Below the pieces are notes generated by a model that was given only the letters and a program-made list of their open reading frames with translations, had not been told where the DNA came from and did not search any database. Position numbers and translations under genes: made by a program. DNA of 64,000 nt from Permianibacter fluminis (lineage in GTDB: Bacteria; Pseudomonadota; Gammaproteobacteria; Enterobacterales; Permianibacteraceae). How positions within the stretch are numbered: the first letter of the stretch is position 1; the number at the start of each line of letters is the position of its first letter. Of this stretch, positions 1-64,000 are shown piece after piece. The DNA is taken from the NCBI RefSeq assembly GCF_013179735.1, contig NZ_JABMEG010000001.1:930001-994000 (forward strand). The letters run 5' to 3'.

Positions 1-1376
1 GCAAACTCTAGTTCGGTAGCGATACTGACTACCTGTTCCTGATATTTTACTGCGCTGTCAAAACCGCCCGACAAAGCCGACAATCGAGCATAGGCTTCCA
101 GCAATGCAATATCGTCGGTATCGGTGAACGGCGGCAAATAGCTACGTGCCTCGGCGGCGTTTTCGGAGCCCTGCTCCAGTAGTGCCAGCGCGTATTGCAG
201 TTGCGCCCGCTTATGACCACCATCCGCCGCCACCTTCAGCCACTTCAGGCTCTTCTCTTTCTGCTGCGCAACATCGCCACCAATGTCGAGTTTTTGTGCC
301 AACAACCAAGCCGAGTCGGCATTACCCTGCTGAGCTGAAACCGTCAACCAGAAAATACCCTTACTGGTGTCCTTTTCACAACGGTCGCCAGTCAATAACT
401 TGCTGGCTAATTTATATTGTCCACGTGAGTCGCCGTTGATGGCGCTTTGCAGGAACAGTTTTTCGCTATACTGATCAAGTTCTTTTTGCCGCTTTTGGCC
501 TGTGATGAGTTCGGTTTTAATTACATTTGCCAACTCATATTGTGCTTTACCATCGCCGGCTTCAGCGAGCGGAGTCAGTTCTGTCAATTTTGCTTTGGTT
601 TTCTTCGGGTCAATCGCCGCAATTGCGCCACTATTACCTTCATCCAACCGGTAATCCAAACAGTATCTGGCTTGCATTTCTCGCAACTGCTCATTGGCCG
701 GAAGGAGAAACTCCCAGTCTTTCACTGCCGCCAAACTGCTCTTTTCGAAGAGTGAACGAAACAGACGACTGTCCGAATCCCTCTTTGTCAATTCTCTGAT
801 GCCACTTTCATAAACTCGCGCCCGCTGTGGACGACCCTTGACATCAATGTAGAAATTCAAGCAAGCATAACCGGTGACACCTGCTTGCGCGGCCGCCATC
901 GGATATCGGGGGGCTTTTGTTCGCACGGGCTGTGCCGGACTGTCTCCCGATACGGTGCAATCCGCCTGTCGATCAGCAACAACAGGCAGTAAATGCGCCG
1001 TAATCGCTTGTTGACCAAACTTGCTTTGCAATTCATTCGCCAACTCTCTCGCACGTTTCATGGACGCTTCATCGAGTTTGGTGGCAAAAACGTCACGCAA
1101 TTTGGGGGCATGTTCTGTATCTTGTTCGGCCGCCAGATCTGCCCAGGCCCAAGCATCGACTGGACTTTTGTCGACATGCTCGCCGCGCGCATACATCACT
1201 GCCAGATTGCGTTGGGATGGCGCATCGCCGAGTTCAGCCAAGCGACGAAATTCGGCGTAAGCAACATCAAACTGCTTCTGCTCGTAAGCGGTCATGGCGC
1301 TACTGAAGTCGGCGAGAGCCGGAGTCGCGCAGCCGAGAACGAGGCCGAAAAAGAAAACGGGATGGCGTAAACGCAT
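1..1376 (-). CDS. Secreted Sel1-repeat protein with TonB-like C-terminal domain (partial)
   Basis: The minus-strand frame is open from the ATG at 1376 to the left edge (458 codons, C-terminus missing). It starts with a signal peptide (MRLRHPVFFFGLVLG..., cleavage near ALA-DF). A first Sel1-like helical pair follows (about residues 22-85, with YARGE). Then comes a TonB C-terminal-like domain around residues 140-215, with APRYPMAAAQAGVTGYACL, and further Sel1-like repeats after about residue 265. An AAGGA ribosome site lies about 8 nt before the ATG. It is a paralogue of the next gene (1530-2888) with the same domain order. By family knowledge Sel1 repeats mediate protein contacts and TonB C-terminal domains bind outer-membrane receptors or periplasmic partners. 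The exact role is unknown. Confidence 0.8.
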   Translation of the reverse strand, partial: MRLRHPVFFFGLVLGCATPALADFSSAMTAYEQKQFDVAYAEFRRLAELGDAPSQRNLAVMYARGEHVDKSPVDAWAWADLAAEQDTEHAPKLRDVFATKLDEASMKRARELANELQSKFGQQAITAHLLPVVADRQADCTVSGDSPAQPVRTKAPRYPMAAAQAGVTGYACLNFYIDVKGRPQRARVYESGIRELTKRDSDSRLFRSLFEKSSLAAVKDWEFLLPANEQLREMQARYCLDYRLDEGNSGAIAAIDPKKTKAKLTELTPLAEAGDGKAQYELANVIKTELITGQKRQKELDQYSEKLFLQSAINGDSRGQYKLASKLLTGDRCEKDTSKGIFWLTVSAQQGNADSAWLLAQKLDIGGDVAQQKEKSLKWLKVAADGGHKRAQLQYALALLEQGSENAAEARSYLPPFTDTDDIALLEAYARLSALSGGFDSAVKYQEQVVSIATELEF

Positions 1377-1529
1377 GAGTTCCAGTCCTTGAACCGTGGA
1401 AACGGCCGCCAACTTGCCTGTCGGCGGCGGTTGTTGTCAATGCGGCGGCGTCAATGCTTCAACACGGCACCGCATTAACGCAAAAAACAGCCGGAGCAAA
1501 ACGGCTCGCTGTCTAAAAGACCTGCTAGC

Positions 1530-2888
1530 TCAATGCGCCGGTAGCGGCGGCAATTGTTCATTTTCGACGGCTTTCAACGCGGCCTGCCGACGCTCGGTTG
1601 TCAAGCCGATGTCGGTCGCCAGATCGAGCGCGTCGTCGGCATCATCCTGCGCTGCGCTGAAATCGCCGGTCAGGGCGTAACCATAGGCAAGCCAGTCCAG
1701 TACATGGATGTGCCAATCGGTCGGCAGCTTCTTCAGCAGTGCCAAGGCTGCTGTAGCGTTCTGGCCCGCGCCGGGTTTCAATTGCTGCTTGGCGACCCGC
1801 AACATCGCCAACGCGTTGCCGGCATCAGCCGCCTGTTGCAGCCATTCGCTCTGCTGAGGCGCAGACATGGCCAACTGTTTGTCGCCTTCGAACCACAGCG
1901 CCGCGATGTGTTTGGCTGGTGCGTAATCCTGTGCGATGGCCAGCTGTAACCAGTGTGCGGCCTTTGCTCGATCGCTGACACAGCCGGCACCGCGCATCAA
2001 GCGCGACGCCAGTTCGGTTTGTGCTTCGGCGGCGCCAGTCAGCGCCGCTTGCAGCCACGCCTCCGTGACGGCTTGGGTTTCGACCCGGTTGGTGACCGTG
2101 CGTTCGCTGTTGCTGAAATCGCGAGCCAGTTCCATGGTGGAGCGGGCTTCGCCTTTGCGGACTTTCGCTCGCTGTTGCTCGACTTGCTCGGCCGGGCGCC
2201 AAGTCTTGTCGTCTTCAATCAGGAAATCGATGCAATGGCCTACCCGCTGTTCGCTCGGTTCCGGCTCAAAACGCCAGTCGGCCAGCAGTTTTTCAGCTGC
2301 CGCAACCAGAATGCCATTTCCCTTGCTGTCATAACGGCGCACGTCCAATGGTTTGCCGGCACTGTCAACATAGAAGCTTACGCAAGCATAACCTTGGTCG
2401 TTCTTCTCCTTGGCGCGCTCTGGGTAGACCACGGGAAGTTGTTGTCGAATCCGGGCCGCTGGGACCTGCAAATCAAATACAGAAGCTTCGTTGCCACTGA
2501 CTAGCGGATATAGCTCGCGCTTGACGCTGTCGATGCCATATTTGACCCGATAGCCCTGCAAGCGGGTTTCGGCCTGCGGTTTCATCGCGGCGGGCAGACT
2601 GGCGGCAATGGCCTCGCGAATCTTGCTGGCAGTGGCATCGCCCTGTTCGGCCGCCAGACTGGCCCAGGCATAGGCTTCGAGCAAATCGACCGGGCCGCCT
2701 TCGCCGCGGGCATGCATCGAGGCCAGCGCGCGCTGGGCCTGCGGGTCGGCCAGTTCAGCAACTTGCTGGAAGGCCGCGCGGGCGGCCGGGAAATCCTTGC
2801 GGGAATAAGCACCAACACCGGTGCTGTAATCAGCGAGCGCAGGCAGTGCGCAGAGGGACAGACAAATCAGGGCGGAGCGGCTAAACAT
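1530..2888 (-). CDS. Secreted Sel1-repeat protein with TonB-like C-terminal domain
   Basis: This encodes 452 residues from the ATG at 2888; the frame extends to 2939 but the signal peptide MFSRSALICLSLCALPALA begins here. The order is signal peptide, one Sel1 pair (about 25-85), TonB C-terminal-like domain (about 145-215, with YPERAKEKNDQGYACVSFYV) and several Sel1-like repeats (about 270-400). Domain order and many residues match the partial gene at 1-1376, so the two look like a tandem duplication. A lone TonB domain without the usual N-terminal transmembrane anchor suggests a periplasmic scaffold rather than an energy transducer. That is inference, and no substrate can be named. Confidence 0.85.
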   Translation of the reverse strand: MFSRSALICLSLCALPALADYSTGVGAYSRKDFPAARAAFQQVAELADPQAQRALASMHARGEGGPVDLLEAYAWASLAAEQGDATASKIREAIAASLPAAMKPQAETRLQGYRVKYGIDSVKRELYPLVSGNEASVFDLQVPAARIRQQLPVVYPERAKEKNDQGYACVSFYVDSAGKPLDVRRYDSKGNGILVAAAEKLLADWRFEPEPSEQRVGHCIDFLIEDDKTWRPAEQVEQQRAKVRKGEARSTMELARDFSNSERTVTNRVETQAVTEAWLQAALTGAAEAQTELASRLMRGAGCVSDRAKAAHWLQLAIAQDYAPAKHIAALWFEGDKQLAMSAPQQSEWLQQAADAGNALAMLRVAKQQLKPGAGQNATAALALLKKLPTDWHIHVLDWLAYGYALTGDFSAAQDDADDALDLATDIGLTTERRQAALKAVENEQLPPLPAH

Positions 2889-3197
2889 CGGGGCCTCGCG
2901 AGGGGTATGACAGGGGAAGACTCCGTTCTTGCCTGACAAGGGTTAATCGGGCCTGCTGCAAACCGGGTCAGGCCAACCGGTAAACGGTGCCGTCCCGACA
3001 GCGGAAAGTCAAAGAATCTTGCGCTTTGTCACACTTTTGTCGTGCGCTGGCCGGGGTCCAAGACCGGGTTCGGGCTGGCGCAGTGGCGACACAGCGCCAG
3101 CAACCCTTGCCGGACGGAAAAATTCATTGGCCATTTGGGCCACTTGCCAGCTGGTCGATACAATGCCTGGCTATCGTCAATGACAGGATTTGCCGCA

Positions 3198-4730
3198 ATG
3201 CCGAACCGCCCGAAACCCATGGTCCTGATTGTGCTGGATGGCTGGGGTCATCGTGAAAACCCGGCGGACAATGCCATTTGGGCGGCGGCGAAACCGAATT
3301 GGGACCGGCTCTGGGCCGAATGCCCGAAAATGCTGATCTCCGGCTCTGGTGAGGACGTTGGCTTGCCGGACGGCCAGTTCGGCAATTCCGAGGTCGGTCA
3401 TATCAATCTGGGCGCTGGCCGGGTGGTCTATCAGGAGCTGACCCGCATCACCAAAGCGATACGCGACGGCGATTTTTTCAGCAATCCGGAACTGACCCAG
3501 GCCATCGACCGCGCTGTTACGGCCGGCCGCGCCGTGCACCTGATGGGCTTGCTGAGCCCGGGCGGCGTGCACAGCCATGAAGAGCACATTTTCGCGGCGG
3601 TGAAGCTAGCCGCTCAGCGCGGCGCCAAGGCGATTTATGTCCACGCGTTTCTCGATGGCCGCGACACGCCGCCGCAAAGTGCGGCTGCGTCACTGAAAGC
3701 CCTGGACGGCGTTTGCGCGCAGTATCCGGGCGCGCGGATTGCGAGTGTGTGTGGCCGCTACTTTGCAATGGATCGCGACAAGCGCTGGGAGCGCGTGCAA
3801 AGCGCCTACGATCTGCTGGCCCGTGGCATTGCGCCGTTCCATTTCCCGACCGCGCTGGCGGCATTGGAAGCCGCTTATGCGCGCAAGGAAACCGACGAAT
3901 TTGTCCAGGCCAGCGGCATTGGCGACGCGGTGACCATGCAAGACGGTGACGCCCTGCTGTTCCTGAACTTTCGCGCCGACCGGGCCCGCCAGCTGTCGCG
4001 CGCGTTTGTCGATGAGGCATTCACCGGCTTCGAACGGCTTGCGCGGCCGAAACTGAATTTTGTTCAACTGACGCAATATGCGGCTGACATCCCGGCACCG
4101 GTGGCTTACAAACCGGAATCACTGAGCAATACTCTCGGTCAGTGGTTGCAGGACCACGAGCTGACCCAGCTGCGCATCGCCGAAACGGAAAAATATGCCC
4201 ACGTGACATTCTTCTTTAACGGCGGCGTCGAGCAGACCTTTGTCAGTGAAGAGCGCATCATGGTGCAGTCGCCGCAGGTCGCTACCTACGACTTGCAGCC
4301 GGAAATGAGCGCGGCCGAAGTGACCGATAAAATGGTCGAGGCGATTACCCAGCAAAAATACGACGTGATCATCTGCAATTACGCCAATGCCGACATGGTT
4401 GGCCACACCGGCAATTTCGCCGCCGCCAAGCGCGCGATCGAAGCGCTGGATGTTTGTCTGGGCCGGGTGGTCGCTGCCTTGCGTCAGGTTGGTGGCGAAG
4501 CGCTGATCACCGCGGACCACGGCAACGCTGAACAAATGCACGATCACGAGGTCAACCAGCCGCACACCCAGCACACCACTGATCCGGTGCCGCTGGTGTA
4601 TGTTGGCCGCGCTGCCGAGCCCGTCATCAGCGATGGCGTACTGTCAGATGTAGCGCCGACCCTGCTCTACCTGATGGGCTTGCCGGCGCCGGCAGAAATG
4701 ACTGGTCGACCGTTGTTCCGGTTGAAGTAA
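3198..4730 (+). CDS. gpmI: 2,3-bisphosphoglycerate-independent phosphoglycerate mutase
   Basis: This is the cytosolic glycolytic enzyme that interconverts 3- and 2-phosphoglycerate using two Mn ions and a phosphoserine. It has 510 residues, the usual family length. Visible motifs are LIVLDGWG with metal ligand D14, the nucleophile serine S64 in FGNSEVGH, the substrate loop with DGRDTPP, and the C-terminal metal motif ADHGNAEQM. The ATG at 3198 is chosen because the longer open frame (from 3042) has no family homology upstream of it. It is followed by envC, as in E. coli and Pseudomonas. The 309-nt divergent gap before it holds a possible -10 (TACAAT, 3159-3164) with no convincing -35. Confidence 0.97.
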
Positions 4731-4841
4731 ACCGGTGCTGTGCGCTTTTCCCAACGATAAAAAATCTTGCTGCCAGCGCAACTGGCAGCAATGCCCCTTT
4801 CACTGCCAAGCGACCGCGCCCATTTGACTATCGCCGCCCGA

Positions 4842-6080
4842 ATGATCTGTTTTGTTCAGCATGGCCGGCTGCCTCTTGCCACGGCATGGCTGTCGTCACT
4901 TCAATTGCCAAATCGTTTGTCACGCCGATGGCCACTTCTGTTGCCGCTGCTCTTGTTGCTGGTCGCCATGCCGCTGTCGACATCGGTGGCAACCGCTGCC
5001 GACAAGGCTGGCACCGAAGCGCAATTGAAAGAATTGCGCAGCCGCATCGAAACCCTGCGCAGCCAGCAGGAGCAGCGCCGTCGTAGCGAAAGTGCAGCGC
5101 GCGCCGAACTCGCTGACATCGAAACCCGGATGGGCCTGACCAGCCGGGCGTTGAAAGGCACGCGGGAAGAGCTGGCCACAGCGCGTGATCGACTGAAAAA
5201 TCTCAATCAGGAACGCAGCAACTACCGGCAACAGCGTGATCGCTCCGCCAAGGCCCTGAAGCAGCAATTGCGCACGGCCTTCATGTCCGGACAACAGGAA
5301 TACCTGAAGCTGTTGCTGAATCAACAGGACCCGGCCCGGTTCGGCCGGACCATGACCTATTACAGCTATCTCAATCGCGCCCGCGGCGAGCAATTGAAGA
5401 CCCTGGCCTGGGCCATTGGTCATCTGGTCGGTGTCGAAGAAAAAATCACCGCGCAAATTACTGCGCTGCGCAAACTGGAAGAAAGTCAGGAAGCCGAGCG
5501 CAAACGGCTGGCTGGTCTGCAGCGGCAACGCGAACGCAGTCTGCGTCAGGTCGAAAGCGAAATTGCCGGCGATGAAAAGAAAATTGCCGCCTTGCTGCTG
5601 GACGAAAAAGAGTTGGGCCAGTTGCTGGACCGCATTGAAACCGTGGTGCGGGACGTGCCGGTACGGTTGCCCAAAGGCGCCGGCTTTGCCCAGCTGAAAG
5701 GCAAGCTGGGCTGGCCGGCACGCGGTGATTTTCTGCAGCAGTTTGGTGATACCCGCCACGAAGGCCGATTGCGCTGGAACGGTGTGCTGATACAGGCGCC
5801 GGAAGGGCGGGAGGTCAATGCGATCTTTCACGGCCGCGTGGTGTTCTCGGACTGGCTGCGCGGTTTCGGCCTGATGACCATTGTCGACCACGGTGATGGC
5901 TACATGAGTCTGTATGGTTATAACCAGTCACTGCTGAAACAAGTGGGTGATTGGGTTGAAGCCGGTGAACCGCTGGCAACCGTCGGCAACAGCGGTGGCC
6001 AACAAGGCTCGGCGCTGTATTTTGAAATCCGCCATCAAGGCAAGGCCATTGATCCGCGACAGTGGTGCAAGAAAGGCTGA
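4842..6080 (+). CDS. envC: Murein hydrolase activator EnvC family protein
   Basis: This is a periplasmic activator of the AmiA/AmiB-type amidases that split septal peptidoglycan. An N-terminal signal/hydrophobic stretch (LLLPLLLLLVAMPLS) is followed by a long coiled coil (about residues 55-260) and a C-terminal degenerate M23/LytM domain. The zinc ligands are replaced (RLRWNGVLI where M23 enzymes have an HxGxD-type motif; HGDGYMSLYGYNQ late in the domain). That is the known EnvC signature of a non-catalytic activator. The end GSALYFEIRHQGKAIDP also matches EnvC. The start is uncertain: ATGs at 4767, 4791 and 4842 and a TTG at 4905 are in frame, none with a clear ribosome site. It lies 111 nt after gpmI in the conserved gpmI-envC order. 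Confidence 0.92.
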   Translation: MICFVQHGRLPLATAWLSSLQLPNRLSRRWPLLLPLLLLLVAMPLSTSVATAADKAGTEAQLKELRSRIETLRSQQEQRRRSESAARAELADIETRMGLTSRALKGTREELATARDRLKNLNQERSNYRQQRDRSAKALKQQLRTAFMSGQQEYLKLLLNQQDPARFGRTMTYYSYLNRARGEQLKTLAWAIGHLVGVEEKITAQITALRKLEESQEAERKRLAGLQRQRERSLRQVESEIAGDEKKIAALLLDEKELGQLLDRIETVVRDVPVRLPKGAGFAQLKGKLGWPARGDFLQQFGDTRHEGRLRWNGVLIQAPEGREVNAIFHGRVVFSDWLRGFGLMTIVDHGDGYMSLYGYNQSLLKQVGDWVEAGEPLATVGNSGGQQGSALYFEIRHQGKAIDPRQWCKKG

Positions 6081-6217
6081 GCGTCAGCGCTGCAGCGTTC
6101 ACTGGGTAATGGCGGTGTCGGCAATATCACCGTGTTGTCGGAATGAAACGGGCGTAATCTGGTCAGAACGCCTGGAAACAGGTTTCGGCACCAGTGTGTG
6201 AAAGCGGATTGGGCTAT

Positions 6218-6296
6218 GCTGAATCGAGTCTTGCTGGATCGAGCTGTGCTGAACCGAGCATAGCCGCGCTGAATCGAGTGCCGTGCGGAATCGAGT
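6218..6296. repeat. Five degenerate copies of a 12-bp motif (GCTGAATCGAGT)
   Basis: Copies start at 6218, 6233, 6248, 6268 and 6285. Copies 1 and 4 are identical, the others differ at one to three positions, and spacing is 15-20 bp. They fill much of the 326-nt gap between envC and ctpA (6081-6406), which otherwise shows no gene. The array sits about 110 nt before the ctpA start and could be a binding array or a remnant of tandem duplication. Confidence 0.75.
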
Positions 6297-6406
6297 TCAG
6301 TTGTTTTCGGGCCAGCCCATTTCAGGCTTGCCCGTTTCGGGCCGGGATTTTTAAACGGGTTTATTTTCCAGGGATAGGGGCGTTAAAAGCGCCGACAGGA
6401 GGCTGT

Positions 6407-7714
6407 ATGTATCTGTCCACTTCGTATCAAATGGTGCGTCCGCGTGTGTTGCTGCCACTGCTGTTCGGCTTGGCGTTCAGCGGCGCAGCCATGGCGAACA
6501 GTGAAGCGCCCGACAACGCCACGCTACCACTTACCGAGTTGCAGGCATTGACCGACGCGCTGGCACGCATCAAGGCCAATTACGTTGAACCGGTTGATGA
6601 CAAGCAATTGCTCGAAGGCGCCATCGCCGGCATGTTGGCCACGCTGGATCCTCACTCGTCCTATTTGCCGGGCAAAGATCTGCAGCGACTGACTGAAATG
6701 ACTCGCGGTGAATACAGCGGCGTCGGTCTGGAAGTGGCGCCGGAAAATGGTCAGTTCCGGGTCATCACCGCAATGGATGACAGTCCGGCGCAAAAAGCCG
6801 GCGTGCGCAGCGGCGATCTGCTGCTGCGCATCGACAGCGAGCTGACTCGCGGTCTGAAAATGGAAGATATCGTCAATCGTTTGCGCGGCGACGCCGGCAG
6901 CAAGGTCACGGTGCAACTGGCTCGTGAAGGCAGCGCCCAACCGATTGAGCTGGTGCTGGTGCGTGACAATATCCAGACCGCCAGCGTTCGTCAGGAATTG
7001 CTCGACAACGGCATTGGTTATCTGCGACTCAGTCAGTTTCAACAGGACAGCGGCATTGAAGTCATCAATGCTTTGCAAAAGCTCAAGACCAGCAACAAGG
7101 GCGCACTGCGCGGCTTGATTTTTGATTTGCGCAATAATCCTGGCGGCGTGCTCGGTGCTGCCGCTGCAGTTGCCGATGCCTTTCTGACCGATGGCGTCAT
7201 CGTTTCGACCAAGGGTCGGGTCAGTGGCAGCAACAGCGAACTGCGCGCCCGCCCGGATGATCTGCTCGACGGCGCACCGATGGTGGTGCTGATCAACAAC
7301 GGCTCGGCATCGGCAGCGGAAATCGTCGCCGGCGCACTGCAGGACAATCATCGCGCGATTCTGGTCGGCAGTCGCAGCTTCGGCAAAGGCTCGGTGCAGA
7401 CGGTGCAGAAAATCAGTGGTGACGGCGCCATCAAGCTGACCACCGCTCGTTATTACACGCCATCGGGTCGCTCGATTCAGGCCTCCGGGATCGAACCGGA
7501 TGTGCCAGTCGCAGCCGGCAAATTGGTCGCCGATGCGCCGCGCCCGAGCGTGCGGGAAGCCGATTTGCCGCACGCCTTGCGCAACCAGCAAGCAGACGGC
7601 AATGCAGCGACCACGGTCGCCGTGACTTCGGTCAATGGCCGCGACATTGCGGAAGATATCCAGCTGGCAACCGCCATCAATTTGCTGCGCGGCCTGGCGG
7701 TGCTGCAGAAGTGA
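6407..7714 (+). CDS. ctpA: Carboxy-terminal processing peptidase (S41 family)
   Basis: This is a 435-residue periplasmic serine protease that trims C-termini of envelope proteins. Cell-wall hydrolases are known targets of CtpA in Pseudomonas. A signal peptide ends near AAMA-NS, a PDZ domain spans about 100-185 (GVGLEVAPENG), and the S41 catalytic core follows. The serine/lysine dyad is visible as S302 in NGSASAAEIV and K327 in RSFGKGSVQTV, 25 residues apart as in the family. AGGAGG lies 4 nt before the ATG at 6407, which fixes the start although the frame opens at 6194. Adjacency to envC fits a shared role in peptidoglycan remodelling. Confidence 0.95.
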   Translation: MYLSTSYQMVRPRVLLPLLFGLAFSGAAMANSEAPDNATLPLTELQALTDALARIKANYVEPVDDKQLLEGAIAGMLATLDPHSSYLPGKDLQRLTEMTRGEYSGVGLEVAPENGQFRVITAMDDSPAQKAGVRSGDLLLRIDSELTRGLKMEDIVNRLRGDAGSKVTVQLAREGSAQPIELVLVRDNIQTASVRQELLDNGIGYLRLSQFQQDSGIEVINALQKLKTSNKGALRGLIFDLRNNPGGVLGAAAAVADAFLTDGVIVSTKGRVSGSNSELRARPDDLLDGAPMVVLINNGSASAAEIVAGALQDNHRAILVGSRSFGKGSVQTVQKISGDGAIKLTTARYYTPSGRSIQASGIEPDVPVAAGKLVADAPRPSVREADLPHALRNQQADGNAATTVAVTSVNGRDIAEDIQLATAINLLRGLAVLQK

Positions 7715-7847
7715 GTTGCGTTGCGTCAGGCGCTTCGGCCGTACACCAGCATTCTCTCTGCCGAGTGGATTTTGACAGTCGACATGGCAAATCGCTGTCG
7801 CTGCTGCTTACGTTGGCGCCAGCATGGCCGGTGAGCGGGACGTCATC

Positions 7848-8687
7848 ATGCGCCGGCTGAAATCACCGCGCTGGCGCTGGCTTTGCTGTCTGCTGATGTT
7901 GCCGACGCTGGCGCTGGCGCAGAACCCGCGTATCGCCATCCTGATCGACGACATGGGCAACAACCGTGCGCTCGATGAGCGCGCGCTGGCACTGCCCGGT
8001 GCGGTCAGTTACGCCTTTTTACCCTACACCAGTTTTGCGCCATCGCTGGCGCGCGCCGCGCACGCGCGCGGTCGCGATGTGCTGCTGCATGCCCCGATGG
8101 AGTCAGAAGAAAAACTGCAACTGATGGGCCCCGGTGCGCTGACCATGGCCATGAGCGAGCCGGATTTGCGCGCGCAGTTGCGCAAGAATCTGGCCAGCAT
8201 TCCGTTTGTCAGCGGCTTCAACAATCACATGGGCAGCGTGCTGACCCGCGACCCGACCCGCATGAGCTGGTTGCTCGACGAAGCAAAAACGCAGGCGGTT
8301 TTTTTCATCGATTCGCGCACCACGAGTCATTCCATTGCCGGGACAACGGCGCGCCGACTTGGCGTGCCGAGTATCGGCCGCGATGTCTTTCTCGATCATG
8401 ACGACAACCCCGCCGCCATCGCGCGCCAGTTTGACTACTTGCTGAAGCTGGCGCGTCAGCGCGGTCATGCCCTGGCGATCGGTCATCCGCGCCCGGCTAC
8501 CCTGCAGGTGCTAGAGCAGCGCCTGGCCACGCTGGCGGATGCCGGCATTGTGCTGGTGCCGGTGTCGGGCTTGTTGCAGCGTGTTGTGGTCGAGCCCTGC
8601 CAGACCGATCCGGCATCGAGCTGGTCACATCTGCTGTTGGCCGGTCAACGCTGGTTGTCCTGCCAGCAGACTACCGCCAAGCCCTGA
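7848..8687 (+). CDS. Divergent polysaccharide deacetylase family protein (YibQ-like)
   Basis: It is exported: MRRLKSPRWRWLCCLLMLP... with cleavage near ALA-Q. The family motif IAILIDDMGNN follows directly, then HAPMES, GFNNHMGS and FFIDSRTT, which are the positions of the metal-binding NodB-like fold in this divergent group. The mature length of about 255 fits the family. It follows ctpA, reproducing the gpmI-envC-ctpA-yibQ order of pseudomonads. An alternative ATG at 7824 would add an acidic N-terminus that spoils the signal peptide. The enzymatic substrate is unknown; a link to peptidoglycan is inferred from the neighbours. Confidence 0.9.
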   Translation: MRRLKSPRWRWLCCLLMLPTLALAQNPRIAILIDDMGNNRALDERALALPGAVSYAFLPYTSFAPSLARAAHARGRDVLLHAPMESEEKLQLMGPGALTMAMSEPDLRAQLRKNLASIPFVSGFNNHMGSVLTRDPTRMSWLLDEAKTQAVFFIDSRTTSHSIAGTTARRLGVPSIGRDVFLDHDDNPAAIARQFDYLLKLARQRGHALAIGHPRPATLQVLEQRLATLADAGIVLVPVSGLLQRVVVEPCQTDPASSWSHLLLAGQRWLSCQQTTAKP

Positions 8688-8930
8688 ACGGGCGGCGCTT
8701 CGCTTTCGCCAGTCTTTCTCGCCGTTGCCATCGGTCATTTACATCCGCTGACATTCCGCCACCGTCCGTCATCAGTCGCTGCGTTACAAAGCCACTACGT
8801 CCTGCATTACAAAGCCCAGTGCATGTCGCGTTTTACCTTGCGGGCACCGCCGCAAATCCGCGACCGCATTGATCGGACAACAGGCATTGCCACGATGGCC
8901 GTGCCAGCACAGCGCAAACAGGAGGGGTCC

Positions 8931-9701
8931 ATGAAACGGATACTGTTGACGGCAACCGCAGCCGCCCTGATGACGGCCACTGCCCAGGCTCATGAACTGA
9001 AAACGCACGATCACAGCTGCAATGTCGATCTGCAATACGCCATCAGCCTCGATAATCGGCAAGTCACCCTGACCGATGACGGCAGCGAGTTTGCCCTGGC
9101 CAATGGCGAGCTGCGCCACAATGGCAAGGCGATCGCACTGAGCAGCGCCGACCAGCAGCAACTGCGCCGTTACGAAGACGGATTGCGCCAGCTGGTGCCG
9201 CAAGTCAATGCGGTGACCCGGGAAGCGCTGGCCATTGCCGGTGAAGCGACCGAATTTGCTTTCGCCACGCTGCTCGGCCCGGACCATGAATCGGTCAAGG
9301 AGATGCGCGGCAAGTTCGCCAACCTGACCAGTGAGATCGGCAAGCGCATGGACGACCGGCATCTGCCGTCGCGGGCCATGAGCATGCAGGACGAAGACTG
9401 GAACATCGCCGGCGGTGGCGCGTCGCTCGGCTGGTCAGTGCTGAGCGCCAGCACCGCCATTGTCGGCAAGGCGATGCATGCCGCGTTTGACGAGGAATAC
9501 GCCAAACAGTGGCAAGCCCAGCTGGACCAGATGGAGCACGATCTGGACCAGAAAGTCGAAGCCCGGGCCGAGCTGTTGGAAGCCAAAGCTGAGTCGCTCT
9601 GCGCCAACATGACCGAGCTGGAAAAAATCGAAACCACGTTGGCGGCCAGCAACCCGGCACTGAAGCGTTTTGATGTGGTCCGGCTGCGGGCCGAACACTG
9701 A
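8931..9701 (+). CDS. DUF2884 (YggN-like) periplasmic protein
   Basis: This is a 256-residue exported protein. The signal peptide MKRILLTATAAALMTATAQA precedes a short beta segment (LDNRQVTLTDDGSEFALANG, LRHNGKAIAL) and a long helical region rich in Gln, Glu and Ala. The layout matches the uncharacterised YggN/DUF2884 family. GGAGGGG, 3 nt before the ATG at 8931, fixes the start although the frame opens at 8823. A strong hairpin terminator follows at 9768. No function is established for the family. Confidence 0.8.
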   Translation: MKRILLTATAAALMTATAQAHELKTHDHSCNVDLQYAISLDNRQVTLTDDGSEFALANGELRHNGKAIALSSADQQQLRRYEDGLRQLVPQVNAVTREALAIAGEATEFAFATLLGPDHESVKEMRGKFANLTSEIGKRMDDRHLPSRAMSMQDEDWNIAGGGASLGWSVLSASTAIVGKAMHAAFDEEYAKQWQAQLDQMEHDLDQKVEARAELLEAKAESLCANMTELEKIETTLAASNPALKRFDVVRLRAEH

Positions 9702-9748
9702 TAACTGAAAGCCGAAGTCTGAGCACTGAATACCGAGCACTGACCACC
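9693..9748. repeat. Four tandem 14-bp degenerate repeats
   Basis: Units begin at 9693, 9707, 9721 and 9735, an exact 14-bp period, with best units GAGCACTGAATACC and GAGCACTGACCACC. The array overlaps the last codons and stop of the DUF2884 gene, so the first unit is coding. It resembles arrays elsewhere in the window. Confidence 0.75.
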
Positions 9749-9767
9749 GTCCGACCAAGGCCCGCCC

Positions 9768-9797
9768 AAAAGCCACCGTGAGGTGGCTTTTGGCTTT
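9768..9797 (+). terminator. Rho-independent terminator after the DUF2884 gene
   Basis: AAAAGCCACC (9768-9777), loop GTGA and GGTGGCTTTT (9782-9791) form a perfect 10-bp stem followed by a T-rich tail. Confidence 0.85.
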
Positions 9798-9879
9798 TAC
9801 CGGCCGTAGCCAATCAACCTGAACAAATGCACTAGTACCGGTCGATACCGGGTTTGTGCATTAATCACCCAATAACAAT

Positions 9880-9909
9880 TTGCATACAAAACGTTTGCAG
9901 GCGTACTAT
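9880..9909 (+). promoter_or_regulatory. Candidate ohr promoter with embedded OhrR operator
   Basis: TTGCAT (9880-9885), an 18-bp spacer and TACTAT (9904-9909) form a possible promoter. Within it, TACAAAACGTTTGCA (9885-9899) is a 15-bp imperfect palindrome with the same layout as the OhrR box of Bacillus (TACAATTnAATTGTA). Placement between -35 and -10 suits repression. The rest of the 337-nt gap 9702-10038 holds the upstream repeat and terminator plus a leader of about 125 nt. Confidence 0.5.
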
Positions 9910-10038
9910 GCCGCCATCCGAACCCGTTATCGGTTTCCCCTCCGACCCCACTGTGGCAATCCGGGGCCGGGTTGACGGGATACCGGGCCGGTGCCTTTTA
10001 CTAACCCGATTCACCTACCTCATCGCAGGAGTTACACC

Positions 10039-10464
10039 ATGTCCGTTCAAGTTCTCTATACCGCCGAAGCCACTGCCGTTGGTGGCCGCGAAGGCCAGAT
10101 CAAATCCTCCGATGGCGTGCTCGAAGCCAAGCTGGCCCTGCCCAAGCAACTGGGCGGTCCGGGCGGCGCGGCCACCAACCCGGAGCAATTGTTTGCCGCC
10201 GGCTACGCCGCCTGCTTTGAATCGGCGGTGCGCTTTGTTGCCCGCGAACAGAAGGTCGCGCTGACCCAGACTGCGGTCACCGCCAAGGTCGGCGTCGGTC
10301 CGCGTTCGGCCGGTGGCTTTGGCCTGACCGTTGCGCTCAGCGTGTCCTTGCCGGGCGTTGACCGCGCTGTGGCCGAAGGCCTGATCAAATTCGCCCACGA
10401 AAACATCTGCCCGTACTCGCATGCCACACGCGGCAATGTCGACGTCAGCATCGCACTGGCCTGA
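10039..10464 (+). CDS. ohr: Organic hydroperoxide resistance protein (Ohr, OsmC superfamily)
   Basis: This is a 141-residue cytosolic thiol peroxidase that reduces organic and fatty-acid hydroperoxides, normally using lipoyl proteins as reductant. Both active-site cysteines are present: C59 in YAACFESA and C124 in NICPYSHATRGN. The conserved Arg (R17, GGREGQ) and Glu (E49, NPEQLF) that hold the reactive Cys are also present. AGGAG lies 7 nt before the ATG at 10039. An OhrR-type regulator follows at 10560, the classic pairing. Confidence 0.96.
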   Translation: MSVQVLYTAEATAVGGREGQIKSSDGVLEAKLALPKQLGGPGGAATNPEQLFAAGYAACFESAVRFVAREQKVALTQTAVTAKVGVGPRSAGGFGLTVALSVSLPGVDRAVAEGLIKFAHENICPYSHATRGNVDVSIALA

Positions 10465-10485
10465 GCCACGCGGAAGTCGAGCATC

Positions 10486-10521
10486 GCAACTGGCCGCGCC
10501 GTTACAATCGCGGCCAGTTGC
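10486..10521. promoter_or_regulatory. Perfect 13-bp inverted repeat around a -10-like TACAAT
   Basis: GCAACTGGCCGCG (10486-10498) and CGCGGCCAGTTGC (10509-10521) are exact inverses separated by 10 nt that contain TACAAT (10503-10508). It lies between ohr and ohrR. There is no T-run after the stem, so it looks less like a terminator than an operator or promoter structure for ohrR. Confidence 0.55.
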
Positions 10522-10559
10522 TGTTCCTGATCGGCCTCGCGCCATCGTGAGTTCTCATC

Positions 10560-11036
10560 ATGCCAAGCCGTAAACCCGCTGCTGATTCTGCGGTCGCTGT
10601 CGCGGACGACTGGCTGCGGCTCGACGCCCAGCTTTGCTTTCGTCTTTATGCCGCCTCGCGCGGCCTGACCCGCTGCTATCAGCCGCTACTCGATGCGCTC
10701 GGCCTGACCTATCCGCAATACCTGGCGATGCTGGTGCTGTGGCAGCGCGACGGCATCACCGTCACGGATCTGAGCGAGCAACTGAAGCTGGACCCGAGCA
10801 CGATGACGCCACTGCTGAAACGTCTGGAATCGGCCGGCTGGGTGTCGCGGCAACGGCGCAAGAGCAATGAGCGGGAAGTCGAGATTGCGCTGACCGAGGC
10901 CGGTCGCGCCCTGCGCACACGTGCCCTGTCGGTGCCGCCGGCCGTGATGCAGGCCACCGGCTTGTCGATGACGGAGGCAGAAACTTTGCGGAGTTTGCTG
11001 GATAAACTGATGCTGCAGCTGGATAACTCTGGCTGA
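10560..11036 (+). CDS. ohrR: MarR-family peroxide-sensing repressor (OhrR-like)
   Basis: This is a 158-residue winged-helix repressor. The N-terminal reactive cysteine typical of OhrR is C26 in LDAQLCFRLY, the recognition helix region is DPSTMTPLLKRLESAGW, and the wing is RQRRKSNEREVEI. In two-cysteine OhrR proteins a C-terminal Cys near residue 127 resolves the oxidised sensor; here that region (VMQATGLSM) has none. The only other cysteine is C39, so it may act as a one-Cys type. Position after ohr supports autoregulation and control of ohr. Confidence 0.88.
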   Translation: MPSRKPAADSAVAVADDWLRLDAQLCFRLYAASRGLTRCYQPLLDALGLTYPQYLAMLVLWQRDGITVTDLSEQLKLDPSTMTPLLKRLESAGWVSRQRRKSNEREVEIALTEAGRALRTRALSVPPAVMQATGLSMTEAETLRSLLDKLMLQLDNSG

Positions 11037-11084
11037 TTTCGGCAGCCGCCGATTTTCAAATCGAAGATGCTTTGTTCGACAGGC

Positions 11085-11111
11085 AAAAACGCCCGCGGCA
11101 GCGGGCGTTTT
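11085..11111. terminator. Bidirectional terminator between ohrR and the OM barrel gene
   Basis: AAAAACGCCCGC (11085-11096), loop GGCA and GCGGGCGTTTT (11101-11111) form an 11-bp stem with A and T flanks, so it can serve both convergent genes. Confidence 0.9.
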
Positions 11112-11128
11112 CATGACGACTGTTCTGC

Positions 11129-11653
11129 TTAGAAACGAACGCCAAGGCCAAAATTGATGCTTGAGGCATCCGCATCCTCAACTTGGACCGATTCGTATTC
11201 AATCTTGATGCTGGCATGTGAACCGGCGTTGATATTCAGGCCAAACCCCATCAACAGATCATCGCCTTCTTCCGTATCGGTGCCTTCACCATCGACAAAG
11301 ACATCCACTTTCCACATCGACAAGCCCAGCTTGCCAAACACGCTGATGCTATCGTTCAACGGTGCCGCGCCGATCAGCGCAAAGTTGGTGGCTGAGAATT
11401 CTGCATCAAACCAGTACGTGTCCCAGCCATCGTAGCCATTGCTGCTGTACTTACCATACTTGCCGTGGGCAAGTTCAAAACCAAAATTCTCACTAACCAT
11501 GTGATTCAAAAACAGCTTGTAACCATTGTCCAATCCATCGCTTTCAATTTTGGCTTTGGTCATTTCAACGCCAATCGTGGTTTCTGCAGCGACTACTGGG
11601 GCAGCCAGTCCTGTTACAAGAAGCGCTGCCAACACTGCTGAGAGTTTACCCAT
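11129..11653 (-). CDS. Small outer-membrane beta-barrel protein
   Basis: It encodes 174 residues with a signal peptide (MGKLSAVLAALLVTGLAAPVVAA). Alternating amphipathic strands, Gly- and aromatic-rich turns and a C-terminal Phe (GLGVRF) are typical of the OmpA-like eight-strand barrel class recognised by the BAM machinery. An acidic loop DGEGTDTEEGDD could bind cations. AGGA lies upstream of the ATG at 11653. It is transcribed towards ohrR and shares its terminator. No closer family can be assigned by eye. Confidence 0.75.
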   Translation of the reverse strand: MGKLSAVLAALLVTGLAAPVVAAETTIGVEMTKAKIESDGLDNGYKLFLNHMVSENFGFELAHGKYGKYSSNGYDGWDTYWFDAEFSATNFALIGAAPLNDSISVFGKLGLSMWKVDVFVDGEGTDTEEGDDLLMGFGLNINAGSHASIKIEYESVQVEDADASSINFGLGVRF

Positions 11654-11792
11654 TTATATATTCCTGGTTTTCGATACTGAACAGTTAGGAAAAATCCGAA
11701 CCGCGGTTCGGCGGCGAACTGTAGGTAGGGTTGTCTGGCTCGTCAAGTTCAATTACATGACTGACGATGCCAACGCGCGTGAAGAATGGTTT

Positions 11793-13823
11793 CTAGTCGT
11801 CCAACAAGGCTTTCAGCGCGGCCAGCTTTTCATTCCGTACCTGTTCTTTTTCTTCCGCAGTTGCGTTCTTGGCGTTGTCCCACTTCAGATCGTCAACCGG
11901 CAGCTCGGCCAGAAACCGGCTTGGCTCGCAGCGGATGGTTTCGCCGAAGCGTTTGCGGGTGGTGCAGAGAGTAAAGGTCAGGGTTTCCTGGGCGCGGGTG
12001 ATGCCGACGTAGCAGAGCCGGCGTTCTTCTTCGATGCTGTTTTCTTCGATGCTGGTGCGGTGCGGCAGCAACTCTTCTTCCATGCCGACCATGTAGACGT
12101 GGGGATACTCCAGACCTTTGGCGGCGTGCAGCGTCAGCATCTGCACTTCGTCAGCGTTTTGCTCGTCTTCGGCGCTGCGCTCCAGCATGTCGCGTAACAG
12201 CAGTTTGTTGACCGCTTCGTCGAAACTAATTTTGGCGCCGTCTTTCAGTGAACGCTCCAACCAGCTCAGTAATTCCTGAACATTCTGCCACCGGCCTTGC
12301 GCGACTTTCGGGCTACTGGCTTGTTCGTACAGCCAGCCTTCGTAGCCGACGGCGCGCAGCAATTCGTTGATTGCCACAATGGCATCACCTTTACGGCAGG
12401 CCTCACCATAACGGCCGATCAGATCGCTGAATTGCCGCAACGCTGTCAACGGCCGACCGCTCAGTTCGGTCTCGAGGCCCAGTTCCCGGCAAGCGGGCAA
12501 CAGCGTGCGATGTCGGCGCTGGGCGTAGGCGCCGAGTTTTTCGATGGTGCTGGCGCCAATCTCGCGCCGCGGCACGTTGACGATGCGCAGAAACGCCGCG
12601 TCGTCTTCGTCATTGACCAGCAGTCGCAGATAGGCGAGTACGTCTTTGATCTCGGCTTTGCCAAAGAACGACTGACCACCGGACAGCTTGTACGGCACCT
12701 TGCGTTCAATCATGGCCTTTTCAAACAGCCGGGCCTGATGGTTGCCGCGAAACAGAATGGCAAACTGGCGCCATTTCAGGTTGCCGCGCATTTTCCGCAT
12801 CATGATCTCGTTGACCACGCGCTCGGACTCGTCTTCGTCGTTGGCGCAGTTCATTACCCGCAGCGGTTCGCCGAATTGTTTTTGCGACCACAGCGACTTC
12901 TCGAACATGTGCGGGTTGTTGGCGATCAAAGTGTTGGCGCATTTCAGGATGCGGCCGAACGAGCGATAGTTCTGCTCAAGCTTGATCACTTCCAGCTTGG
13001 GGTAATCAGCTTTCAGCTGATTCAGGTTTTCCGGATTGGCGCCGCGCCAGGCGTAAATGGATTGGTCATCGTCGCCGACCACGGTAAACGCCGCTCGATC
13101 ACCGGCCAGCAATTTGACCAGCTCGTACTGGGCGCCGTTGGTGTCCTGGTATTCATCGACCAACAAATAGCGAACCTTGTGCTGCCATTTGTTGCGGATG
13201 TGATCTTCTTCGCGCAGGCAAACGGCGGGTAGCAGGATCAGATCGTCAAAATCGAGTGCATGACAGGCGCGCTGGGTGCGTTGATAAGCCGCATAAGCTT
13301 TCGCTGCCAGGGTCTCTTCGGCATCCTTGGCGGCCGTGAGCGCTTGCTCGGGGGTCAGCAGCGCGTTCTTCCAGTTTGAAATCAGCATGCGCAAGCCGCC
13401 GAGCACTTGCTTGTCGACCTGATTCAGGTTGGCGGCATCGCGCAGCATCGCCAGCGAATCGTCTTCATCAAGCAAGGTGAACGAGGACTTCAACTGCAGC
13501 GCTTTGTGTTCGTGCCGAATGAAGGTCAGGCCGAGGGTGTGGAAGGTCGAGACATTGAGCTGGCCGGCGGTTTCACCCATCAGGCGGGCGGCGCGCTCTT
13601 TCATTTCGCGCGCGGCTTTGTTGGTGAAGGTCACCGCGTAAATGGATTCCGGTGCATAGCGCAGCGAATTCACCAGATGCGCCAGCTTGTGCGTGATCGC
13701 CAGTGTTTTGCCGCTACCAGCGCCGGCCAGCACCAGCAAGGGGCTGTGGACGTGGCGAACCGCTTGCTGTTGGGCGGGATTCAGCGAATTGAGGGAACTG
13801 GCGGGGGCGGACACGAGCAACAC
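11793..13823 (-). CDS. rep: ATP-dependent DNA helicase Rep
   Basis: This is a superfamily 1A 3'-5' helicase that moves with the replisome and clears protein blocks. Its 676 residues match E. coli Rep (673). Visible motifs are Q-motif LNPAQQQAV, Walker A AGAGSGKT (about 33-40), VTFTNKAAREMKER, STFHTLGL, Walker B LLVDEYQDTN, GDDDQSIYAWRGA, LEQNYRS, and motifs V/VI LHAAKGLEYPHVY and EERRLCYVGITRA. ISNWKN and the end region EPSRFLAELPVDDLKW are Rep-specific and separate it from the UvrD encoded at 59546. The first ATG (13823) is used; the family core starts at about residue 12. Confidence 0.95.
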   Translation of the reverse strand: MLLVSAPASSLNSLNPAQQQAVRHVHSPLLVLAGAGSGKTLAITHKLAHLVNSLRYAPESIYAVTFTNKAAREMKERAARLMGETAGQLNVSTFHTLGLTFIRHEHKALQLKSSFTLLDEDDSLAMLRDAANLNQVDKQVLGGLRMLISNWKNALLTPEQALTAAKDAEETLAAKAYAAYQRTQRACHALDFDDLILLPAVCLREEDHIRNKWQHKVRYLLVDEYQDTNGAQYELVKLLAGDRAAFTVVGDDDQSIYAWRGANPENLNQLKADYPKLEVIKLEQNYRSFGRILKCANTLIANNPHMFEKSLWSQKQFGEPLRVMNCANDEDESERVVNEIMMRKMRGNLKWRQFAILFRGNHQARLFEKAMIERKVPYKLSGGQSFFGKAEIKDVLAYLRLLVNDEDDAAFLRIVNVPRREIGASTIEKLGAYAQRRHRTLLPACRELGLETELSGRPLTALRQFSDLIGRYGEACRKGDAIVAINELLRAVGYEGWLYEQASSPKVAQGRWQNVQELLSWLERSLKDGAKISFDEAVNKLLLRDMLERSAEDEQNADEVQMLTLHAAKGLEYPHVYMVGMEEELLPHRTSIEENSIEEERRLCYVGITRAQETLTFTLCTTRKRFGETIRCEPSRFLAELPVDDLKWDNAKNATAEEKEQVRNEKLAALKALLDD

Positions 13824-13981
13824 ATCTCAGGACAACCAACAACGGGCCGGCATTGTAACGGTTGCTGCTGCGCTGTCGGACCTGAATGGCGAAAAAGCCG
13901 CGAGTTTGCCGCCGGTGCCGGGCGATTGCGGCTGGCACTACCGTGTGATCGGGAAGCGCTGGTTCGCTACCCAGGAAACGA

Positions 13982-14046
13982 CCCGTCCAGAAAACGCGCG
14001 ACTCAAAAAGTGAGCACTCCAGAAAACAGGCCTACCAGAAAAACCA
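13982..14046. repeat. Four degenerate 16-bp tandem repeats
   Basis: Units begin near 13982, 13999, 14015 and 14031 and share the core CCAGAAAAC (unit 2 is the most diverged). They lie in the roughly 290-nt stretch upstream of rep (13824-14115), which otherwise holds only a terminator and no gene that I can support. Confidence 0.55.
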
Positions 14047-14070
14047 ACGGCGCCCTGAGGCGCCGTTTAA
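14046..14070 (-). terminator. Terminator for the small minus-strand gene at 14116
   Basis: AACGGCGCC (14046-14054), loop CTGA and GGCGCCGTT (14059-14067) form a 9-bp stem. On the minus strand it is followed by GGTTTTT. Confidence 0.8.
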
Positions 14071-14115
14071 TTCAGCCAACTGGCTGAGTTGCAATATCGA
14101 CCAATTGTAATTGGT

Positions 14116-14325
14116 TCAAGCTTGTATAGGCCCTTGCCAGTAACCATGCGCAAACAATGTGGAGACCGGCAGGGTCAGGCCAGCACAGCGAACGCGGAGC
14201 GTATCCGGTTCACGAACTGATTCCTTGATAACCTGAACTGGCATCCACGGCAGCAGCGCAATCGGTTTGTAACGATACAAACCCGGTTGGCACGGGAAGC
14301 TACGTTGTGTTGTCACAGCATCCAT
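14116..14325 (-). CDS. Small hypothetical protein
   Basis: It encodes up to 69 residues, basic and Pro/Leu-rich (YRYKPIALLPWMPVQVIKE, LRVRCAGLTLPVS). I do not recognise a family. Support comes from a GGAGG directly before the ATG at 14325 and a strong terminator 45 nt past the stop. Because GGAGG abuts that ATG with no spacer, the in-frame GTG at 14316, 9 nt from GGAGG, may be the true start. The frame continues upstream to 14391 without better signals. It stands alone between rep and comM. Confidence 0.5.
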   Translation of the reverse strand: MDAVTTQRSFPCQPGLYRYKPIALLPWMPVQVIKESVREPDTLRVRCAGLTLPVSTLFAHGYWQGPIQA

Positions 14326-14484
14326 CCTCCATGTGACGTTACAGCAATCCCCCCATCGTCCCGGGGGGTGCGGAGTGTAAGGCAAGGGCAATGCCAGCCC
14401 GCCTCACTGTCAGAAAATTTGTCGCTCATTTGGCAATAAAAGCCCGATCTGTAAAATCTGGCGAAACCGCCAAAACACTAAACC

Positions 14485-15993
14485 TTACCCAAGTGCTTGT
14501 TGCAGGCGCTCCAGCCGTCTGTAGCTCAGCGCCTCCAGCAAGTGTGCACGCCCAATATTGTCACTTTCTGACAAATCGGCGATCGTTCGCGCCACCCGCA
14601 GAATTCGGTGACACGCACGTGCCGACAAACCCAGTTTGTCCATCGCCTGTTCAAGCAAATGGCTGTCATCGCTGCTCAATTCGCAATGTTTCAGCAAAGC
14701 CTTGCTGGCGAGCTGGGCATTGACCTGACCGCGCTTTTGTTGCCGTTCACGCGCAGCGAGCACTTGCTGTTTCACCTCGGCGCTGGCGGTTTCCTCGACC
14801 ACTTCCCGGCCCAACAAAGCTGCCCGCGGTACCGGTGGCACTTCGACATGCAGATCGATGCGATCCAAAAACGGCCCCGACAGTTTGTTCAGGTAGCGGC
14901 GCACTTCCAATGGCGAACAGCGGCAGCGGTCGGCGTTGCCGTAATGGCCGCAGGGGCAGGGATTCATCGCCGCGACCAGCTGAAACCGGGCCGGAAATTC
15001 GGCTTGGGCCGCAGCGCGGGAAATGGTCACTTTTCCGCTTTCCAGCGGCTCGCGCAGCACTTCCAGCACATGCCGATCGAACTCTGTCAGCTCATCCAGA
15101 AACAACACGCCGTGGTGCGCCAGCGAGATTTCGCCCGGTCGCGGCGTGGCGCCACCACCGACCAGCGCGACCGCCGAAGCGGTGTGATGCGGCGACCGAA
15201 ACGGCCGCCGGCGCCAGTTGCCGGCATCGAGGCCCTGCTGGCTAACCGAGGCAATCGCGGCGGCTTCCATGGCTTCATGATCATCAAGGTCGGGCAGGAT
15301 GCCGGGCAGGCGACTCGCCAACATGGTTTTGCCGGTGCCTGGAGGGCCGATAAAGAGCAGATTGTGGCCGCCTGCTGCGGCGATAGTGAGGGCTCGCTTG
15401 GCTGTGGCCTGACCGCGGACATCGGCCAGATCAGGATGGCTCGCCGTGGCGGCCAGCGCCACCGGTTCGGGCTCTGGCAACCGTTGCTGCCCCGACAGAT
15501 AGGCGCACACCTCCAGCAGATGCCGAGCCGCCAGCACGTCACCGCCGGCAAGGCTGGCTTCCTGGGCGTTGGCCGCCGGCAGCGCCAGTTTGCGGCCGGC
15601 GGCGCGGGTGGCCACTGCGACCGGCAACGCGCCGCTGAACGGTCGCAGTTCGCCGGACAGTGCCAGCTCGCCGATAAATTCGTGCTGTTCCAGCTTGTCG
15701 GCCGGGATTTGGCCGGTCGCGGCCAGAATGCCGAGCGCAATCGGTAGATCAAAGCGGCCGCCGTCTTTCGGCAGATCGGCCGGTGCCAGATTGACCGTGA
15801 TGCGCTGGGCGGGGAATTCAAATTTGGCGGTCAGCAGCGCCGAGCGAACCCGGTCCTTGCTTTCCTTCACCGCCGTTTCCGGCAGGCCGACGATGCTGAA
15901 GCCGGGCAAGCCCGCCGACAGATGCGTCTCGACGACCACCTGCGGTGCTTGCACGCCATAGCCGGCGCGAGTGAAGACCAGTGACAGACTCAT
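14485..15993 (-). CDS. comM: YifB/ComM family Mg-chelatase-like AAA+ helicase
   Basis: The product has 502 residues. ComM is a hexameric helicase that extends heteroduplex during homologous recombination in natural transformation. An N-terminal LonC-like ChlI domain (GFSIVGLPETAVKES, PADLPKDGGRFDLPIA) is followed by the AAA+ core with Walker A GPPGTGKT (216-223), Walker B GVLFLDELTEF and a Cys pair AMNPCPCGHYG. The end ALSYRRLERL is typical. The start is the ATG at 15993 with AGGGA 8 nt upstream; the longer frame to 16128 lacks homology. It is next to ubiK, a common gammaproteobacterial pairing. Confidence 0.95.
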   Translation of the reverse strand: MSLSLVFTRAGYGVQAPQVVVETHLSAGLPGFSIVGLPETAVKESKDRVRSALLTAKFEFPAQRITVNLAPADLPKDGGRFDLPIALGILAATGQIPADKLEQHEFIGELALSGELRPFSGALPVAVATRAAGRKLALPAANAQEASLAGGDVLAARHLLEVCAYLSGQQRLPEPEPVALAATASHPDLADVRGQATAKRALTIAAAGGHNLLFIGPPGTGKTMLASRLPGILPDLDDHEAMEAAAIASVSQQGLDAGNWRRRPFRSPHHTASAVALVGGGATPRPGEISLAHHGVLFLDELTEFDRHVLEVLREPLESGKVTISRAAAQAEFPARFQLVAAMNPCPCGHYGNADRCRCSPLEVRRYLNKLSGPFLDRIDLHVEVPPVPRAALLGREVVEETASAEVKQQVLAARERQQKRGQVNAQLASKALLKHCELSSDDSHLLEQAMDKLGLSARACHRILRVARTIADLSESDNIGRAHLLEALSYRRLERLQQALG

Positions 15994-16190
15994 GCGCATC
16001 CCTGTGCAAAAACAACGTGAGCGGAGGCAATGCCAAACGGGCGGACCGGCCATCCTGACCGGAGTGCTTACTGTAGGAGGTGGCGGGCGACAGCGGCTAT
16101 GGCCGATCTCGCAAAGCGCTGTCGGCAATCGTCACCCGAAACCGTTCCGGCGAGCGGGTGTTGTCGCCCACTCGCTGCGTTTCTGGCCGC

Positions 16191-16442
16191 TTAGCTGTCG
16201 CTGTCGCGGGCTTTCAGTGCCGCCAGCTCGGCTTCGAGTGCGTCGAGTTTTTCCCGGGTCCGGGCCAACACCTTGACCTGGGCATCGAACTCCTCGCGGG
16301 TGACCAGATTGAGTTTGCCGAACTGGGCCGTCAGCAAGGCGCGAAAATTCTGTTCGGTTTCCGCTTGCATGGCCTTCAGCTGTGGCGGCAGGCTGTCGCC
16401 CAAACGGCGGGCCAGATCGGCAATGGTCTGTGCGTCTATCAT
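16191..16442 (-). CDS. ubiK: Ubiquinone biosynthesis accessory factor UbiK (BMFP/YqiC)
   Basis: This is an 83-residue helical, coiled-coil protein. The N-terminus IADLARRLGDSLPPQL, the central NFRALLTAQFGKLNLVTREEFD and the C-terminal heptads with LDALEAELAALK match the membrane-fusogenic YqiC family. UbiK binds UbiJ and lipids in the soluble Ubi complex. It is upstream of comM on the same strand and divergent from the DUF4124 gene. Confidence 0.92.
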   Translation of the reverse strand: MIDAQTIADLARRLGDSLPPQLKAMQAETEQNFRALLTAQFGKLNLVTREEFDAQVKVLARTREKLDALEAELAALKARDSDS

Positions 16443-16534
16443 GGTGGCATTCAGGTAGCGGTCGGCAGGCGGCCAGTTTAGCGGACTTCGGTCCCCGGCT
16501 GGGCCAGCGACCCACCAACAAGCAGGAGCAATGA

Positions 16535-17011
16535 ATGGTCAGGCAGAACCGAGTCCGGTTGGCAGTGCTGTGTTTAGCAATCGCAACGCTGTCCGCGGCA
16601 GCCGGGCAGATGTATCGCTGGGTCGACAAGGACGGCAAGGTGCATTACAGCGATCAGCCACCGCCGGCGGACGCCAAACAAACCGCGCAGATGGCGACCC
16701 CGGTTGCCAGCGAGCCGCAGGAAGGTAGCAGCAACGAAACCGCGGCCGAACGGGCCGAACGGATGCGCAAAGCCGCCGATGCCATCAGCGCCGACCGCAG
16801 CGCCCGGCAAGGGAACAAGGCCGAAAACGCCGCCAACCGGGCCAAGCAGGAGCAGGCCTGTGCCAGTGCCAAAGCCGAGCTGGAGAAGTTCAACAACGCC
16901 AACCTGAAGTTCATGCGTGATGAAAATAATCAACGCCGCGAGATGAGTGACTCCGAGTACCAACAGGTCGAGGCGGCGCTGAAGGCCGAGGTCGAAAAAT
17001 CCTGCCGATAA
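16535..17011 (+). CDS. DUF4124 domain-containing exported protein
   Basis: It encodes 158 residues. A signal peptide (RLAVLCLAIATLSAAAG) leads into the DUF4124 motif MYRWVDKDGKVHYSDQPPP (about residues 26-44), followed by an Ala/Glu/Lys-rich helical tail. AGGAG lies 6 nt before the ATG at 16535, and a competing ATG at 16531 is out of frame. DUF4124 proteins are small periplasmic proteins of unknown function, common in gammaproteobacteria. Confidence 0.85.
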   Translation: MVRQNRVRLAVLCLAIATLSAAAGQMYRWVDKDGKVHYSDQPPPADAKQTAQMATPVASEPQEGSSNETAAERAERMRKAADAISADRSARQGNKAENAANRAKQEQACASAKAELEKFNNANLKFMRDENNQRREMSDSEYQQVEAALKAEVEKSCR

Positions 17012-17062
17012 ACGGTGGCCGGCAGGCCGAAAAAACCGGTAACACCCCTTGGTGATTCTGCA

Positions 17063-17068
17063 TACAAT
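17063..17068 (+). promoter_or_regulatory. Candidate -10 element of speA
   Basis: TACAAT lies 61 nt before the speA ATG. No good -35 is visible at 16-18 bp, so this is a weak call. Confidence 0.35.
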
Positions 17069-17128
17069 GCGCGCCTCTTTTCAGAGGTGCCATCTTCCCG
17101 GAGACGCCTTTTCCCGAGGATAAAGGTC

Positions 17129-19021
17129 ATGACTGACCCCGTCGTACAGCAGGCGCGAGCCATCTACAACATCCGTCAATGGAGCGCCGGCTACTTTGAC
17201 ATCAACAGCCAGGGTCAGGTGGCGGCACTGCCGCGCCGCGGCGATATCAACAATGGCATCTCGATTCCGCAACTGGTCAACGAGGTTGAAGCCCGCGGCC
17301 TGAGCCTGCCGGTGCTGATCCGCTTCGCCCACATCCTGCACGACCGGGTCGACACGCTCTGCAACGCTTTCGGCAAAGCCATCTCCGATTACCAATATGG
17401 CGGCCATTACACCGCGGTCTATCCGATCAAGGTCAACCAGCAGCGCTCGGTCGTGGAAGAGCTGGTTCGTCACGGCGGTGGCGAGCGCTTTGGTCTCGAA
17501 GCCGGTTCCAAACCGGAGCTGATGGCCGTGCTCGGCATGCCGATGCCGAAAGGTTCGAAAGTGGTCTGCAACGGCTACAAGGATCGCGAATACGTTCGGC
17601 TGGCACTGATCGGCGAAAAACTTGGCCGCCATGTCTACATCGTGGTCGAGAAACTCAACGAACTGAACATGGTGCTGGAAGAAGCCGGCAAACTCGGTGT
17701 CAGCCCGCGCATCGGTGTGCGCGTGCGGCTGGCCTCGGTCGGCAAAGGCAAATGGGAAAGCAGCGGCGGCGAAAAATCGAAATTCGGTTTGTCGGCGACG
17801 CAAGTGCTGATGGCGGTTGAGCGCTTGCGCAATGCCGGCAAACTCGATTGCCTGCAGCTGATCCACTTTCACCTCGGCTCGCAAATGCCGAACATCCGCG
17901 AAATTCAGCGCGGCGTCAAAGAATGCGCCCGCTATTTCGGCGAGCTGCATGCGCTCGGCGCAAATATCAAGGTTGTGGACGTCGGTGGCGGTTTGGGCGT
18001 CGATTACGAAGGCACGCAAACGCGTTCGTATTCGTCGATGAATTACACCGTGCAGGAATACGCCAACAACGTTGTCCATGCGCTGGCCGAAGTCTGCAAT
18101 GAAAAAGAATTGCCGCACCCGGACATCATCACCGAATCGGGCCGGGCGTTGACCGCCCATCACGCCGTGCTGGTGATGAACGTGGTCGACGTCGAACATG
18201 CGCCGGGCGTCAGTGAGCCGGAACCGGTCACCGAAGAACAGCCGAAAGTGCTGCAGGAGTTGTGGACCACCTACAACGATCTGAACGCGCGCTCGGTGCT
18301 CGAGGCCTATCACGATGCCGTGTACTTCCTTGGCGAAGCGCAGGCGCTGTACGTGCACGGTGTGATCTCGCTGCCGGAATGGGCGCGCGCCGAGCAAATC
18401 TATTTCGCCATCTGCCAGGAAGTGCGCAAACTGCTGGATCAAACCTCGCGTGCGCATGTCGATGTGCTGAATGACCTCAACGAGAAACTGGCCGACAAGT
18501 TTTTCTGCAACTTCTCGCTGTTCCAGTCGATGCCGGATGCCTGGGGTATCGAGCAGGTGTTCCCGGTGATGCCGCTGCAACGGCTGAACGAAGCACGCGA
18601 CACCCGAGCCGTGCTGCAGGACATGACCTGCGACTCCGACGGCCGCATCGAGCATTACGTCGATGGCACGGATGTCGAAGCGACGTTGCCGCTGCCGGCC
18701 TATAAAGAAGGCGAGCGCTATCTGATCGGCGTGTTCATGGTCGGCGCTTATCAGGAAATTCTCGGTGACATGCACAACCTGTTCGGCGACACCGATTCGG
18801 TGATGGTCGAAACCCAGGCTGACGGCAGCTACAAACTCAGTCAGTGCGAAGAAGGTGACACCATCGCCGACGTGTTGCGCTATGTGCACTTCGAGCCGGA
18901 AACTTTGCTGCGCTCCTATCAGGAGCAGATCACCAGTAGCAATATGTCGGCCGAGCACAAGAAGCAATGTCTGGATGTGTTACGAGCTGGCCTGAGTGGC
19001 TACACCTATCTGGAAGACTGA
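17129..19021 (+). CDS. speA: Biosynthetic arginine decarboxylase
   Basis: This is a 630-residue PLP enzyme (fold type III) making agmatine from arginine, the first step of the agmatine route to putrescine. The PLP lysine is K101 in YPIKVNQQ; HFHLGSQ, VDVGGGLGVDYEG and TESGRALTAHHAV bind cofactor and substrate, and the C-terminal barrel carries CDSDGRI. The ATG at 17129 is used with AGGA/AAAGG just upstream; the frame opens earlier at 17015. It is transcribed alone and followed by a strong terminator. I see no agmatine-utilisation genes nearby. Confidence 0.97.
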   Translation: MTDPVVQQARAIYNIRQWSAGYFDINSQGQVAALPRRGDINNGISIPQLVNEVEARGLSLPVLIRFAHILHDRVDTLCNAFGKAISDYQYGGHYTAVYPIKVNQQRSVVEELVRHGGGERFGLEAGSKPELMAVLGMPMPKGSKVVCNGYKDREYVRLALIGEKLGRHVYIVVEKLNELNMVLEEAGKLGVSPRIGVRVRLASVGKGKWESSGGEKSKFGLSATQVLMAVERLRNAGKLDCLQLIHFHLGSQMPNIREIQRGVKECARYFGELHALGANIKVVDVGGGLGVDYEGTQTRSYSSMNYTVQEYANNVVHALAEVCNEKELPHPDIITESGRALTAHHAVLVMNVVDVEHAPGVSEPEPVTEEQPKVLQELWTTYNDLNARSVLEAYHDAVYFLGEAQALYVHGVISLPEWARAEQIYFAICQEVRKLLDQTSRAHVDVLNDLNEKLADKFFCNFSLFQSMPDAWGIEQVFPVMPLQRLNEARDTRAVLQDMTCDSDGRIEHYVDGTDVEATLPLPAYKEGERYLIGVFMVGAYQEILGDMHNLFGDTDSVMVETQADGSYKLSQCEEGDTIADVLRYVHFEPETLLRSYQEQITSSNMSAEHKKQCLDVLRAGLSGYTYLED

Positions 19022-19026
19022 CAGAC

Positions 19027-19053
19027 AAAACGGGCGCTACGGCGCCCGTTTTT
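19027..19053 (+). terminator. Rho-independent terminator of speA
   Basis: CGGGCGC (19031-19037), loop TACG and GCGCCCG (19042-19048) with flanking A's and a TTTTTG tail, directly after the stop codon. Confidence 0.9.
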
Positions 19054-19157
19054 GTTTGGGGTATTTACTCCTCCCTTTTTCAAGGAGGGGGATCTAAAGA
19101 TTGGTGATATGGTTCAACCGTATATAAGTCGACACGCCAACACGGAGATAAGCACTC

Positions 19158-19454
19158 ATGAAAGTGAACATCACCCTCGACGGCACACCGGATGAAGTCC
19201 GGGCTTTTTTTGGCTGGCCACCGCTGGCAACGCTGCAGGAAGAGTGGCTGAACAAAATGCGCGAACAAATGGCAGCGGGGGCGGATCCGTCGGCCTTGTT
19301 CAAAAGCATGATGCCGGGTGGTTTTCCTGGTGCGATGCCCGGTATGACTCCCGGCATGAGCCCGACCGCGATGTCGCCCGACCAACTGCAGAATCTGTTC
19401 GCGATGCAGCAGGCGTTTTGGCAGCAAATGAACACGGGCAAAACCGAAAAATAA
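19158..19454 (+). CDS. DUF6489-like small protein
   Basis: It encodes 98 residues. The N-terminal strand MKVNITLDGTPDEVRAFFGW, an amphipathic helix, and a Met/Pro/Gly-rich middle (GGFPGAMPGMTPGMSPTAM) lead to a Gln-rich end. The N-terminal pattern resembles small proteins annotated DUF6489; the assignment is by eye. GGAG precedes the ATG by about 12 nt. No function is known. The Met/Pro repeats may be a flexible linker. Confidence 0.7.
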   Translation: MKVNITLDGTPDEVRAFFGWPPLATLQEEWLNKMREQMAAGADPSALFKSMMPGGFPGAMPGMTPGMSPTAMSPDQLQNLFAMQQAFWQQMNTGKTEK

Positions 19455-19490
19455 TCAAGATTGATGACGCAGCACGTTGTCACGGATTCC

Positions 19491-19527
19491 TCCTCTCCTC
19501 TAACCCCTCCCCCGCGAGTAGGGAGGG
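19491..19527 (-). repeat. REP-like palindromic element, copy 1
   Basis: A pyrimidine-rich tail CTCTAACCC is followed by a CCCTCCC (19505-19511) / GGGAGGG (19521-19527) stem. It has the same orientation as the copy at 62189 and inverse orientation to 19583 and 61739. Confidence 0.7.
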
Positions 19528-19582
19528 AAACCGGACCGTGCGAGCTCACGGTGCAGCATTACGGTGAGAAGCGCTTTACTAG

Positions 19583-19621
19583 CCCCTCTCCCCTTGCGGG
19601 AGAGGGGTTGGGGAGAGGGGG
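19583..19621 (+). repeat. REP-like palindromic element, copy 2
   Basis: CCCCTCTCCC (19583-19592), loop CTTGC and GGGAGAGGGG (19598-19607) form a 10-bp stem followed by the tail TTGGGGAGAGGGGG. It forms a tails-out inverted pair with the copy at 19491. It sits 37 nt before the methyltransferase start. Confidence 0.8.
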
Positions 19622-19657
19622 CGCCGCCCGCGCAATCGTTCACTAATCGAGTCAGCC

Positions 19658-20404
19658 ATGACCACACCACCCGATCACTTCTCCGCCGTCGCAAAGGACT
19701 ATGCCAACTTCCGGCCCGACTACCCGCCGGCGCTGTTTGATTGGCTGAAAACGCATTGCCCGAACGGCCACAGCGTTTGGGATGTTGGTTGTGGCAGTGG
19801 CCAAGCCAGCGTTGCGCTGGCCGAGCGGTTCGACACCGTGCATGCCACCGACATCAGCGCCGAACAAATCGCCAACGCGCCGCAGCGCGCCAACATTCAG
19901 TACCGTGTCGCACCAGCCGAGCAAAGCGGTTTACCCGATGCCAGCATTGATGTGGTGACGGTTGCGCAAGCGCTGCACTGGTTTGATCTGCCGCGCTTTC
20001 ACAGCGAAGTGAAACGGGTGCTGAAACCCGGCGGCCTGCTGGCGGAATGGACCTACTCACCGATTCATCTGATCGATGCCACGCTCAATGCGATCCTGCA
20101 GCGATTTTATCGCGAGGTTGCGACACCATGGTGGCCACCGGGCAGAGAGCATGTCGAGAATGGGTACGCGTTATTGCCGTTTCCTTTCGAGCGCCTGCCC
20201 GATCCGGGTTTCTCAATTCAACGTGAAATGACGCTGCCGCAGCTGATGGGCTATGTCCGGTCGTGGTCGGCAATTTCGCGCTACATCAGCGCCAACAAGG
20301 CTGACCCGACCACCGCATTGGCGGCAGAGCTTGCGCAGGCAATACCGTCAGAGGAAAAAATTGCAGTTAGTTGGATGGTGAAATTGCGGGCGGGATATCG
20401 CTAA
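19658..20404 (+). CDS. Class I SAM-dependent methyltransferase
   Basis: It encodes 248 residues with a methyltransferase type 11 fold. Motif I is VWDVGCGSGQAS, the acidic SAM-ribose residue is in VHATDIS, motif III/IV is IDVVTVAQALHWF, and VLKPGGLLAEW is typical. The N-terminal FSAVAKDYANFRPDYPPALF pattern fits small-molecule methyltransferases. The substrate cannot be deduced. It stands alone downstream of two REP-like elements. Confidence 0.88.
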   Translation: MTTPPDHFSAVAKDYANFRPDYPPALFDWLKTHCPNGHSVWDVGCGSGQASVALAERFDTVHATDISAEQIANAPQRANIQYRVAPAEQSGLPDASIDVVTVAQALHWFDLPRFHSEVKRVLKPGGLLAEWTYSPIHLIDATLNAILQRFYREVATPWWPPGREHVENGYALLPFPFERLPDPGFSIQREMTLPQLMGYVRSWSAISRYISANKADPTTALAAELAQAIPSEEKIAVSWMVKLRAGYR

Positions 20405-20420
20405 GCATTAAGGGAAAATT

Positions 20421-20527
20421 GTAGGGCGGAACACCCGCAGGGTTTTCAGCCGAATGTGGCGCAGAATGTCGAATGGGTGGCGGTACAGGGAAGCATGCGG
20501 CGGAAACGCTTCGCGGTTCCGCCGTAC
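20421..20527. repeat. Dispersed GTAGG...CCTAC-type element
   Basis: It is about 107 bp long with near-perfect 12-bp terminal inverted repeats: GTAGGGCGGAAC at 20421 and GTTCCGCCGTAC ending at 20527 (11 of 12 match). An inner stem GGCGGAA...TTCCGCC is also present. Related elements lie at 21489, 22978, 25441 and possibly 39463. Confidence 0.65.
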
Positions 20528-20540
20528 GAGTTCTGGGCAG

Positions 20541-21341
20541 TCATTCCTGAAAGTAATACGAATACTTTCCGATAGTAGCCACATGTTGGTCGAACAAACC
20601 TTCATCAAAGTAGTATGCGACGGCGGCGCGACATGCAAGCGCGTTGCTATACCCGGATATGGCATTTTCGTCCCGGCGTTTCATCAGGTCGGCCGACTCG
20701 ACATAGAATTCACGGACGTGTTTTGGTGTCTTGCTATGGCTGAAGTAGGCGATGGCGCGTTTCGCCCATAACGTAAGTTTCTCTCTTCTTTCCTTTAGTG
20801 ACGGCGCTATTGCCGGAAATTTATCCGAACAATTACTGGCCAAGTTTGCATAACCTACCATGTAGGTGTTCGTTTCCAGCATTAATTCGACATCGTCATC
20901 ATCAAAATCTGATGCAAATTTCAAGTCTTCGATGATCTGTGGAAAGCTCGCTAGGGTCTGTTCGCCCAGATTTTCCGTCCTGATCACATTGAACGTTTTC
21001 TCACAGTCAGCGGCGGTGTGCCGTTCAGTCCGAGCGGCTTCCTTGCCGCCATCAATGGCCCGTTGCAACTGGTCCGTGGCCATCTCACGGATATAATCAG
21101 GAGCGCTCGGGTGCGCAGAAAATTGAGTCAAGCCATCCAGCCACGGCTTCAGCAATTCCGCAATGTCTTTGGCGCCATCCGCGATGCCTTCAACCTCAGA
21201 TAGACAGTAATCGGCATTGCCTTTTAGCGTTCCTACGTATCCGGAGGCGAATGCCGCAGTTGTAATATCGTTGTCGTCATACCCAGTGGCGCCGCTGCCT
21301 GTCGAGATGAGGGGCAAAAAAACGGCAAAGAGACTTTTCAT
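20541..21341 (-). CDS. Hypothetical exported protein
   Basis: It encodes 266 residues from the ATG at 21341 (the frame runs on to a TTG at 21383). The N-terminus MKSLFAVFLPLISTGSG is signal-like. The remainder is largely helical and acidic, with four cysteines (YCLSEV, DCEKTF, NCSDKF, ACRAAV) that could form two disulfides in the periplasm. I recognise no family. Codon use is visibly more AT-rich than the neighbours, and dispersed repeats flank it on both sides (20421, 21489), which together suggest acquired DNA. Confidence 0.65.
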   Translation of the reverse strand: MKSLFAVFLPLISTGSGATGYDDNDITTAAFASGYVGTLKGNADYCLSEVEGIADGAKDIAELLKPWLDGLTQFSAHPSAPDYIREMATDQLQRAIDGGKEAARTERHTAADCEKTFNVIRTENLGEQTLASFPQIIEDLKFASDFDDDDVELMLETNTYMVGYANLASNCSDKFPAIAPSLKERREKLTLWAKRAIAYFSHSKTPKHVREFYVESADLMKRRDENAISGYSNALACRAAVAYYFDEGLFDQHVATIGKYSYYFQE

Positions 21342-21488
21342 TTTGATGGTTTTTGTCACAAGCGATGCTCTATTAACTCTCAAATGTACTAGTTTCGACT
21401 TGATCTGACACCTGACTTGAAATAGGTGCCGTTGGATGGGTAAAGGTGCAGCGCACCGAAATCCATTGTCTCCGAACCAAGCAGTTTT

Positions 21489-21519
21489 GTTGGGTTTCGC
21501 TACACTCTACCCAGCCTAC
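21489..21519 (-). repeat. Partial copy of the GTAGG-type element
   Basis: Read on the minus strand it is about 30 bp closely matching the left end of the element at 25441 (GTAGGCTGGGTAGAG..., then GCGAAACCCAAC). No opposite end is seen. Confidence 0.6.
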
Positions 21520-21532
21520 CAATGCAAAGCCG

Positions 21533-22846
21533 TCAAACCGCCGCAAACGCTTCCCGCGTCAAATTGCGCGGCGTGCCGTCGGTGATCAGCACGTTGTCCT
21601 CAATGCGGACTCCGCCAAACGGCTTGAACGCTTCCACTTTCGCCCAGTTCACGTGGGCGGCCTGCGGTTTGGCTTTCAGTTCATTCAGCAGCATGTCGAT
21701 GAAGTAGATGCCGGGTTCGACGGTGAACACCATGTCTTTTTCGATCTTGCGGGTCAGGCGCAGGTAGGGGTGCGCGGCTGGCGGCGGGTTCGGTGTGCCT
21801 TGCGGGTCGGCGACGCGGCCGGCGATGTCGTGCACCTGGATGCCGAGCAGGTGGCCGATGCCGTGCGGGAAGAAGGTCGAGGTGATGCCTTGTTCGACCG
21901 CGCTGTCGCCATCAATCGTGATCACGCCGAATTGCTTCAGCAAGCCACCGATGGCGCGGTTGAAGGCGATGTGCAGATCGACATAGCTTTGGCCCGGGCG
22001 GACCGCATCGATCAGTTTCAGCTGGTGCACATCGAGTGCAGCGATGAGTTCAGCGAATTCATTTTTGTCGCGGGCGTAGGTGCGGGTGATGTCGGAAGCG
22101 TAGCCGTTGACATTGGCGCCGGCATCGATCAGAAACGAGCGCGACTGCGCCGGTTTCTTGCTTTGCAGTTCGGTGTAGTGCAGTACGGCGCCGTGTTCGT
22201 TCAGCGCGACGATATTGCCGTACGGCAACTCGGATTCTTTCAGACCACTGGCACGCAAATAGGCGTAGTGAATGCCAAGCTCGCTTTCGCCGGCGAGAAA
22301 GGCATCACGCGCCGCGTTGTGGGCGCGGGCGCCGATGCGGTTGGCGGCGGCGATGTTTTCCACTTCCCACGCGGTTTTCAGGCCGCGCTGCCAGTGCAGC
22401 GGCGCCAGCAGGGTTTGCGGATTGAAGGCGGCGAAACCCCAGTCGTCGAAATGCGCGCTGTCTTCACCAATGAACGCGGCCTTACCGGTCAGCTTCAACA
22501 CCGATTTCGCTTCGGCCGGCGTGCGGATGACGGTGATGTCGAAATGGGCAACCCAGTCACCGCTCGGATCTTCCGGCACCACATGCCAGTAATCGAACGG
22601 CTGCAAAAAGATGAGCTGCGGCTTCTTGCCGATGCTGATCGAAACGAAGCAGCCCGGGTGGCGATCGAGCGGCAGCAGCTGCAGGAAGTTCGGGTTTGGC
22701 TTGAACGCGTAGTGGTAGTCGTCCTGGAAGGCGACTTTGGGAATGCCGGAATGGACGACGGCCTGATCAAAGCCTGAGGCGGCCAGCGCGGCCTCGTAGC
22801 GGGCCAGCACGGTGCGAAGGTGATCGGCGTACAGCGAAGGGCTCAT
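21533..22846 (-). CDS. pepQ: Xaa-Pro dipeptidase PepQ
   Basis: It encodes 437 residues. PepQ is a cytosolic M24 metallopeptidase splitting X-Pro dipeptides with two Mn ions. The five metal ligands are visible: the two Asp in DAGANVNGYASDITRTY, His in FFPHGIGHLLG, Glu in FTVEPGIYF and Glu in GGVRIEDNVLIT. The start is the ATG at 22846; the preceding TTG at 22849 is less likely. It is divergent from fadB, the same arrangement as in E. coli. Confidence 0.96.
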   Translation of the reverse strand: MSPSLYADHLRTVLARYEAALAASGFDQAVVHSGIPKVAFQDDYHYAFKPNPNFLQLLPLDRHPGCFVSISIGKKPQLIFLQPFDYWHVVPEDPSGDWVAHFDITVIRTPAEAKSVLKLTGKAAFIGEDSAHFDDWGFAAFNPQTLLAPLHWQRGLKTAWEVENIAAANRIGARAHNAARDAFLAGESELGIHYAYLRASGLKESELPYGNIVALNEHGAVLHYTELQSKKPAQSRSFLIDAGANVNGYASDITRTYARDKNEFAELIAALDVHQLKLIDAVRPGQSYVDLHIAFNRAIGGLLKQFGVITIDGDSAVEQGITSTFFPHGIGHLLGIQVHDIAGRVADPQGTPNPPPAAHPYLRLTRKIEKDMVFTVEPGIYFIDMLLNELKAKPQAAHVNWAKVEAFKPFGGVRIEDNVLITDGTPRNLTREAFAAV

Positions 22847-22977
22847 CAAACGCTCTCATAACAAAGGCGGCCGGCAGGGCCGGCGACGCGGAAATCGGGG
22901 TGGGTTGCGACTGTACCCGATATGGCCATCCGATCGCAGCCGGACCATTACCGTCCGCGATGGCCGTGGACAGGCCC

Positions 22978-23072
22978 GTAGGGTGGGTCAAGCGCAGCGG
23001 CCCCACCGGCTGCTCCACGGAAAATGGCTTCGGGGAAAGGTGGCGGATCCGCTAACACTTGATCCGCCCTAC
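22978..23072. repeat. GTAGG-type dispersed element between pepQ and fadB
   Basis: It begins GTAGGGTGGGTCAAGCGCAGCG (22978) and ends CCCTAC (23072), with internal stems GGTGGG...CCCCACC and GGCGGATC (23043-23050) / GATCCGCC (23061-23068). With the promoter region described next, it fills most of the 420-nt divergent gap. Confidence 0.6.
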
Positions 23073-23182
23073 CGCCGAGCCGGGCGCGCCAAAGCTCGCC
23101 AGCGCGGCAAAAGCGGCAGGCCTATAATCCAGCTTCCCTCCGCAGGGACCCCTGTCGTGATGCCTTAGGTTGACCGTTCGAC

Positions 23183-23212
23183 TTGCATGCTGGTCGGGCC
23201 AGAGCCTACTAT
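23183..23212 (+). promoter_or_regulatory. Candidate fadB promoter with FadR-like operator
   Basis: TTGCAT (23183-23188), an 18-bp spacer and TACTAT (23207-23212) form a possible promoter 54 nt before the fadB ATG. Inside the spacer, CTGGTCGGGCCAG (23190-23202) is a palindrome matching the E. coli FadR core TGGTCnGACCA at all but one position. A separate TATAAT lies at 23123-23128 without a good -35. Confidence 0.55.
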
Positions 23213-23266
23213 CGGGACCCCGCGTATTTTCCAGTCAGCCTTTCTGCCCCGGCACGGAGACCACTC

Positions 23267-25414
23267 ATGCTGTTCCAAGGCAAATCCCTGACCTGCAATC
23301 TGTTGGACGGCGGCATCGCCGAACTCCAGTTCAATTTGCAGGACGAATCGGTCAACAAGTTCAATCGCCAAACCTTGACCGAATTGCAACAAGCCACTGC
23401 TGCGATCAAAGCAAGCAGCGCGGTCAAAGCCGTGGTCGTGACCAGCGGCAAGGATGTCTTCATTGTCGGTGCCGATATCACCGAATTCCTGAGTCTGTTT
23501 GCGCAAGGCCGCGAGCAGCTGCTCAAGTGGACCAAAGAAGCCAACGCGCTCTTCACCGCATTCGAAGATCTGCCGGTGCCGACCGTGTGCGCCATCAACG
23601 GCATCTGCCTCGGCGGCGGCATGGAAATGGCGCTGGTCTGCGATTACCGCGTGATGTCGACCAAAGCGCAAGTCGGTCTGCCGGAAGTGAAACTTGGTTT
23701 GATTCCGGGCTTCGGCGGCACGACGCGTTTGCCGCGCGTGATCGGCTCCGACAACGCGCTGGAATGGATCGCTGCCGGTTCGCAAAACAAAGCGGATGCT
23801 GCCTTGAAAGTCGGCGCTGTCGATGCCGTGGCTGATCCGGAAAAATTGCGCGATGTCGCGATTGCGATGGCGAAAGAAGCTGCTGCCGGCAAACTGAAAT
23901 GGCAAGCCAAGCGCGCCCAGAAAACCGGCCCGTTGAAACTGAACAAGATGGAAAGCCTGATGGCGTTCTCGACCGCCAAGGCCTTCATTGGCGGCAAAGC
24001 CGGCCCGAACTACCCTGCGCCGATGGAAGCGGTCAACGTCGTGGAAAAAGCCGCGCGGATGTCGCGTGATGAAGCGCTGCTGGTCGAACACGAAGGCTTC
24101 GCCAACGTCGCGCTGAGCACACAAGCTGAAGCGCTGATCAGCATCTTCCTGAACGATCAAGTGGTCAAGAAAGTTGCCAAGAAAGCCGCGAAGGCCGCCA
24201 AGCCGGTCAAGCAGGCAGCGGTACTCGGCGCCGGCATCATGGGCGGCGGCATTGCCTTCCAGTCGGCCAGCACCGGTACGCCGATTGTCATGAAAGACAT
24301 TCGCACCGAAGCGCTGGATCTCGGCATGCGCGAAGCCAGCAAAATTTTGCTGAAAGGCATCGAGATCGGCAAAGGCACGCCGGAGCAGATGGCGAAAACC
24401 ATTGCCAGCATCACACCGACGCTCGATTACGCCGCAGTCAAGCACGCCGACATCGTGGTTGAAGCGGTGGTCGAAAACCCGAAAGTCAAAGACGCAGTGC
24501 TGGTCGAAACCGAAGCGCTGCTGCGTGACGATGCGATTCTGTGCTCGAACACCTCGACCATTTCCATCGATCTGCTGGCCAAGAACCTGAAGCGTCCGGA
24601 CAAGTTCTGCGGCATGCACTTCTTCAACCCGGTGCACAAAATGCCGCTGGTCGAAGTCATCCGTGGCAGCAAGACCAGCGATGAAACCATCGCTACCGTG
24701 GTGGCCTGGGCCAGCGCGATGGGCAAATCGCCGATCGTCGTCAACAACTGCCCGGGCTTCTTGGTCAACCGCGTGTTATTCCCGTACTTCCACGGCTTCA
24801 GTCTGCTGCTGAAAGATGGCGCCGATTTCACCGCCGTCGACAAGCTGATGGAAAAATTCGGCTGGCCGATGGGCCCGGCTTATCTGCTCGACGTGGTCGG
24901 CATCGACACCGCCGTGCATGCCGCGCATGTGATGGCTGAAGGCTTCCCGGATCGCATGAAGAAGGAGTTCAAAGACTCCATCGAAGTGCTGTTCGAAGCC
25001 AAGCGCCTCGGCCAGAAAAACGGCAAGGGCTTCTACGCCTACAGCGAAGACAAGAAAGGCAAGCCGAAGAAAGATGTCGACCCGGCCACCTATGAACTCA
25101 TCAAGGGTGTGGTTGCCGACAAGCGCGAATTCGACAAACAGGAAATCATCGACCGGATGATGATTCCGATGATTATCGAAACCGTGCGCTGCCTCGAAGA
25201 GAAAATCGTTGGCACGGCTGCCGAAGCCGATATGGGCCTCGTTTACGGGATCGGCTTCCCGCCGTTCCGTGGTGGCGCGCTGAAGTACCTCGACAGCGTT
25301 GGTCTGGCCAATTTCGTTGCCCGCTGCGATCAGTTCAAGGCGCTCGGCAAGCTCTACGAGCCGACCGCACAGATGCGCGAGATGGCGGCGAAAGGCGCGA
25401 AATACTATTTGTAA
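23267..25414 (+). CDS. fadB: Fatty acid oxidation complex alpha subunit FadB
   Basis: It encodes 715 residues. FadB carries enoyl-CoA hydratase (N-terminal, with isomerase activity) and 3-hydroxyacyl-CoA dehydrogenase (C-terminal), and pairs with FadA thiolase in a heterotetramer. The catalytic glutamates of the crotonase domain are E120 ([10 protein letters not shown]) and E140 (VGLPEVKLG). The NAD motif is [13 protein letters not shown] and the dehydrogenase His is in [18 protein letters not shown] lies about 9 nt before the ATG at 23267. fadA follows 124 nt later, with a dispersed repeat inserted in the gap, which may affect coupling. Confidence 0.97.
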
Positions 25415-25440
25415 AACGGCCACGGCGAAACAAACGAATC

Positions 25441-26702
<1,262 letters not shown>

Positions 26703-26723
26703 CGGCACGCTGCCTCATCAGTG

Positions 26724-26760
26724 AAACAAAAACGGCCAACTCAGTTGGCCGTTTTTGTTT
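26724..26760. terminator. Bidirectional terminator between fadA and the YdcH-like gene
   Basis: Perfect 17-bp inverted repeat 26724-26740 / 26744-26760 with a 3-nt loop and A-rich/T-rich outer ends. Confidence 0.92.
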
Positions 26761-26779
26761 GCGGGCAATTTGTCGGCAA

Positions 26780-27064
26780 TCAGTCAGCGCAGCTGCTGCC
26801 GCCACAACCGCCGCAGCAACCCTGCCGGGCCGCGCTGGCTTGCTGGTACAAGGTGTCTTTGAGCTGCACGCGGCGCAGCTTCAGTGCTTCCAGCGCGCTG
26901 TCGCCGAGATGCTCGACGCCTTCTTCGGCGCGGATGATTTGGTGATCCAGAGCGTGATATTCGTCAAAGAGCTTGGCGAAGTGATGGTCCGACAATTTGA
27001 GCTGATGAAACTGGCCCTTCAGCTGCGGAAATTCGCTGACCAATGCGTGCTTTTCGATAATCAT
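26780..27064 (-). CDS. YdcH family (DUF465) protein with Cys-rich tail
   Basis: It encodes 94 residues. The helical hairpin core (FAKLFDEYHALDHQIIRAE, then LKLRRVQLKDTLYQ) matches the YdcH/DUF465 family. It is longer than the usual 70 or so residues because of a C-terminal tail GCCGGCGGSSCAD with four cysteines and no precedent that I recall in the core family; it might bind a metal. GGAG precedes the ATG at 27064. It is convergent with fadA and shares its terminator. Confidence 0.82.
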   Translation of the reverse strand: MIIEKHALVSEFPQLKGQFHQLKLSDHHFAKLFDEYHALDHQIIRAEEGVEHLGDSALEALKLRRVQLKDTLYQQASAARQGCCGGCGGSSCAD

Positions 27065-27262
27065 GACCGTGTCTCCAGACCCTATTTCCTGATCAATACT
27101 TCAGGCCATAACGACTGACCCTTTGCCCAACCTAAGCCTACAGCCTATGCCGATGGCCGGTCCGCATCTTGATGCCGGTCAAACCGGCTCGCGCGGATCG
27201 GCAGGGCAGGCGTGTTGCCGCGGTCGTCCGGCGCGGTAAACTGCAGGCCCGAAGGAGGGCGC

Positions 27263-27901
27263 ATGAGCCGAGACATAGCCAGCATTCGCAAGGACTACAG
27301 CAAGGAAGAGCTGTCGCCCGAGCAATGCCATGCCGATCCGCTGAGCCAGTTCCAGCATTGGCTGGATGAGGCCATTGCCGCGCAAGTGCCGGAGCCGACT
27401 GCGATGCATGTCGCCACGGTCGCTGCAGACGGCCGGCCGAGCGCCCGGCTGGTGCTGCTCAAAGGCATTGAGCAGCAGCGCTTCGTTTTCTATACCAATT
27501 ACGACAGCCGCAAGGGCCAGCAGCTGGCCGGCAATCCCTTTGTCGCGCTGACGTTCTTCTGGCCGGAGCTGGAGCGGCAGGTGCGCATCGAAGGTCGCGC
27601 CGAAAAAGTTGCCGCGGAAATTTCCGATCGCTATTTTGCCTCGCGGCCTTACCAGAGTCGGCTCGGCGCCTGGGCCAGCCCGCAGAGTCAGGCCATTGCC
27701 AACAAAACCGAATTGATCACGCGCGCCGCCGAATACGGCTTGAAGTTCCTGACCGAGGTGCCACGGCCGCCACATTGGGGCGGCTATGCCGTCAGCCCGG
27801 AGCGCATCGAGTTTTGGCAAGGTCGGCCCAGTCGCCTGCATGATCGGGTGCAATATGTGTGGAGCAATCAGGTGTGGCAGATCAGCCGGTTGGCGCCGTG
27901 A
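27263..27901 (+). CDS. pdxH: Pyridoxamine 5'-phosphate oxidase
   Basis: It encodes 212 residues. PdxH is an FMN-dependent oxidase converting PNP or PMP to PLP. Motifs are [10 protein letters not shown] at the N-terminus, the FMN-binding region [10 protein letters not shown] and [25 protein letters not shown], and the C-terminal signature region [19 protein letters not shown] with RLHDR. AAGGAGG, 4 nt before the ATG at 27263, fixes the start. Confidence 0.97.
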
Positions 27902-27973
27902 TCGCGCTGCGCAAGTGCCTAGACACGTCAGCTTTGTCTTGAAGAAAAACAACAATGCCAGGAGTGGCCCGCG

Positions 27974-28246
27974 ATGAAGAAAAGCAAACAGGCGCAAAAA
28001 GCCCATCATCACCATCAGGAAGAAAGCCGGAAAAGCAAACTGCAGGCGCAGCTCAAGCAAGTGCGCCGTCGCCGTAACACCACCGCCGGCTTGGGCATTC
28101 TGATTTTATTGGCGCTGGCGATAGCCGAGTACGTCAGCAGCGTGCCGGCGTGGCTGTATGTCATGCTGTGGGTGATTCCGTTTTTGCTGGTGCTGGACAC
28201 GGTGTATCTGAAACATTTGCGTGAGAAAATTCGCAAAGGCGCTTAA
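27974..28246 (+). CDS. Small membrane protein with His/Lys-rich N-terminus
   Basis: It encodes 90 residues: a very basic, hydrophilic N-terminus (KAHHHHQEES, KQVRRRRNT), two predicted transmembrane helices (about 38-54 and 58-75) and a basic C-terminus. By the positive-inside rule both ends should be cytosolic. No family is recognised. It follows pdxH by 72 nt and precedes the diguanylate cyclase. Confidence 0.7.
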   Translation: MKKSKQAQKAHHHHQEESRKSKLQAQLKQVRRRRNTTAGLGILILLALAIAEYVSSVPAWLYVMLWVIPFLLVLDTVYLKHLREKIRKGA

Positions 28247-28311
28247 GTAAACCCAGTCGCCAATGCGAGGCAGCAGTCACTTGTTCAATCACGCGGAAAG
28301 GATGCCGTGTC

Positions 28312-29283
28312 ATGCGCACCAGAATACGTTCGGACTTTCAGCTTGGCATTGTCACCTTGTTTGGCTTTTGCTCGGCGGCGGTCATTCTGCCGTTTGCGAT
28401 CTACCGCTTTCTGACCGGCGCCATCGCGGTCGGCATTCTGGACAGCGCGCTGGTAATCAGCATTGTCGCCATGGTGCTGTACGGCTGGCACTCCAACCAG
28501 ACTGAGCGCGCCGGCAAATTCTTGGTCATCATCAACTGCGTGGGCGCGCTGCTGAGTTCGGAAATGCTCGGCGTCATCGGCGTGTTCTGGATGTATGCCG
28601 CGATCCTCTCCAACTTTTTTCTGACCACCTCGCAGCGCTACGCCGCCGCAGCCACCATCACCACCTTGATCGGGCTGGCCGTACTCGGCAAAGCCTTTGA
28701 TACCACCTCGCAGATGTGGTCGTTTCTGGCGACCAGTTCGCTGCTGGCACTGCTCAGTTTCATTGTCGCTTACCAGTACAAACTGCAGCGACAGAAACTG
28801 GAATTGCTGGCCACGCTGGATCCTTTGACCGGCATTCACAACCGGCGAGTGATGGTGCAGGAGCTGCAACTGGCCGTTGAAGCCTATCGCCGCAACGATA
28901 TCGCGACCTCGGTGATCCTGATGGACATTGACCACTTCAAACACATCAACGACCAACACGGACATGAAGAAGGCGATCGGGTGCTGGTTGCTTTTGCTGA
29001 ACTCGCCAAGCGCTTCACCCGACAGGTGGATCGGTTCTTTCGTTACGGCGGTGAAGAATTTCTGTTACTGGTGCCCGGCGCAGATGAGCAAGACGGCTGC
29101 GCCATCGCCGAGAAAATCCGTAGCCACGCCGAGCAGGATCTCGGCGCCAAGATCGGTCGCATCACCGTGTCATTGGGCGTTGCCGTGCTGCGTCGTGATG
29201 AGAGCTGGCAAAGCTGGGTTGCGCGCGCCGACAGCGCGCTCTATCGGGCCAAAAGTGCCGGCCGGAATCGGGTGGTTTCGTAA
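28312..29283 (+). CDS. Membrane-anchored GGDEF diguanylate cyclase
   Basis: It encodes 323 residues. About six N-terminal transmembrane helices (12-155) form a MASE-like sensory module, and a GGDEF domain follows (about 167-320). The active site is GGEEF (246-250), with substrate and metal residues in LMDIDHFKHIND. An inhibitory I-site RQVD (237-240) lies exactly five residues before it. It should make c-di-GMP at the membrane under product feedback. AAGGA lies upstream of the ATG at 28312. The signal sensed is unknown. Confidence 0.93.
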   Translation: MRTRIRSDFQLGIVTLFGFCSAAVILPFAIYRFLTGAIAVGILDSALVISIVAMVLYGWHSNQTERAGKFLVIINCVGALLSSEMLGVIGVFWMYAAILSNFFLTTSQRYAAAATITTLIGLAVLGKAFDTTSQMWSFLATSSLLALLSFIVAYQYKLQRQKLELLATLDPLTGIHNRRVMVQELQLAVEAYRRNDIATSVILMDIDHFKHINDQHGHEEGDRVLVAFAELAKRFTRQVDRFFRYGGEEFLLLVPGADEQDGCAIAEKIRSHAEQDLGAKIGRITVSLGVAVLRRDESWQSWVARADSALYRAKSAGRNRVVS

Positions 29284-29338
29284 GCTACCGGTCTGGCCCG
29301 TTGCGTTGTCGAAACGAGCGGGATTCGGTCAACGGCAG

Positions 29339-30151
29339 CTACCCCTGCAAGACAATTTTCGGTAACGATGCCAACAGACAAGAGTAGTGCGAGAGCCCGG
29401 GCAGAAGGTTCACTGGCGCGGCCGATTTGATGCTGGCCTGCAGGACCTCGGCCATCGCAGCTGGTGACCAGTTGTCAGCGTCACCCTGCCAGAGTTGAGT
29501 TGGTGCGCGGATCTCCGCCAAGGATTGCTGCCAGGGCTGGACGTAAGCGTGGATATCGCGCAGATAGCCGGGCAAGCGCGGGCGATCAAACGCGGTGCGC
29601 AGGACATCGACAAGCTCGGCGCGAAACGCAGGATCCGTCACCAGGTTGCGGTCAGCCGCCACGGCATTGGCAAACAGCAGCTTGTACAAGGCGCCAGGTG
29701 CGCGGCGCGCCAACATCGCTTGCCACAGCGTTAACCACTTGAACAGCAGCGGCCGCGATTGCGCCAGCGCAAACACCTGCTTGCCGGCCATATGTTCAAG
29801 AAAGGCTCCGCTTTCAAGCGGTGCGGCCGCAGACACCAGTTGCAGGCTGTGAATTGGTCCGGTCAGATGCCGGCTGGTTTGCAGTGCTACGAACGCACCG
29901 ATGGAAAAGCCGACGAGCATCACTGGCCTGCCGGCCGCGTGCGCCGACACCAAATCCGCCAGCCGGTGAAAGTACGCCTCACCGGTCAACGTGTGGTCCA
30001 GCGCAAAGCGATCAATGCAGAGGAAATCAAACTCGTTTTCGTTGCTATACGGAGCGAGTGCGGCCACCTCGGCAGCTGCACCCGGTACGCCATGAAAATA
30101 AACGATGACGGCGCGTTGCTTACGCGCCGCAGGCTGAATTCCCGCCACCAT
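29339..30151 (-). CDS. Alpha/beta hydrolase
   Basis: It encodes 270 residues. The oxyanion region is VYFHGVPGAA, the nucleophile elbow VGFSIGAFVAL, the acid probably the Asp of WQGDADNWSP, and the His that of PGLSHYSCL. There is no signal peptide, so it is cytosolic. The substrate is unknown. Its 3' end lies 55 nt from the end of the cyclase gene (convergent). Confidence 0.85.
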   Translation of the reverse strand: MVAGIQPAARKQRAVIVYFHGVPGAAAEVAALAPYSNENEFDFLCIDRFALDHTLTGEAYFHRLADLVSAHAAGRPVMLVGFSIGAFVALQTSRHLTGPIHSLQLVSAAAPLESGAFLEHMAGKQVFALAQSRPLLFKWLTLWQAMLARRAPGALYKLLFANAVAADRNLVTDPAFRAELVDVLRTAFDRPRLPGYLRDIHAYVQPWQQSLAEIRAPTQLWQGDADNWSPAAMAEVLQASIKSAAPVNLLPGLSHYSCLLASLPKIVLQG

Positions 30152-30234
30152 CTTGTTGTGCTCGTGTGCGGCCGAAAGTCCGGCCGCCGCTACGGTAGCA
30201 TTGATTCGCCTGAGCAGTCAGTGCGTCGGTAGCC

Positions 30235-30651
30235 TTATGCCAGTTGCCGGGCATGGGCGATAAAGGCCGCTGTTTGCGCGGGCGCGTCCTTGATCTGATT
30301 TTCCGCGACAATCTTGCGCCAGAAAAAGCTCAAGGGTCCGCGTACCGACACCGACATATGAATCCGGGTTTCACCGGCAAGCTCACGGTACTCGTGCACG
30401 GTGGTCATCTTGGCGCCAAACAAATGGGCCGTATCAACCAGCCGATACGGCGCTAGCTCATCAATGCTCATGCGTACCCGCGGGCCGCCTTTTGGCTTCA
30501 AAGTGAATTCGACGCCGGTGGCTGGCGCACCGTTGATCTCCGTGGCTTCCAGACCGACATCCCACTGTGGCCACCGGGCAATGTCCTGAACGGCGCGATA
30601 AAGCTTTTCGGCACTGACATCGGTTGTGCTATTGAATTGTCCTTGCCACAT
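30235..30651 (-). CDS. SRPBCC (START-like) family protein
   Basis: It encodes 138 residues. A single ligand-binding helix-grip fold is suggested by the N-terminal strand, VQDIARWPQWDVGLEATEI, FTLKPKGGPRVRMSI and the long C-terminal helix. The start is the ATG at 30651, which has AGGA 8 nt upstream; the in-frame ATG at 30660 overlaps that ribosome site. It is upstream of the hydrolase on the same strand (gap 83 nt), perhaps one transcript. Confidence 0.82.
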   Translation of the reverse strand: MWQGQFNSTTDVSAEKLYRAVQDIARWPQWDVGLEATEINGAPATGVEFTLKPKGGPRVRMSIDELAPYRLVDTAHLFGAKMTTVHEYRELAGETRIHMSVSVRGPLSFFWRKIVAENQIKDAPAQTAAFIAHARQLA

Positions 30652-30717
30652 GGGGCTCATCCTGTTTTGTTATCGAGGCGCGCAGGATACGGCAGCTCGC
30701 CCGCGATCAGGAATTTG

Positions 30718-30741
30718 CTGCTGACAGCTGTGTGTCAGCAG
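30718..30741. other. Perfect 9-bp hairpin
   Basis: CTGCTGACA (30718-30726), loop GCTGTG and TGTCAGCAG (30733-30741). There is no T-run on either strand. It lies in the gap between the SRPBCC gene and the frameshifted membrane gene. Confidence 0.5.
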
Positions 30742-30830
30742 TAGCTAGCTCTTGGCTCTCATCCAGATTTGAATGGCTGATACGACTCAGACGGTGCGCG
30801 GCCACCCTTCGTGTGAAGGCTTCGCGAAGG

Positions 30831-31163
30831 CTATGCCGAAGTTGTTGAACAAACGCTATCGTGCAGAGGCGCGATACGCAGAAAAGTAATATGGCACCGT
30901 AACGCCAAACGCAAAAAAACTGAACCCAGAAACCAAAGCCATCTGCCGTTCCGCAACATATGCCACATAATTGATAGCGTGTTGATGGCGACCGGAATTA
31001 CGATTGCCAATATCATGGAGCCGAACAGCAATTTACCGGATGGCGACGCAAAGTCATCCATCGCGTACGAAACGCCAGAAGCGATACCTGTTATCGCCAA
31101 AAGAACGCAAATGATTATCAGGGTCGCCGTGTGAAACGCCGAATACGCGATCAATCCTTTCAT
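30831..31163 (-). CDS. Small membrane protein, apparently frameshifted near its C-terminus
   Basis: The open frame gives 110 residues. Transmembrane helices are visible at about 7-31 and 44-67, and a third begins at WLWFLGSVF. After a run of seven T's (minus strand, 30913-30919) the frame becomes LRLALRCHITF..., which is not membrane-like. Adding one T restores GSVFFAFGVTVPYYFSAYRAS and a stop at 30856-30858, a much more plausible helix and tail. So it is either a real slippage/phase-variable site, a recent mutation or a sequencing error. No ribosome site is obvious and no family is recognised. Confidence 0.55.
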   Translation of the reverse strand: MKGLIAYSAFHTATLIIICVLLAITGIASGVSYAMDDFASPSGKLLFGSMILAIVIPVAINTLSIMWHMLRNGRWLWFLGSVFLRLALRCHITFLRIAPLHDSVCSTTSA

Positions 31164-31221
31164 TGAACCATTTTTGCTATGGAACGCCGTTTAATAAGCA
31201 ATGCTTGGCGCGCAGCAGGCG

Positions 31222-31481
31222 CTAGTTAGCTTTTTTCGGTGCCGGATGAAAAGTCAGCACCTGCTCCAGCGGCCCAACACTTGCTGGCGTTTTTGGTTTC
31301 GCTACCGCTGCGACCGGTTCTGGCTGCGCTTCAGCTTCCTTGTGGCCGCACTTCACGCATTCATAGAATTTCTGTTCGTTGATGCGGTACATCACGATCT
31401 TGTCTTCCAAGCCGCAAGCCGGGCATTTGGCACCGGCAATAAAACGGCGTGGCGTTGGCTTTGCTGATGGTGGGGTGTCGT

Positions 31482-31485
<4 letters not shown>
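31222..31485 (-). CDS. yheV: YheV-like zinc-ribbon protein
   Basis: It encodes 87 residues. The ribbon is AKCPACGLEDKIVMYR...YECVKCGHKE, with two CxxC pairs. The start is the ATG at 31485, which overlaps the ABC-F stop (ATGA), so the two are translationally coupled; the longer frame to 31545 lies inside that gene. E. coli yheV lies near yheS too. The function is unknown. Confidence 0.9.
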
Positions 31486-33416
<1,931 letters not shown>

Positions 33417-33577
33417 GGCGCGCATTTTACCTGCAGCGGCGGTCGGCAGGGGCGGTAAATTTTCGCGGCTTGTCGGCGCCGGCCGCGACCGGCAAGCCGC
33501 TGCAGTGGCCCGTGCGCCAACGACAGCGAGGCTGTGCTAAGGTGCCGGCACGCTGACTCGCTGCGAACAGAAAAAGA

Positions 33578-34924
<1,347 letters not shown>

Positions 34925-34967
34925 GCCGCGCTACGCACCACCACTTGCCGCCATTGGAGTCGATGAC

Positions 34968-35252
34968 ATGGCCCCTGCCCACAACAAGAATACGCGCGCA
35001 CCTTCGATACGGCTGGCTGCGCTCGTCACCATGCTGCTGACGCTCACCGCCTGCAGCAAACTCAGCAACGACAACTACAACAAACTGGAAGCCGGCATGA
35101 GCAAAGCCGACGTCGCCGCCATCATTGGCGAACCGGAAAGCTGCGAAAGTGCGCTGGCTTTTGAAACCTGCCGCTGGGGCGATGACGACAAGAATATCCA
35201 GGTACGATTTGCCGCAGACAATCTCTTGGCGAAAACTGCAGAAGGCTTATAG
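34968..35252 (+). CDS. Small lipoprotein with SmpA/OmlA-like fold (DUF3862)
   Basis: It encodes 94 residues. The lipobox LTAC follows a hydrophobic stretch, and the mature part (YNKLEAGMSKADVAAIIGEP, CRWGDDDKNIQVRF) matches the BamE-like DUF3862 fold. It is probably anchored to an envelope membrane. It lies 43 nt after the antiporter and is followed by a strong terminator. Confidence 0.85.
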   Translation: MAPAHNKNTRAPSIRLAALVTMLLTLTACSKLSNDNYNKLEAGMSKADVAAIIGEPESCESALAFETCRWGDDDKNIQVRFAADNLLAKTAEGL

Positions 35253-35271
35253 CGTACCCATGGAGTTTGGA

Positions 35272-35303
35272 AGAAAAGGCAACTCCGGTTGCCTTTTCTT
35301 TTT
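35272..35303 (+). terminator. Terminator of the DUF3862 gene
   Basis: AGAAAAGGCAAC (35272-35283), loop TCCG and GTTGCCTTTTCT (35288-35299), followed by T's. Confidence 0.9.
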
Positions 35304-35469
35304 CGTGTCCATTTCACTTAACAAAGTGGCAGGCACAGTGTCGGCTTGCACACTATCATCGTCGTTCTGAACGCACACTGTCGTGACCATCACAACGCAA
35401 GCTGGCGCTGCCAGTGACGTTGGGTCAGGTAATCCACATCGCCATTACTATCACCTCACGGTGATGCTC

Positions 35470-35625
35470 TCAATGCACCGTCACCCGCTCTAGTCCCGCC
35501 ACAGCCTGCGCCAGCCATGGCCGCACCATGCGCCATGACTGTGCATCGACATTAGCTCGACCGGTCTGGCGCCAGCCCCAAATTAGTGCATCAATCTCTG
35601 GGTCGGACAGCTGGCGGAAATTCAT
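35470..35625 (-). CDS. Possible 51-residue protein
   Basis: ATG at 35625 to TGA at 35470: MNFRQLSDPEIDALIWGWRQ... then a helical stretch ending AGLERVTVH. Amphipathic character is protein-like, and a short hairpin (ATCACC 35450-35455 / GGTGAT 35460-35465) lies just past the stop. No ribosome site is visible and no family is known. It is the only coding signal in the 577-nt stretch 35253-35829, which otherwise holds the terminator at 35272 and the pullulanase leader. Confidence 0.3.
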   Translation of the reverse strand: MNFRQLSDPEIDALIWGWRQTGRANVDAQSWRMVRPWLAQAVAGLERVTVH

Positions 35626-35829
35626 ACGTATTCATAGTGATCAACCGGTTTGGTGCTTTGCTTTGGTGCAATGCACCGTGACAGCATCCAGCAGGATCCG
35701 AGCCGGCCCGTCTCCTGTTTTCATTGCAGCAATCGTGGAGCGTGGTGTGGTGCCGCCGAGTTTCAGTGACGGTTGGCTACACCGTCGCCGACATGAAAGA
35801 AGCCGACAAAAAAAGAAGGAAGCGGAGAC

Positions 35830-38800
35830 ATGGGCATTTCGAGAATTTCCTGGCGGGCCACGCTGCATGTGCTGGTTACCGCACTGTTGATGAGCGTGCT
35901 GGTTGGCTGCGGCAGCAGCGCCGAGGTCGGCAGCAGCGACGGCTTTACCTTTGCCAACGGTCCGGGATTCAAAGTGCAGCTGGCAGAACCGGAAGCGCTG
36001 AGTACTGACGCCTGCAACGACAGCCCGGTTACCGCGGCATACCGGCAACTCGGCAAATTGGCCCGCGTTGCCGTGCCGGCTAACACGCTGCGCATTCACT
36101 ATCAGCGGCCCGGCAATGATTACACCGACTGGGGCCTGCATTTCTGGAACAGCAGCGGCAGCGCTGCCGATACCTCCGGTATCAGCTGGGGCTCGCCGTT
36201 GCTATCGGCTGGTACCGACAGCTTCGGTGAGTATTTTGATATTCCGCTGACAGCGGACACCGGCACCATCGGCTACATCTTCCACAAGGGCGACGAAAAG
36301 GATCACGGCGGCGCCGATCAGTCTTTCACACTCGATGGCAGCAATGAGATCTGGCGTCGGCAAGGTGACACCAACACCTATACCAGCAACCCGGATGAAA
36401 TCGTCATCGACGACAGCGCCACCGCGCGCGTGCATTACAAGCGCTTCAATGGAGATTACGACGGCTACGGGCTGCATATCTGGGAAATGAGCAATGGCAT
36501 GGACATCGACACCGCCAGCCTGCCGGATGGCGTGACGATAGGTGACTGGGCCAATGTGGTGCCGTTCACAGCGCCGATGCCGAGCGGTCAAGACAGCTTC
36601 GGTCTGTGGGTTGATATTCCGATCAAGAAATACAGCGAAGGCGCACGCGGCTTCAACTTCCTGATCCACAAAGGCACCGATGATGCCGGCAAGGATGGCA
36701 GCGATCGCTTTGTCAATTTTGCCAATGGTTATGAGATCTGGCTGGTCGAAGCCAACAATCAAGTGTTCTACAGCCAGCCACGCGGCGATATCTCTACTGT
36801 CGCGGCGAAAGCCTACTGGATTGACGAAACTACCTTGCTGTGGCCGCGGGTCAGTTCCGACGGCAGCTTCATTCTGCATTACAACGGTGAAGGCGGTATT
36901 GCGGTCGATGAAACGGTGGCAGGTTCGGCCGGATACATCGCGCTTGCTGTCGCCAGCGGCGACGAGGTTTCTCCGGCGCTGCAAGAAAAATTCAAGTACG
37001 TGCCCGAGCCGTATGTCGTACTGAAATTGCCGGCCATGCTCGACGCCGGTGACATCAAAAACCTGCTGCGTACGCAAACGGTAATCGTCCACCGCGACAG
37101 CGAAGGGAATGTCGCGGATGCCACCCTGCCGCAAACCGCCGGCGTACTCGATGCGCTCTATGCCGGTGCGGCCGGCAGCGCTGCGCTGGGTGTGGTGGTC
37201 AACGCTGGCGCGCCGCAATTCAAGCTGTGGGCGCCAACCGCGCTGCAGGTCGGTGTGTGCGTGTACGACCAAGGCAATGATGGCAACGCGTCGGCGATTC
37301 ATGCCATGAGCTTTGATGAGGCCACCGGCATCTGGAGCTACAGCGGTGATGCCAGTCAGCTTGGCAAATACTATCGCTATGTGGTCGATGTATTCGTCCG
37401 CAGCACCGGCAGCTTGATGCGCAATCTGGTCACCGACCCGTATTCGCTGTCGCTGTCGGCCAACAGCAAGCGCAGCTGGATCGGTTCACTCGCTGATGCC
37501 GGGGTAAAGCCGGCAGGCTGGGATGGGCAAACCATTCCGGCGCTGGCCGCGCCGGAAGATCTGTCGATTTACGAGCTGCACGTCCGCGACTTCAGCGCCA
37601 AGGACACCTCGGTGCCGGCACCGCATCGCGGCAAATATCTCGCGTTTACCGATACCAGCAGCGATGGCATGCAGCACCTGGCCGCCTTGCAACAAGCCGG
37701 CATTAGTCTGATCCATTTGCTGCCGGTCAATGACATGGCAACGGTCGATGAAGTGGCTTGCACCGAGCCGACCATACCGGCCGATGCGCCCGATGCGGAA
37801 ACCCAGCAGGCCGCCGTCAATGCCAGCCGTGACAGCGATTGCTTCAACTGGGGTTACGACCCGCTGCATTACACGGCGCTTGAAGGCAGCTACGCCACCG
37901 ATGCTGCCGATGGCAGCGTGCGGGTGCTGGAATTCCGTGAAGCAGTGCAGTCGCTGCACGCAGCGGGTCTGCGGGTTGCGCTCGATGTGGTCTACAACCA
38001 CACCCCGGCCAGCGGTCTGGACGACAAGTCGATACTCGACAAGATTGTGCCGGGCTATTACCACCGGCTCGATAGCGCGGGCAATGTTACCAATTCAACC
38101 TGCTGCGCCAACACCGCGACCGAAAACGCGATGATGGCCAAGCTGATGATCGATTCGGTGGTGACACTGGCGACGCAATACAAAATTGATGCGTTCCGCT
38201 TCGACATCATGGGCCATCAGCCGCTGGCCGCGATGACCGCGCTGCAAACGGCGGTCAATACCGCCGCCGGCCGACCGATCTATCTGTATGGCGAAGGCTG
38301 GAACTTTGGTGAAGTCGCCAACGATGCCCGCTTCGTTCAAGCAACTCAGCGCAACCTCGCCGGTAGTGGTATCGGCAGCTTCAATGATCGGCTGCGGGAT
38401 GCGGTGCGTGGCGGTGGCGCCTTCGATGGCGGCGACTCGCTGGTGCGCAATCAGGGCCTTATCAATGGTCTGTTCCTGAACGACAACGGCAGTGGCGGCA
38501 ACAAGACGCTGGCCGATCTGTTATGGACCAGTGATATCACCCGGCTCGGTTTGGTTGGCACTCAGGTTGACGTCGAGTTTGAAGCGGCTGATGGCAGCAC
38601 CAAGCGCGGTGACGAACTGGATTACTACGGTCAGGGCGCCGGCTACACGCTGGACCCGCAGGAAGTGATCAACTACGTCGACAAGCACGACAACCAGACG
38701 CTGTTCGACATCAATGCCTACAAGCTGCCGCTGGCCACCACAATGGCGGATCGCGTGCGTACGCAAACACTGGGCGTAGCCTCGGTTGCATTGGCGCAAG

Positions 38801-39399
38801 GTGTGCCGTTCTTCCACGCTGGCATGGACATCCTGCGCAGCAAATCGCTCGACCGCGACAGCTACAACAGTGGCGATCATTTCAACGCCATTGATTGGAG
38901 TCTGCTCAGCAACAACTATGGCGTTGGCGCTCCGATTGCGGACAAGAATCAGGACAACTGGTACTTGATCAAACCGCGCCTAGCGAATGCCGCGATGAAG
39001 CCTGATGCCGACGCGGCGCAAACGGCCAACGCCGCGTTCCGCGAGTTGCTGCAGATTCGTTCGAGCTCGACTCTGTTCCGCTTGCGCACCGGCGAAGACG
39101 TCAAGAGCCGCGTGCACTTCCACAACACCGGCGTGGCGCAGGTGCCAGGTGTCATTGCCTACAGCATCGATGGTGCCGGTTATGACGGCGCGGAGTTCAA
39201 CCGGATTGTGGTGGTGTTCAACGTTGCGACCAGCAGCCAATCGATTACGGTTGCTGATCTGGCTGGTCTCGATTTGAGCTTGCATCCGGTGCAGGCCGCG
39301 GGCAGTGATCCGGTGGTCAAGACGGCAAGTTTTGTTGGTGTGAGTGGGGAGTTTACGGTGCCGGCGCGTACGGTTGCCGTCTTTGTCGAGGCGCTCTGA
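35830..39399 (+). CDS. Pullulanase-type alpha-1,6-glucosidase, surface lipoprotein
   Basis: It encodes 1189 residues. The enzyme debranches alpha-1,6 links in pullulan, starch and glycogen. A lipobox LVGC (about residue 30) implies membrane anchoring. Two starch-binding PUD/CBM41 modules follow (about 75-190 and 195-320), each with an LHxW-type motif (GLHFWNSSG, GLHIWEMSN). An N-terminal pullulanase domain and a CBM48 (about 440-570) precede a GH13 barrel. Catalytic residues visible are VYNHT, nucleophile D792 (FRFDIMG), acid/base E822 (YGEGWNF) and H953-D954 (DKHDNQ). A C-terminal beta domain ends it. Its partner could be the alpha-amylase at 41798. Confidence 0.95.
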   Translation: MGISRISWRATLHVLVTALLMSVLVGCGSSAEVGSSDGFTFANGPGFKVQLAEPEALSTDACNDSPVTAAYRQLGKLARVAVPANTLRIHYQRPGNDYTDWGLHFWNSSGSAADTSGISWGSPLLSAGTDSFGEYFDIPLTADTGTIGYIFHKGDEKDHGGADQSFTLDGSNEIWRRQGDTNTYTSNPDEIVIDDSATARVHYKRFNGDYDGYGLHIWEMSNGMDIDTASLPDGVTIGDWANVVPFTAPMPSGQDSFGLWVDIPIKKYSEGARGFNFLIHKGTDDAGKDGSDRFVNFANGYEIWLVEANNQVFYSQPRGDISTVAAKAYWIDETTLLWPRVSSDGSFILHYNGEGGIAVDETVAGSAGYIALAVASGDEVSPALQEKFKYVPEPYVVLKLPAMLDAGDIKNLLRTQTVIVHRDSEGNVADATLPQTAGVLDALYAGAAGSAALGVVVNAGAPQFKLWAPTALQVGVCVYDQGNDGNASAIHAMSFDEATGIWSYSGDASQLGKYYRYVVDVFVRSTGSLMRNLVTDPYSLSLSANSKRSWIGSLADAGVKPAGWDGQTIPALAAPEDLSIYELHVRDFSAKDTSVPAPHRGKYLAFTDTSSDGMQHLAALQQAGISLIHLLPVNDMATVDEVACTEPTIPADAPDAETQQAAVNASRDSDCFNWGYDPLHYTALEGSYATDAADGSVRVLEFREAVQSLHAAGLRVALDVVYNHTPASGLDDKSILDKIVPGYYHRLDSAGNVTNSTCCANTATENAMMAKLMIDSVVTLATQYKIDAFRFDIMGHQPLAAMTALQTAVNTAAGRPIYLYGEGWNFGEVANDARFVQATQRNLAGSGIGSFNDRLRDAVRGGGAFDGGDSLVRNQGLINGLFLNDNGSGGNKTLADLLWTSDITRLGLVGTQVDVEFEAADGSTKRGDELDYYGQGAGYTLDPQEVINYVDKHDNQTLFDINAYKLPLATTMADRVRTQTLGVASVALAQGVPFFHAGMDILRSKSLDRDSYNSGDHFNAIDWSLLSNNYGVGAPIADKNQDNWYLIKPRLANAAMKPDADAAQTANAAFRELLQIRSSSTLFRLRTGEDVKSRVHFHNTGVAQVPGVIAYSIDGAGYDGAEFNRIVVVFNVATSSQSITVADLAGLDLSLHPVQAAGSDPVVKTASFVGVSGEFTVPARTVAVFVEAL

Positions 39400-39482
39400 G
39401 TCAGCGGTGACGCCTGTCGTCATCGCTCTGGCGTGCCGTTTGTAAAAACGACTTCAAGAGGAGTAGGGCCTCTTCCTGGCGT

Positions 39483-39516
39483 GGGGCCGGCCTGTATGGC
39501 GGCCCCTACTTTTTCT
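39483..39516 (+). terminator. Probable terminator of the pullulanase gene
   Basis: GGGGCCG (39483-39489) and CGGCCCC (39500-39506) flank a 10-nt loop, followed by TACTTTTTC. The stretch 39463-39508 also starts GTAGG and ends CCCTAC-like, so it may be a degenerate member of the dispersed repeat family. The 331-nt gap 39400-39730 holds this and the half-site cluster at 39641 but no gene. Confidence 0.6.
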
Positions 39517-39640
39517 CATGCCGACATTTCATGACCCGATCGACTGGATCCGAACCAACAAGGCGAGGATGGTGCAGAGGAATGCGACGTCAACATGCGG
39601 TGGTTTGCAAGCGTTGGCGTCGGGATTCGGTAAGGCCGCG

Positions 39641-39679
39641 ACAGTGACAAGACTGTCAATGAATAGACAGTGATGTCTA
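39641..39679. promoter_or_regulatory. Cluster of inverted ACTGTC half-sites upstream of gap
   Basis: ACAGT (39641-39645), ACTGTC (39652-39657), GACAGT (39666-39671) and a perfect TAGACA/TGTCTA hairpin (39664-39679) alternate in orientation 52-90 nt before the GAPDH start. It is a candidate repressor site; the regulator is unknown. Confidence 0.4.
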
Positions 39680-39730
39680 TGCATTTTGATTGAAACGGAC
39701 ACAAAGTAGAGCGCACAAGGTAAAGCAGTC

Positions 39731-40786
39731 ATGACAATTCGTATCGCCATCAATGGCTTTGGTCGTATCGGTCGCAATGTGGTGCGAGCGCTGTATGAAT
39801 CGGGCTATCGCGACCGGGTCCAGCTCGTCGCCATCAATGATTTGGGCGACCTCGCTACCTCGGCGCACCTGTTGCGTTACGACAGTGTGCACGGCCGCTT
39901 TGCCACGCCTGTCAGTCATGATGGCAACAAGCTCGTGATCGGCAGCGATGACGTGCTCTATTGCAGCCAGCCGGATCCCGCGTTGTTGCCGTGGCGCACG
40001 CTCGGTGTCGATGTCGTGCTCGAATGCACCGGTCGCTTCACCAGCCGGGCCCAGGCTGCCATTCATCTGGCTGCTGGCGCCCGCAAGGTGCTGATCTCGG
40101 CGCCTGCCGATGATGCTGATGCCACCATCGTCTTTGGTGTCAACCATCAGCAGATCACGCCGGAGATGAGCATTGTCTCCAATGCTTCCTGCACCACCAA
40201 TTGCCTGGCACCGGTGGCCAAAGTGCTGCATGAATTGCTCGGCATCGAACAGGCGTCGATGACGACCATACATTCCTATACCAATGATCAGCAGTTGCTC
40301 GATTTGAATCACAAGGACATTTATCGCGCCCGTTCGGCAACGCAATCGATGATTCCGACCAAGACCGGCGCAGCCAAGGCCGTAGGGCTGGTATTGCCGC
40401 AACTGAAAGGCAAATTTGATGGCATGGCGGTGCGAGTGCCGACCATCAACGTCTCGCTGGTCGATCTGAACTTTCTGGCCAGCCGCGAGACCAGCGTCGC
40501 TGAGGTGAATGCCGCACTGAAACAGGCAGCCAGTACCGGGCCGCTCGCCAGCGTGCTGGATTACAACGAGACACCGCTGGTCTCGATCGATTTCAATCAC
40601 GTGCCGGCCTCGTCCACCTTTGATGCGACACAAACCAAAGTCAGCGGCCGCTGGGTCAAGGTCATGGCTTGGTACGACAACGAGTGGGGTTTCTCGCACC
40701 GGATGCTGGACACCAGTTTGGCGCTGGCGCTTGCCGACAAGACCCCGGCCCGCGCCAGTGCCGCAGCAGCAACCTGCAGCGGCTGA
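39731..40786 (+). CDS. gap: Type I glyceraldehyde-3-phosphate dehydrogenase-like enzyme
   Basis: It encodes 351 residues. The N-terminal Rossmann fold ([16 protein letters not shown]37 in VAINDL suggesting NAD use) precedes the catalytic C154 ([13 protein letters not shown]) and H181 ([10 protein letters not shown]). [10 protein letters not shown] and [12 protein letters not shown] are GAPDH-like rather than erythrose-4-phosphate dehydrogenase-like (those have HSAMNDQ or similar), although the N-terminus also resembles Epd. About 15 Ala-rich residues extend the C-terminus. It sits between two starch enzymes, away from gpmI, so it may be a second, inducible GAPDH. Confidence 0.85.
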
Positions 40787-40819
40787 ACGATTCATCGCGA
40801 GCATAGATTGGAGAGCATC

Positions 40820-41614
40820 ATGACCCGTGAAGCCATTGAGCTAAGCAAACCGGTGACCGCACAGCGCTTGCTGGAACGGATCGATCGCATCGGCGAAGAA
40901 TTGGCCAGCACGCCGCACGGCATGGCGCTGATTGGTCTCGGCTCCATTGGTCAGGATACTGCCCGGCTCGATGCCTTTTCCGATCTGGATTTCTTCGCCA
41001 TTGTCGAACAGGGCGCCAAGCAACGTTATCTGCAACAGCTCGATTGGCTGGACCGGATTGCGCCGGTGACCTGGCATTTCCAGAACACGGTTGATGGCGT
41101 CAAGCTGCTGTTCCATGACGATATCTTTTGCGAGTTCGCCGTATTCGAGCCGCATGAAATCGGTGGCATCCCGTTCAGCGCCGGCCGGGTGATCTGGAAG
41201 CGCGACGACATCGACGCCAGCATTGCCTCGCCGCGACTGCCGGAGCCGCGCCCGGCTGATCACAGCATTGACTGGTGCCTCAACGAGGCCTTGTCGAATC
41301 TGCTGGTTGGCGCCGGCCGCTATCGGCGTGGTGAAAAACTGTCGGCATTCCGCTTTGTCCAGCAGCATGCCGTCGACCGGGTAATCGAGCTGATCGAGCG
41401 GACCTGGGACAGCGACAATTTTTCCCGCGATCCGTTTGCCAGTGACCGCCGTTTTGAACTGCGCTACCCCGAATTCGCGCCGCTGATCAGTGCCTTCATG
41501 CCCGGCTACCGCGACACGCCGCGCGCCGTGCTCGCGATGCTGGAGTTCCTCGATCTGCATTGGGACGTACCGGCGGCGCTGGCCCGTCATATCGAAACGC
41601 TGGCGCGGCGCTAA
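40820..41614 (+). CDS. Nucleotidyltransferase-fold protein
   Basis: It encodes 264 residues. An N-terminal pol-beta/MNT-type active site is visible in IGLGSIGQDTARLDAFSDLDFF: G-S, then two Asp separated by one residue. A helical C-terminal half follows (NEALSNLLVGAGRYRRGEK, RFVQQHAVDRVIELIE), as in aminoglycoside and related small-molecule nucleotidyltransferases. GGAGAG precedes the ATG at 40820. The substrate is unknown. It is 33 nt downstream of gap and may be cotranscribed. Confidence 0.75.
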   Translation: MTREAIELSKPVTAQRLLERIDRIGEELASTPHGMALIGLGSIGQDTARLDAFSDLDFFAIVEQGAKQRYLQQLDWLDRIAPVTWHFQNTVDGVKLLFHDDIFCEFAVFEPHEIGGIPFSAGRVIWKRDDIDASIASPRLPEPRPADHSIDWCLNEALSNLLVGAGRYRRGEKLSAFRFVQQHAVDRVIELIERTWDSDNFSRDPFASDRRFELRYPEFAPLISAFMPGYRDTPRAVLAMLEFLDLHWDVPAALARHIETLARR

Positions 41615-41630
41615 CCGCACATTCTTCGTA

Positions 41631-41690
41631 TTTAAAGCACGTCTTTAAAAAGAGTATTCAAAAACGCAGCCACCGCACCGCCCGGTGCGG
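41631..41690. promoter_or_regulatory. Two perfect hairpins in the alpha-amylase leader region
   Basis: TTTAAAG (41631-41637) / CTTTAAA (41643-41649) is an AT-rich 7-bp inverted repeat with a 5-nt spacer. CCGCACC (41673-41679) / GGTGCGG (41684-41690) is a GC-rich one. They may be an operator and a terminator/attenuator between the nucleotidyltransferase and amylase genes. Confidence 0.4.
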
Positions 41691-41797
41691 GCCGGCCGCG
41701 CCACGCCGCCAGGATGGTGCGCGTCCATAACAACCCGAGCGCCGGATTCTGCCGTTCCGTGACACCACCACAACCAAAACGCATCGGGAGAACTGTT

Positions 41798-43129
41798 ATG
41801 CGTCTATCAGTGTTGTGCGGAGGGATGCGGCTGCGCCGCGTCCGTCGTTTCGCTTCGAGCAAGTTTCTGGTTAATTCATTTCGGCCGTCGGTCCGTTCAA
41901 TGTTTGCAATCGTGTTGGCCTTGAGCTGCGCGGCTATTGGTACGGTGCAGGCCGCCACCGAGCAGGACAAAGCCAGCAGTGCGATTCTGTTTCAGGGCTT
42001 TCACTGGAATTCTGCCAATGGCAGCTGGTATGCCAATCTGCAGGGCAAAGCGACGGATCTGAAAGATCTCGGCATCAGTCATGTCTGGTTTCCGCCGCCG
42101 TCCGATGCCGCTTCACTGGAAGGCTATCTGCCGCGGCAACTGAATGTGCTCAACTCCAGCTATGGCAGTGAGACAGCGCTGAAAAATGCGATTACCGCGC
42201 TCAGCAATCAAGGCATCAAGAGCGTTGCCGATGTCGTGATCAACCATCGGGTCGGCACCGCCAACTGGGCCGACTTCACCAATCCGACTTGGGATTGTCG
42301 CGCGGTCACCAGCAACGACGAATGGAGCGGTCGTTGTGGCACCGCCGATACCGGTGACGGCTATGCTGCGGCGCGGGATCTTGATCATCGGCAGACTTTT
42401 CTGCAGAACGACATCAAGACCTGGCTGTCCTCGCGACTCAAGGGGGTTGGTTTTAGCGGCATACGCTATGACTACTCGAAAGGCTACGGCCCCGGCTACG
42501 CCGGTCTGTACCACGATGCGATGGCGCCGAATTTCTGCGTCGGCGAGGTCTGGACCAATCTCGATTACAACAACGTCGACAGTCATCGCCAGTTGCTGAT
42601 GAATTACGTCGATGGCAACGGTGGCAAATGCGGCGCATTCGACTTCACCACCAAAGGCCTGCTCAATCAGGCGCTGAGTGCCAACGAGTATTGGCGCCTG
42701 CGCGCATCCGATGGCAAACCGGCCGGCGGCATTGGTTGGTGGGCGCAGAAGATGGTGACCTTTGTCGACAATCACGACACCGGTCCGTCCGCCAGTTGCA
42801 GCACCGGCCAGAACCACTGGCCCGTGCCGTGTAGCAAGGTCATGCAAGGTTACGCCTATGTGCTGACGCATCCCGGCATTCCGACCGTGTACTACCCGCA
42901 TGTGTATGACTGGAATCTGCGCGCCGGCATCAAAACGCTGATCAGCCTGCGCAAGGAAAAAGCCATCACGTCGACCTCGGCCGTGGCGATCCAGCGTGCT
43001 GATCAGGGACTGTACGCGGCCATCATCAACAACAATCTGGCGATGAAAATCGGCCCGAATGCCTGGAGTCCCGGTAGCGGCTGGACGCTGCGCACCTCCG
43101 GTGATCAATACGCGGTCTGGACCCGCTAA
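41798..43129 (+). CDS. Exported alpha-amylase (GH13)
   Basis: It encodes 443 residues from the ATG at 41798, which has GGGAG 7 nt upstream. The N-terminus is long and basic before the hydrophobic MFAIVLALSCAAIG and cleavage near VQA-AT; an internal ATG at 41900 would give a more normal signal. GH13 motifs are DVVINHR, nucleophile D225 (GIRYDYSKGY), acid/base E250 (VGEVWTN) and H326-D327 (VDNHDTG). The compact barrel plus short C-terminal sheet resembles plant-type and maltooligosaccharide-forming bacterial amylases. It supplies oligosaccharides to the pullulanase or uptake. Confidence 0.95.
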   Translation: MRLSVLCGGMRLRRVRRFASSKFLVNSFRPSVRSMFAIVLALSCAAIGTVQAATEQDKASSAILFQGFHWNSANGSWYANLQGKATDLKDLGISHVWFPPPSDAASLEGYLPRQLNVLNSSYGSETALKNAITALSNQGIKSVADVVINHRVGTANWADFTNPTWDCRAVTSNDEWSGRCGTADTGDGYAAARDLDHRQTFLQNDIKTWLSSRLKGVGFSGIRYDYSKGYGPGYAGLYHDAMAPNFCVGEVWTNLDYNNVDSHRQLLMNYVDGNGGKCGAFDFTTKGLLNQALSANEYWRLRASDGKPAGGIGWWAQKMVTFVDNHDTGPSASCSTGQNHWPVPCSKVMQGYAYVLTHPGIPTVYYPHVYDWNLRAGIKTLISLRKEKAITSTSAVAIQRADQGLYAAIINNNLAMKIGPNAWSPGSGWTLRTSGDQYAVWTR

Positions 43130-43135
43130 AACAAA

Positions 43136-43172
43136 AGCCGACGGGCGACTGTGCGAACAGCGCCCGTTGGCT
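43136..43172 (+). terminator. Probable terminator of the amylase gene
   Basis: AGCCGACGGGCG (43136-43147) pairs with CGCCCGTTGGCT (43161-43172), one mismatch, 13-nt loop. The T-tail is poor. The rest of the 324-nt gap up to 43453 holds only the short repeats at 43411. Confidence 0.5.
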
Positions 43173-43410
43173 GCTTTGCTGTCAGCTAGCCGCATTGAAG
43201 CGGCAATTTTCCCAACGTGCGGACACCACATTTCTTCTGAGTTTTTCAGTCACCGGTACCAACTCCGCCGCTGTCGCAATTGCCCCTAGACAGTGCCCAC
43301 TTCGTTGCGGATACTCGCCTGCTACCCGAGCCGGGTTGGCGCAAGCGACAACGGCTCGATCGGCCATGGCGCTGGGGTCGGCCAGCTTGCGACCAAACGT
43401 GACGACCACA

Positions 43411-43449
43411 CGCAACAACCAGACGCAACAACCACGCGCCGCAACCAGC
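43411..43449. repeat. Three 13-bp tandem repeats
   Basis: Units at 43411, 43424 and 43437 share CGCAACAACCA (third unit CGCCGCAACCA). The array ends directly before the start of the binding-protein gene. Confidence 0.65.
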
Positions 43450-43453
43450 GAAG

Positions 43454-44518
43454 ATGATCGACATGAGCAAGGAACCGATGGCAGAGACCGAATTCTTTCG
43501 GCAACGGCGCTTGTTGCTGGGTGCGGCGGCTGCAACCGTACTGCCGTTCGCTGGGGTGTCCTGTTCGCGTCAGCAACCGGACGAGGCCAAGGTGCTGCAG
43601 GTCGGCGGCTTGCCGGTTACCTGCAATCTGACCCTGCCAATCGCCTGCACCGCCAAAGCGGCCGCACTGAAGGCCGGTGACAGCAGCCAGCGCACCCGCT
43701 TTGAGTACAACAAATACAGCGGTTGGCCCGAGATAAAAGAATCGCTGATGACCGGCCGGATTCAGGCGGCCTACATGCTGGCGCCGCTGGTCATGGATCT
43801 GACCACAAAAAACATCCCACTGAAGATCGTCTCGCTCGGTCACCGTTCCGGCGCCGTGATCATGGTGCGCAGCGACTCCGATTATCAACACTTCAAACAG
43901 CTGGCCGGCAAACGGATTGCCATTCCCAGTCGGTTTGCCGTCGATTTTTTGTTTCTGCGCAAGATGCTGGCGCAAGAAGGCATGAGTCCGAGCGATCTTG
44001 AAATTGTCGAAATGCCGCCGCCGGACATGCCGGCCGCGCTGTATGCCAATGCTGTTGATGCCTATTGCACCGGCGAACCGTTTGGCGCCGCCGCCCAGCG
44101 CGCTGGCTATGCCAGGCCGCTACGGATGACGCGCGACGAGTGGCGCAACTACATTTGCTGTGTGCTGACGGTGCGCGAAGAGCTGATACAGCAAGAGCCG
44201 CAGGTGGTGCAGGATTTGGTCAACCATGTGATGGCTGCCGGCAACTGGCTGGATCAGAGCCCGGCCAACCGAGAGAAGGCAGTCACGATTGCTGCCGGCC
44301 GCAGTTTTTTCAATCAGGACCCGAACATCATCAAGTTCGTCATGGAAAATCCGACCGACCGGGTCACCTATGGCGACATGCGCATGATCCGTGAGGAGTT
44401 CGACGAGCTGATGCAGCTGTCGGTGGCGGCCGGTACCCTGAAAGCGCCGGTACCCTTCGCGCAATACGTGGATGAGCGCTTCAGCCAAAGCGCCCAACCC
44501 ATTGCGATCACGGTATGA
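43454..44518 (+). CDS. ABC transporter substrate-binding lipoprotein (NrtA/CmpA/NMT1-like), Cys-rich
   Basis: It encodes up to 354 residues. An N-terminal twin-Arg stretch (RQRRLLLGAAAATVLP) precedes a lipobox-like GVSC, so it may be a lipoprotein. The body matches nitrate/bicarbonate/taurine binding proteins: GGLPVTCNLTLPIACTAKA where relatives have a GYLPxTDxxPL-type motif, GRIQAAYMLAPLVM, and DAYCTGEPFGAA. The Asp-type ligand position is a Cys, and a further Cys pair (YICCVL) occurs. In-frame starts at 43463 and 43478 (AAGGA upstream) are possible. First gene of a cluster with SCO, cupredoxin, permease and ATPase. The ligand is unknown. Confidence 0.85.
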   Translation: MIDMSKEPMAETEFFRQRRLLLGAAAATVLPFAGVSCSRQQPDEAKVLQVGGLPVTCNLTLPIACTAKAAALKAGDSSQRTRFEYNKYSGWPEIKESLMTGRIQAAYMLAPLVMDLTTKNIPLKIVSLGHRSGAVIMVRSDSDYQHFKQLAGKRIAIPSRFAVDFLFLRKMLAQEGMSPSDLEIVEMPPPDMPAALYANAVDAYCTGEPFGAAAQRAGYARPLRMTRDEWRNYICCVLTVREELIQQEPQVVQDLVNHVMAAGNWLDQSPANREKAVTIAAGRSFFNQDPNIIKFVMENPTDRVTYGDMRMIREEFDELMQLSVAAGTLKAPVPFAQYVDERFSQSAQPIAITV

Positions 44519-44534
44519 ACAGCGAGCTGAACCG

Positions 44535-45128
44535 ATGAAACGATGGCTGCTGACGCTGTTGCCCCTGCTGCTGATTGGCCAGAGCATATTCGCCGCAGAA
44601 AATCCCGCGCTCAAATCCGGCGTCTTCGATCCGCCACGGCGGGCCCCGGATTTCGCGCTGCCCGGCTCCAATGGTCGCGAGATCAAACTGAGTCAGTTTC
44701 GCGGCAAATTGATCGCACTCGGTTTTGGCTTTACCCACTGCCCCAATGTTTGCCCGGTGACGCTGGCCAATCTGACCCAGGTGCGGAAAAATCTCGGCAA
44801 GCTGGCCGCCGACGTGCAGGTCCTCTATGTGACGGTGGACCCGGAACGGGATACTGCCAGTCGTATGCAGCAATACCTCGCCGGTTTCGATGCCAGCTTT
44901 CTCGGCGTCACCGGCAGCGCCGAACAACTGGCGGCCGTGCGCCAGGCCTACGGTGTCGCGGCCAGCAAAGCGCAAGCGGCTGCCGACCCGAACGATTACA
45001 CCGTGCATCACTCTTCCTACATTTATCTGATCGACCGTGACGGTCGGCTGCGCGCACTGGTGCCGTTTGGCAAGAGCGTCGATGACATTGTTCATGATGT
45101 CAAAATTTTGCTGGGCAACCAACGGTAG
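44535..45128 (+). CDS. SCO1/SenC family copper chaperone/thiol protein
   Basis: It encodes 197 residues. A signal or anchor (LLTLLPLLLIGQSIFA) is followed by a thioredoxin fold with the copper-binding pair C69-x3-C73 (FTHCPNVCPVTL) and the conserved His near residue 158 (YTVHHSSYIYLID). SCO proteins deliver Cu to Cu-A sites or act as thiol oxidoreductases in the periplasm. It begins 16 nt after the binding protein gene. No cytochrome oxidase gene is nearby, so here it probably serves the cupredoxin or another exported partner of this cluster (inference). Confidence 0.92.
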   Translation: MKRWLLTLLPLLLIGQSIFAAENPALKSGVFDPPRRAPDFALPGSNGREIKLSQFRGKLIALGFGFTHCPNVCPVTLANLTQVRKNLGKLAADVQVLYVTVDPERDTASRMQQYLAGFDASFLGVTGSAEQLAAVRQAYGVAASKAQAAADPNDYTVHHSSYIYLIDRDGRLRALVPFGKSVDDIVHDVKILLGNQR

Positions 45129-45269
45129 CGCTGAGCTATTCGTTAACTACAATTCCTTAACAACAAGTCGCGAACTAGAGTTGGCCCACTACAGCTCGCG
45201 GTGAGCTTGCCCCGCAAGGGATTTCCTGCGGTCATCGAACCACAGATGATCTATATGCCCGTGTAATCT

Positions 45270-45301
45270 CGTTCATCCTTCGACAGGCTCAGGGCGAACG
45301 G
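45270..45301. repeat. Short inverted-end sequence of dispersed type
   Basis: CGTTC (45270) ... GAACG (45300) around CCTTCGACAGGCTCAGGGC, a sequence type I recall as widely dispersed in bacterial intergenic DNA. It lies between the SCO and cupredoxin genes (gap 45129-45323), which shows no gene. Confidence 0.4.
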
Positions 45302-45323
45302 CGACGGAATCAGAGCCTGCTGA

Positions 45324-45794
45324 ATGACTGCTGTGGATAGACTCATGGGCATGAACCCGCATCGCTGGCGGCTCCGGGCCATTGCTGCATCGGTGCTGGT
45401 ATTTGCCGCGCTGTTACTGACTGCCTTGTCGCCGATTCAGCGCAGTTCGCGGGAGCAGCTGTTCGAGATTCCCAAAGGAACCTGGGCGAGGCGCACGGCT
45501 GGCGATGCGGTAGAAATTCTGCCCAATACCATTTATCTGACGCTGGCCGTCAAGGATGTGCTGGTGCTGAAGAATAATGATGACGTGCCGCAGATATTCG
45601 GCCCAACCCTGATCATGCCGGGCCAGAGTTTCAAGCTGCCATTTGACTTGGCCTCGGACTACCAATTCGCTTGCAGCGCCCATGCCGATGGCCAGATGAC
45701 AGTAATTGTTGAACCGGAGCCAACACCGGGCTGGCCGCGACTGCAATGGCGCAGTCGCCAGTTGTGGCGGGCGCTACAAAGTGGGATACAGTAA
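45324..45794 (+). CDS. Membrane-anchored cupredoxin-like protein
   Basis: It encodes 156 residues (starts at 45345 or 45351 are also possible). One N-terminal transmembrane segment (about 18-36) is followed by a plastocyanin-like beta domain: VLVLKNNDDVPQIFG, MPGQSFKLPF and FACSAHADGQMTV. Of the four type 1 copper ligands, Cys117, His120 and Met125 are present, but the first His is replaced by Q90 (DVPQ where relatives have VPH). A three-ligand site suits copper relay more than electron transfer. A basic C-terminal tail follows. It sits between the SCO and ABC permease genes. Confidence 0.82.
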   Translation: MTAVDRLMGMNPHRWRLRAIAASVLVFAALLLTALSPIQRSSREQLFEIPKGTWARRTAGDAVEILPNTIYLTLAVKDVLVLKNNDDVPQIFGPTLIMPGQSFKLPFDLASDYQFACSAHADGQMTVIVEPEPTPGWPRLQWRSRQLWRALQSGIQ

Positions 45795-45807
45795 AGTGGG
45801 ATACGGT
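45778..45807. repeat. 15-bp tandem duplication over the cupredoxin stop
   Basis: AAAGTGGGATACAGT (45778-45792) and AAAGTGGGATACGGT (45793-45807), 14 of 15 identical. The stop TAA lies across the junction. Confidence 0.8.
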
Positions 45808-45892
45808 AAGGCATGACGACGGCGTTGGTCGCCGACGCCAGCCGGATGAAATGTTGTGATAGCAGACGTATTCCGATTGACAAGGTGCTGCT

Positions 45893-46651
45893 GTGATTAA
45901 AACAAAAGAGCTGCTGCCACCACTGGTGGTATTGAGCCTGTTGATTGCGCTGTGGTGGGCCATTGTCGTGGCGACCAACAGCGCCATTTTTCCGACCCCG
46001 CTGCAGGTGGTAACCGGCACGCTGGAGCTGGTCCGTGACGGTAGCATCTGGGATCACATCGGTTCTTCATTGTTCCGCGTTGGCGCGGGTTTTGGCCTCG
46101 CGGTTGCGACTGCGATTCCACTGGGTCTGTGGCTTGGCCGGGTCGACGGTGCTTACATCACGCTGAATCCCATTTTTCAGATTCTGCGGCCGATCTCCCC
46201 GATCGCCTGGATCCCGATTGCCATTCTCTGGTTCGGCGTCGGCAATGCCTCGCCGATCTTTCTGATCTACATCGCGTCGGTGTTTCCGCTGATTGTCCAG
46301 ACGGCCGCTGGCGTGCACACCATTGATCGGCGTTATTTGCGCGCCGCCGAGAATTTTGGCGTATCGCGGGCACGGCTGTTCCGGCAGGTCATCATTCCGG
46401 CGGTGCTACCCGAGATCATTGTCGGCATGCGCATCTCGCTCGGCGTTGCCTGGCTGGTGGTGGTGGCGGCGGAGATGATCGCGCTGCGCTCCGGTTTGGG
46501 CTACCTCATCATGGATTCGCGCAATGCCGGCAACCGTTATGATCTGGTGGTGGCGGCCATGATCATCATCGGCATTATCGGTTTGTTGCTCGACGGTCTG
46601 ATGCGACTGCTGGAAAAACTGAAGACAGTCAGGTGGCGCTATGGTCGATAA
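45893..46651 (+). CDS. ABC transporter permease (nitrate/taurine/sulfonate type)
   Basis: It encodes 252 residues, six predicted transmembrane helices and the BPD_transp_1 coupling motif (EAA loop) near RAAENFGVSRARLFRQVIIPAVLPEI. The start is a GTG at 45893 with AAGGTG upstream. It resembles TauC/SsuC/NrtB permeases. The ATPase gene overlaps its end by 11 nt. It imports the ligand of the 43454 binding protein (inference from position). Confidence 0.93.
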   Translation: MIKTKELLPPLVVLSLLIALWWAIVVATNSAIFPTPLQVVTGTLELVRDGSIWDHIGSSLFRVGAGFGLAVATAIPLGLWLGRVDGAYITLNPIFQILRPISPIAWIPIAILWFGVGNASPIFLIYIASVFPLIVQTAAGVHTIDRRYLRAAENFGVSRARLFRQVIIPAVLPEIIVGMRISLGVAWLVVVAAEMIALRSGLGYLIMDSRNAGNRYDLVVAAMIIIGIIGLLLDGLMRLLEKLKTVRWRYGR

Positions 46652-47381
46652 AATCGTCGTCAAGGACATCAGAAAGAACTTTCTGGTCAACAAGGATGCG
46701 CTGCCGGTTGTCGGTGGTGTCAGCCTGACGGTGGCCAATGGCGAATTTGTTGCCATCGTCGGCCCTTCCGGCTGCGGCAAATCCACCTTGATGAAAATCA
46801 TCGCCGGCTTTGAGCAGGCTGACAGCGGTCAGGTATTGATCGATTCCGTGGTGCGCAGCAAACCCAATCCCAACGGCATCCTGATTTCCCAACATGGTTC
46901 GGTGTTTCCCTGGCTGAACGTACAGCAAAATCTGATGTTCGGTCTCAATGGCAACGGTCACGGTGACAAGGCGGCACTGGCCGATCACTACGCCGCCTTG
47001 GTCGGCCTGAAAGGGTTTGAGAACAGCTATCCGCACGAACTGTCCGGCGGCATGTTGAAGCGGGTCGAGCTAGCGCGGGCGCTGGCGGTGAAGCCGGAAG
47101 TGCTGTACATGGACGAGCCGTTTTCGGCGCTTGATGCGCTGATGAGTCTGCGCATGCGCACCGAGCTGCGCCGCATTCTCGACGAAGAGCGGCACACGGT
47201 GCTGCTCATTACCCACGATGTCGAAGAGGCCATACAACTGGCCGATCGCATTCTGGTGTTGTCGCCACGACCAGCGACCATACAAGCCAGCTTCGCGGTG
47301 CCGTTCGCCCATCCGCGCAAACTGTCCAGCCCGGATGCGCAAGCCTTGAAGGAGGCCATCCTGCGTGAGCTTGGGGTCTGA
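46641..47381 (+). CDS. ABC transporter ATP-binding protein (nitrate/taurine type)
   Basis: It encodes 246 residues. Walker A is GPSGCGKST (41-49), Q-loop region ILISQHGSVFPWLNV, signature LSGGMLKRVELARAL (Met in place of the usual Gln), Walker B VLYMDEPFSALDAL and H-loop LLITHDVEEAI. It overlaps the permease by 11 nt, so the two are coupled. It completes a one-permease, one-ATPase importer. Confidence 0.95.
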   Translation: MVDKIVVKDIRKNFLVNKDALPVVGGVSLTVANGEFVAIVGPSGCGKSTLMKIIAGFEQADSGQVLIDSVVRSKPNPNGILISQHGSVFPWLNVQQNLMFGLNGNGHGDKAALADHYAALVGLKGFENSYPHELSGGMLKRVELARALAVKPEVLYMDEPFSALDALMSLRMRTELRRILDEERHTVLLITHDVEEAIQLADRILVLSPRPATIQASFAVPFAHPRKLSSPDAQALKEAILRELGV

Positions 47382-47540
47382 GTTGGCGCATGTTGCAGTG
47401 CAGCCAACGATTGCGGCAAATCGGGCGCCTTGCGCACGATGAGCTGCAATCAGCGGGTCGGCGCATTTGTACCGTGGCGAGAAAGCCGGCGAGGCGCTAT
47501 AACCATGGCACCTCCGCTACCCTGGTCATCAGAGCTCATC

Positions 47541-48848
47541 ATGAATCGCTTGTTTCCACTCCGTCATTCCCTGCTGGCGCGCTGTGTCGCCGGCGCTATT
47601 CTGGCAGTCACAACCGTCACTGCAGCGCAAGCCGACAGCGTGCTGGTGCGCGCCGGCCATCTGCTCGATGTCCGTTCCGGCAAAATGCTGAACAACGCCG
47701 CGGTGCTGGTGCAGGACGGCCGCATTGCCGAGGTCAGCAGTGATGGCAAACTGCCCACGCTGCCAGCTGACACCCGGCAGATCGATCTTGGTGACATGAC
47801 CTTGCTGCCGGGCCTGATCGACATGCACGTGCATCTGGACAACGATCCGTCTTATGGCGGCTACACCGGGCTGCAATTCGGTGACAGATTCTGGTCGGTG
47901 TTGATGGTGCCGCATGCCGAGAAAACCTTGCAGGCCGGTTTCACCACGGTGCGCAATGTCGGCTCCGATGCCTGGAATGATGTCGGTCTGCGTCAAGCGA
48001 TCGACGAAGGCAAAGTCAGAGGTCCACGCGTGGTGCCGGCAGCCTATTCCTTTGGTGCCACCGGCGGTCATTGCGATTCCACCTTCTTTCCACCGTCGAT
48101 GGATCAGAAAAGCCCCTACAACGTCGACAGCCCGGAAGCTGGACGCAAAGCCGTGCGCACCATGCACAAATACGGCGCCCAAGTGATCAAGATCTGCGCG
48201 ACCGGCGGCGTGTTTTCGCATGGCGACGAACCCGGTGCCCAGCAGCTGACGCTGGAAGAAATGAAGGCGATTGTCGATGAAGCGCATATGGCCAGCATGA
48301 AAGTGGCGGCGCACGCGCATGGAGCCAGCGGCATTCGCGATGCCATTCTGGCTGGCGTCGATACCATCGAACACGCCAGTCTGATCGATGACGAAGGCAT
48401 CAAGCTGGCCAAGAAATACGGTGCCTATCTGTCGATGGATATCTACAACACCGACTACACCCAAAGCGAAGGCAAGAAGAACGGCGTGCTGGAAGAAAAT
48501 CTGCGCAAGGACCGCGAGATCGGTGACTTGCAGCGGGAAAATTTCCGCAAGGCGTTCAAGGCCGGCGCCAAAATGGTTTACGGCACCGATGCCGGTGTCT
48601 ATCCGCACGGTGACAATGGCAAACAATTCGCCGTCATGGTTCGCTATGGCATGACGCCCGTTCAGGCGATTCAGGCCGCGACGATCACTGCTGCGGAGGC
48701 ACTGGGTCACACCGATGTTGGCGTCATCGAAAAAGGCCGGTTTGCCGATCTGGTGGCGGTGGCCGGTGATCCAAGCAAGGATGTGAGCTTGCTGGAACAC
48801 GTCAGCTTTGTCATGAAGGGTGGCGAAGTGATAAGGCCACTTAAATAG
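47541..48848 (+). CDS. Secreted metal-dependent amidohydrolase
   Basis: It encodes 435 residues from the ATG at 47541; the frame opens at 47430. The signal peptide ends near AAQA-DS. Binuclear metal ligands of the amidohydrolase fold are visible: HVH in GLIDMHVHLD, Lys in QVIKICATGG, His in VAAHAHG, His in IEHASL and Asp in YGTDAGVYPHG. The pattern (carboxylated Lys, exported) matches Xaa-Pro dipeptidase/prolidase-type members. The substrate is probably a dipeptide or similar amide, which is inference. Confidence 0.9.
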   Translation: MNRLFPLRHSLLARCVAGAILAVTTVTAAQADSVLVRAGHLLDVRSGKMLNNAAVLVQDGRIAEVSSDGKLPTLPADTRQIDLGDMTLLPGLIDMHVHLDNDPSYGGYTGLQFGDRFWSVLMVPHAEKTLQAGFTTVRNVGSDAWNDVGLRQAIDEGKVRGPRVVPAAYSFGATGGHCDSTFFPPSMDQKSPYNVDSPEAGRKAVRTMHKYGAQVIKICATGGVFSHGDEPGAQQLTLEEMKAIVDEAHMASMKVAAHAHGASGIRDAILAGVDTIEHASLIDDEGIKLAKKYGAYLSMDIYNTDYTQSEGKKNGVLEENLRKDREIGDLQRENFRKAFKAGAKMVYGTDAGVYPHGDNGKQFAVMVRYGMTPVQAIQAATITAAEALGHTDVGVIEKGRFADLVAVAGDPSKDVSLLEHVSFVMKGGEVIRPLK

Positions 48849-48911
48849 CCGAGAGCCTTATCGATGTGATTTTGCTGAAAACTTGGAAGTTGTGGCTATG
48901 AGGCTACTAAA

Positions 48912-49502
48912 TTGAAAAAGCATGCGATAGCAATTGTAGCGCTTGTGTTGCTCCAAGCCTCTTGTAGCACAACTCCTGGTGACGCTGCTTTGCATTCAAA
49001 TCATGTATACCAAGCCGCGGAGCTGTATCGACTAGGTGCTGAGCAAGGCGATGCAGCTGCGGCGTTGAAGTTAGGACTTCTCATTAATGGTGGTGCAATC
49101 GCGGGAGACGAGTTTGGGAATGCTGGCAGTTGGTTTGAAAAGGCATGTGAGCTAGGAGACACTGTTGGTTGCCACAATGCCGGCGTCTGCTTTGAATATG
49201 GACAGTCAGGTCTCAAGAAGGACTACGAACACGCGCGAAGCAGATATCTCCGAGCAGCCGAGCGAGGATACATGCAGTCTCAATATAATTTGGGTAGTCT
49301 CTATGCAAATCGATATTTTGACGATACCACGGAGGGATTGAAATGGCTCTTGGCCGCACAAAAAATGGCGCACACCTGTCAAGATGAACTGTGCAAATGG
49401 ATCCTTGCCGACCCTCCCGGACACATCGAACGACTGAAAAGCCAGATGACATCAGAGCAAATTATGCGTGCCAAAAATGAGGCTGCTGCGCTAGCACATT
49501 AG
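48912..49502 (+). CDS. Sel1-repeat lipoprotein
   Basis: It encodes 196 residues, starting with TTG at 48912, for which GAGG 8 nt upstream decides; the nearby ATG (48898) ends at once. Lipobox LQASC, then Sel1 repeats (YRLGAEQGDAAAALKLG, WFEKACELGDTVGCHNAG, YLRAAERGYMQSQYNLG). Four cysteines lie outside the lipobox. Base composition is AT-richer than the neighbours. Unlike the pair at 1-2888 it has no TonB domain. Confidence 0.8.
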   Translation: MKKHAIAIVALVLLQASCSTTPGDAALHSNHVYQAAELYRLGAEQGDAAAALKLGLLINGGAIAGDEFGNAGSWFEKACELGDTVGCHNAGVCFEYGQSGLKKDYEHARSRYLRAAERGYMQSQYNLGSLYANRYFDDTTEGLKWLLAAQKMAHTCQDELCKWILADPPGHIERLKSQMTSEQIMRAKNEAAALAH

Positions 49503-49575
49503 TGTTGAATATTCCAAAGAAAGTTCAACTCCAGCAATGGCTTAGCAGTGTACAGAGAAGAATGGCAAGAATGAT

Positions 49576-50070
49576 ATGAAGGAAAATGAGCTGACATTTC
49601 AATCATGGCTTGTCGTGATCGTACTGGCCGGGCTGCTGGCCGGCACGTTGGACATCACTGCTGCCATTGGCGTGAGCGCGCTGCGCGGGGTCGAGCCGCT
49701 CCGCTTGTTGCAGTCTGTTGCCAGCGGTTGGCTTGGCAAGGATGCCTACGACGGTGGCCTCGCAACCGCGATGCTGGGTTTGCTGCTGCACTACCTGATC
49801 ATGCAAGGCGTTGCGGCGGTGTTTTATCTCGGCACGGTGTTCGTCGATGGCCTGAGTCGCAAGCCGCTGCTGTTTGGCCCGTTGTATGGCATCACCGTGT
49901 ATGCGGTGATGAATGCTGTGGTGCTACCGCTGTCGGCGTTTCCGAATACGATCCATTACAGTGCGCAGGTGCTGGCCACCGGACTGACCATACACATGCT
50001 GTGCATCGGTTTGCCGATCGTGATTCTGATTTCCAGATTCAGAATGCAGCAGGACCGACTACAAGCCTGA
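49576..50070 (+). CDS. Hypothetical four-helix membrane protein
   Basis: It encodes 164 residues with hydrophobic segments at about 11-35, 64-90, 97-118 and 128-150, and short polar ends. No family is recognised with confidence. It overlaps the 3' end of the convergent gene at 50059 by 12 nt. Confidence 0.75.
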   Translation: MKENELTFQSWLVVIVLAGLLAGTLDITAAIGVSALRGVEPLRLLQSVASGWLGKDAYDGGLATAMLGLLLHYLIMQGVAAVFYLGTVFVDGLSRKPLLFGPLYGITVYAVMNAVVLPLSAFPNTIHYSAQVLATGLTIHMLCIGLPIVILISRFRMQQDRLQA

Positions 50071-50340
50071 AGCTGGGAAAAATTTCCAGCGTGCCAGTGC
50101 GGCCATTGCCACCGGGACAATGGCAATGAGCAGAAAAATCGGTAACTCTTCTTTGAAGGAGTAGCCGGCATTAGCGATTCCGGTCCACATATTGATTGCC
50201 GCGATGGCAAACCAGAGTGCCGCTGCGATAATCGGTAACCACCTGCCAGCGCCAGGATAATTACTGGAAAATAGCTTGGCCAAAATCAGAGTGGCGGCCA
50301 GCAGACAGATGCCGGCGATCAAAAACAGTAAGGTTCGCAT
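50059..50340 (-). CDS. Small three-helix membrane protein
   Basis: It encodes 93 residues from the ATG at 50340, which has GGAG 7 nt upstream (the frame reaches 50352). Helices at about 2-22, 34-52 and 64-85; the motif NMWTGIANAGYSFKEELPIFLL looks conserved in small gammaproteobacterial membrane proteins. Unknown function. Confidence 0.75.
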   Translation of the reverse strand: MRTLLFLIAGICLLAATLILAKLFSSNYPGAGRWLPIIAAALWFAIAAINMWTGIANAGYSFKEELPIFLLIAIVPVAMAALARWKFFPASGL

Positions 50341-50453
50341 TACAGACTCCATACTGGCACAAACGCATCAATCGCCGTGGTGCTTAGTAGAAAAACATAA
50401 CGCCTCGTTCGAGGCGTTATGCAGTATCAAGCGATTGCTTTCATATCCACTTC

Positions 50454-50825
50454 TTATGGCCTTGGCTTGGCGGTGAACCGCTTGACGATATCGCCAAAAC
50501 TGAATTCGCTGACATCGCGAAATTCGCCAGCGTCATAAAAACGGCCGTAACAGGTGGGGCAGGCTTCAAACCAGATATGCGGCTGACTCGGTTCGACCAT
50601 GCGCAGCAACGGGCTGCTCGGGCAAACCGGACAATTGATTTTGTCGATCTTGTTATATTCCGCGCCGATTTTGGCATTGCCGGTATCGATATGCTCGGCG
50701 AAGGCGGCGGTGTCTTCATCTTCCAGCGCGTCAAACCACAGGCCTGCGCATTTGCTGCAGCGCTCGACGATGCCGAACTTGACGAAGACTTTTTCCATTT
50801 TGGCACTGCACTTCGGGCATTGCAT
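50454..50825 (-). CDS. zf-TFIIB domain zinc-ribbon protein
   Basis: It encodes 123 residues. An N-terminal ribbon MQCPKCSAKMEKVFV...ERCSKCAGLWFD has two CxxC pairs as in zf-TFIIB, and a second ribbon follows (INCPVCPSS...ACPTCYGRFYD). The start is the ATG at 50825. These proteins are cytosolic, of unknown function, possibly nucleic-acid or protein binding. Confidence 0.85.
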   Translation of the reverse strand: MQCPKCSAKMEKVFVKFGIVERCSKCAGLWFDALEDEDTAAFAEHIDTGNAKIGAEYNKIDKINCPVCPSSPLLRMVEPSQPHIWFEACPTCYGRFYDAGEFRDVSEFSFGDIVKRFTAKPRP

Positions 50826-51206
50826 GATCGACTCCCTGTTCGGCATGGGTACCACAAGCCAGCGCAGTCAGCATGAACACGCGCTGCTGCCGAGTGGCTG
50901 TTACACCTTGTAGTGCGGTTACGGTAGCCGGTCAAGTCAATTGACGGTGGCGGTGCGGGCCCCGGCTGCGCGGTCGCGAAATGGCGCTGCGAGTGGCCGA
51001 GTTGTCACGGTTTTTTACAGACACACCAGAAAATTGCTGCACTGCCAGATTGGAATCCTGCCCGTGCGTGAACAAAGACTGGCAAATTCCCGCCTGCGGG
51101 ATACAGTTGAGGACAATCGTCAGCGCTGCTGACGCGGCCGCAATGCGGTGGCCGCATCGTCAGCCATGCTGGGACGTCAACAGTGCTACCAAGGGAGGGC
51201 ATGCAG
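50826..51206. other. Intergenic stretch with one imperfect hairpin
   Basis: It is a 381-nt divergent gap between the zinc-ribbon and GNAT genes. I see no gene. TGACGCGGCC (51130-51139) pairs with GGCCGC...GTCA (51150-51162) with a small bulge. A purine-rich AAGGGAGGG at 51191 is the GNAT ribosome site. Confidence 0.5.
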
Positions 51207-51680
51207 ATGAGCGGTGGTTATCACATTCGCCGGGTTGACTGGCAGCAGCATGGAGAAGTGTGTGCGGCCCTGCGCAAGCAGGTGTTCTTTGACGAAGTGC
51301 GGCTGGCCTATTACGCCACGCTCGATGGCATCGATCACGCGTGCCGGCACGTGCTGGCACTGAGCGAAACGGATGAACCGATTGGCACCGGTCGCATCGA
51401 TGCCGATTGGAATATCAGCCGCATCGCCGTGCTGCGAAACTGGCGCGAGCAATCGATAGGTACCGCCATCCTGAATGAGCTGATTGCCATTGCCCGTGAT
51501 CACCAGGCAACGGCGGTCAGCTGCTCGGCACCGATGTTCTCGGTCGATTATTTCCGCAGCCAGCAATTCGAGCCAGTCGGCAGCGTTTATCGCAATGCCG
51601 ATGTGCCGCACCAGAAAATGATGTTGCGCTTGACCGCCGGGCAAACGGGAAATGCTGGCCGCACGGCTAGCAGCGCCTAA
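51207..51680 (+). CDS. GNAT family N-acetyltransferase
   Basis: It encodes 157 residues. Motif A is ISRIAVLRNWREQSIGTAIL, the acetyl-CoA binding Q/RxxGxG/A-type loop with G-T-A. Late strands carry VSCSAPMFSVDYFRSQQFEPVG. The start is the ATG at 51207, 7 nt after AGGGAGGG. The profile resembles the ElaA/YjdJ-like group. The acceptor is unknown. Confidence 0.85.
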   Translation: MSGGYHIRRVDWQQHGEVCAALRKQVFFDEVRLAYYATLDGIDHACRHVLALSETDEPIGTGRIDADWNISRIAVLRNWREQSIGTAILNELIAIARDHQATAVSCSAPMFSVDYFRSQQFEPVGSVYRNADVPHQKMMLRLTAGQTGNAGRTASSA

Positions 51681-51732
51681 GGCCGTGCCGAGCCTCGCTA
51701 ACCTAGCGATGCTCGGCGATCAGTCCTGGCTG

Positions 51733-52593
51733 TCAGAGCAGGAAAAAGCGGCGCTTCTTCTCTTTGTTGCTCGGGACAACGACGTCTGGCTCTCGACCCG
51801 GTACAAAGGGGCAGGCGTCACGCAGCGCCTGCAAGTCAATTTGTATCTTCCGATCGTCAAAGGGCAATTCATCCAGCATGCGCTGCAGTGACCATTGCTC
51901 GGTATTGAAATCCATTTGCACGGGTTGTCGAGTCTTGTTGACAGAAATCAAATAGTCCCAGAACTTGAATTCAAACCCCTTGGGTGTCCGTGAGTCCAGC
52001 CAGACATTCGGAATGCCGTAGGCATCAGCCAGAATCAGACCGTGCAATGATGAGGAGATCAGCCGCTTGCAGGACAGCATGGCGTCAATCGTGCCTTCAA
52101 CGTTATCGGTTTTCAGGAAGATCTTCTTTACGCCCTGAATGTTCAGCGCGTCAAACCAGTCATTTTCGGACCAGCGCAGAACGATACCGACTTCGTGGGT
52201 CTTCTCGATTTGCGGCGAATAATAATCCGGAACCAACAGCGCGGGGTCACCGTAAATGCGCGGGCAAGCAATTCCGGCCATTTGCAGTTTGTTGCGTGTC
52301 AAGGGGCCGCGCACGGCGCAGTAACGAGCCTTGTCGGAAAATTTTTGCACACTCTTGCCGCGAAAATTGCCGAACAATTCTGTGCCAAACGAACCGGTTC
52401 CCCAAACGGTGGCATGCTGGCGCACCTGTCCCAGCACTGAGCCGATAACGACATAGCAATGTTCGTATTTGTTTGAGTAAACCACTTCACGGCCGGAGAT
52501 TTTTTGGACGAGCCACGGCGCCACCAAGTCGCCAAAATTGACCGCGTCAGACCACCAGCAAACGGGAACCTTACCTTCTTTTGTTATCAGCAT
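51733..52593 (-). CDS. Polysaccharide pyruvyl transferase family protein
   Basis: It encodes 286 residues. NFGDLVAPWLVQKISG near the N-terminus, VWGTGSFG, CAVRGPLTRNKL, GDPALLVPDYY, and SSSLHGLILADAYGIP near residue 200 are the family signatures (PEP-dependent ketal-pyruvate addition to glycans). No other glycan genes are nearby and no ribosome site is clear, so it may be an isolated acquired gene. Specificity is unknown. Confidence 0.88.
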   Translation of the reverse strand: MLITKEGKVPVCWWSDAVNFGDLVAPWLVQKISGREVVYSNKYEHCYVVIGSVLGQVRQHATVWGTGSFGTELFGNFRGKSVQKFSDKARYCAVRGPLTRNKLQMAGIACPRIYGDPALLVPDYYSPQIEKTHEVGIVLRWSENDWFDALNIQGVKKIFLKTDNVEGTIDAMLSCKRLISSSLHGLILADAYGIPNVWLDSRTPKGFEFKFWDYLISVNKTRQPVQMDFNTEQWSLQRMLDELPFDDRKIQIDLQALRDACPFVPGREPDVVVPSNKEKKRRFFLL

Positions 52594-52707
52594 GCGAACC
52601 GGCCCACGCGGGCATTCCCTACAAGACTTAGCGTTTGATCATAAGGGGTGAGCTGGGCAGCGGTCAAAGTGTGCTGCCGGCGCATCGGTGCGTGTTGGTA
52701 CGTCTGT

Positions 52708-53073
52708 CTATTTCCCTGCCTGTCGCTGCACCGAGTAGCTGATCTTCTGTGGCCGCGGCAGTGCGTTGACAAAGCGCAGACAGTATTCGCCGCTGCTGTC
52801 GGCCGTGAAGTCGCCCTGATCAAACGGGACCACTTGTGGTGAGAACATGCCGTCGCCGCCGCGGCGGATGTCAAACGCCACCAAATCCTCGCCCTTGAAT
52901 GAGTATTTGATGGTTTCGCCGGCGCGCAATTCGTAGCAGCGCTCGATCACGCCGTTGGCGGCGACAGTCTTCGCCCGGTCCATTTTCTGCCAGAACAGAT
53001 AACCGGCGCTGCCGGCGACTCCGACGATCAATACCCAAGGCAGCCAGCTGCCCTTCTTGCGTTTCTTGGCCAT
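52708..53073 (-). CDS. Hypothetical single-pass membrane protein
   Basis: It encodes 121 residues: a basic N-terminus (MAKKRKKGS), one transmembrane helix (about 10-28), then a periplasmic beta-rich domain with two cysteines (ERCYEL, GEYCLRF) that could form a disulfide. AGGA lies 5 nt before the ATG. The beta part loosely resembles a GOLD-like sandwich, but I would not assign it. Confidence 0.75.
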   Translation of the reverse strand: MAKKRKKGSWLPWVLIVGVAGSAGYLFWQKMDRAKTVAANGVIERCYELRAGETIKYSFKGEDLVAFDIRRGGDGMFSPQVVPFDQGDFTADSSGEYCLRFVNALPRPQKISYSVQRQAGK

Positions 53074-53164
53074 GGTGTTCCTGTTGCGTGGCGCCTGCGA
53101 TCCGGTGATGCAGGCATCGGCTTAGGTTGTCGTTCGCGGGGAGTGTTCCGCGACTAGATTCGAA

Positions 53165-53833
53165 TCACGGCGTGCTTTGCAGAACCTGCAGCAAAAAGCC
53201 GCGGATATCCTGCAGCTCCGGCCCACAAACGCTGTGTGGCATCGGGTATTCGCGAAAATCCGCGGCATAGTCCAGTTCGTGCAGCCGGCGCTCGGTGTCG
53301 CGCGCCAGTGCCAGCGGTACTACCGGATCAAAGCTGCCGTGGGCCATGAAGATCGGTGCATCGCGCATGGCGGCCGAGCGTTCGCTGGCCAGCGTTTCCG
53401 GACACGGCAAATAGGTGGAAAGCGCCAGCAATCCGGCCAGCCGCTGCGGGTAGCGCAAACCGAGGAACAAGGTGATGGCGCCACCTTGCGAGAAGCCGGC
53501 CAGTACGATCTTGTGCGCTGGAATGCCGCGACTCACTTCCCGTTCGATCAGTTCGGCAACCTGCACCGCTGACTGGCGCACGCCCGCTTCATCCACTCGC
53601 CGGCCGAGATTGGCTTCCAGAATGTCGTACCAGGCGCGCATCGCATAGCCACCGTTGATGGTGACCGGTTGCACCGGCGCGTGCGGAAAAATAAACCGAA
53701 TCGGCAAATCGGCTGGCAAGCGCAGCTCACCGACAATCGGCTCGAAATCATGACCGTCGGCGCCGAGGCCGTGCAGCCAAATGACCGAGGCCTGTGCCGG
53801 TGCAGCGGGTTCTTTTTCAATGCAGGACAACAT
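53165..53833 (-). CDS. Carboxylesterase/phospholipase family alpha/beta hydrolase
   Basis: It encodes 222 residues. VIWLHGLGADGHDF holds the oxyanion hole, LAGFSQGGAI the nucleophile Ser, HGSFDPVVPL the Asp, and PMPHSVCGPE the His: the typical EstB-type carboxylesterase set. It is cytosolic, acting on short-chain esters or lysophospholipids by family. Its ATG overlaps the cyaY stop (TGATG), so the two are coupled. Confidence 0.93.
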   Translation of the reverse strand: MLSCIEKEPAAPAQASVIWLHGLGADGHDFEPIVGELRLPADLPIRFIFPHAPVQPVTINGGYAMRAWYDILEANLGRRVDEAGVRQSAVQVAELIEREVSRGIPAHKIVLAGFSQGGAITLFLGLRYPQRLAGLLALSTYLPCPETLASERSAAMRDAPIFMAHGSFDPVVPLALARDTERRLHELDYAADFREYPMPHSVCGPELQDIRGFLLQVLQSTP

Positions 53834-54147
53834 CAGAGAGCAAACTCCAGGCTTTCGCCGGCAAGCCGCGATGCCTCACGGCTGAGAAACTGGCTCAGCG
53901 TTTCACCGCTGGCGAGCTGCCAGCGGCTGTCGCGCCAGTCAAAATGGAAACCGCCACTGGGCGCCGCCAACCATAACTGTCGGAGCGGCGGCTGGCGGCT
54001 GAAAATCAGTTTGGCGCCGCTGGCAAACAGCAGCGTCAGCACACCGCCCTGCTGGTCATAATCGATATCGGCGCCGCTGGCATCGATGGCATCTTCGATG
54101 GCACGCAAGCTGGCGTCGACTTGTCGGTTGAATTCGCTTTCGGTCAT
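53833..54147 (-). CDS. cyaY: Frataxin homologue CyaY
   Basis: It encodes 104 residues. CyaY binds iron and regulates the Isc iron-sulfur assembly. [20 protein letters not shown] gives the acidic first helix, then [34 protein letters not shown] and the C-terminal helix. The ATG at 54147 matches the family start; the frame extends to 54360. It is divergent from lptM-dapF, exactly as in E. coli. Confidence 0.95.
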
Positions 54148-54261
54148 GGCAGCGGGGTCTGAGCAGGTCAGTGGAAGCGGCGGCATTGTGCCACAGCGCC
54201 GGTGGCCGTTGCCGGCGTCAGGTGAGTATACTGCGGCTATCTCCGGGTCCGGATGCCGACC

Positions 54262-54534
54262 ATGCACCGTCTGTCTTGTTTGCTCATTGTCCTTGTGGTT
54301 TCCGGGCTGGCTGGCTGTGGCCAGAAAGGCGCGTTGTACCTGCCGCGGCCACCGGCGCAAACCAATGCGCCCGCCACCGCCGCTGAGCCGGCGGCAAGCG
54401 CTGCCGCACCCGCACCGACATCAACGCCAGCACCGACATCAACGCCAGTGCCAGCACAAATGCCAGCGTCAGCGCCGACTGAATCGAACACGGTGGCGCC
54501 GACCGCCGAAAAAGGCGACCAGCATGCTGCTTAA
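54262..54534 (+). CDS. lptM: LPS translocon maturation lipoprotein LptM
   Basis: It encodes 90 residues (an ATG at 54253 is equally possible). Lipobox LAGC is followed by the family motif GQKGALYLP, then an Ala/Pro/Thr-rich low-complexity tail with an internal 18-bp duplication ([10 protein letters not shown]). LptM helps oxidative maturation of LptD. It overlaps dapF by 11 nt. Confidence 0.9.
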
Positions 54535-55354
54535 TTTCGCCAAGATGCAGGCACTCGGCAACGATTTCATGATCGTGGATGGTATTTCCCAGCCGGTGGC
54601 GTTTTCGCCAACCGCCATTCAACGTCTCGCGGATCGCAAGCGTGGCGTCGGTTTTGATCAGCTGCTGCTGGTCGAGCCGCCCTACTCGCCGGAAGTCGAT
54701 TTTCACTATCGCATTTTCAATGCCGATGGTTCCGAAGTGGGCCAGTGCGGCAACGGTGCCCGCTGCTTTGCCCGATTTGTCCGTCATCTCGGGCTGACCT
54801 GGAAAAACCGGATTCGGGTCAGCACCATTGCTGGCGAGATGAACATGCAAATCGAGGAAGAAGGTTTGGTTACCGTCGACATCGCGGTGCCGACGTTCGA
54901 GCCTGAGCAGATCCCGATGCAATTTGTCGGTCCCGGTCCGCAACACAAGATGTTGCTCGACGGCGTCGAGACCTCGTTCACGGCGCTGTCGGTGGGCAAT
55001 CCGCACGCGGTACTGGACGTGCGCGACGTGGCGCTCGCGGCGGTGGCAGAAATCGGTCAGGCGATTTGCGAGAGCCCGGTGTTTCCGCAGCAGACCAATG
55101 TCGGATTCCTGCAGATCATCGATCGCGCGACAGTACGCCTGCGGGTGTACGAGCGTGGCGTCGGTGAAACCGAAGCCTGCGGTTCCGGTGCCTGCGCCGC
55201 AGTGGTTGCTGGGCGCCAGCGTGGCCTGCTCGATGAGCAGGTGCAGGTGCAATTGCCGGGCGGCACGCTGACCGTGCGCTGGCCGGGTGAAGGCCAGCCG
55301 GTGCAACTGACCGGCCCGGCCGTGCTGGTGTACGAAGGCCAGATCGAACTCTGA
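54524..55354 (+). CDS. dapF: Diaminopimelate epimerase
   Basis: It encodes 276 residues. DapF epimerises LL- to meso-diaminopimelate for lysine and peptidoglycan. Its two catalytic cysteines are visible in [10 protein letters not shown] and [23 protein letters not shown] is the N-terminal signature. The ATG at 54524 overlaps lptM; the frame opens at 54086. Confidence 0.97.
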
Positions 55355-55403
55355 TGGAGCCCGGCAAGCCGAGCCGCAACTGGGTTTTGCACAAACAACT
55401 GTG

Positions 55404-55487
55404 ACCGCTCAATCAAGACCGTTGAACAGGTACTGCAAAATAAGTACCGCGAAATAAAAACCGCTGAATAAAAACTGCAAGACAGAC
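55404..55487. repeat. Six tandem 14-bp degenerate repeats
   Basis: Units start at 55404, 55418, 55432, 55446, 55460 and 55474, an exact 14-bp period, consensus ACCGCTGAATAAAA (best units the fourth and fifth). It lies between dapF and the DUF484 gene. Confidence 0.85.
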
Positions 55488-55523
55488 AACAACGAGAACC
55501 AGGGAACACACAGCAGGGACATC

Positions 55524-56261
55524 ATGACCGACTCGACCCACATCGATCACAACAAACCACAGGATGCCGGACTGACCGGTGCCGCGTACGTCGCACAGTA
55601 TCTGGGCGAGCATCCGGATTTCTTCATTCAGCATCGCGATTTGCTGATGCAGCTCAACATTCCACATGAGGCCGGCACCATCTCGCTGGTCGAGCGTCAG
55701 GTCAAGGCGCTGCGCGATCGCAACCGCGAACTGCAAAGCCAGATGATCGACATGCTGCGCAATGCCCGGGAAAACGAACGCCTGCTGAACCAGTGCCTGA
55801 GTCTCGCGCTGGCCTTGATCAACTCGGAAACGCCAGCGCAGTTGCTGCATACCTTGCGCGTGCAACTGCTGGCCGATTTCCAATGCGATGCCTTTGCCGC
55901 ACTACTCTGTGATCATCAGCTGCCGCTGCCGGCCGGCGCTCGTGATGTCGAGCACGAGATTCTGCTCGGTTCCATCGGCTGCGAATTTCCGGACGGTGAG
56001 CCGGTCTGCGGCCTGCTGGAAAAACCGGTGCGGGAATTCCTGTTTGGCGAGCTGAAGCCGGATCTGCAATCGGTGGCGTTGCTGCCCCTCGGTCCGCACG
56101 CGGAACGCGGGCTTATAGCCATCGCCAGCCGCAGCAATGATCGGTTCGTGCCGCAGATGGGTACGGTGTTTCTGCAATTGATCAGCAACCTGTTTGATGC
56201 GCTACTGCGCCGACACGGCCGTGAACAAGAACAGCACGACAGCCACAACGTCATCCTCTGA
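55524..56261 (+). CDS. DUF484 family protein (GAF-like)
   Basis: It encodes 245 residues. The N-terminal AAYVAQYLGEHPDFFIQHRDL, a coiled coil (LVERQVKALRDRNRELQSQM) and a GAF-like C-terminal half match DUF484, which lies between dapF and xerC in many gammaproteobacteria. The function is unknown. Its end overlaps the xerC start region. Confidence 0.92.
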   Translation: MTDSTHIDHNKPQDAGLTGAAYVAQYLGEHPDFFIQHRDLLMQLNIPHEAGTISLVERQVKALRDRNRELQSQMIDMLRNARENERLLNQCLSLALALINSETPAQLLHTLRVQLLADFQCDAFAALLCDHQLPLPAGARDVEHEILLGSIGCEFPDGEPVCGLLEKPVREFLFGELKPDLQSVALLPLGPHAERGLIAIASRSNDRFVPQMGTVFLQLISNLFDALLRRHGREQEQHDSHNVIL

Positions 56262-57210
56262 TGACGAACTCGCCACCGCCGTCAGCGCGTTCCTGCGCGC
56301 GCTGACCGGCGCCGGCGGCAAATCCGCCAACACTCTCGACAGTTACGGCCGCGTGCTGCACGCGGCCTGCGAATTCTCCCGCCAGCAAAAACTGTCACGG
56401 TTCGCCGACTGGCAACCGTTTCACGTCCGCGCTTATGTCGGTCATCGGCACAAGGCCGGGTTGTCGGCAAAAAGTCTGCAATTGCAGCTGTCGGCGCTGC
56501 GGGCGTTTTTCCGCTTTCTGGTCAAGGAAGGTTGGCAAGCCGACAATCCGGCTGCCGGCATCCGCGCGCCAAAAGCCGGCAAACGGCTGCCAGCGACGCT
56601 GGACGTTGATGAAGCGCAGGCACTGGTCGATGGCATTGCCGGCGACGATGTTCTGGCCAAACGTGATCGCGCCATTGCCGAACTGTTTTACGGCAGCGGC
56701 CTGCGGCTGTCGGAATTGTCAGCCGTCAATGTCGCGGACCTGCCGCGTACCGATTCACTACGCGCCGATTCACTACACCTCGGCTCATTGCGCTCTGACA
56801 ATTATTTGCTGAGAGTGCTGGGCAAAGGCAGCAAGTTGCGGGAAGTGCCGGTCGGCAGCAAGGCCCGCGAAGCGATTGCGGACTGGTTGCAGGTGCGTGC
56901 GGATCTGGCGGCGGCCGACGAACTGGCGCTGTTCGTCAGCCAGCGCGGCAGCCGATTGTCAAACGGCCAAATCGGTCAGCGTCTCGCACAGTGGGGCAAA
57001 AAACTCGGTATCCGCTCGCGCGTGCATCCGCACAAGCTGCGTCACTCCTGCGCCAGTCATTTTTTGGAAGGTTCCGGTGATTTGCGCGCCGTGCAGGAGC
57101 TGCTCGGTCACGCCAATCTCAGCACCACGCAAATCTACACCCATCTGGATTTTCAGCATCTGGCTAAGGTTTATGATGGGGCTCATCCTCGCGCGAAAAA
57201 GAAAGGCTGA
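56221..57210 (+). CDS. xerC: Site-specific tyrosine recombinase XerC with repeat insertion
   Basis: It encodes 329 residues from a GTG at 56221 (an ATG at 56197 is also in frame). XerC with XerD resolves chromosome dimers at dif. Catalytic residues are Arg in GSGLRLSEL, Lys in GKGSK, His/Arg in HPHKLRHSCASH, His in LLGHANLS and Tyr in TQIYTHLDF. The end HLAKVYDGAHPRAKKK is XerC-specific. Between ELSAVNVADL and LLRVLGKG there is an insertion made of 5-residue repeats (RTDSL, RADSL, HLGSL, RSDNY) encoded by 15-bp tandem repeats. The domain context is normal, so it is probably tolerated in a loop. Confidence 0.94.
   Translation: MNKNSTTATTSSSDDELATAVSAFLRALTGAGGKSANTLDSYGRVLHAACEFSRQQKLSRFADWQPFHVRAYVGHRHKAGLSAKSLQLQLSALRAFFRFLVKEGWQADNPAAGIRAPKAGKRLPATLDVDEAQALVDGIAGDDVLAKRDRAIAELFYGSGLRLSELSAVNVADLPRTDSLRADSLHLGSLRSDNYLLRVLGKGSKLREVPVGSKAREAIADWLQVRADLAAADELALFVSQRGSRLSNGQIGQRLAQWGKKLGIRSRVHPHKLRHSCASHFLEGSGDLRAVQELLGHANLSTTQIYTHLDFQHLAKVYDGAHPRAKKKG
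56746..56805 (+). repeat. 15-bp in-frame tandem repeat within xerC
   Basis: Units at 56746, 56761, 56776 and 56791; the first two differ at only two of 15 positions, the others are degenerate. They encode the extra loop of XerC. Confidence 0.8.
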
Positions 57211-57273
57211 AGCGACGAAATTTATGCCCACCCACTTAACCCTATTCAACAGATCCTTCTTTTGGAGGGGGCA

Positions 57274-57573
57274 ATGAAAGTTCTCAGCATGTTATCAGCA
57301 GCTCTTGTCTTGACAGGATGTGCATCATCCGGGACCGGCTATTGCAGGTTTGATTTACGAGTCGCTGGATGGGTCGAGACAAGCGATGATGTGCATCGAG
57401 ATCTCCAGTCTTGGAGTGACTCACCTCGGCTACGTTGGTATGTGAACAATGGTGGTGATTTTCTTGTTTGTCATGAGCCACTTTCAAATAACCAGTGCGG
57501 CGGCACATATGAACGCTTTGAAAAACAAGCCGACGGTGGTTACGTAAAGCGAGAAATATTTTGCACTGAGTAA
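57274..57573 (+). CDS. Small Cys-rich lipoprotein
   Basis: It encodes 99 residues. GGAGGGG just upstream of the ATG at 57274 fixes the start. Lipobox LTGC, then GYCRFDLRVAGW, LVCHEP, NQCGGTYERF and IFCTE: four more cysteines, likely two disulfides. It is AT-richer than xerC. It occupies the place where a HAD hydrolase gene often follows xerC. No family is recognised. Confidence 0.75.
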   Translation: MKVLSMLSAALVLTGCASSGTGYCRFDLRVAGWVETSDDVHRDLQSWSDSPRLRWYVNNGGDFLVCHEPLSNNQCGGTYERFEKQADGGYVKREIFCTE

Positions 57574-57632
57574 GTAATGCTGGTAATCGGTCGTTGCCAT
57601 ACTGCAAAAATGCTGGAGTTCAATCCTCTTTT

Positions 57633-58256
57633 TCACCATCGATTCTCCAGCACCATTCGCCACTGCGAAATATCTCCGGCAAAGCCGGTCTGTGGCAGTA
57701 GCACATCATCGTAGAGTTCCCAGCTGAAGCGCAGCTCTGTCTGCGGATTGATTCGGTAGCGCAAGCCAAAACCCACCCAGCCACTGAAACTCAATTCTTG
57801 TGGTCTGGCTTCCGATAGCGGCGCGCCGTCGCTGGTGAAATCAGTGACGGCGCTGTAGAACACGCCAGCACCGATCAGCACCGACGCTCGCAGGTTTTCG
57901 ATGACGTCGGCACCGATGCCGGCGCGGGCGAAGTACGAGGTCAATTCCGAGCGCGCTTGAACATCGCCGGCGTCGCGACTCAGTTCCGCGAGTTGAGCGT
58001 AACCGACTTCGGTTTCAAAGATTCCGGCAAAGGTGTAGCCACCGCTGGAGGCATGCTCATCCATCGGCAGCGTCAGCGCGGCATCACTGCGATCGAGGGT
58101 GGTGGCTTGCGGTGTGAAGGCCGAGCGCAACGCGCGACGCAGTTCCGGCTCTGGCAATTGCAGCATGTCGTTTTCACCGCTCTCACCATTCTCACCACTG
58201 GCCAGCACGGGCTGCAGCAACAGCGCGATCAGCAGCGTTGATGTCACGGGCGCCAT
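57633..58256 (-). CDS. Outer-membrane beta-barrel-like protein
   Basis: It encodes 207 residues. A signal-like N-terminus (TLLIALLLQPVLA) precedes an acidic GENGESGEN stretch made by 9-bp repeats, then alternating strands (YTFAGIFETEVGYAQL, LSFSGWVGFGLRYRI, LRFSWELYDDVLL) and a C-terminal aromatic residue (LENRW). AAGGA lies only 2 nt before the ATG, so the exact start is uncertain. Unknown ligand. Confidence 0.65.
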   Translation of the reverse strand: MAPVTSTLLIALLLQPVLASGENGESGENDMLQLPEPELRRALRSAFTPQATTLDRSDAALTLPMDEHASSGGYTFAGIFETEVGYAQLAELSRDAGDVQARSELTSYFARAGIGADVIENLRASVLIGAGVFYSAVTDFTSDGAPLSEARPQELSFSGWVGFGLRYRINPQTELRFSWELYDDVLLPQTGFAGDISQWRMVLENRW

Positions 58257-58265
58257 ATTCCTTGC

Positions 58266-59333
58266 TCAACCACGAATCACCCGCGTCGGCGCGCCGCGTT
58301 GAAACGCCAAAATGTTTTCAGTGACTTGGTCGAGCAGGGTTTGCCGTGCCGATTGAGCGGCCCACGCGGTGTGCGGCGTCAGTAGCAAATTATCCAATTT
58401 GGCGGCAAGCAAGGGATGACTCGCGGGCGGCGGCTCGATGCTGAGCACATCCAGCGCCGCAGCGGCCAATGGGCCGTGTTGTAGCGCATGCAGCAGTGCC
58501 TGCTCGTCGATCAAGCCGCCACGGGCGACATTGATGAGCCAGCTGCCCGTCTTCATGCGGGCCAATCGTTCGGCGTTGATGAGCTGGGTCGTCTCCTCGG
58601 TTTGCGGACAATGCAGCGAAACGATATCGGCGCTGGCAAGCGCGGTTTCAAATGGCACGCGACCAGGCTCGGCCGGTCGCCACGGCAATTGTGCGATCTG
58701 GACCCGCATACCGAAAGCGCGTGCCAACTCGGCAACGCGCTGGCCAATATGGCCATGGCCGACCAGCAGCAGGGTTTTGCCAGCCAGCGTTACGATCGGG
58801 CGGTTCAGCAGACAAAATTGCGGCTGATTGCTCCAGACGCCGGTCTCAACATCGTGGCTGTACCGATGCGCCTGCGTTGCCAGCATCAACATCAAATTCA
58901 GCGTGTGCTGGGCGACACTTTCGCTGCCGTAATTCTGGCAATTGCAAACGGTGATGCCGCGCGTGGCGGCGGCCGCCAGATCGACATTGTTGGTGCCGGT
59001 GGCGGCAACGGCGATCAGTCGCAGGTGCGGTGCCGCGGCCAGTGCCGCGGCGTCGAGCCGGACCTTGTTGCTAACCACCACATCGGCGTCGGCAAGCCGC
59101 TCGGCGAGCTGCGCCGGCGACGTCTGTGTGAACAACTGCCAGCGCGGCAGGCTGGCCTGCAGCGCCGACAGATCCAGATCGGCCGGGTGCAGGGTATCGC
59201 TGTCGAGCAGGACGCCATGGCGCAGCGCAGCGGGCGAACCAGTCGGCGCGCGCGCGCTGACAAGCACAAAGTCGGCCGTCGTTGCATTGACCGCTGCGGA
59301 ATTGACGGGTGTGGAATTGACAGGAGCTGGCAT
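58266..59333 (-). CDS. D-2-hydroxyacid dehydrogenase (hydroxypyruvate reductase-like)
   Basis: It encodes 355 residues. The NAD-binding fold is LLVGHGHIGQRVAELA, with Arg in NVARGGLID, Glu in LSIEPPPASH and His in LTPHTAWAA as the catalytic set. The N-terminus carries three 5-residue repeats (VNSTP, VNSAA, VNATT) from a 15-bp tandem repeat (59285-59330), making it longer than relatives, so the true start could be further in. It probably acts on glycerate/hydroxypyruvate-like acids. Confidence 0.9.
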   Translation of the reverse strand: MPAPVNSTPVNSAAVNATTADFVLVSARAPTGSPAALRHGVLLDSDTLHPADLDLSALQASLPRWQLFTQTSPAQLAERLADADVVVSNKVRLDAAALAAAPHLRLIAVAATGTNNVDLAAAATRGITVCNCQNYGSESVAQHTLNLMLMLATQAHRYSHDVETGVWSNQPQFCLLNRPIVTLAGKTLLLVGHGHIGQRVAELARAFGMRVQIAQLPWRPAEPGRVPFETALASADIVSLHCPQTEETTQLINAERLARMKTGSWLINVARGGLIDEQALLHALQHGPLAAAALDVLSIEPPPASHPLLAAKLDNLLLTPHTAWAAQSARQTLLDQVTENILAFQRGAPTRVIRG

Positions 59334-59464
59334 CTGGCCTCATCTCGTCCGTTGTGGCGGGCGCTCCGGTACAATGCGCCCGCCCGCGCTGAATCTACTA
59401 CAGAATGCTGCAGCGGCTACAGCAGCGACAGAAGTCCGACGGCTGCGGCCGCCGGCACCGCGTG

Positions 59465-59514
59465 TCAGAGTCTGAATGTTTCAGAACTCTGAACATGTCA
59501 GAACCCTGACTGCA
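59465..59514. repeat. Three 16-17-bp repeats upstream of uvrD
   Basis: Units at 59465, 59481 and 59498 start TCAGAGTCTGAATG, TCAGAACTCTGAAC and TCAGAACCCTGACT. The array lies in the short region between the divergent dehydrogenase and uvrD genes. Confidence 0.7.
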
Positions 59515-59545
59515 CACGCGGAGAACACGCGCCGAACCGGTAACG

Positions 59546-61696
59546 ATGACAATGAATCTGCTTGAAAATTTGAATGATGCCCAGCGCGAGGCGGTCACCT
59601 CGCAGAAAAAGGCCCTGCTGGTGCTGGCCGGTGCCGGCTCCGGCAAGACCCGGGTGCTGGTGCACCGGATTGCCTGGCTCGCGACCGAGATTGGTTTGTC
59701 GCCGCACGCGATGCTGGCGGTGACCTTTACCAACAAAGCGGCGGCCGAAATGCGTCACCGCATCGAGTCCCTGCTCGGCGGCCCGACCGCGGGCATGTGG
59801 ATCGGCACCTTCCACGGCCTCAGTCATCGCCTGCTGCGCGCGCACTGGCATCAAGCCGGGCTGGCGGAGAACTTTCAGGTACTTGACAGCGACGATCAGC
59901 AGCGGCTGGTCAAGCGCGCCATCCGCTCGCTGAATCTTGATGAAGCGCAATGGCCGGCCAAGCAGGCGCAGTGGTGGATCAACCAGCGCAAGGACGAAGG
60001 CGAACGGCCGGAAGACATTCGCCATCAGGGTGATCTGTTCACGGCGACTCAATTGAAGATTTACCAAACTTACGAAGAGATTTGCCGGGTCGCCGGCACC
60101 ATCGATTTTGCCGAGCTACTACTGCGCGCGGTCGAGCTGTTCAAGAAGAATCCGGCGTTGCTCGCGCATTACCAGACCCGGTTCAATCATGTTCTGGTCG
60201 ACGAGTTTCAGGACACCAACCAGATCCAGTATCAGTTCATTCGGTTGCTGGCCGGACCGAATACCGATGTCACCGCCGTCGGTGATGACGATCAGTCGAT
60301 TTACGGCTGGCGCGGCGCCAAGGTAGAAAACCTGAACACCTTTTTGCACGATTATCCGGGCGCGGCAATCATCCGGCTGGAGCAGAACTATCGCTCGACC
60401 GCCAACATTTTGAACGCGGCGAACGCGGTGATTGATCACAACAGTGATCGGCTCGGCAAGAACTTGTGGACCGAAGGCGAACAGGGCGAGCCGCTGCTGC
60501 TGTACTCGGCATTCAATGAACAGGAAGAAGCGCGCTTCATTGCCGAGAAAATCGAGCAATGGGTGGATCAAGGCAAGGATTATCAGACCTGCGCCATTTT
60601 GTATCGCAGCAACGCCCAGTCACGGGTACTGGAAGAAGCAATGATCCAGCGCCGCATTCCGTACCGCATCTATGGTGGCTTGCGCTTCTTCGAACGGCAG
60701 GAAATCAAGGACGCGCTGTGCTATCTGCGGCTGACCTTCAACCGCGACGACGATTCGGCTTTCGAGCGGGTAGTCAACCAGCCGCCGCGCGGCATCGGTG
60801 ACAAAACCGTCGAGCAATTGCGCGAACGGGCGCGCTTGCATCAGATGTCGTTGTGGCGAGCTGCGCAGCTGGTCGTGCAAGAGCGGGCCATGCCGGCGCG
60901 GGCACTGACCGCGCTGCAGGGATTCATTCAGTTGGTGATTGATCTGGAAGCCGGCTACAAGGAAGCGCCGCTGCACGACCAGATGCGCGCCGTCATCAAC
61001 GATACAGGCTTGTCGGCAATGTATGCCGCCGAACGCGGCGAGAAAGGCCTGGCCCGCAAGGAAAACTTGGAAGAACTGGTCAATGCCGCGCGCGAATTTG
61101 AACCGGTTGAAGACGAAGAAAACCTGTCACCACTGGCAGCCTTCCTGACCCACGCTTCGCTCGAAGCCGGCGAAACCCAGGCCGGTGAGCACAGCGATGC
61201 CGTGCAGATGATGACGCTGCACTCGGCCAAGGGCCTGGAGTTTCCGCTGGTGTTTCTGGCCGGCATGGAAGAAGGCCTGTTCCCGCATTCGATGTCGCTG
61301 GAGGAACCGGGCCGACTCGCCGAGGAGCGTCGACTTTGTTATGTCGGCATCACCCGTGCGATGTCGCAATTGTTGCTGACCCGCGCCGAAAAGCGTCGGC
61401 TGTATGGTCGCGAAAGCTATTCCGACTGGTCGCGTTTTGTTGACGAAATTCCCGCTGCGCTGAAGCGCGAAGTACGGCTCGGTGGCCGCATGGTGCAGGA
61501 AGTGTACAGCCGGCCATCTGCCGGCGCGTCGGCCTACCCGTTCCCGGTCGGTCGCGATGTCCAGCACGGTACTTTCGGCCGCGGCACCGTGCTCGGCTAT
61601 GAAGGTGATGGCAGCCAGATGCGGGTGCAAGTGAATTTTCCGAACGCCGGCAGCAAATGGCTGGTGTTGGCATATGCGAAGCTGGAGGCGGTTTAG
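59546..61696 (+). CDS. uvrD: DNA helicase II UvrD
   Basis: It encodes 716 residues. UvrD is the 3'-5' helicase of nucleotide-excision and mismatch repair. Motifs are LNDAQREAV, AGAGSGKT (28-35), VTFTNKAAAEM, TFHGLSHRLLRAHW (UvrD-specific), LVDEFQDTN, GDDDQSIYGWRGA, LEQNYRST, TLHSAKGLEFPLV and EERRLCYVGITRA, and a C-terminal Tudor-like RNA polymerase contact domain (VGRDVQHGTFGRGTVLGYEG). An ATG at 59552 is also possible. No LexA box is evident upstream. Confidence 0.97.
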   Translation: MTMNLLENLNDAQREAVTSQKKALLVLAGAGSGKTRVLVHRIAWLATEIGLSPHAMLAVTFTNKAAAEMRHRIESLLGGPTAGMWIGTFHGLSHRLLRAHWHQAGLAENFQVLDSDDQQRLVKRAIRSLNLDEAQWPAKQAQWWINQRKDEGERPEDIRHQGDLFTATQLKIYQTYEEICRVAGTIDFAELLLRAVELFKKNPALLAHYQTRFNHVLVDEFQDTNQIQYQFIRLLAGPNTDVTAVGDDDQSIYGWRGAKVENLNTFLHDYPGAAIIRLEQNYRSTANILNAANAVIDHNSDRLGKNLWTEGEQGEPLLLYSAFNEQEEARFIAEKIEQWVDQGKDYQTCAILYRSNAQSRVLEEAMIQRRIPYRIYGGLRFFERQEIKDALCYLRLTFNRDDDSAFERVVNQPPRGIGDKTVEQLRERARLHQMSLWRAAQLVVQERAMPARALTALQGFIQLVIDLEAGYKEAPLHDQMRAVINDTGLSAMYAAERGEKGLARKENLEELVNAAREFEPVEDEENLSPLAAFLTHASLEAGETQAGEHSDAVQMMTLHSAKGLEFPLVFLAGMEEGLFPHSMSLEEPGRLAEERRLCYVGITRAMSQLLLTRAEKRRLYGRESYSDWSRFVDEIPAALKREVRLGGRMVQEVYSRPSAGASAYPFPVGRDVQHGTFGRGTVLGYEGDGSQMRVQVNFPNAGSKWLVLAYAKLEAV

Positions 61697-61738
61697 TTTC
61701 AGTTTCAGTTCCGACCCCGAGCTGCAGTGCGTGTTTCT

Positions 61739-61777
61739 AGCCCTTCTCCCGCCGGGAGAAGGGTTGGGATGAGGGGC
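61739..61777 (+). repeat. REP-like palindromic element, copy 3
   Basis: CCCTTCTCCC (61741-61750), GCC and GGGAGAAGGG (61754-61763) form a 10-bp stem followed by the tail TTGGGATGAGGGGC. It lies 38 nt before the DUF559 gene and is inverted relative to copy 4 at 62189. Confidence 0.8.
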
Positions 61778-61815
61778 TCCCGCCGCCGCGCCAAACTATT
61801 GAGAGAGCTGGTTGC

Positions 61816-62229
61816 ATGGACCGCAAAGCCAAACTCGATCCGGAAATGCTGGCGTTTACTCGCACGCTGCGTGCGCGGGCCACGGATGCCGAGCGGCAAT
61901 TGTGGTTCCGGCTACGCGCCAGACGGGTAGCACATTGCAAATTCCGCCGTCAGCATCCCCTGCCACCTTATGTGCTCGATTTCTATTGCGAGCAGCACAA
62001 GCTCGCGATTGAACTGGATGGCAGCCAACATGCGACTGTCAACGATAGCTCCAGCCGACGCGCGGCCTTTCTGGCTGGGCATGGTATTCGGGTGTTGCGG
62101 TTCTGGGATAACAAGGTTCTGCGCGATATCGATGCGGTGTTGGAGGCGATTCGGTTGGCCGTTGAGGATCCTGTGCGTGCGGAGAGTTCCCTCACCCCTA
62201 CCCCTCTCCCGGTGGGAGAGGGAAGTTAA
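61816..62229 (+). CDS. DUF559 endonuclease-like protein (Vsr/PD-(D/E)XK-like)
   Basis: It encodes 137 residues. DUF559 features are FTRTLRARATDAERQLWFRLR, FRRQHPLPPYVLDFYCEQHKLAIELDGSQH and GIRVLRFWDNKVL. The order Asp (VLDFYC) then Glu-x-Asp (AIELDG) is the putative PD-(D/E)XK-type metal site. The last 13 residues (SSLTPTPLPVGEGS) are encoded by the REP-like element at 62189, so the gene ends inside that repeat. A matching inverted element lies upstream. Confidence 0.9.
   Translation: MDRKAKLDPEMLAFTRTLRARATDAERQLWFRLRARRVAHCKFRRQHPLPPYVLDFYCEQHKLAIELDGSQHATVNDSSSRRAAFLAGHGIRVLRFWDNKVLRDIDAVLEAIRLAVEDPVRAESSLTPTPLPVGEGS
62189..62222 (-). repeat. REP-like palindromic element, copy 4
   Basis: The tail CCCTCACCCC leads into CCCTCTCCC (62202-62210), GGT and GGGAGAGGG (62214-62222). 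It is the inverse of copy 3, and both tails point to the DUF559 gene. Confidence 0.8.
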
Positions 62230-62340
62230 TACGACCTTGTGCAGATTTTTCAGCCATAGGATGGTTGTCGGACTCTAGTTTCGATGATCAAAAAAGTCGG
62301 TTTCAGTCCTGTAGTTTCGCAAACGCCACCATCATTTTCA

Positions 62341-62376
62341 CCGCAACCGCAACCGCAACCGCAACCGCAACCGCAA
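62341..62376. repeat. Hexanucleotide microsatellite (CCGCAA)6
   Basis: Six perfect CCGCAA units, ending 5 nt from the 3' end of the FMN-binding protein gene. It is slippage-prone. Confidence 0.9.
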
Positions 62377-62381
62377 CCCTG

Positions 62382-63035
62382 TCACCAACGCTGTCGCCAG
62401 CGCAGATCCGCCTGCAGATTCAAATCACCCACTGCGTCCGGTTCCGCAATTGCTGCGCCACTGTGAAAAGAAAACGGCAGCACACCGGCCCAGCAGGGCC
62501 GGGTCAAATCTTCTTGGTCATCTTTCGGGCCGCCGCTGCGAGCTTTCAGCACGGCCTGTTCGATCGGCAGGCGCAACACGGTAGTGGCGGCGGTTTCTTT
62601 GTGATTGGGTGGTCGCACTTCGGGCCAGCGGCCGGGCAGGATGACGTCGAAAAATTTCTGAAACGCTTCGGCTTTGTGGACTGCATCGGTGACGGCCTGG
62701 TAGCGGCCATACAGATTGACCGAGCGGTAATTGACCGAGTGCGAGAACGCGGAGCGCGCCAGCACCATGCCATCGATCAGCGTGATGTTGGTGCAACTGT
62801 CACCGTCCTGCAGCATGTTCAACATGCGGCTGCCGTTGCTGCCGTGAATGTAAACGTAATCGCCGTCGCGCCAGTACGCGGTCGGGATCACATGCGGCAA
62901 CTGGTCGTGCACAAATGCGATCTGGCAGACCCAGTGAGCATCAAGCAAGGCGTCGATGGCGGCGCGATCGTAGCTTGCGCGTTCGGGGTGGCGGCGAACG
63001 CGGGTGGCGGGATGCGGGGCGAGTGTGGTGGTCAT
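62382..63035 (-). CDS. Pyridoxamine 5'-phosphate oxidase-like FMN-binding split-barrel protein
   Basis: It encodes 217 residues. RVRRHPERASYDRAAIDALL, VCQIAFVHDQLPHVIPTAYW, DYVYIHGSNGSRML and the central YRSVNLYGRYQAV match flavin-nucleotide-binding PNPOx-like proteins. It is not PdxH, since the PdxH signature is absent. The GNAT gene 25 nt downstream of its start region is in the same direction, so they could share a transcript reading GNAT first. Confidence 0.85.
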   Translation of the reverse strand: MTTTLAPHPATRVRRHPERASYDRAAIDALLDAHWVCQIAFVHDQLPHVIPTAYWRDGDYVYIHGSNGSRMLNMLQDGDSCTNITLIDGMVLARSAFSHSVNYRSVNLYGRYQAVTDAVHKAEAFQKFFDVILPGRWPEVRPPNHKETAATTVLRLPIEQAVLKARSGGPKDDQEDLTRPCWAGVLPFSFHSGAAIAEPDAVGDLNLQADLRWRQRW

Positions 63036-63060
63036 GCGCAGATTTCCATCGTGCAGAGTG

Positions 63061-63681
63061 TCAATGAGCGCCGCTGGTCAGCGGCGCGTCGCTTTGCGCT
63101 GTAGTGGCTGTCGATGTGGTAGCCACCGGCTGATAGACCATCGGGTTGTGCAATTCCAGCCAACGCTCAGGCGCTTTCAGCGCGCTGAATCCGTATTGCT
63201 GGTAGAGCGTGTGGGCGTCGGCGGTAGCCAGAAGCAGTCGACGCAGCCCCTGCAATTCGGGTTGGGCCAGTAGCGCGCTGACCACCTGTTTGCCAAAACC
63301 ACGACCGCGCCAGGCCGGATGGACAATCACGTCGCAGATCCAGGCGAAGGTCGCGCCATCGGTGACGGCGCGGGCGAATGCCAGCAGTTGATCGCCAGCC
63401 AGCACCGCCATGCACTGCGAGCCTTGCAGCGCCCGCTCGACCGTCGGCAACGGAATGCCGCGCGCCCAATAGCTGCCCTGCAGCAAGGCGTGCAGCTGGT
63501 CGGCCGGTATGCGGCGAGGGTCGCGGGTCAGGACGGTAAGGACCCGGTCCGGTTCCGTACCGGGTTCGGACCGGGCGAGGCCGGAATGGACTGAATCGGA
63601 CCGGACAGCGCTTACCTCAGCTGTGGCCGGGCGGGTGCGGATGGCGTGGCTGAGCCAGTACATCTGGGGATCGGTTTCCAT
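63061..63681 (-). CDS. GNAT family N-acetyltransferase
   Basis: It encodes 206 residues from the ATG at 63681 (the frame runs to 63912; an ATG at 63663 is also possible). Motif A is DVIVHPAWRGRGFGKQVVSALL and motif B TADAHTLYQQYGFSAL. An N-terminal extension (about 20-45) is made of irregular repeats (SAVRSDSVHSGLARSEPG) that resemble the tandem-repeat insertions elsewhere. It is divergent from the MocR-like regulator. Confidence 0.85.
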   Translation of the reverse strand: METDPQMYWLSHAIRTRPATAEVSAVRSDSVHSGLARSEPGTEPDRVLTVLTRDPRRIPADQLHALLQGSYWARGIPLPTVERALQGSQCMAVLAGDQLLAFARAVTDGATFAWICDVIVHPAWRGRGFGKQVVSALLAQPELQGLRRLLLATADAHTLYQQYGFSALKAPERWLELHNPMVYQPVATTSTATTAQSDAPLTSGAH

Positions 63682-63790
63682 GGGTTGCGGTCTGCCACGC
63701 TGGGGAACAAGGCCAATGAGCGAGTGCTTGCGTCTGTACGGTCGGCAAAACTGCCGTTGTCGAATACCGGCGACCGGCCTACGATAGTCA

Positions 63791-63840
63791 GCCAGTGGTT
63801 CTATCGAAAGAGCCACTGGCCGAATATGAATAGAGCCACC
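63791..63840. promoter_or_regulatory. Candidate MocR operator in the divergent promoter
   Basis: Three half-sites: GTGGTTCTAT (63795, inverted), AAGAGCCAC (63808) and ATAGAGCCAC (63830). Two are direct and one inverted, the layout described for several MocR regulators. An 8-bp inverted repeat GCCAGTGG (63791-63798) / CCACTGGC (63813-63820) overlaps them. Confidence 0.5.
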
Positions 63841-63875
63841 CCGCCCGCGATCGAGGCAGGGCAAAGGAGAGCCTG

Positions 63876-64000
63876 ATGCGGGCGCCGCTACTGGAAGAAT
63901 GGCTGGCAGCACGTCTGGACCGGACCAACGAACTGCCGCTGCAGGGCCAGCTGTATCGCGGTCTGCGCGAGGCGATTCTGGCCGGCCAGCTGAAAGCCGG
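63876..64000 (+). CDS. GntR-family regulator, probably MocR/PdxR type (partial)
   Basis: It is cut by the right edge after 41 codons. AAGGAG lies 6 nt before the ATG at 63876. The visible N-terminus (LLEEWLAARLDR, LQGQLYRGLREAILAGQL) is the start of a GntR winged helix. The pattern and the divergent PNPOx/GNAT neighbours suggest the MocR class with a C-terminal aminotransferase-like domain, which lies outside the window. Confidence 0.8.
   Translation, partial: MRAPLLEEWLAARLDRTNELPLQGQLYRGLREAILAGQLKA

Follow-up and report, generated by a model that had tools for sequence, protein, structure and literature searches.

A probable FadR operator in the fadBA promoter spacer of Permianibacter fluminis and the division of fadB between FadR and PsrA

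Which regulator acts on the fadBA beta-oxidation operon in a genome that encodes both FadR and a PsrA-type protein? The question is raised by a 64-kb stretch of the Permianibacter fluminis genome (hereafter, the window), for which a preliminary description had proposed a FadR-type site before fadB in place of the PsrA control used by many non-enteric gammaproteobacteria. The fadB and fadA genes are accompanied by a divergent pepQ-like gene (Table 1), and the divergent neighbour of fadBA in E. coli is pepQ as well. Directly upstream of the divergent pepQ start, positions 22868-22884 hold a GC-rich inverted repeat with a T-rich tail on the minus strand.

Table 1. Features of the fadBA region, in window coordinates.
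Feature	Position	Strand	Basis
pepQ-like Xaa-Pro dipeptidase, divergent from fadBA	21533..22849	-	NF010133 above cut-off
-35-like hexamer TTGCAT	23183..23188	+	sequence; weak consensus match
FadR operator core (predicted) CTGGTCGGGCCAG	23190..23202	.	one mismatch to published core; exact in sister genome (G001) at -99
26-bp block (operator, -10, CGG) identical in own (G000) and sister (G001) genomes	23190..23215	+	alignment
-10-like hexamer TACTAT	23207..23212	+	identical in G001, TAGTAT in G002
fadB, 715 aa	23267..25414	+	NF008727 and TIGR02437 FadB, above cut-offs
fadA, 387 aa	25539..26702	+	NF006510 and TIGR02445 FadA, above cut-offs

The site, its promoter and its conservation in relatives

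The E. coli FadR core is given as CTGGTCnGACC(T/A)G in an excerpt of PMC9329746. The window site, CTGGTCGGGCCAG, was described as one base off the enterobacterial core, and this is borne out: the single difference is A to G at position 9, so that one half-site is imperfect (GGCCAG in place of GACCAG). When the 17-bp palindrome aaCTGGTCnGACC(T/A)Gtt is used instead, the core again matches with one mismatch, and the outer flanks (TG/AG) miss the lower-case positions. The proposed placement of the motif between a -35 and a -10 box also holds with exact coordinates. The spacer between TTGCAT and TACTAT measures 18 bp and holds CTGGTCGGGCCAG, 77 bp upstream of the fadB ATG, with 4 bp between the operator end and TACTAT. 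Both hexamers are weak (by eye, they agree with the sigma-70 consensus at 3/6 and 4/6 positions, respectively), and a consensus promoter scan with a threshold of 9/12 reported nothing at the fadB operator region. The same pair was said to be shared with ohr; TTGCAT-N18-TACTAT indeed recurs at 9880-9909, with CAAAACGTTTGC in the spacer, upstream of a putative ohr gene.

Within the window CTGGTCGGGCCAG is the sole match to the core with at most one mismatch, and at least one such match occurs in 7 of 100 shuffled windows. With a weight matrix built only from seven published E. coli FadR sites, the site scores 9.1 bits, ranks 14th among the 63,984 17-mers of the window and outscores one of the seven E. 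coli sites. This corresponds to p ~0.05 per 250-bp upstream region. The sequence alone is therefore only moderately unusual, and the fadB site is not decisive by itself.

Relatives add considerably to this picture. We compared the P. fluminis genome (G000) with the second genome of its genus (G001, the sister genome; FadB identity 79%) and with a family-level relative (G002). G000 and G001 agree at 26/26 bases over a stretch that opens with the operator and runs through the -10 box and the CGG after it. The conserved block begins exactly at the operator and includes all 13 operator bases. Its flanks are far less similar: in an alignment of 200 bp upstream of each ATG, 43/101 positions are identical before the block and 25/51 after it, and with 250 bp the counts are 50/151 and 25/51 (33-49% overall, gap columns excluded). 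The -35 place in the sister genome reads TTGTCA, with an 18-bp gap to the identical TACTAT. In G002 the promoter geometry is retained (TTGCCC, 18 bp, TAGTAT) and the spacer sequence is lost; a FadR-like site with two mismatches, CAGGTCTAACCAG, lies there 5 bp upstream of the -35 hexamer. Overall, the promoter-like pair is weak but conserved; the operator sits within its 18-bp spacer in two species and directly upstream of -35 in a third, so that its place in this promoter can shift.

FadR and its sites across genomes

The preliminary description had suggested looking in the genome for FadR, for PsrA and for the motif at other fad promoters. Neither of the findings named there as refuting the idea, a genome lacking FadR or other fad promoters lacking the motif, was obtained. 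A FadR orthologue is present. One FadR was found, with the FadR_C domain (PF07840) at E=1e-52 and 179.7 bits (cut-off 23.6), and its TIGR02812 score (324.7 bits; cut-off 249.2) identifies it as a FadR of the gamma type. Its gene adjoins a convergent SpoVR gene, as in the fadR-ycgB pair of E. coli. Comparison with E. coli FadR (PDB 1hw1) gave E=2.5e-75, with an unbroken run of 43 identical residues over the winged helix. Only one other protein of the genome matches TIGR02812 at E<=0.001 (E=4e-5); by eye it reads as a HutC-type regulator, and its gene adjoins a hutG-like gene.

We then asked how FadR and the site are distributed over 69 genomes, using the 250 bp before fadB. The sample comprised 29 genomes of the order (own genome included) and 40 of 80 outgroup loci. 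For the order, 40 genomes were searched and 30 loci fetched, of which one (L137) was dropped from the counts as FadJ-like (41% identity). FadR scores above the cut-off in 24/29 order genomes and 2/40 outgroup genomes; one further genome (G036), in which a fragmentary FadR at the end of a contig falls under the cut-off, was counted as lacking FadR. A FadR core with at most two mismatches precedes fadB in 12/26 genomes with FadR and in 1/43 without it (Fisher test, 1.1e-5, a value that overstates independence because the genomes share ancestry). With at most one mismatch, the counts are 10/26 and 0/43. None of 89 permuted half-site palindromes matched in more than 2/26 FadR genomes. The two outgroup genomes that encode FadR (L029, Pleionea, and L030) are also the two with a one-mismatch site; across all 80 outgroup loci, a core with at most two mismatches was found at fadB in three (L029, L030 and L066), all of them within the tested 40. 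The P. fluminis site is conserved in relatives and FadR is encoded in the genome, though 14/26 genomes with FadR have no fadB site at up to two mismatches. Since it is kept between genomes and co-occurs with FadR, the fadB site is much more than a chance match.

As for other promoters, the own genome has genes of the FadD, FadE, FadBA and FadIJ types, while a search for FadL (PF03349, E<=0.001) gave no match in G000, G001 or G002, with a positive E. coli control. The 250 bp upstream of selected genes were scanned with an extended matrix, which combines the E. coli sites with eight fadB sites from other families; p-values were taken per gene against the 63,984 window 17-mers, uncorrected for the number of genes, and the start codons of fadE1, fabA, fadR, fadI, psrA and fadD were picked by eye from translations. 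The motif is clear at fadE1 and fabA, where the best site beats every window 17-mer in 3/3 genomes each. The best fadB site does so in G001 and G002 (p=0.022 in G000). The signal is weaker at fadR and fadI, whose best sites exceed all window 17-mers in G002 only: p=0.036 in G000 and p=0.022 in G001 for fadR, and p=0.043 in both for fadI. For fadD, the same 250-bp scan shows no FadR-like site in the own genome (p=0.47); the sister genome has a weak one (p=0.022). Upstream of fadR, TGCCGGTCCAACCAGAT in G001 corresponds to CGCCGGTCCAACCAGAT in G000, which suggests that fadR is autoregulated. According to an excerpt of PMC5343134, fadR itself belongs to the FadR regulon in some groups only.

At fabA in G000, 18 bp separate the end of the core from a CATAAT box downstream of it. 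A like-placed core in G001, TTGGTCGGACCAA, keeps the same 18 bp to CATAAT and scores only p=0.071, the best-scoring site there being at -62 and not aligned with the G000 site; in G002 the site is farther from its TATAAT. In the E. coli fabA probe shown in an excerpt of PMC4259882, the core ends by eye 20 bp before TATCCT, which we infer to be the -10 box of that gene. The spacing of the G000 sites thus puts the fabA site in an activator-like place and the fadB site in a repressor-like place.

The whole genome (4.36 Mb) was also scanned with the bare core. The pattern with at most two mismatches is not enriched (133 matches versus 429 for a reversed control), so such a count carries no signal, and at most one mismatch was taken instead. 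This gave nine cores, and 4/9 stand before genes of fatty-acid metabolism (fadB, fabA, fabI and acpP). The acpP core, CTGGTCGAACCAG (one mismatch), lies in the fabG-acpP gap (L222:5285-5297 in G000 and L228:4899-4911 in G001), ~97 bp before the ATG and directly upstream of the likely acpP promoter, and is kept in G001. At fabI, CTGTTCGGACCAG is found ~70 bp before the ATG (L178:1501-1513; G000:C2:387391). Another string, CTGCTCGGACCAG, lies ~66 bp before an ORF that by eye resembles a MerR/LiuR regulator (L177:1501-1513; G000:C1:2935099). This ORF adjoins an acyl-CoA dehydrogenase-like ORF, and it has no NCBIfam match at the strict limit of E<=1e-20.

Taken together, it is highly probable that CTGGTCGGGCCAG is a FadR operator through which fadBA would be repressed. 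The FadR reading of the site is supported by the presence of FadR in the genome, by the conservation of the recognition helix, of the operator and of its place, by the co-occurrence of site and regulator, and by the further sites. Judging from this position, a FadR dimer would, when long-chain acyl-CoA is lacking, sit on CTGGTCGGGCCAG between the -35 and -10 hexamers (roughly -29 to -17, assuming a transcription start near 23219) and exclude RNA polymerase. During fatty acid uptake, acyl-CoA, the presumed ligand, would bind the C-terminal domain of FadR and release the protein, and the release would switch the fadBA operon on. At fabA-fabB this FadR is probably an activator, acting from the site that ends 18 bp before CATAAT, in much the same way as at E. 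coli fabA.

FadR or PsrA at fadB

The contrast originally drawn between the two regulators stands only in part. The FadR orthologue and its sites agree with a control of the FadR type, but FadR does not take the place of PsrA in this genome, as both regulators are encoded. The search for psrA revealed, beside FadR, a regulator with the domains PF00440 (TetR_N) and PF17939 (TetR_C_30) over their cut-offs, the latter at E=2.6e-31. Its score for the NCBIfam PsrA equivalog NF053516 is 273.5 bits, under the cut-off of 300, and the protein is therefore termed PsrA-type. The psrA gene directly precedes a second fadE gene (fadE2) in all three genomes (L217, L224 and L230), and the promoter string TATGTTTCAAACA..TGTTT of psrA-fadE2 is strongly conserved among them.

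The PsrA operator motif is CAAAC-N4-GTTTG. A PsrA operator appears at the regulator's own gene, with CAAACACTCGTTTA at -41 of psrA and similar strings in G001 and G002, and PsrA-type motifs occur upstream of psrA and fadI in G000, G001 and G002. Before fadB, the PsrA-type pattern is absent in all three genomes, the best match in G000 and G001 having four mismatches.

Across the order, both regulators are present in 20/29 genomes. Allowing up to two mismatches, fadB in these 20 genomes carries a FadR site only in 5, a PsrA site only in 11, both in 4 (G016, G021, G022 and G039) and neither in 0. FadR without PsrA was found in four genomes, one of which has a FadR site at fadB. Four others (G005, G018, G024 and G030) encode FadB and PsrA, with no FadR over the cut-off and, at these thresholds, neither operator type at fadB. 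The PsrA motif matches 16/29 fadB regions; individual PsrA calls are noisy, because permuted controls match 2 to 5/29.

Against this background, three other accounts of the fadB site have to be weighed. It is unlikely that FadR acts at fadBA mainly as an activator, or that PsrA is the main fadBA regulator. In E. coli, FadR has a dual regulatory role (excerpt of PMC9329746), and the G002 site just upstream of -35 would suit activation, yet the spacer location found in G000 and G001 is one that we infer to suit polymerase exclusion. The presence of a PsrA-type protein in the genome speaks for PsrA, but the four mismatches of its best match before fadB speak against it. Even less probable is a chance match, with the block being a conserved promoter in which FadR has no role. 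The matches in shuffled windows, the E. coli-only matrix and the inclusion of the -10 box in the conserved block all point in this direction. However, conservation starts precisely at the operator and covers 13/13 of its bases, the promoter of the more distant G002, though its spacer sequence is lost, carries a FadR-like site close before -35, and both the co-occurrence with FadR and the permutation controls argue for a FadR site.

A different GntR-family protein of the PdhR or LldR type could in principle use the fadB site, and this too we consider very improbable. Such regulators recognise similar TGGT...ACCA palindromes, the core motif being common to GntR relatives, and in many other genomes GntR proteins match TIGR02812 below its cut-off. 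In P. fluminis, however, the HutC-like appearance of the single other TIGR02812 match at E<=0.001 makes a PdhR- or LldR-type regulator unlikely. The site also tracks FadR scoring over the cut-off in the 69 genomes, yet 36/38 FadR-less outgroup genomes do have sub-cut-off matches. A FadR operator that would repress fadBA remains the preferred reading.

How does this arrangement compare with known systems? The 38 FadR-less outgroup genomes belong mostly to Pseudomonas, Stutzerimonas and Marinobacter. At fadB, all of them lack a FadR core of at most one mismatch, and a single one (L066) carries a core with two. In Pseudomonas, PsrA is a TetR-family regulator with another motif. The PsrA-fadBA5 system of Pseudomonas has the control of fadBA by long-chain fatty acids in common with the system proposed here. 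The E. coli FadR-fadBA system (excerpt of PMC4259882) likewise has a CTGGT..GACCAG-type palindrome before fadBA and includes fabA among the targets, and the E. coli FadR winged helix is the one shared over 43 residues. The two differ in that the E. coli fadBA site, CTGGTACGACCAG, is not CTGGTCGGGCCAG, and the search for the PsrA-type C-terminal domain PF17939, positive in the own genome, found none in E. coli. Moreover, in E. coli the operators of fad genes usually overlap the -10/+1 region (excerpt of PMC9329746), whereas the fadB site here occupies the -35/-10 spacer. Shewanella has FadR and PsrA in one genome, as here, and according to excerpts of PMC3223726 and PMC5343134 its FadR regulon is contracted and PsrA runs fatty-acid degradation; Shewanella fabA is bound by FadR (excerpt of PMC4537474). 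Unlike in Shewanella, FadR-type sites are found here at fadBA and fadE1, and PsrA-type motifs at psrA-fadE2 and fadI. The family of P. fluminis has a different split between FadR and PsrA from that of Shewanella.

The chances are about even that fadBA is a contested promoter, swapped between FadR and PsrA across the order, with the family of P. fluminis being FadR-only at fadB and leaving psrA-fadE2 to PsrA, and with FadR possibly controlling acpP and fabI as well, through their one-mismatch sites. A FadR operator at fadBA is already textbook knowledge for E. coli; the lineage described here may be new, as may a census that covers both FadR and PsrA at a single promoter. The titles and abstracts surveyed revealed no such census, and we claim no priority. 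A comparative study of 2009 by Kazakov and others is cited in PMC5343134.

The lineage adds a case in which a FadR operator stands at fadBA despite a PsrA-type regulator in the same genome, and the freshest aspect is the division of fadB between FadR and PsrA over the order. The replacement of one regulator by another at a single promoter thereby becomes testable, and in-between genomes, with both sites, are available for this.
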